Virus record (IMG/VR): IMGVR_UViG_3300047553_000113
Coordinates: 1 to 20,246 of that record
Strand: one strand, 5' to 3'
DNA from: a virus
Length of the DNA: 20,246 nucleotides
Shown here: piece by piece, positions 1 to 20,246 of the stretch
How positions within the stretch are numbered: the stretch's first letter is position 1
Layout of the letters: each line of letters starts with the position of its first letter
Made by a program: the position numbers and the translations under genes
The notes under the pieces: model-generated
Told to the model about the DNA's origin: nothing
The model's input: the letters and a program-made list of their open reading frames with translations, nothing else
Databases searched by the model: none

Positions 1-20
1 CCGCCATCTGATTTATTCAT
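1..20 (-). CDS. Partial CDS, start of a gene running off the left edge
   Basis: Only the first six codons (MNKSDG) lie in the window, reading leftward from ATG at 20-18. The start is supported by a strong Shine-Dalgarno sequence, AAGGAG, on the minus strand at about 28-33, which overlaps the stop codon of the 21-residue peptide gene upstream. The gene follows the primase-helicase in the same operon, so a replication or nucleotide-metabolism role would be usual, but nothing in six residues shows it. Confidence 0.6.
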
Positions 21-32
21 GTGTTCTTCTCC

Positions 33-98
33 TTATTTTGCAATTAATATACCTGCAATAAAACACAGGACTAAAAAAATAAGATAACTTTCGCTCAT
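33..98 (-). CDS. 21-residue putative membrane micropeptide
   Basis: A 21-codon reading frame that starts inside the primase-helicase stop codon (ATGA overlap at 95-98) and ends on the Shine-Dalgarno sequence of the next gene. After a short polar start (MSES) it is almost wholly hydrophobic (YLIFLVLCFIAGILIA) and ends in lysine, the pattern of a single membrane-spanning segment. The 4-base overlap is the junction used by most gene pairs in this leftward block. No family is recognised. It could be a tiny membrane effector, or a translated leader that couples the downstream gene to the primase. The evidence is the exact spacing and hydrophobicity, so the call is moderate. Confidence 0.5.
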   Translation of the reverse strand: MSESYLIFLVLCFIAGILIAK

Positions 99-1720
99 AA
101 CGATTCCTCCTGCATCTCCATCATACGTCCAGTTTCCATGTCATACTTAAGTACACAAGCTGGCCCTGTATAGCCATTGTAACGATTCTTAGCTACAGCT
201 ATCTTAGTCATGTGACGTTCATTCTCATCCTCAGCCATGCTGTTACGCTCCAGTGTAATCACAGCGTCTGATAACTGAGCAATTGATCCTGAACCTCGCA
301 GCTGAGATAACGATACAGCCTGTCCATCCTCGTGTCCTGCATTGCCTTGAGGTCTACGAAGGTGGCTTACACAGATCAGAGTGATCTCCAACTCTTGAAC
401 CAGTGTACGAAGCTTCGTCATCATGTTGTCAATAGCCTTACGCTCATCTCCAAGGTCTTGACCAGATACAACAATACTGATGTGATCAAGAAATATAACC
501 CTACAATCGCAAGCTTTAGCCATATATCTGATTCTGTTGCTAATGTTGTCCACATCACTGCTACCGAAGTGATCAAAAAGATAGATACGATTACTACCAA
601 GAGTTGCATCGAAAGCATCTTTAAGCTCCTGTTCTGTTGTTGGTGTATCAGGTAAGTGCAACAGCTTATTAGCGTGCAAAGACATGATACTTCTAGCTGT
701 CTTACGGGTTGACTCTTCGAGGAATAACCCTCCAATGTTCCACTTCGTAGTGTTCAGAATGTTAAACAATATCTCACGTAGGAATTGACTCTTACCTAAG
801 CCTGATCCTGCTGTGACTGTGACTAACTCCGAAGGACGCATACCATAGAGAAGCTTATTCAATCCCTTCCAAGGATACATAGCTTCAGCCTTAGCCTCAG
901 GTTTAATCACTTCCTCCCACAGTGAAGCCGCATTGATAATCCCATCTGGAATGTAAACCTCAGCTCTCCACCACTCATTGACGAACTCTTTAGTAGCCCC
1001 TGCAATAAGGTAGTCACAAGCATCTTTGTAGCCACTCAAATGCTTAACGATCTTAGCCTTCTGTCCAAACAGTTCAGCCACCTCTTTAGAGGCCTTCTTA
1101 CCCGGCTCATCAGCATCAAAACAGATAACAATGTTCTCAAAGCTGTTTAGCCATTCATACTGGGCTTTACAGTCCTTTAAGGCCGCTTGTGCCCCGTTAC
1201 GAATGCTGACACTAGGCCACTGAGATCCGGTGAGTTGGTATCCTGCGAGTGCATCAAGTTCTCCTTCATAGACTGTGACATATTTGCCTCCTGCGTGGAA
1301 GAGACCTTGCCCAAACAACCGTGCATTCTGAAAGGTTCCGTTAATTGAAAAAGACTTTTCAGCAACTCTTCGTGTTTTGTAGGCGACAATGGCTCCACTG
1401 TCGTCAGTGTAAGGGTAAAAGTGATTCTGTGCATCTTGAGTTACTCCATACTTCTCACAGGTTTGTAAGTTAATACCTCGATCAGGTATTGATTTAATAG
1501 TCCCTTTAGGCTCTATCATGGTTGTCTTTCGTGGTTGTACTGCATCTCGCTTAACTGTGAAGTCATCATATTCATTCTCATGATGAGTTTCATGGCAGTT
1601 AAAGCAATAGGTGTGATTGTCATCGTATAAAGCACCTGCGTCTGAGCTACCACAGTATTCACATGGTATGTGCTTAACAAACTTTGACTCACTTGGTTTA
1701 CGTACTATTCTAAGCTTCAT
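95..1720 (-). CDS. T7 gp4-like DNA primase/helicase
   Basis: Bifunctional replication enzyme of 541 residues, close to the 566 of T7 gp4. The N-terminal zinc-binding domain has CxxC pairs C20/C23 and C39/C42. It is followed by a TOPRIM primase core with glutamate E152 (YEGELDALAG) and the acidic pair D202/D204 in FDADEPG. The C-terminal RecA-like ring helicase has Walker A AGSGLGKS (304-311), the LFLEES catalytic glutamate region (332-337), Walker B VIFLDH (408-413), and the LRGSGSIAQLSDA segment (474-486). A KNRYNG stretch (511-516) matches the T7 arginine-finger region. It should unwind the fork and lay down RNA primers on the lagging strand. The start overlaps the upstream 69-residue gene by 11 bases, implying translational coupling. 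Confidence 0.97.
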   Translation of the reverse strand: MKLRIVRKPSESKFVKHIPCEYCGSSDAGALYDDNHTYCFNCHETHHENEYDDFTVKRDAVQPRKTTMIEPKGTIKSIPDRGINLQTCEKYGVTQDAQNHFYPYTDDSGAIVAYKTRRVAEKSFSINGTFQNARLFGQGLFHAGGKYVTVYEGELDALAGYQLTGSQWPSVSIRNGAQAALKDCKAQYEWLNSFENIVICFDADEPGKKASKEVAELFGQKAKIVKHLSGYKDACDYLIAGATKEFVNEWWRAEVYIPDGIINAASLWEEVIKPEAKAEAMYPWKGLNKLLYGMRPSELVTVTAGSGLGKSQFLREILFNILNTTKWNIGGLFLEESTRKTARSIMSLHANKLLHLPDTPTTEQELKDAFDATLGSNRIYLFDHFGSSDVDNISNRIRYMAKACDCRVIFLDHISIVVSGQDLGDERKAIDNMMTKLRTLVQELEITLICVSHLRRPQGNAGHEDGQAVSLSQLRGSGSIAQLSDAVITLERNSMAEDENERHMTKIAVAKNRYNGYTGPACVLKYDMETGRMMEMQEESL

Positions 1721-1919
1721 TGTTTAATGCCTCTCTAAGGCCTTCAATGGTCTTTAGAGCCTTTTTATCTGGGTATCCATAGTAGATGTCCCCTCTGAGC
1801 TGAAAAGCTGTGAAATCCTCTAGCATTGACAGTGTGTCAGCTAAAGCTTTAAGGCTTGAGTCACCTGCTAAGGGTGCAGACGGGAAAGGCCAAGGTTTTG
1901 TATCGTCAATATCAGTCAT
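1710..1919 (-). CDS. Small hypothetical protein (69 residues) upstream of primase-helicase
   Basis: A soluble, slightly acidic protein that reads leftward and runs 11 bases into the primase-helicase gene, so the two are probably translationally coupled. No motif is recognised. The C-terminal half (PDKKALKTIEGLREAL) looks helical. The Shine-Dalgarno is poor (GAGCG before TAAAATG), and translation may depend on ribosomes ending at 1936 in the tiny ORF upstream. The coding frame fills the space between two well-supported genes, and the only competing frame, on the other strand, is a shadow. Confidence 0.75.
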   Translation of the reverse strand: MTDIDDTKPWPFPSAPLAGDSSLKALADTLSMLEDFTAFQLRGDIYYGYPDKKALKTIEGLREALNNEA

Positions 1920-1935
1920 TTTACGCTCGCTTTGC

Positions 1936-1995
1936 TCACTTTGTAAGTACCAGTCTAATTAAAGTTACTATGAAGACAAACAATGCCATCATCAT
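1936..1995 (-). CDS. Possible 19-residue hydrophobic micropeptide
   Basis: A 19-codon frame starting in the stop codon of the 65-residue gene (ATGA at 1992-1995) with three consecutive ATG codons. The product is a hydrophobic stretch (ALFVFIVTLI) followed by basic residues R14 and K19, like a minimal membrane peptide. It fills most of the gap before the 69-residue gene. The 4-base overlap is the usual junction of this operon, but so short a frame could arise by chance. It may also act only to carry ribosomes to the next start. Confidence 0.35.
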   Translation of the reverse strand: MMMALFVFIVTLIRLVLTK

Positions 1996-2189
1996 GACAG
2001 TGGATCATCCAAGGGTGAGACACATCCATCACCTAAACGTTTAATCACGACATCAGCTACGTCAGCCATAACTCTGTCACGACCATTATTCAAGATTAAG
2101 TCAGCCATACTGTCAATGACAGACCAATACCAACATTCATACTTAACGACATCCATGTCAATGTCATCATCAATCAACTCAATAGACAT
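1992..2189 (-). CDS. Small hypothetical protein (65 residues)
   Basis: Acidic small protein of unknown function. It has a clear Shine-Dalgarno (AAAGGA, five bases before ATG), the first after the 194-base intergenic region, so it is probably the first gene of a promoter-proximal group that leads to the primase-helicase. The N-terminus is rich in aspartate (IELIDDDIDMD). A helical centre and a C-terminal segment with conserved-looking DGCVSPLDD follow. No family recognised. Confidence 0.78.
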   Translation of the reverse strand: MSIELIDDDIDMDVVKYECWYWSVIDSMADLILNNGRDRVMADVADVVIKRLGDGCVSPLDDPLS

Positions 2190-2222
2190 AATTATCCTTT
2201 CAATGGGTTAGTCTATATCTCC

Positions 2223-2235
2223 GAGGCATAGCCTC
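2223..2235. other. Short GC hairpin in intergenic region
   Basis: GAGGC / GCCTC stem with a 3-base ATA loop, in the leader of the 65-residue gene about 35 bases before its start. There is no T-run after it on either strand, so it does not read as a Rho-independent terminator. It could be an RNA processing or stabilising hairpin at the 5' end of the primase transcript. Confidence 0.4.
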
Positions 2236-2269
2236 TTACATTATGAAACTCTGGCACTTTAAAGTTACT

Positions 2270-2290
2270 TTATAAGTATATTACTTATAA
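2270..2290. repeat. Perfect 8-bp inverted repeat TTATAAGT/ACTTATAA
   Basis: TTATAAGT, five bases (ATATT), then ACTTATAA. It lies in an AT-rich intergenic block. The same ACTTATAA word recurs as a palindrome at 5927-5940 in the divergent region. Possible operator or AT-rich unwinding element. Confidence 0.5.
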
Positions 2291-2315
2291 TATTACTTTA
2301 ATAGTGTATTTAACT

Positions 2316-2344
2316 TTTATGTTAATGTCATAGGTACTCTGTAG
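2316..2344. repeat. Intergenic element, copy 1 (29 bp)
   Basis: Matches 5961-5989 at 26 of 29 positions in the same orientation. The shared core is TTTATGTTAATGTC followed by W-TAGGTACT. Both copies sit in non-coding DNA beside an AT-rich block with ACTTATAA words. The conservation outside genes suggests a shared regulatory site such as a promoter or protein-binding element. Confidence 0.6.
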
Positions 2345-2358
2345 ATACCTTTAAAGTA

Positions 2359-2387
2359 AGGGTAGCATACTTTTATGATCTTGTCAA
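2359..2387 (-). promoter_or_regulatory. Candidate sigma70 promoter for the primase-helicase group
   Basis: On the minus strand a perfect -35 TTGACA (2387-2382), which overlaps the stop codon of the 79-residue gene, then 17 bases, then TACCCT (2364-2359) at the -10 position. The -35 and spacing are ideal but the -10 is weak (3 of 6). It would start transcription in the 194-base gap and read the 65-residue gene, the 69-residue gene and primase-helicase. Confidence 0.4.
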
Positions 2388-2623
2388 TAGTCCTTTCCAT
2401 CTAAGGTGTCACCAATGTTACTCTCATGTTCATCTTCAGCTTCTACACTGTCATCAATGTCATCCTCTGAGATCAAATCTCTTCGGTCTTTGGTGGGCAG
2501 ATTAGCGTCCATCTGTACAGTTTTAAAGCATTGTTGACATAGGTCTATAAACATCCCTGTTACAGCGTGTTTACGTGTAGCTTCAAAGTCTGTCAGCATC
2601 TTATCGCAGCATAGACATTTCAT
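2384..2623 (-). CDS. Small zinc-binding protein, CxxC...CxxC (79 residues)
   Basis: The N-terminal half has two cysteine pairs, C3/C6 (with an extra C5) and C29/C32, about 22 residues apart. This is the spacing of a zinc ribbon. The C-terminal half is very acidic (DLISEDDIDDSVEAEDEHES), so it may be a DNA-mimic-like or protein-binding tail. The start overlaps the stop of the 48-residue gene by four bases (ATGA). Function unknown. Zinc binding is inferred from the cysteines only. Confidence 0.82.
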   Translation of the reverse strand: MKCLCCDKMLTDFEATRKHAVTGMFIDLCQQCFKTVQMDANLPTKDRRDLISEDDIDDSVEAEDEHESNIGDTLDGKDY

Positions 2624-2766
2624 ACATTCTCCACTACTTCAACAAGTTCCATCTCTTCAGGGTCATAGCCTAAGGTTTCAAACACTTTACCTTCAGCTTC
2701 TTCCTCATTAGAGGCCATCACCCATACTGACTTCGTAGGGCTTACTTGATAGCAATATTCATTCAT
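2620..2766 (-). CDS. Small acidic hypothetical protein (48 residues)
   Basis: A 48-codon frame with ATGA overlaps of four bases at both ends: its ATG lies in the stop of the 71-residue gene (2763-2766), and its TGA overlaps the start of the zinc-binding gene (2620-2623). That exact double fit is strong evidence for translation. The product begins MNEYCYQVSPTKSVWVMASN and continues acidic (NEEEAEGKVFETLGYD), resembling the short beta-alpha folds common in phage early proteins. No function can be assigned. Confidence 0.8.
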   Translation of the reverse strand: MNEYCYQVSPTKSVWVMASNEEEAEGKVFETLGYDPEEMELVEVVENV

Positions 2767-2978
2767 TTCGTAGGTTTCCTTTTAAAAGGGTTAACAGTTG
2801 CCCATGCTTGCATATGCACTGGGTGTCCTTCTACATCGTAGCACAGACTGTAAGCCCCGTCTATGTGTTTAAACCATAACAAACCAATGTGAGTCTTTAT
2901 AGGTGTTTCTTTAGGTACATCGTATAAAGGTTTTGAAGGTTGTTCATCCCAATCTTTTAAGTCAATTTCTGATAACAT
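2763..2978 (-). CDS. Small hypothetical protein (71 residues)
   Basis: Soluble protein with a central segment rich in aromatic residues (HIGLLWFKHIDGAYSLCYDV) and a basic C-terminus (NPFKRKPTK). The Shine-Dalgarno AAGGGGT overlaps the stop codon of the preceding gene at 2992, and the stop overlaps the next start by four bases. No family recognised. Confidence 0.8.
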   Translation of the reverse strand: MLSEIDLKDWDEQPSKPLYDVPKETPIKTHIGLLWFKHIDGAYSLCYDVEGHPVHMQAWATVNPFKRKPTK

Positions 2979-2991
2979 AGCTATCTACCCC

Positions 2992-3276
2992 TTAACGTAT
3001 GTGAAATGAAGGCTTAGAGAGGCCATAGAGGGCTTCTAAACTACGTTCTAAGTCATGGTCAATGGTGGCTTGCTCTGAATATTCTAGATCATAGGCTTTT
3101 TTGGCATCCCATTCTAGTTCTTTCCATTGATTGTCAGACAGTACATCGAAGACATTAAAGCCCTCATAGATCACGTCTGTGAAGTCTACATAATCGGATT
3201 CTATGTCGACTTCACAGGTGACAGTCACTAAAGCCCTACTGTCAGCCAGTAACGTATCAAATTTGAATTTAATCAT
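2992..3276 (-). CDS. Small acidic hypothetical protein (94 residues)
   Basis: The N-terminal half reads as beta strands (MIKFKFDTLLADSRALVTVT). A helical, acidic C-terminal half follows (NQWKELEWDAKKAYDLEYSE). The start overlaps the stop of the 51-residue gene by four bases (ATGA). Small acidic proteins with this strand-then-helix look are frequent in the early regions of T7-like phages, but no function is known to me for this one. Confidence 0.82.
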   Translation of the reverse strand: MIKFKFDTLLADSRALVTVTCEVDIESDYVDFTDVIYEGFNVFDVLSDNQWKELEWDAKKAYDLEYSEQATIDHDLERSLEALYGLSKPSFHIR

Positions 3277-3428
3277 TGTTTAGATTCCTTCCTAGTTATG
3301 ACAAGTTTATAAAGGTTAGCAGGTTGACCTTCCAAGTTATTATTATCTTGGAGCCATTCCTGAGCAAATGATAACTTATTAAAGGTTGCAACTACAATAC
3401 CCGACGATATAGATACAATTTTATACAT
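3273..3428 (-). CDS. Small hypothetical protein (51 residues)
   Basis: A 51-codon frame that overlaps the 54-residue gene upstream by 8 bases and the 94-residue gene downstream by four (ATGA). The product begins MYKIVSISSGIVVATFNK, has a helix (LSFAQEWLQDNN) and ends in a strand (ANLYKLVITRK), the shape of a small single-domain fold. No Shine-Dalgarno is obvious, so it probably relies on coupling. No family recognised. Confidence 0.75.
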   Translation of the reverse strand: MYKIVSISSGIVVATFNKLSFAQEWLQDNNNLEGQPANLYKLVITRKESKQ

Positions 3429-3585
3429 GATCAGTCTTTCTTTGTACAGATTGAGCTAATAGCCACTTGTCACCTAATAGACGTACTGATCTAATCCACT
3501 TGCGACGATAATCCCTGCGAACGTGCTCAGGTACATCATATGACTTGAATAGCTCCCGTGAGTGTTTGAGTAGTTTAATATTCAT
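3421..3585 (-). CDS. Small basic hypothetical protein (54 residues)
   Basis: A longer frame is open from ATG at 3615, but the start at 3585 is chosen. It is preceded by AAAGGTTACTAAA, which matches the AGGGGTAACTAAA leader before the 104-residue gene at 4047. It also begins one base after the stop of the 49-residue gene. The product (MNIKLLKHSRELFKSYDVPE...) is rich in arginine and lysine (VRRDYRRKWIRSVRLL), so it may bind nucleic acid. No family recognised. Confidence 0.75.
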   Translation of the reverse strand: MNIKLLKHSRELFKSYDVPEHVRRDYRRKWIRSVRLLGDKWLLAQSVQRKTDHV

Positions 3586-3586
3586 T

Positions 3587-3736
3587 TTAGTAACCTTTAA
3601 AGTACAGTTTATCATTATCCACTGTGATCCATGCTTGCCTTGTCTCTGTATTGAACATTATTTCATCGCCCACGTTGATCAATGCACCAGATCTACAGCA
3701 TACACCCTTAAAACGGGCCTTCATTCTCTTGATCAT
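3587..3736 (-). CDS. Small hypothetical protein (49 residues)
   Basis: A 49-codon frame starting in the stop codon of the 104-residue gene (ATGA, 3733-3736) and ending one base before the next start. The product has a basic N-terminus (MIKRMKARFKGVCCRSGALI) and a beta-like remainder (INVGDEIMFN, AWITVDNDKLYFKGY) that resembles a small barrel-type fold. Two adjacent cysteines (C13, C14) are present. The precise fit on both sides supports it. Function unknown. Confidence 0.78.
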   Translation of the reverse strand: MIKRMKARFKGVCCRSGALINVGDEIMFNTETRQAWITVDNDKLYFKGY

Positions 3737-4047
3737 GCTTCACCCCTCAATTGTGCACAAATAGCGTTATAAATGGCACGTTTATCCATGTAATAGCCAA
3801 AATCCTTGTCATTCTCTGTAAAGTTATGCCATTGATTGTAACGTTGATTCGCTAGAATGTCACTCATAAGCTTATGACAATCACTGTAGTAGCTTATAAA
3901 CCCGTGCAAGTTATAATGAGCTATAAAGCCACTTGCAAGGTATAAAAAGTTATACCCTTGCTTGCTAAGCTTTGAAGGATCTTTGCAAGCCCTTACAATG
4001 TTATTTACAATGCGAGTTTTTTGTAATGATGTATAACGTTTTAACAT
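3733..4047 (-). CDS. Hypothetical protein (104 residues)
   Basis: Basic, tyrosine- and asparagine-rich protein with predicted helices throughout (TRIVNNIVRACKDPSKL, YYMDKRAIYNAICAQL). A good Shine-Dalgarno (AGGGG, 8 bases before ATG) marks the start, and the stop overlaps the next gene by four bases. It follows the Gp88-like gene after a 95-base gap and shares that gene's taste for GCAAG and AAGCTT words. No family recognised. Confidence 0.8.
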   Translation of the reverse strand: MLKRYTSLQKTRIVNNIVRACKDPSKLSKQGYNFLYLASGFIAHYNLHGFISYYSDCHKLMSDILANQRYNQWHNFTENDKDFGYYMDKRAIYNAICAQLRGEA

Positions 4048-4142
4048 TTTAGTTACCCCTTTAGAGTTAAAAATCTACAGAAAATTGTAGGCCATAACGC
4101 ACGGCTAAGCTCATGCGCTACAGTTTACAATCTAGAATTAGA
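4048..4142 (-). other. Intergenic RNA-structure candidate
   Basis: Ninety-five non-coding bases between two leftward genes in an otherwise overlapping operon. TGTAG at 4086-4090 can pair with CTACA at 4075-4079 (6-base loop) or with CTACA at 4118-4122. The second fold would enclose a further CGCA/TGCG stem (4098-4101 with 4114-4117). The two folds exclude each other, as in switch-like leaders. There is no T-run, so no standard terminator, and no tRNA arms. Confidence 0.3.
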
Positions 4143-5015
4143 TCAATGCATAGCGATAATAATGGGCACACCCTTTAAAGCTTGCATACCGCACGCATGG
4201 CCCTTGCCCGTGCACGATCCGCACGTACCGGGACAAGGAAAAGCTTTTTCAGTGAATGCAGCACGTAAAGCCTTTACAGTTTCCGGCTTGCCGTGATCTG
4301 TAGATTTTACTTTTTTGCCGATACGTACCGCTATAAATTCACCTCGTACAATAGGCAAGGTTTTTACTGCAGTTATCATTGTAGGGTGAGCATTGTGGCC
4401 ACCGGAAATGTTCAATTGATAATTTGAAGGCCATTTACCTACAATGTCATACCCTAGCAAAGCATGGAAGCTTTTAGAATAGCCATATGCACGTGCATTA
4501 GGTGTTTTGTCAAGTAGCTGCATCCAAAAAGCTACGTCGCCACCGTTAGCAAAATCGCCGTCAACGTATAGTCTAAAATCAAAACCTTCTGGCCTTGCTT
4601 TGGCTATGCTTGAGAATGCATATACAATTTGATCTTGAGCATAACGCATAAGGTATGCATTTTGGGCCATTCTAGCGAATGCAGCTGGATAACGCCATGC
4701 ACGGAAGCTATAGCAAAAATCTAAGCATTCACCGGCCCCGGGACAAGTAACCCCCGGCAAGCTTGAGAATGATACGAATGGAAGCTTAGAATTACCATTC
4801 AATGAAAATATACTGTAGCTGGGATCTAAGGTTTTAAAGGTATGCTCAAGCTTTGCAAAGTTATCTTGCCACCCCTTACCCGTAAACATAGGTGAAGCTT
4901 GCAAGGCCTTTAAAGCTTGCAATGCGCTACCTTGCGTGCCACCTTGAATGGCTATAGCTAAGCCTTGCAAAGCCTTGAATTTTTGAGCACTATTTGAAAA
5001 GATTTTAATTTGCAT
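4143..5015 (-). CDS. Gp88-like cysteine-rich phage protein
   Basis: A 290-residue protein that resembles the phage family known from mycobacteriophage gene product 88, recognised from the CPGAGECLDFCYS motif and the surrounding pattern. Cysteines fall in two sets: C91, C97, C101 (C-x5-C-x3-C) and C261, C265, C268, C275 near the C-terminus (CPGTCGSC...C). Seven such cysteines suggest iron-sulfur or zinc binding. The middle has RLYVDGDF (148-155), YGYSKSFHAL (177-186) and a conserved-looking NISGGHNAHP (202-211). The family's biochemical role is not established to my knowledge. A strong Shine-Dalgarno (AAGGGGAAAC) lies between it and the 31-residue membrane peptide. Eight AAGCTT sites and many GCTTGCAA words make its composition unlike the structural genes, which hints at separate origin. 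Family assignment is from memory and moderately sure; the coding call is firm. Confidence 0.88.
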   Translation of the reverse strand: MQIKIFSNSAQKFKALQGLAIAIQGGTQGSALQALKALQASPMFTGKGWQDNFAKLEHTFKTLDPSYSIFSLNGNSKLPFVSFSSLPGVTCPGAGECLDFCYSFRAWRYPAAFARMAQNAYLMRYAQDQIVYAFSSIAKARPEGFDFRLYVDGDFANGGDVAFWMQLLDKTPNARAYGYSKSFHALLGYDIVGKWPSNYQLNISGGHNAHPTMITAVKTLPIVRGEFIAVRIGKKVKSTDHGKPETVKALRAAFTEKAFPCPGTCGSCTGKGHACGMQALKGVPIIIAMH

Positions 5016-5028
5016 GATAGTTTCCCCT

Positions 5029-5124
5029 TTACTTAGTTAGAATGTCAAAATAGGCAAGCAAGCCCATGCATAAGCATAAGCCTAATGTGATAGCACAAAT
5101 GATATCTAATAATTTATCTAGCAT
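5029..5124 (-). CDS. 31-residue putative membrane peptide
   Basis: First gene of the leftward block. It has a strong Shine-Dalgarno (AAAGGA, five bases before ATG). After MLDKLLD the sequence is one hydrophobic run (IICAITLGLCLCMGLLAYF) containing three cysteines, then a lysine end: a single membrane-spanning segment. It ends 13 bases before the Gp88-like gene, whose Shine-Dalgarno follows its stop directly, so the two are co-translated. The function is not known; a partner role for the Gp88-like protein or a small inner-membrane effector are possibilities. Confidence 0.65.
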   Translation of the reverse strand: MLDKLLDIICAITLGLCLCMGLLAYFDILTK

Positions 5125-5252
5125 GTTGATCCTTTAAAGGTTTTGTGTTGCGATGGATAGAGTATCTACCTCGAAGCTTACGTGAACCTTACAAATACAT
5201 TTATTTTTAAACTATAAACCCTTACGTATAAACCCTAACGTTAGCCCATTAC

Positions 5253-5315
5253 TCTTATGTCTTATGTTATATATCTTATGTCTTATATAAGAGTACTCTT
5301 ATGTCTTATATAAGA
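5253..5315. repeat. Three direct repeats of TCTTATGTCTTATATAAGA
   Basis: Copies start at 5253, 5274 and 5297, so spacings are 21 and 23 bases, about two helical turns. Copies 2 and 3 are identical over 19 bases. Copy 1 matches only the first 13 (TCTTATGTCTTAT). Each full unit ends in the palindrome TCTTATATAAGA. Such phased repeats bind initiator or repressor proteins on one face of the helix. Confidence 0.7.
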
Positions 5316-5368
5316 CTTGAGAGTAGCTTGCAAGTATCCTTTAAAGCCACCTACACCGACCTACACAC

Positions 5369-5410
5369 TGTCAATATTCCGACACCTCTAGTGTCAACTT
5401 TCCGACACCT
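5369..5410. repeat. Two 19-bp repeats with TGTC/GACA dyads
   Basis: TGTCAAtaTTCCGACACCT at 5369-5387 and TGTCAActTTCCGACACCT at 5392-5410, 17 of 19 identical and spaced 23 bases. Each contains TGTC and GACA arms eight bases apart (GTGTC/GACAC in the second), which is the form of a dimer-binding operator. On the minus strand each copy also contains TTGACA. Confidence 0.65.
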
Positions 5411-5415
5411 ACTGA

Positions 5416-5576
5416 GTGACTGTGAAGTGAGTACTTACTAACATAGACTTTAGAGTGACTTGTTAGTGAGTGCTAACTTCAAAGTGACTGGGGGGAGGGG
5501 TGACTGCTTAGTGATTACTTTTGTGGGAGCCTACAAAGCTCACAAAAAAGGATAATTAGGGACAGATGAAGTGACT
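5416..5576. repeat. Cluster of five GTGACT words and an inverted repeat
   Basis: GTGACT occurs at 5416, 5455, 5484, 5500 and 5571, with near copies (GTGAGT, GTGATT) between. ACTAACA at 5437-5443 and TGTTAGT at 5461-5467 form a 7-bp inverted repeat around one copy. The spacing is irregular, so this is weaker evidence than the two phased repeat sets to its left. Confidence 0.4.
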
Positions 5577-5584
5577 ATAAGTCC

Positions 5585-5746
5585 TTGATCTATAAAGGAA
5601 AAGAAGTAGAGACTACAAAGTGCTTAAAATGTAGGCAGACAAGACAAACTGTACACCTTAGCAAGGGAACTTTAAAGTGTAACTTATGTGACTACAATCA
5701 CATAAAAGTAAAAATAAATAAGAAATATTTAAGGATAGTATTGTAA
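5585..5746 (+). CDS. Possible 53-residue zinc-ribbon ORF with TTG start, or a decayed gene
   Basis: The frame from TTG at 5585 to TAA at 5744-5746 encodes a basic protein with two CxxC pairs: CLKC, then about 20 residues later CNLC, followed by DYNHIKVKINKKYLR. That is a typical small zinc ribbon, unlikely by chance. The start is the problem. No ATG lies in frame, the upstream ATG at 5566 meets TGA after two codons, and the GGATAATTAGGGA stretch that looks like a Shine-Dalgarno serves that ATG. It may use TTG, a frameshift from the short ATG ORF, or be a remnant. Its last codons also form the -35 box of the rightward promoter. Confidence 0.4.
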   Translation: MIYKGKEVETTKCLKCRQTRQTVHLSKGTLKCNLCDYNHIKVKINKKYLRIVL

Positions 5747-5769
5747 GTCAAGACATAGTAGTGTATAAT
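5741..5769 (+). promoter_or_regulatory. Candidate sigma70 promoter for the late (packaging) operon
   Basis: TTGTAA (5741-5746), 17 bases, then a perfect TATAAT (5764-5769). Transcription would begin near 5776 and read toward the small terminase gene with a leader of about 250 bases that carries a hairpin. It is the best -10 box in the control region. Confidence 0.55.
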
Positions 5770-5796
5770 ATTCTCTATAGGAAATAATTGTGTTTA

Positions 5797-5822
5797 CTAA
5801 GAAGCCTGACCCCACTTCTTAG
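5797..5822 (+). other. 8-bp hairpin in the late-operon leader
   Basis: CTAAGAAG, a 10-base loop (CCTGACCCCA), then CTTCTTAG: a perfect inverted repeat about 20 bases downstream of the predicted transcription start. There is no T-run after it. It could protect the transcript end, act as an attenuator with a factor, or bind a regulator as DNA. Confidence 0.5.
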
Positions 5823-5832
5823 GTTGCTAAGA

Positions 5833-5853
5833 TGTACACCTTGGAAAGGGAAC
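5833..5853. repeat. Partial copy of part of the zinc-ribbon ORF
   Basis: TGTACACCTT, three variable bases, AAGGGAAC here match 5650-5670 at 19 of 21 positions, and similarity fades after that. The first copy encodes VHLSKGT of the small zinc-ribbon ORF. The second has no open zinc ribbon around it. It looks like a remnant of a duplication, which favours decay of small genes in this region. Confidence 0.5.
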
Positions 5854-5926
5854 ATAGAAGTTAAATACACTATTAACAGTTACTTATAATATATTACTTA
5901 CTAAGTAAATTAATATTAATAACTAA

Positions 5927-5940
5927 TATAAGTACTTATA
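5927..5940. repeat. 14-bp palindrome TATAAGTACTTATA
   Basis: A perfect palindrome in the AT-rich tract upstream of the small terminase gene, made from the same ACTTATA/TATAAGT arms as the inverted repeat at 2270-2290. Possible operator. Confidence 0.45.
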
Positions 5941-5960
5941 ATATTTATGTCTATGTAACA

Positions 5961-5989
5961 TTTATGTTAATGTCTTAGGTACTTTATAG
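5961..5989. repeat. Intergenic element, copy 2 (29 bp)
   Basis: Second copy of the 2316-2344 element, 26 of 29 identical and in the same orientation, ending 40 bases before the small terminase start. Because one copy precedes a rightward gene and the other lies before leftward genes, the sequence alone does not say which direction it serves. Confidence 0.6.
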
Positions 5990-6029
5990 TACTACATATA
6001 AAAGTCTCCCTATAAAGGACAAAGACGAG

Positions 6030-6419
6030 ATGACTGAAGAAATTAAAGACAGTGTTAAGGTTGTGTCTCCCAAACTACGTGGTAAGGGTAGACCTCCAAA
6101 GAGTGACCTACAAGCTGTTAAGAACAGAACTAAGAATAAGGTAGGCAGACCTGTAGGAGATGCAGGTAGGCTTCAAGAGTTCAAGGAAAGACTATTAGCC
6201 ACAGGTGGCACTAGAATCCTTGATAAGATGATTCAGATAGCCTTGGATGATGAACACCCGGGACAGATGGCAGCTATTAAGTTAGCTATGGATAGGATCT
6301 TACCAGTCTCAGTGTTTGATACAGCTAAGAGTGGTGGTAGTATGCCTCAGATCAGTATTAACATATCAGGCTTAAATAGTCCAGTTGTGTCTACAAACGA
6401 TGAAGTGATAGACGTATGA
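6030..6419 (+). CDS. Terminase small subunit (putative TerS)
   Basis: A 129-residue protein directly upstream of TerL, overlapping it by four bases (ATGA). The basic N-terminal third has two AT-hook-like segments, RGKGRPPK and KVGRPVGD, fitting DNA binding. A helical centre (GTRILDKMIQIALDDEHPGQ ... AAIKLAMDRILPV) matches the DNA-recognition and oligomerisation part of small terminases in marine and freshwater podoviruses. The C-terminus (PQISINISGL) is strand-like. It should select the packaging site and load TerL. The Shine-Dalgarno is weak (GACGAG, or AAGGAC further up). Assignment rests mainly on position and general similarity. Confidence 0.8.
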   Translation: MTEEIKDSVKVVSPKLRGKGRPPKSDLQAVKNRTKNKVGRPVGDAGRLQEFKERLLATGGTRILDKMIQIALDDEHPGQMAAIKLAMDRILPVSVFDTAKSGGSMPQISINISGLNSPVVSTNDEVIDV

Positions 6420-7675
6420 CACAATTAAACTTCCAACTGCTTAAGTGGCAGCAGAGTGTCTTTAAAGATACCACACGCTTTAAAGTAGTAGCTGCAGGTC
6501 GAAGGTGTGGTAAGTCTAGATTGTCAGCAGTATCGTTACTGATTGAAGCTTTGAATTGTCCAGATGGCTCAGCTGTGATGTACATAGCACCTACCTTAGG
6601 ACAAGCTAGAACGATTATGTGGGATTTACTGCATGAGCTAGGTAGACCTGTAATCAAGTCTAGCCATGTGAATAACTTAGAAATTACCCTTATAAATGGT
6701 AAGAAGATCTTAGTTAGAGGGGCTGACAATCCCGATTCTCTGCGGGGTGTTTCCTTAATTTACGTAGTTATGGACGAGTGTGCCTTTATCAAGGAAGACG
6801 TATGGCAGAAGATCATTCGAGCTTCACTGTCAGATAAGAAGGGTAGAGCACTGTTCATTAGTACTCCTAGTGGACGTAACTGGTTCTACGATACCTTTAA
6901 TCTAGGACAGGATAACACAGATGAGGAGTGGAAGTCTTGGCACTTTACCACTCAGGACAATGAGACTATTGATCCTAAGGAGATTGAGGCTGCAAAGCGT
7001 ACATTAAGTTCCTTTGCATTCAAGCAGGAGTACTTGTCTAGCTTCGATACCGCAGGTGCTGATGTCTTTAAAGAGGAATGGTTCAAGACTGCTGAAGAAC
7101 CTAGTTATGGTAGCTACATTGTAGCCATTGACTTAGCAGGTTTTGAAGAGGTAGGTAAGAATGCTGGGGCATCTAAGAAAAGACTAGACGAGACAGCTAT
7201 TGCAGTTGTTAAGTTAGAGGATAACGGTAACTGGTGGGTTCACAAGATACAGCATGGTCGGTGGGACATCAGAGAGACTGCAGTTAACATCTTGAAAGTG
7301 ATTAGAGACTTTCAACCTACAAGTATAGGTATTGAGCGAGGAGCATTGAAGAATGCTGTGTTGCCATACCTGAATGACTTGATGAGGAAGAATAACATCT
7401 ATGCTCACATACAGGACTTAACTCACGGGAATAAGAAGAAGACTGATAGGGTTGTCTGGAGCTTACAAGGTCGTATGGAACATGGAAGGATTACCTTCAA
7501 TGAGGATGAGGACTGGAGTGAGTTTAGAGATCAATTAGTTATGTTCCCTACAGCAGGTGTACATGATGACTTGGTAGATGCTCTAAGTTACATTGATCAA
7601 CTGGCTATAGCTAACTACAACCAAGACTACGAAGATGATGACTACGAAGTCTTAGACGTTATATCAGGATATTAA
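6416..7675 (+). CDS. Terminase large subunit (TerL)
   Basis: DNA-packaging motor of 419 residues. The ATPase domain has Walker A AGRRCGKS (27-34), Walker B VVMDE (117-121) and coupling motif FISTPSG (147-153). The nuclease domain has the RNase H-like first aspartate in AIDLAG (D239), IGIERG (304-309) and the HDDLVDALSY motif (383-392) that supplies the last acidic residues. All motifs are intact, so it should cut concatemers and pump DNA through the portal. It is coupled to TerS by an ATGA overlap. Confidence 0.96.
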   Translation: MTQLNFQLLKWQQSVFKDTTRFKVVAAGRRCGKSRLSAVSLLIEALNCPDGSAVMYIAPTLGQARTIMWDLLHELGRPVIKSSHVNNLEITLINGKKILVRGADNPDSLRGVSLIYVVMDECAFIKEDVWQKIIRASLSDKKGRALFISTPSGRNWFYDTFNLGQDNTDEEWKSWHFTTQDNETIDPKEIEAAKRTLSSFAFKQEYLSSFDTAGADVFKEEWFKTAEEPSYGSYIVAIDLAGFEEVGKNAGASKKRLDETAIAVVKLEDNGNWWVHKIQHGRWDIRETAVNILKVIRDFQPTSIGIERGALKNAVLPYLNDLMRKNNIYAHIQDLTHGNKKKTDRVVWSLQGRMEHGRITFNEDEDWSEFRDQLVMFPTAGVHDDLVDALSYIDQLAIANYNQDYEDDDYEVLDVISGY

Positions 7676-7678
7676 TAT

Positions 7679-7933
7679 ATGGCTATTAAAAGAGGTAGTG
7701 AAGAGTTCCAAGGTTATAACAAACCTAAGAGAACTCCCGGACATCCAACTAAGAGTCATGCAGTCTTAGCTAAAGATGGTGAAGAGGTTAAGCTGATACG
7801 ATTCGGACAGCAAGGTGTCTCAGGTAGTCCTGAAGGTTCAGCTCGTAATGACTCCTTTAAAGCTAGGCACGCTAAGAACATAGCTAAAGGTAAGATGTCA
7901 GCGGCCTACTGGGCGAACAAAGTTAAATGGTAA
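7679..7933 (+). CDS. Small conserved phage protein between TerL and portal (84 residues)
   Basis: Very basic protein with a glycine/serine segment (RFGQQGVSGSPEGSARNDSF) and a conserved-looking C-terminus (KARHAKNIAKGKMSAAYWAN). I recognise this end from short proteins of many aquatic podoviruses, where the gene lies in the same place; I believe it is a domain of unknown function (DUF6321 may be the name). The start follows the TerL stop by three bases with little Shine-Dalgarno, so coupling is likely. A role in head assembly or DNA binding is possible from context and charge only. Confidence 0.85.
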   Translation: MAIKRGSEEFQGYNKPKRTPGHPTKSHAVLAKDGEEVKLIRFGQQGVSGSPEGSARNDSFKARHAKNIAKGKMSAAYWANKVKW

Positions 7934-7946
7934 TAAGGAACATACA

Positions 7947-9989
7947 GTGGCTCTAACTAACGACCAATTCAGTGATGAGAAGAGTACTCAATTTCCGGAC
8001 GGAACGTCCTTTGAGGAACCTACAGAGGCTGAGAAAGAACTCACCTCGTGGGTAACTCAGCACATTACTCGCTGGCGTGACCATCGTGATGCTAACTACA
8101 TGGACTTGTGGTTGGAGTACGAACGTGTCTTCCGAGGTATCTGGGCTGCTGAGGATAAGACTCGTGAGAGTGAACGCTCACGTATCATCTCGCCAGCTAC
8201 TCAGCAAGCTATTGAGACTCGCCATGCTGAGATCATGGAAGCTATCTTCGGTCAAGGTGAATTCTTTGACATCTCAGATGATGTCTTAGATGTAGATGGT
8301 AATCCTCTAGATGTTGAACAAATTAAGGTTCAATTGCATGAGGACTTTAAACGAGATAAGATTAAGAAAGCTATTGACCAGATTGAGTTGATGGCTGAGA
8401 TTTATGGTACAGGTATTGGTGAGATCATTGTCAAGACTGAGAAGGAGTACATTCCAGCAACTCAGGCAATTCCCGGTATTGCTAATGCAGCTGCCATTGG
8501 AGTTCAAGAGAAGGATCGTATTGCCGTTAAGATCAAACCAGTTAACCCTAAGAACTTCCTTATTGATCCTAATGCTGATTCCGTTGACGATGCTTTGGGC
8601 GTTGCTATCGAGAAGTACGTTTCCATTCACAAGGTTGTGGAAGGTATTGAGAGAGGCATTTACAAAAAGGTAGACATTACCACAGCCTCTGAGGATGAGG
8701 ACTTAGAAGTAACTCAAGACTTGAAGACCTATCAAGATGATAAGGTTAAGCTCATCACTTACTACGGTTTAGTACCTAAAGAGTATCTGACTGAAGGAGA
8801 AGAGGAAGAGTATGAAGAGTTGTTTGCTGAAGGTACAGTAGCTGATGAGCACTGTAACTTGGTTGAGGCTATTGTCGTTATTGCCAATGACTCAATCCTC
8901 TTGAAGGCTGAAGCTAATCCTTACATGATGAAGGATCGTCCAGTCGTTGCATACCAAGACGATACAGTTCCCGGTCGCTTCTGGGGTCGTGGTACAGCTG
9001 AGAAGGCCTACAATATGCAGAAGGCTATTGATGGTCAGCTTCGTGCTCACATGGACTCATTGGCTTTGACCACAGCACCTATGATTGCAATGGACGCAAC
9101 TCGTCTGCCACGTGGTGCTAAGTTTGAGATTAAGCCCGGTAAGGCTATCCTGACCAATGGCTCACCTTCTGAGATCTTGTATCCCTTCAAGTTCGGTCAG
9201 ACTGATGGCAATGCAGCTGCAGCAGCGCAGAACTTTGAACGTATGCTCCTGCAAGCTACAGGTACAGTTGACAGCGCAGGTATGCCCTCTAACGTACCTC
9301 GTGATGCAGGTGCAGGTGGTATGTCTATGGCTATGGCAGGTATCATCAAGAAGTACAAACGTACCTTGAGTAACTTCCAAGAAGACTTCATGATCCCGTT
9401 CATTAACAAGGCTGCCTTCCGTTATATGCAGTTTGACAGTGAGCGTTATCCATCAGTTGACATGAAGTTCATTCCAACAGCTACTTTGGGTATCTTGGCA
9501 CGTGAGTTTGAACAGCAACAGATGATTGGCTTGTTGCAGACACTTGGCCCTAATACGCCTGTACTGCCATTGATCCTTAAAGGCATCTTGCAGAATAGTT
9601 CATTGTCTAACCGTGGTGAGTTGATGCAAGCTTTGGATCAGATGTCTCAGCCTAACCCACAGGCTGCTGAGGCTGCACAGATGCAACAACAAGCTCAGAT
9701 GCAACTTGCACAGGCTCAGGTGGCAGATCTGCAGTCTAAGGCTCAAAAGCAGTCAGCTGAGGCTCAAAAGACCATGATTGAAGCTCAGATGATCCCTGAA
9801 GAGCATCGTGTTAAGGTAGTTCAGGCAGCTGCAACTAACCTAGATAATGGTGATGACTTCGAGAAGCGTCTGAAACTAGCTGACATGATGCTTAAAGAGA
9901 AGCAAGTTAACCTGAAAGCTGCTGATATTGCCTCAAATGAGCGTATTGCAAGCCTTCAGATGATGACTAAAGCAAAGAAGAACGCATAA
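7947..9989 (+). CDS. Portal protein (head-tail connector)
   Basis: A 680-residue protein after TerL and before scaffold and capsid, the standard place of the portal. The start is GTG with AAGGAA six bases upstream. The N-terminal part has SRIISPATQQAIETRHAEIM, the centre has FWGRGTAEKAYNMQKAIDGQ and the glycine-rich stretch RDAGAGGMSMAMAG, all typical of large podovirus portals. Residues 568-620 are glutamine- and alanine-rich (MQQQAQMQLAQAQVADLQSK) and should form a long helix or coiled coil, as in portal barrels. It forms the ring through which DNA enters and leaves. Its last 23 bases overlap the end of the opposite-strand endonuclease gene. Confidence 0.93.
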   Translation: MALTNDQFSDEKSTQFPDGTSFEEPTEAEKELTSWVTQHITRWRDHRDANYMDLWLEYERVFRGIWAAEDKTRESERSRIISPATQQAIETRHAEIMEAIFGQGEFFDISDDVLDVDGNPLDVEQIKVQLHEDFKRDKIKKAIDQIELMAEIYGTGIGEIIVKTEKEYIPATQAIPGIANAAAIGVQEKDRIAVKIKPVNPKNFLIDPNADSVDDALGVAIEKYVSIHKVVEGIERGIYKKVDITTASEDEDLEVTQDLKTYQDDKVKLITYYGLVPKEYLTEGEEEEYEELFAEGTVADEHCNLVEAIVVIANDSILLKAEANPYMMKDRPVVAYQDDTVPGRFWGRGTAEKAYNMQKAIDGQLRAHMDSLALTTAPMIAMDATRLPRGAKFEIKPGKAILTNGSPSEILYPFKFGQTDGNAAAAAQNFERMLLQATGTVDSAGMPSNVPRDAGAGGMSMAMAGIIKKYKRTLSNFQEDFMIPFINKAAFRYMQFDSERYPSVDMKFIPTATLGILAREFEQQQMIGLLQTLGPNTPVLPLILKGILQNSSLSNRGELMQALDQMSQPNPQAAEAAQMQQQAQMQLAQAQVADLQSKAQKQSAEAQKTMIEAQMIPEEHRVKVVQAAATNLDNGDDFEKRLKLADMMLKEKQVNLKAADIASNERIASLQMMTKAKKNA

Positions 9990-10530
9990 AGTCAGCAATT
10001 TGTTGATGTTCTTGGGCAGTTCCATCGTTTTTAATGCGATTGGCTCTCCAAGACATCACAATAACGTTACCTTTAATGTAACCTTTGGTAGGATCTATAC
10101 GGTCAAACGATACTGAGTTCTCCATACGTCCTTTACCTTCTGTAAAGTAGTCAAGTTCAATACCTAAGACAGGACAATGTGAAGGAAACTCTAGATCTCC
10201 GAACTCAATAGTCCATTCCCAGCCATACTTATTACTTTTCTTGTTACGGAACTTCTCTTTCATTGATTGAAAGATTAAAGACTTGGTAAATTCAGGATCG
10301 TTCCACTTAGATCCGTTTTTAGCAAACATTTTATCGGTATATTCTTTAGTTTTACGTGCTTGTCGTATCTTAAAAGCATCAATACCGTGTTTTTGAGCTA
10401 TTTGTTTGATGCGCTGCTTACTAAGTTTTCCGTCTAATTTATGAGCTATTTCAGTATATCCAATACCTTCTTTTAACCATTGAAGTAATAGTTCACGTTC
10501 ATGTTCTGTAATTTTACACTTAAAAGCCAT
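9967..10530 (-). CDS. HNH-like homing endonuclease on the opposite strand
   Basis: A 187-residue protein transcribed against the late operon. The N-terminal part (about 7-50) looks like a helix-turn-helix (TEHERELLLQWLKEG ... YTEIAHKLDGKLSKQRIKQI). The C-terminal part (110-187) has CPVLGIELDY, then SFDRIDPTKGYIKGNVIVMS and WRANRIKN, a common phage endonuclease module of the HNH / His-Me-finger type. The first histidine of a usual DH pair is arginine here (DRID), which is also usual in relatives I recall. The Shine-Dalgarno (AAGGAA) and its own sigma70 promoter are clear. The 3' end overlaps the portal gene by 23 bases. It is likely a mobile gene inserted after the portal. Confidence 0.8.
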   Translation of the reverse strand: MAFKCKITEHERELLLQWLKEGIGYTEIAHKLDGKLSKQRIKQIAQKHGIDAFKIRQARKTKEYTDKMFAKNGSKWNDPEFTKSLIFQSMKEKFRNKKSNKYGWEWTIEFGDLEFPSHCPVLGIELDYFTEGKGRMENSVSFDRIDPTKGYIKGNVIVMSWRANRIKNDGTAQEHQQIADFMRSSLL

Positions 10531-10560
10531 AGTAATTCCTTTTATTTAAGTTAAAAGAGA

Positions 10561-10590
10561 ATTGTAACACATATTAACATGGTATGTCAA
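10561..10590 (-). promoter_or_regulatory. Sigma70 promoter of the HNH-like gene
   Basis: On the minus strand, perfect -35 TTGACA (10590-10585), 18 bases, then TACAAT (10566-10561), 5 of 6 to consensus. Transcription would start about 25 bases before the AAGGAA/ATG of the endonuclease gene. It explains how a gene opposite to the operon is expressed and suggests early expression by host polymerase. Confidence 0.7.
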
Positions 10591-10648
10591 GCATTTATGT
10601 GCTAAAATACTAATATATTTAAGTATTTAATAGAAAGGTTCTCCTTAA

Positions 10649-10879
10649 ATGGATAAAGAACTACAAGTTTACTACGAAGAAACCTTTAATACTATGAGTA
10701 CTAAGGGTTGGAGCTTCTTAATTGAAGACTTCGAGAAGATTAAGGCTAGTTTAAACGATCTATCCACTGTCACGGACACACAAACACTTTATTTCCGTAA
10801 AGGACAGTTGGATATTCTTGAATTAGTTTTAGGGCGTAAGGCTGTGTGTGAGAAGGTATTTGAGGAATTACAGGGATGA
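10649..10879 (+). CDS. Small hypothetical protein (76 residues)
   Basis: Helical acidic protein (EETFNTMSTKGWSFLIEDFE, LYFRKGQLDILELVLGRKA) of a kind often seen in aquatic phage head modules before a small zinc-ribbon gene. An AGAAAGG Shine-Dalgarno lies upstream, and the stop overlaps the next start by four bases. The role in head assembly is inferred from position only. Confidence 0.85.
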   Translation: MDKELQVYYEETFNTMSTKGWSFLIEDFEKIKASLNDLSTVTDTQTLYFRKGQLDILELVLGRKAVCEKVFEELQG

Positions 10880-11109
10880 GAAGACTGTATGACTTTAAAT
10901 GTCCTAACGATCACATAACTGAATCGCTAGTTGATAGTGATCATACCACTGCTAAGTGTAAGGTATGTAGTAAGGACGCTATCAGGCTTGTTTCAGCTCC
11001 AAGTATCGGACTAGACCCTTTATCAGGGGACTTTCCCGGTGCTACAGCTAAATGGGCTGCTGTGAGGGCTGACAGGCTCAAGCAGGAACAAAAGAGAGGA
11101 TCTGAGTAA
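10876..11109 (+). CDS. Small FmdB-like zinc-ribbon protein (77 residues)
   Basis: Begins with YDFKCPNDH and later CKVC: ligands C9, H13, C28 and C31 fit the short zinc ribbon seen in FmdB-type regulatory proteins, where the first pair is often C-x3-H or C-x2-C. The rest (SAPSIGLDPLSGDFPGATAK ... WAAVRADRLKQEQK) is a conserved-looking tail common in phage versions. It is joined to the previous gene by an ATGA overlap. In phages its role is unknown; it sits in the head gene cluster. Confidence 0.85.
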   Translation: MRRLYDFKCPNDHITESLVDSDHTTAKCKVCSKDAIRLVSAPSIGLDPLSGDFPGATAKWAAVRADRLKQEQKRGSE

Positions 11110-11230
11110 CCCGCAACGTAGTGAGGATCTTTAAAGGATTCTTATCTGCGATAAGGAGTAACATCAGGCAACCCAATTCTATTTAATAAGTTAATCCTGT
11201 AATCCATTCGTGGACAGGGAAAGGTTAGGT
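11110..11230 (+). other. Non-coding leader before scaffold gene
   Basis: A 121-base gap with no supported ORF. It contains a hairpin CTTATC/GATAAG with loop TGC (11141-11155) followed by an AAGGAGT stretch that has no start codon at the right distance. An RNA stability or processing element for the scaffold-capsid message is possible. There is no clear promoter. Confidence 0.4.
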
Positions 11231-12043
11231 ATGGCTTTAATTGATCACAATGAGGAACTAGGTAGTGTTAGTGAGTTAGACGCTGAGGACTTTAAACAGT
11301 CCCAACAAACAAGCGAACAAACTAAGCAACAACCTGAGGCAGAGCAATCTCCACAAGAGATCCCTGAGAAGTACAAGGGGAAGAATCTCGAAGACATTGT
11401 TCGTATGCACCAAGAGGCTGAAAAGCTAATCGGTAGGCAAGCACAGGAAGTTGGTGAAGTTAGACGTTTAGCGGATGAACTCTTAAAACAAAGCTTAGCT
11501 CAGAAGAACCAACAAGCACAACCACAGAAGGTGGAGAATCCACCACAAGAGATCGACTTCTTTGAAGATCCGCAGAGTCACGTTAATCGTGCTGTAGCGA
11601 ATCATCCAGACGTATTGGCAGCTAAACAAGCTTCAATGCAACTTAAGCAGATTCAGACACAAGCAATGCTCAACAAGAAGCATCCTGACTTTGCTAATAT
11701 TGTAAGTGATGGTGAGTTTATTGAGTGGGTTAAAGCTTCTCCCATGAGGCTTAATATCTATGCAATGGCTGATGCTAACTATGATTTTAATGCAGCTGAT
11801 GAACTGATTACTACATTCAAACAGATCCGTACATCTAAGACACAACAAACTACTGAAGCAGGTAACGCTGTTCGCAAACAGAATCTGAAAGCAGCTGGTG
11901 TTGATGTTGGTGGAACTGGAGAGTCTTCTAAGAAAGTATATCGTCGTGCCGACCTTATCCGGCTACGTATGACAGATCCCGACCGATATGAGGCTTTACA
12001 ACCAGAAATTATGGCAGCATATCAAGAAGGTCGAGTGAAGTAA
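11231..12043 (+). CDS. Capsid scaffold/assembly-like protein
   Basis: A 270-residue acidic, glutamine-rich protein directly before the major capsid gene, the usual place of the scaffold. A GTG at 11210 would add seven residues, but ATG at 11231 is chosen because GGGAAAGG lies six bases before it. The N-terminal half is low complexity (SQQTSEQTKQQPEAEQSPQE) and helical (LEDIVRMHQEAEKLIGRQAQ). The centre has a conserved-looking HPDFANIVSDGEFIEWVKAS and the C-terminus YRRADLIRLRMTDPDRYEAL, as in scaffolds of podoviruses. It should guide capsid subunits into the procapsid and then leave. Confidence 0.85.
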   Translation: MALIDHNEELGSVSELDAEDFKQSQQTSEQTKQQPEAEQSPQEIPEKYKGKNLEDIVRMHQEAEKLIGRQAQEVGEVRRLADELLKQSLAQKNQQAQPQKVENPPQEIDFFEDPQSHVNRAVANHPDVLAAKQASMQLKQIQTQAMLNKKHPDFANIVSDGEFIEWVKASPMRLNIYAMADANYDFNAADELITTFKQIRTSKTQQTTEAGNAVRKQNLKAAGVDVGGTGESSKKVYRRADLIRLRMTDPDRYEALQPEIMAAYQEGRVK

Positions 12044-12075
12044 TTTAATATTAATATCAACAGGAGATTTATAAA

Positions 12076-13035
12076 ATGGCATTAGGAACAGATCACGTAA
12101 CGAGTACGACCGCAGCAACGTTTATTCCAGAAGTATGGAGTGATGAGATTGTTGCGGCTTACAAGAAGAGCTTGGTTGCAGCTAACCTAGTTAAGAAGAT
12201 GAGCTTCAAGGGCAAGAAGGGTGACGTAGTTCACATTCCAGTCCCTGCACGTGGCACAGCTTCTGCTAAGGCAGCTTCTACACAAGTTACACTGATTGCA
12301 GCTACTGAGTCCGAAGTAACTGTGTCTATCAACAAGCACTACGAATATTCACGTTTGATCGAGGATATCGTTGAAGCTCAAGCTTTGTCTAGCCTTCGTC
12401 AGTTCTACACTGATGATGCTGGTTACGCTTTGGGTAAGCAAGTTGATACTGACTTGATTACCTTGGCTCAACAGTTCAACGTTTCCACAGCTGGCGCAGG
12501 TAACTTCCGCTACGCTGGTGCTTTCATTGGTGGCGATGGCTCTACAGCTTTCGACTACACAGCTAACACCAATGCTGGTAACGCATCAGCTTTGACAGCT
12601 GCTGGTATTCGTCGCACTATTCAGCGTCTTGACGATAGCGATGTTCCTATGGACAATCGTTTCTTCTTGATTCCTCCTTCAGTGCGTAACACCATCTTGG
12701 GTTTGTCTGAGTTCACAACCTTCAACAGCGTTGGTGAAGCAGGCACAGCTAACAGCATCCGTAACGGTATGATTGGTGACATCTATGGTGTTCCAGTCTA
12801 TGTTACCTCTAACGCTGGCTACGCTAACAGCGCTGCTAACGGTTCCGGTACTAACATTGGTCGTGTGTGCGTAATGGCTCACAAAGACTCTATGGTGTTG
12901 GTGGAGCAAGTTGGTGTCCGTTCACAGACTCAGTACAAACAAGAGTACCTCGGTACATTGTTTACAGCTGATACATTGTACGGCTGCGCTGAGTTGCGTA
13001 ACTACGGTGGCGTTGCCCTCGTCGTTCCAGCTTAA
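12076..13035 (+). CDS. Major capsid protein
   Basis: A 319-residue protein after the scaffold with the strongest Shine-Dalgarno of the block (AGGAGA). Features of an HK97-fold coat are visible: an N-terminal arm ending in TFIPEVWSDEIVAAYKKSLV, a basic strand region (MSFKGKKGDVVHIPV), a long helix (YEYSRLIEDIVEAQ ... DAGYALGKQVDTDLITLA) and a C-terminal GVRSQTQYKQEYLG segment. It builds the icosahedral head. Codons appear chosen for high expression (many GCT, GGT, AAC). A strong terminator follows directly. Confidence 0.93.
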   Translation: MALGTDHVTSTTAATFIPEVWSDEIVAAYKKSLVAANLVKKMSFKGKKGDVVHIPVPARGTASAKAASTQVTLIAATESEVTVSINKHYEYSRLIEDIVEAQALSSLRQFYTDDAGYALGKQVDTDLITLAQQFNVSTAGAGNFRYAGAFIGGDGSTAFDYTANTNAGNASALTAAGIRRTIQRLDDSDVPMDNRFFLIPPSVRNTILGLSEFTTFNSVGEAGTANSIRNGMIGDIYGVPVYVTSNAGYANSAANGSGTNIGRVCVMAHKDSMVLVEQVGVRSQTQYKQEYLGTLFTADTLYGCAELRNYGGVALVVPA

Positions 13036-13045
13036 TAGCTAACTA

Positions 13046-13075
13046 GGTTCCCTCTCAAAAGGAGGGAGCCTTTTT
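13046..13075 (+). terminator. Rho-independent terminator after the capsid gene
   Basis: A 9-bp stem GGTTCCCTC / GAGGGAGCC (one G-T pair), 7-base loop TCAAAAG, then TTTTT. It is the only full terminator seen in the window and lies 10 bases after the capsid stop, so it should limit read-through from the head genes into the tail genes. Confidence 0.9.
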
Positions 13076-13112
13076 AATGTGCTAAGGGTAGTACATCAGA
13101 AAGGTTAATATT

Positions 13113-13310
13113 ATGGCTAAATTTAAGTGTAATCAATCAGGTAACACAATCGAGTTCTTCCAAGAGCATGAGATCGCTGAAATGCGTAAACATGGAGGCT
13201 ACACTGAAGTACAAGAAGTTGTAGAAGCTACTGTAAAATCAACCAAAAAATCTAAGGTAACAGCAGATGAAACCAGTATCAGTGGGGACGATTCTAACAG
13301 CGGCAACTAA
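13113..13310 (+). CDS. Small hypothetical protein (65 residues) after capsid
   Basis: Starts with MAKFKCNQSGNTIEFFQEHE and ends with a low-complexity serine/aspartate tail. Proteins with this start (a short ribbon-like strand pair, then a helix) follow the capsid gene in many aquatic podoviruses. AGAAAGG lies before ATG. Its last 44 bases overlap the next gene in another frame. Function unknown. Confidence 0.8.
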   Translation: MAKFKCNQSGNTIEFFQEHEIAEMRKHGGYTEVQEVVEATVKSTKKSKVTADETSISGDDSNSGN

Positions 13311-13599
13311 GACTACGGTCTACACAGTTCCTACTGGTTACTATGCTAAGTGGAACTTGTGTTATGTTGTTAACACCACAGGCAACAATAAAGCTATTGA
13401 TGCTATCTGGTATGACGCTAGTACAGCTACTGAGATTCATGTCTTAGACCAATACGTGCTAAGCCCAACACAGTTTATTAAGTTTGATGGCGGTGCTTTT
13501 GTGGTGCTTGAAGAGGGTGATCAGGTACGATTAGAGTCAGAAGCTGGCTCAACAATGAACAGTATTAATACGTTTGAGCTATATAGAAAAGGCGAATAA
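13267..13599 (+). CDS. Small virion-associated beta protein (110 residues)
   Basis: Strand-rich protein (TKTTVYTVPTGYYAKWNLCYVVN ends a sandwich-like start; later FIKFDGGAFVVLEEGDQV). Such proteins in tail gene clusters are usually decoration or baseplate/tail fittings. The ATG lies inside the 65-residue gene, a 44-base out-of-frame overlap, with AAGG ten bases upstream. No shorter start gives a better signal. Role inferred from fold style and position. Confidence 0.8.
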   Translation: MKPVSVGTILTAATKTTVYTVPTGYYAKWNLCYVVNTTGNNKAIDAIWYDASTATEIHVLDQYVLSPTQFIKFDGGAFVVLEEGDQVRLESEAGSTMNSINTFELYRKGE

Positions 13600-13604
13600 T
13601 TATC

Positions 13605-15392
13605 ATGGCAGTCTCTACTCAGGATATTGTTAACTTCCTACAAGCTAATCCCGGTATGAGTGATGCCGATATTGCTAAAGCTATGGAACAGTATGGTGTT
13701 ACTCCTACTCAGATGGCTAAAGCTACTGGACTTTCTGAGGGTGAAGTTGTTTCTCGTGTTGCTGCTACAGTTCCACAAGGTCAATCAATCCAACTAGGCG
13801 ACACTTGGGTAACTCCACAGTATCAGATTATAGGTTCTGGTGAAGACCAGCAAATTGGTGTTATTGAAGCTGTTTACACAACCAAAGTTGGAGACAACGG
13901 TGCAGCAGGTACTAAGTTTCAAGAATACACACCAACAGGTCAGTTTTTAGGCACGGGCACTAACCAAGAGGTTGGTTCTTTCTTTGGTGGTTTAGGCGAA
14001 ATGCTAAATGACCCTTTTATCCAAGCTGCTTTGTTAACAGGAGGTGCTGGAGGGGCTTTAGGAGGTGCTCTAGGTCTTACAGGTTCTACTGCACAAGCAG
14101 TTGGTACAGGTTTACTTAAAGGTGGTAGTGCTTTAGCTGGTGGTGCTGATATTGAAGATGCTTTAAAGGCTGGCCTCCTTAGTGGTGGTTTGGTTTATGG
14201 TGCAGGTGCTCTTGATAATTATCTAGCTACAGGTTCTACTGCTGATGTAGGTATCACAGATAGACAACTAGCTATTGCAGATGCTAAGCAGTTAGCTAAT
14301 CAAGGTTTGTCTCAGAGTCAGATTGCTGATATATTAGGTTCTAGTGGCTATAACGAAGTCATGGTAGATAGTGCTATTAGAGCCGCTACCAAAGGACTTA
14401 CACCCACTACAATCCCAACTTCAACAGCTACAGATGTTGTTAACGTAACAGGCACAGCTGCTCCGGCTATTAACACAGGTGGCCTGTTAAGCAGCTTAGT
14501 AACAACTCCTACTGCATTGTCAACACCAGCAGTTACAGATGCAGGTACAGTTAAGGTTACAGGTACATCTACACCTCAGCAGGTTGATCAAGCTGTATTG
14601 AACTTGGTTAACAGTCAGCTAGCTTCTAATGTGTCTACACCAACTAACTTAGCTAATGTACAAGTTACAGGCACGGCTGATAAAGGTATGATGTCTAATG
14701 CTGATACTACATCAGCTATTCTAAATACTCTTACAGGTTTACCTACAACACCAGCTACTACTACAACCACAAATAACTTAGCTAACGTTGAAGTTACAGG
14801 ACAAAAGCCAGCTACAACACAGGAACTTGCGAGTGCTATTACATCTGCAATTCCTTCTGTAACACCTACACAAGCTGCTGCAATTGCTGAACAAGTTATT
14901 ACAAGCGGTAAGCCTGTTACAAACCAAGAAGTTATCAGTGCTATCACAGCTGCTTTACCAACTGTAACAACTCCTACAACAGCTACAACACAGCCTGTAG
15001 TACCTGAGCAGACAATCACAGCTCAGAAGCCTACAACTATTAATGATGTTGTAACAGCTGCTGCTATACCTTTGATTCAACCTTCAACTCCTTTAGAAGT
15101 TACTCCAGTTACCTCTAATAAGACTAATGAGCTAGGTTTAACTGATGCTCAGATGCTTAACTTACTCAAAGGTGGTATTGGTTTGTTAGGTGGTTTAGGA
15201 GGTGCTGCAGCGTTGACTAACACAGGTGGTACAGGTGTAAACACTGCAGGATTACCTACACAGACGCCTCCAATGTACACAGGTGATTACTTTACCAAGG
15301 TACAACAGAACTATAACCAACTTCTTCCAGCAGTTCCTCGTGATGTCGCATCGCCATTACGTGACTGGTATCTTTCACAATACGGAGCTTAA
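13605..15392 (+). CDS. Large repeat-rich virion protein (595 residues)
   Basis: An alanine/threonine/glycine-rich protein. Residues 8-46 (NPGMSDADIAKAMEQYGVTP) and 224-258 (ANQGLSQSQIADILGSSGYN) look like two copies of a small helical module. Between them lie glycine-rich hydrophobic stretches (141-205), and another follows near 521-537 (LLKGGIGLLGGLGGAAAL). These could insert into a membrane. The region 275-475 carries four V-T-G repeats at 281, 318, 354 and 397, spaced about 36-43 residues. The C-terminus (TKVQQNYNQLLPAVPRDVAS) is compact. It could be an internal ejection protein or a tail structural protein; the sequence does not decide. It starts six bases after the previous gene. Confidence 0.8.
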   Translation: MAVSTQDIVNFLQANPGMSDADIAKAMEQYGVTPTQMAKATGLSEGEVVSRVAATVPQGQSIQLGDTWVTPQYQIIGSGEDQQIGVIEAVYTTKVGDNGAAGTKFQEYTPTGQFLGTGTNQEVGSFFGGLGEMLNDPFIQAALLTGGAGGALGGALGLTGSTAQAVGTGLLKGGSALAGGADIEDALKAGLLSGGLVYGAGALDNYLATGSTADVGITDRQLAIADAKQLANQGLSQSQIADILGSSGYNEVMVDSAIRAATKGLTPTTIPTSTATDVVNVTGTAAPAINTGGLLSSLVTTPTALSTPAVTDAGTVKVTGTSTPQQVDQAVLNLVNSQLASNVSTPTNLANVQVTGTADKGMMSNADTTSAILNTLTGLPTTPATTTTTNNLANVEVTGQKPATTQELASAITSAIPSVTPTQAAAIAEQVITSGKPVTNQEVISAITAALPTVTTPTTATTQPVVPEQTITAQKPTTINDVVTAAAIPLIQPSTPLEVTPVTSNKTNELGLTDAQMLNLLKGGIGLLGGLGGAAALTNTGGTGVNTAGLPTQTPPMYTGDYFTKVQQNYNQLLPAVPRDVASPLRDWYLSQYGA

Positions 15393-17063
15393 ATGACTAC
15401 GATCATTACAAAGAATAGCAGTACATCATCTGCTACGCCAGCCTCAGGGGATCTAACTAAGGGTGAGTTAGCCATTAACGTCACCGATAAGAAGCTGTAC
15501 ACCAAAGACAACTCAGGTACAGTTGTGAGGGTTGTAGGCTCTCTAGGTAATCAAGAAGCTTCAGCAGCTGCCATTACAGGTGGTACAGCAGCTGGAGTTG
15601 CTATCACTGGTGGTACTATTAACAATACTCCCATTGGTGGTTCAACTGCTGCAGCTGTTACAGGTACTGTAGTTACAGCTACAACTAACTTTGCAGGTGC
15701 TCTGACAGGTGCTGTGACTGGTAACGTAACTGGTAACTTGACAGGTAATGTCACAGGTAACGTTACAGGCAACGTCACAGGTAATGTAACAGCCTCTACA
15801 GGTACATCTACGTTTAACAATGTAACCATTAACGGTACGTTGGACATGGATGCAGCCTCAGCAGCTACCATTACTAACTTGCCTAATCCAACTAACTCAG
15901 GCGATGCAGCTAACAAAGCTTATGTAGATGCACAAGTTGCAGCTGTGGTTGACGGTGCTCCAGCAGCTTTGGATACCTTGAATGAACTTGCAGCAGCCCT
16001 GAATGATGATGCTTCATTCTCTACCACTGTAACTAACTCAATTGCAGCTAAGCTTCCTTTGTCTGGCGGTACAATGTCAGGTAATATTGCAATGGGTACT
16101 AACAAGGTCACAGGCCTTGGTACTCCATCAGCAAGCACAGATGCTGCCACTAAAGGTTATGTAGATACTGTCGGTGATGCTAAGTTAGCCTTGGCAGGTG
16201 GAACTATGACAGGTAACATTGTCATGGGTTCTAACAAGGTTACAAGTACAGCTACTCCAAGTGCCGATGCTGACTTGACAACTAAAGTGTATGTTGACTC
16301 TATCCTCGGTAGTGCTACTTCAGCAGCTACATCAGCTTCAGCAGCTGCAACATCAGCGACCAATGCAAGTAACTCAGCCTCAGCAGCTTCTACAAGTGCA
16401 TCTAATGCCTCAGCAAGTGCCTCAGCAGCTGCAGCATCCTATGATAGCTTCGATGATCGCTACTTAGGCTCTAAAACATCAGCTCCATCAGTTGACAATG
16501 ACGGTAACTCACTGTTGACAGGTGCTCTGTACTGGAACTCTACATCATCTAATCTGTGGGTGTGGAACGGTAGTGCATGGACTCAAGCTACTTTAACAGC
16601 AGGTTCCTTTGCAACATTGACAGGTACTGAGACTCTTACCAACAAGACTATCACTTTTACAGATAATACTCTGACAGGTGTAGCGAGTACTTCAACATCA
16701 CAGACTCTGACCAACAAGACCATTGAAGCAGGTACATTCACTAACGGCTACACAGAAGAAACTGTAACTGCTAACACTTCTACAGCTTATACAGTTGACT
16801 TGGCTAATGGTTCGGTACAGATTCTGACATTGACTGGTAACTGTACATTTACATTCCCAACTGCAACAGCAGGTAAGGGTTTTACAATGCTTTTAAAGCA
16901 AGATGGCACAGGTTCACGCACAGTTACATGGCCTAGTTCAGTTAAATGGCCTGCAAGCACAGCACCTACGATTACATCTACTGCCTCTAAAGGCGATAAA
17001 TTTGTCTTTGTAGGTGATGGCACTTATTGGTGGGCGAGTTCAGCGGGCCAAAATTATCTATGA
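15393..17063 (+). CDS. Tail fibre protein (556 residues)
   Basis: The start follows the upstream stop with no gap, with GGAG seven bases before. It opens with KGELAINVTDKKLY, a common phage fibre start. Residues 109-132 are six TGNV/TGNL units. Three fibre repeats follow with YVD signatures (ANKAYVDAQ, ATKGYVDTV, TTKVYVDSI) and LSGGTMSGNI / LAGGTMTGNI units. Next comes an alanine/serine coil, then a GALYWNSTSSNLWVWNGSAW module and TLTNKTI repeats, and a beta-rich C-terminus (GKGFTMLLKQDGTGSRTVTW). It should form a trimeric fibre for host recognition. The stop overlaps the GIY-YIG gene start (ATGA). Confidence 0.9.
   Translation: MTTIITKNSSTSSATPASGDLTKGELAINVTDKKLYTKDNSGTVVRVVGSLGNQEASAAAITGGTAAGVAITGGTINNTPIGGSTAAAVTGTVVTATTNFAGALTGAVTGNVTGNLTGNVTGNVTGNVTGNVTASTGTSTFNNVTINGTLDMDAASAATITNLPNPTNSGDAANKAYVDAQVAAVVDGAPAALDTLNELAAALNDDASFSTTVTNSIAAKLPLSGGTMSGNIAMGTNKVTGLGTPSASTDAATKGYVDTVGDAKLALAGGTMTGNIVMGSNKVTSTATPSADADLTTKVYVDSILGSATSAATSASAAATSATNASNSASAASTSASNASASASAAAASYDSFDDRYLGSKTSAPSVDNDGNSLLTGALYWNSTSSNLWVWNGSAWTQATLTAGSFATLTGTETLTNKTITFTDNTLTGVASTSTSQTLTNKTIEAGTFTNGYTEETVTANTSTAYTVDLANGSVQILTLTGNCTFTFPTATAGKGFTMLLKQDGTGSRTVTWPSSVKWPASTAPTITSTASKGDKFVFVGDGTYWWASSAGQNYL
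15717..15788 (+). repeat. Six tandem 12-bp units coding for TGNV
   Basis: Imperfect 12-base units of the form ACNGGYAAYGTN, in frame in the fibre gene, each giving Thr-Gly-Asn-Val (one Leu). Copy number can change by slippage without frameshift and would alter fibre length. Confidence 0.85.
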
Positions 17064-17614
17064 CGCAAGCATATCTTTATCGTTGGACTGAGTTATCTAC
17101 TGGCAAGTGGTATGTTGGAAGCCGTACAGCTAAAAACTGCCATCCAGATGACGGATATATTTGTTCATCAAAGTATGTAAAACCATTGATTAAAAATAAT
17201 CCAACTGATTGGACTAGAGAAATTTTAGTTATTTCAGACAAGAAATATATTAGGGATTTAGAAGTTAAATACTTAAAATCACTACAAGCTGTAAAAGACA
17301 AGCAAAGTTATAACAAGCATTATGGTGGAGCTACTTTTGCAAACTCTGGTGAGTTTTTATCAGACGAGACTAAAAATAAAATTAGTGCTTCTTTGACTGG
17401 TAGCAAACATCCTCTTTATGGAAAGCCTTGCTCTGAAGAACGAAGACAAGCAATCATTAAAGGAACATTGGGCGTGAAGAAAACAACAACAGAAAAGATG
17501 CGTAAACCTAAGCGTAAAGAGCAATGTCCGCATTGTGGAATCTTTGCTTCTGGTGGAAATCTAGCTAAGTGGCATCTTGATAAATGCAAGGAGTATGACA
17601 ATGTTCTCGTCTAA
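17060..17614 (+). CDS. GIY-YIG homing endonuclease 1
   Basis: A 184-residue protein. An ORF is open from 17027, but ATG at 17060 is chosen because it overlaps the fibre stop by four bases and puts the motif at the very N-terminus. The GIY-YIG core is degenerate: AYLYRW (4-9) and WYVGSR (17-22), with R22, E68 in RDLEVKYL and N85 in SYNKHYGG. A NUMOD3-like DNA-binding segment (SDETKNKISASLTG, about 102-115, and HPLYGKPCSEERR) follows, then a zinc finger with C156, C159, H172, C176. It should cut phage DNA at a target near the neighbouring genes and spread by repair. Its terminal codons carry the Shine-Dalgarno of the next gene. Confidence 0.9.
   Translation: MTQAYLYRWTELSTGKWYVGSRTAKNCHPDDGYICSSKYVKPLIKNNPTDWTREILVISDKKYIRDLEVKYLKSLQAVKDKQSYNKHYGGATFANSGEFLSDETKNKISASLTGSKHPLYGKPCSEERRQAIIKGTLGVKKTTTEKMRKPKRKEQCPHCGIFASGGNLAKWHLDKCKEYDNVLV
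17588..17593 (+). promoter_or_regulatory. Shine-Dalgarno of the 640-residue tail gene, inside endonuclease 1
   Basis: AAGGAG, seven bases before ATG at 17601, made by the Cys-Lys-Glu codons that end the endonuclease zinc finger. It decides the start: the ATG at 17577 has no site and the one at 17595 is one base too close. Confidence 0.75.
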
Positions 17615-19523
17615 TAATTCGCAAGTATCGAATGATGTGAAGTATATTGAGGATGTATGCTCTGTTTATTTGCGAACAGGTACTGGCTCAAGCCAAACAG
17701 TAACAACAGGCATCAAAGAAAATACAGGTGCTTTAGTAATTTCTAAATCACGCTCTGCTGCAACAGATTGGGCTTGGTATGATACGTTCCGTGGCGCTAC
17801 TTATGATTTAGTCTCCAATTCAACAGCAGCTCAAACAACACAATCGCAAGGTTTAACATCTTTCAATACTGATGGGCATACATGGGGTACGTTAGCCAAA
17901 GTAAACACTAGCGGAGCTACTTACGTTGATACTGTATTAAAACCAACACCAAAGTTCTTTGATATTGTGACTTGGACTGGGGATGATGCGGCAAACAGAC
18001 AAATAAGTCATTCGCTTGGCTCTGTTCCGGGGTGCATTATTGTTAAGCGCACAGACGCGTCTGCAACTTGGCGAGTGTGGCATCAAAACATGGTGTCAAA
18101 TTCAGCAAACTTATATCTCAATCAATTAAATCTAAACACTACTGACGCAGTTAATTCTACTTATGGTGAAGTTTGGGGAACATCAAATAACGTAACTAGC
18201 ACAACCTTCCAAATAGGAAGTCTTGGGGCAGTTAATGCCTCTGGTGGTACTTATGTCGCCTACCTATTCGCCCACAACGCAGGAGGCTTTGGTCTGACTG
18301 GTACAGACAATGTGATTTCGTGTGGGTCATTTACGGGTACTGGCGCATTGCAATCAATCAATCTTGGTTATGAGCCACAATTTGTTCTGTTTAAGAAAAC
18401 TTCGTCATCTGACAATTGGCGCATTCTTGACAATATGCGTGGTTGGTCTATCACCAATCAAGAATTTCTATTTCCAAATCTTTCTGATGCTGAAGCAGGT
18501 TCAGCGTCATGGGGTAGTCCAACTGCAACAGGAATGAATATTTTAGGTTCATCTGGTGCGGATTACATCTACATAGCAATTCGTAGAGGCCCGATGAAAG
18601 TGCCTACGGATGCAACTAGTGTGTTTAAGCCGTTGGCTGAAACCGGCACTGGTTCTGCAAGGACTGTGAACGCAGGGTTTCCAGTAGATTCATTTTTTAT
18701 CAAAGATTGGACTGGACTTTCCGGTCCAACAGCGGGTGGAAATGTATTTTATGACCGCTTGCGTGGCAACTCTAATGTGCTTCAAACGCAAAGTACGTCA
18801 GCAGAGGCTGTGGATGCAACGTACACCGCGTTGTTTAACTCGGCGCAAAATGGGGTCGTTGTAGGAAGCGCATGGAGTTCATACGGCTACCGCGAATATT
18901 GCTTCAGACGTGCCCCTAGCTTCTTTGATGAGGTTTGCTATACAGCCTCATTCCCTGCGCCAGATTATCGTGCAGTAGCAAACCATAATCTGACTGTTAC
19001 GCCAGAACTAATCATAATTAAGGCAAGAAACCTTACGGATGATTGGTATGTGTATCACTCTGCCTTGGGCGTAAATAAATACATACGATTAAATTCCACA
19101 GCAGCGGAAGTATCAAGTTCAAATGTGTTTGCGGTTAGTAGCACAACATTTTCAACAAACAATGTTCCTGTTGCCTCTACTTACACCTATGTCGCCTACC
19201 TATTTGCCACTTGTGCAGGTGTTTCCAAAGTAGGAACATACACAGGAACAGGCACAACACTTCAAGTTAACTGTGGTTTCACAGCAGGGGCGAGATTCGT
19301 CCTCATAAAGAAAACAAGCGGTACAGGTTCGTGGTATGTCTGGGATAGTGCTAGGGGTATCGTGTCAGGAAATGACCCTTACCTTTTATTAAACTCTACT
19401 GCGGCTGAAGTAACCAATACAGATTACATTGATACTTACTCAGCAGGTTTTGAAATTAGTTCAACGGCCCCCTCAGAAATCAACGAAAATGGCGGTTCGT
19501 TCATCTTTTTTGCTGTGGCATAG
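17601..19523 (+). CDS. Tail protein of six ~100-residue beta repeats (DUF7483-like)
   Basis: A 640-residue protein, start chosen at ATG 17601 from the Shine-Dalgarno, overlapping the endonuclease gene by 14 bases. The sequence falls into about six units (roughly residues 20-115, 119-227, 238-332, 341-437, 441-538, 542-640). Each has a glycine/threonine-rich strand pair (YTGTGTTLQVNCGF), a strand ending in a lysine (FVLIKKT), an aromatic segment such as WRVWHQNM or WYVWDSARG, and an end such as YVAYLFA. This is the pattern of the phage tail domain I know as DUF7483. It probably forms a fibre, tail spike part or adhesin for host surface binding. Confidence 0.82.
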   Translation: MFSSNNSQVSNDVKYIEDVCSVYLRTGTGSSQTVTTGIKENTGALVISKSRSAATDWAWYDTFRGATYDLVSNSTAAQTTQSQGLTSFNTDGHTWGTLAKVNTSGATYVDTVLKPTPKFFDIVTWTGDDAANRQISHSLGSVPGCIIVKRTDASATWRVWHQNMVSNSANLYLNQLNLNTTDAVNSTYGEVWGTSNNVTSTTFQIGSLGAVNASGGTYVAYLFAHNAGGFGLTGTDNVISCGSFTGTGALQSINLGYEPQFVLFKKTSSSDNWRILDNMRGWSITNQEFLFPNLSDAEAGSASWGSPTATGMNILGSSGADYIYIAIRRGPMKVPTDATSVFKPLAETGTGSARTVNAGFPVDSFFIKDWTGLSGPTAGGNVFYDRLRGNSNVLQTQSTSAEAVDATYTALFNSAQNGVVVGSAWSSYGYREYCFRRAPSFFDEVCYTASFPAPDYRAVANHNLTVTPELIIIKARNLTDDWYVYHSALGVNKYIRLNSTAAEVSSSNVFAVSSTTFSTNNVPVASTYTYVAYLFATCAGVSKVGTYTGTGTTLQVNCGFTAGARFVLIKKTSGTGSWYVWDSARGIVSGNDPYLLLNSTAAEVTNTDYIDTYSAGFEISSTAPSEINENGGSFIFFAVA

Positions 19524-19525
19524 AC

Positions 19526-20185
19526 ATGAAAAGCGGAATCTATCACATTAAAAATACTGTCAGTAATGGCATATATTTCGGTCGCTCTGTTGATGTAGCG
19601 GATAGGTTGAGCCATCACAAGCATCAATTAAAACGTGGTGTTCACGTTAACAAGCGTTTGCAACATTCATGGAATAAACATGGTGAGCAATCATTTGAGT
19701 TCAAAATGATTTGGGAAGAAACTCCAGATAAGTTAGAAGAATTAGAAGGCTTTATTCTTGAGACTGTTTGGGGTAATGAAAGGCTGTTTAATCACCATAA
19801 ATTATCTGCGGGTGGTTTTCTTCCTAACAACAAATTAGGCTGTTTTCCAAGGTCAGAAGAAACTAAAAAGAAATTAAGTGTTGCATTTAAAGGCCGTGAG
19901 TTTTCTGAGCAACATAAACAAAAAATTGCTATTGGGAAGACTGGTTTAAAAGCCAGTGATGAAACTAAAAAGAAAATGTCAGATAAAAAGTCTGGCAAAC
20001 CAAGGCCACAATCATGGCATGACAAGATGGCTGAATATAGGGAAAATAATCCAAACCCTATGCAAGGCAAGATTAGCCCTATGAGAGGAAAAAAATTCCC
20101 TACTATTGCTTGTGAGCATTGCGGTAAGGAAGCCTCAAAAGGAAATTACTTACGCTGGCATGGAAACAATTGTAGGAGCAAATAA
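19526..20185 (+). CDS. GIY-YIG homing endonuclease 2
   Basis: A 219-residue protein starting two bases after the tail gene stop. There is no clear Shine-Dalgarno, so translation is probably coupled. The core is complete: SGIYHI (3-8), IYFGRS (16-21), R27, H31, E74 (ELEGFIL) and N89 (LFNHHK). Two NUMOD3-type segments lie at about 110-124 and 144-158 (SDETKKKMSDKKSG). The zinc finger C196, C199, H212, C216 has the same layout as endonuclease 1 (CxxCG, GN, WH, C), so the two share their C-terminal part although their catalytic cores differ. The stop overlaps the next start by one base (TAATG). Confidence 0.93.
   Translation: MKSGIYHIKNTVSNGIYFGRSVDVADRLSHHKHQLKRGVHVNKRLQHSWNKHGEQSFEFKMIWEETPDKLEELEGFILETVWGNERLFNHHKLSAGGFLPNNKLGCFPRSEETKKKLSVAFKGREFSEQHKQKIAIGKTGLKASDETKKKMSDKKSGKPRPQSWHDKMAEYRENNPNPMQGKISPMRGKKFPTIACEHCGKEASKGNYLRWHGNNCRSK
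20174..20178 (+). promoter_or_regulatory. Shine-Dalgarno of the last gene, inside endonuclease 2
   Basis: AGGAG, six bases before ATG at 20185, made by the Cys-Arg-Ser codons after the zinc finger. It plays the same part as the site at 17588. Confidence 0.75.
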
Positions 20186-20246
20186 TGCAAATCAGAATCA
20201 GAGAAACAGGACAAGTAATGTACGAAGGTGAATTTCGTGCATTATT
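20185..20246 (+). CDS. Partial CDS, N-terminus of a phage structural gene
   Basis: The first 20 codons read MQIRIRETGQVMYEGEFRAL and run off the right edge. The start is well placed (AGGAG six bases upstream; TAATG overlap). I recall this N-terminus (RxTGQVMYEGEFR) from short proteins near tail genes of aquatic podoviruses, but function is not known to me. Confidence 0.8.
   Translation, partial: MQIRIRETGQVMYEGEFRAL

Follow-up and report, generated by a model that had tools for sequence, protein, structure and literature searches.

In the temperate phage lambda, OR and OL consist of two or three dyad operators about 20–24 bp apart within a divergent control region. The repeats described here are likewise dyads at ~20–24 bp spacing in a divergent control region, the difference being that this array would be bound by host proteins. 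Sites for host regulators are found in the lytic T4-like cyanophages, which carry NtcA and Pho boxes proposed to steer the phages' own genes (Sullivan et al. 2010, PMC3037559), and a literature search for mixed host-regulator sites in phages recovered only this cyanophage work. On the bacterial side, a comparative study of GntR regulators (PMC4494728) gives the SdhR operator as TCTTATGTCTTATATAAGACATAAGA, a site inferred by comparative genomics whose palindrome contains further symmetry; that study, citing Suvorova et al. 2012, describes SdhR as a HutC-type (HutC subfamily) GntR-family regulator of betaproteobacteria, where it is the predicted regulator of TCA and glyoxylate (energy-producing) genes.

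The locus considered here lies in a 20,246-bp virus record, a podovirus-like genome, referred to throughout as the window. It shares with the cyanophages the presence of host nutrient-regulator sites in phage DNA; in the cyanophages one or two regulators serve many promoters, whereas here the sites of about six host proteins are found in one junction and are exchanged as cassettes, and whereas the cyanophages are T4-like, those considered here have terminases of several types and are presumed to infect betaproteobacteria. With the SdhR operators of betaproteobacteria (PMC4494728) the window shares the same 19-bp core, and one phage copy forms the 26-bp palindrome with two mismatches, but the window sites form a tandem of three within the control region of a phage and adjoin neither the regulator nor a TCA gene.

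Organization of the window

The leftward operon contains a GP88-family gene, small genes and a T7-type primase/helicase gene, and the rightward operon encodes TerS, TerL, portal, scaffold and capsid proteins. The genes that orient the junction are:

95..1720, minus strand: T7-type DNA primase/helicase gene of the leftward operon (phrog_239, E 1.4e-187)
4143..5015, minus strand: GP88-family gene, the first large gene of the leftward operon (PF17338, E 6.3e-16)
6030..6419, plus strand: putative TerS (small terminase) gene, assigned by its position beside TerL
6416..7675, plus strand: TerL (large terminase) gene (phrog_2, E 9.8e-48)

The phage collection holds no close annotated phage (the best TerL match is ~31% identical), a TerL search of bacterial genome contigs found none, the putative TerS has no match in a PHROG search, and an Rfam scan of the window returned no RNA family. 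The phage is most likely a podovirus with a host among the betaproteobacteria. We interpret positions 5016-6030 as a divergent control region separating a leftward early (replication) operon from a rightward terminase/structural operon. Both repeat families lie inside this 1-kb gap, which is AT-rich and repetitive, and a stretch of 29% GC at 5501-6000 adjoins them, just as the sequence-only reading had placed them between divergent operons next to an AT-rich tract.

Several other features of the window are recorded here. Positions 5585-5746, between a G-run and TerS, hold a small reading frame that starts with TTG and resembles a zinc ribbon (CLKC...CNLC), and a similar TGTACACCTTxGxAAGGGAAC sequence occurs twice, at 5650 and 5833. 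Possible homing-endonuclease-like genes are situated among the structural genes at 9967-10530, 17027-17614 and 19526-20185; by eye, those at 17027 and 19526 have a GIY-YIG-like look.

Family A repeats match the host SdhR operator sequence

5253..5271, plus strand: A copy 1, degenerate SdhR operator TCTTATGTCTTATGTTATA, 84% identical to the reference
5274..5292, plus strand: A copy 2, SdhR operator TCTTATGTCTTATATAAGA, the exact 19-mer of host operators
5297..5322, plus strand: A copy 3, SdhR operator, palindromic over 26 bp and differing from the published site at 2 positions

Three copies spaced by 21 and 23 bases had been reported from the sequence alone, and their positions and spacings stand; copies 2 and 3 (5274-5292 and 5297-5315) are identical over 19 bases, but copy 1 is degenerate. 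It carries three changes and lacks the 12-bp palindrome TCTTATATAAGA present in copies 2 and 3. The palindrome of copy 3 extends past the 19-mer to 5322. That there are two 19-bp repeat families in the divergent region is confirmed, and by dinucleotide-shuffle tests both are far above chance: pattern A, allowing up to three mismatches, has 4 matches in the window where 0.03 are expected, pattern B has 2 where 0.11 are expected, and when the junction was shuffled 2000 times with its dinucleotides preserved, no identical 19-mer pair spaced 15–60 bases apart arose. An AT-rich, repetitive junction could in principle yield functionless repeats by chance or low complexity; the excess of pattern A, its conservation in the junctions of relatives down to ~50% TerL identity, and its identity to a host operator make such an origin for A and B extremely improbable.

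A text search for TCTTATATAAGA across 5.4 million papers returned a sole match, PMC4494728, which names the SdhR palindrome. Copy 3 differs from the published 26-mer at 2 of 26 positions, and copies 2 and 3 match it exactly over 19. In bacterial genomes the exact 19-mer is present in at least 120 stretches, nearly all of them betaproteobacterial, and it adjoins sdhR/mdh, aceA, icd or acn at 76 of 80 loci; the SdhR-like regulator beside these sites has GntR and UTRA domains. The isocitrate lyase and malate dehydrogenase at the host loci were confirmed by curated models, and for the isocitrate dehydrogenase and aconitase the names come from inspecting the sequence by eye, as they do for a series in Limnohabitans in which the site lies between mdh and genes resembling sdhR-sdhA-sdhB-gltA. 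Of 61 genomes sampled from one host family, 51 contain the exact 19-mer in one to three copies each, and a reversed control pattern is found in none. Family A is thus very probably the host SdhR operator sequence, and from this identity we infer that the SdhR protein would bind it. The ten near-complete phage relatives contain no SdhR homologue.

Family B and other elements of the junction

Eighty relatives were found by TerL, and the 46 that are non-redundant and have a complete junction were used for counts; they were selected by terminase only, and sites in their 1.1-kb junctions were compared with shuffles. Further junction elements are:

5150..5245, minus strand: AT-rich stretch GAACCTTACAAA ... 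AAACCCTTACGTATAAACCC, with the same DNA in L009, L118 and L141
5347..5368, plus strand: conserved linker CCACCTACACCGACCTACACAC between two exchangeable slots, from alignment and the count in relatives
5369..5387, plus strand: B copy 1, dyad TGTCAATATTCCGACA(CCT), from repeat comparison
5392..5410, plus strand: B copy 2, dyad TGTCAACTTTCCGACA(CCT), from repeat comparison
5426..5439, plus strand: T dyad AGTGAGTACTTACT, which recurs close to the G-run across many relatives
5465..5478, plus strand: second T dyad AGTGAGTGCTAACT, from the junction counts in relatives
5490..5500, plus strand: G-run GGGGGGAGGGG, near-universal in relatives
5520..5551, plus strand: conserved element TTTGTGGGAGCCTACAAAGCTCACAAAAAAGG, from comparison with relatives
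5741..5769, plus strand: candidate for a rightward promoter upstream of TerS, sigma-70-like and agreeing with the consensus at 10 of 12 bases

The two B copies are 89% identical at a spacing of 23, with a TGTC-N8-GACA dyad inside. A subset of relatives has TGTCG-N6-CGACA-like pairs, which are 22–23 bp apart in close relatives and at other spacings in L048 and L235. Searches for the dyad in host genomes with three patterns, over 12, 299 and 61 genomes, revealed no recurring gene (0 of 299 genomes; 1 of 61 with a wider pattern, where the SdhR control gives 51 of 61), and we rejected a host operator, there being no host counterpart upstream of recurring genes in these sets. No phage gene was found that tracks the presence of B. 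Matches to pattern B elsewhere in IMG/VR, outside this clade, were set aside as chance, those inspected being largely GC-rich and overlapping reading frames. Because the slot that B occupies is taken by a Fur box in sister phages, we read B as a regulator's site, most likely an operator for some other DNA-binding protein. The T dyad is present in 18 of 46 relatives (1.15 in shuffles); a match in only 1 of 60 host genomes leaves it with no host counterpart, and it too was rejected as a host operator.

The AT-rich stretch at 5150..5245 is a possible leftward promoter region; a consensus promoter scan gave no leftward promoter within it or near family A. On the other side, relatives have a TTGACA-N17-TATAAT-like sequence at the position of the rightward candidate. 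A search for the phage RNA polymerase PF00940 gave no match in ten relatives, and none in the control.

Exchangeable slots for host-regulator sites

The linker CCACCTACACCGACCTACACAC is recognizable in 30 of 46 relatives at up to six mismatches, and 0.92 Mb of control sequence yielded 3 matches. It separates two slots whose contents vary. The left slot may contain an SdhR array, a single SdhR palindrome accompanied by DnaA boxes, a set of three GGCAAATATTGCC-like palindromes, or NtrC sites together with DnaA sites; in the right slot there is either the pair of B repeats or a Fur box, or neither of them. Combinations that include SdhR are SdhR with B (the window), SdhR with Fur (L009), and DnaA/SdhR with B (L017), and the GGCAAATATTGCC palindromes are paired with B in L013 and L016 and with Fur in L014. 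The A slot of L008, L013, L014 and L016 holds three palindromes, GGCAAATATTGCCG / GGTAAATTTTGCCG, ~20–24 bp apart. These combinations are mixed among phages whose TerL proteins are 89–100% identical; this is a pattern of cassette exchange, in which the two slots around the linker exchange independently, apparently by recombination at conserved linkers as judged from the alignment. The proposal that two different DNA-binding proteins act side by side is supported by these observations, since A has the sequence of a host GntR operator, B is a different dyad, and the slots exchange independently.

General consensus sequences were used for DnaA, Fur, NtrC, LexA and ParB. SdhR sites are found in the junctions of 9 of 46 relatives (0.0 in shuffles), NtrC sites in 13 (0.05 in shuffles), exact and often clustered DnaA boxes in 18 (0.65), and parS in 3 (0). 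The excess is moderate, at a loose cut-off, for LexA sites (8 of 46 relatives; 1.25 in shuffles) and Fur boxes (7 of 46; 1.7). The canonical ParB site TGTTTCACGTGAAACA is exact at L070:3669-3684, within the junction, with near-exact copies in L059 and L054, and single sites convincing by eye are GCTAATGAGAATCATTCTC in L009 and L071, TGCACTATAATGGTGCA in L071 and TACTGTATAGGTGTACAGTA in L056. Host-regulator sites are almost absent from the remainder of the phage genomes, SdhR sites occurring there at ~0.001 per kb.

Could the junction be an origin of replication? The sequence-only reading had offered iterons of an origin as one explanation of the repeats, with GC skew as a check. We rejected an iteron origin for A because it is a host promoter operator sequence; many relatives lack both A and B while keeping the junction, an outcome that the sequence-only reading had itself named as refuting, and the skew minimum near the junction, seen in all ten near-complete relatives, coincides with the change in gene direction, so that skew was set aside as evidence and no origin is demonstrated by it. 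An origin somewhere in the region nonetheless has a claim, since many relatives have DnaA-box clusters there, several of them flanking TCTTATATAAGA; bound host proteins, DnaA in many relatives and others elsewhere, would then help in opening or loading, and the AT-rich neighbourhood is compatible with this. Set against it are the absence of any DnaA box within one mismatch at 5000-6029 of the window and the nature of SdhR, Fur and NtrC as transcription regulators, and we consider an origin rather unlikely.

SdhR sites in other phages

We compared 106 viral loci containing the exact SdhR 19-mer with the proteins of the window, and 78 match at least one of them. Of 28 distinct loci that we took to lie outside the clade, 17 have a recognizable TerL on the fetched stretch, in most cases within 3 kb of the SdhR site, and these TerL proteins belong to several families (phrog_38, phrog_675, phrog_2). 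The phage control region at L086:2550-2950 has alternating NtrC, Fur and SdhR sites within ~350 bp. In the annotated phage MW202796.1, whose TerL is 27% identical to that of the window over the matched part, three SdhR-like sites lie together with a Fur box and a G/C-run between the terminase operon and an early operon with genes for antirestriction, a helicase and DNA polymerase.

The recurrence of SdhR sites beside unrelated terminases bears on whether the junction is a genome end. No non-coding element of the clade is better conserved than the G-run and the sequence that follows it (5490-5551, GGGGGGAGGGG and then GGGAGCC...CACAAAAAAG), shared by 35 of 46 relatives, and its 10-mer GGGGGGAGGG is present in 35 of 46 relatives and nowhere else. 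The G-run is a possible cos or packaging element, and contig G005, which ends in poly-G at this site, may mark the physical end of the genome. Were the G-run cos, with the array at the first-entering end, tightly bound host proteins could act as an anchor, ratchet or shield, and the identity of the protein would be of little importance. A near-universal G-run close to TerS is in keeping with this; other near-complete contigs have their break at a different point or are circular, the direction of entry is drawn by analogy only, and we regard such a role for the array as improbable.

Possible control of early transcription or titration of host regulators

The reading we prefer is that the early/late control region carries an array of interchangeable operators for host regulators, in which three host SdhR operators and a second-slot operator would exert cis-control over early transcription and the cassettes are exchanged among sister phages; for this full reading we put the chances at about even. 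In an infected cell, SdhR of the host would occupy the array beside the leftward promoter and set early transcription by the carbon and energy state of the cell, and sister phages would respond in the same way through Fur (iron), NtrC (nitrogen), LexA (damage), and DnaA and ParB (cell cycle), the cassettes being swapped between them. Both the position between divergent operons and the kind of proteins concerned agree with control of the leftward operon. No repressor or integrase gene was recognized in the near-complete relative G008, its predicted proteins being judged by eye. Against this reading, the interchanged regulators respond to unrelated signals, which argues that the signal itself may be of no importance.

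This interchangeability would also be expected if the sites were decoys, with replicating phage DNA drawing SdhR away from sdh, mdh, aceA and icd, so that energy metabolism would alter during infection, and with the Fur, NtrC, LexA and DnaA sites of sister phages affecting other regulons likewise. The numbers are compatible with such titration, in that a host genome has one to three SdhR sites and a phage genome three, with up to four exact copies in the array of L141, and the ten near-complete relatives provide no SdhR of their own. Many relatives, though, have a single SdhR palindrome only, abundant proteins such as Fur or DnaA would be hard to titrate, and the sites are confined to one fixed region and not scattered, albeit one that is also the main non-coding gap. 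We consider titration unlikely, if somewhat less so than an origin.

Taken more broadly, we tentatively suggest that betaproteobacterial phages share a widespread cassette region between their early and terminase operons, containing interchangeable sites for host master regulators of carbon, nitrogen, iron, SOS, replication and segregation, in which having some tightly bound host protein, or titrating it, outweighs which protein it is. Such an array would tie the early development of abundant uncultured phages, or their takeover of metabolism, to named host regulators. For family A we can name the sites, their regulator and its regulon in the host, which makes the proposal directly testable, and the non-coding DNA of phages may provide hints as to both the likely host group and the physiology of the host.
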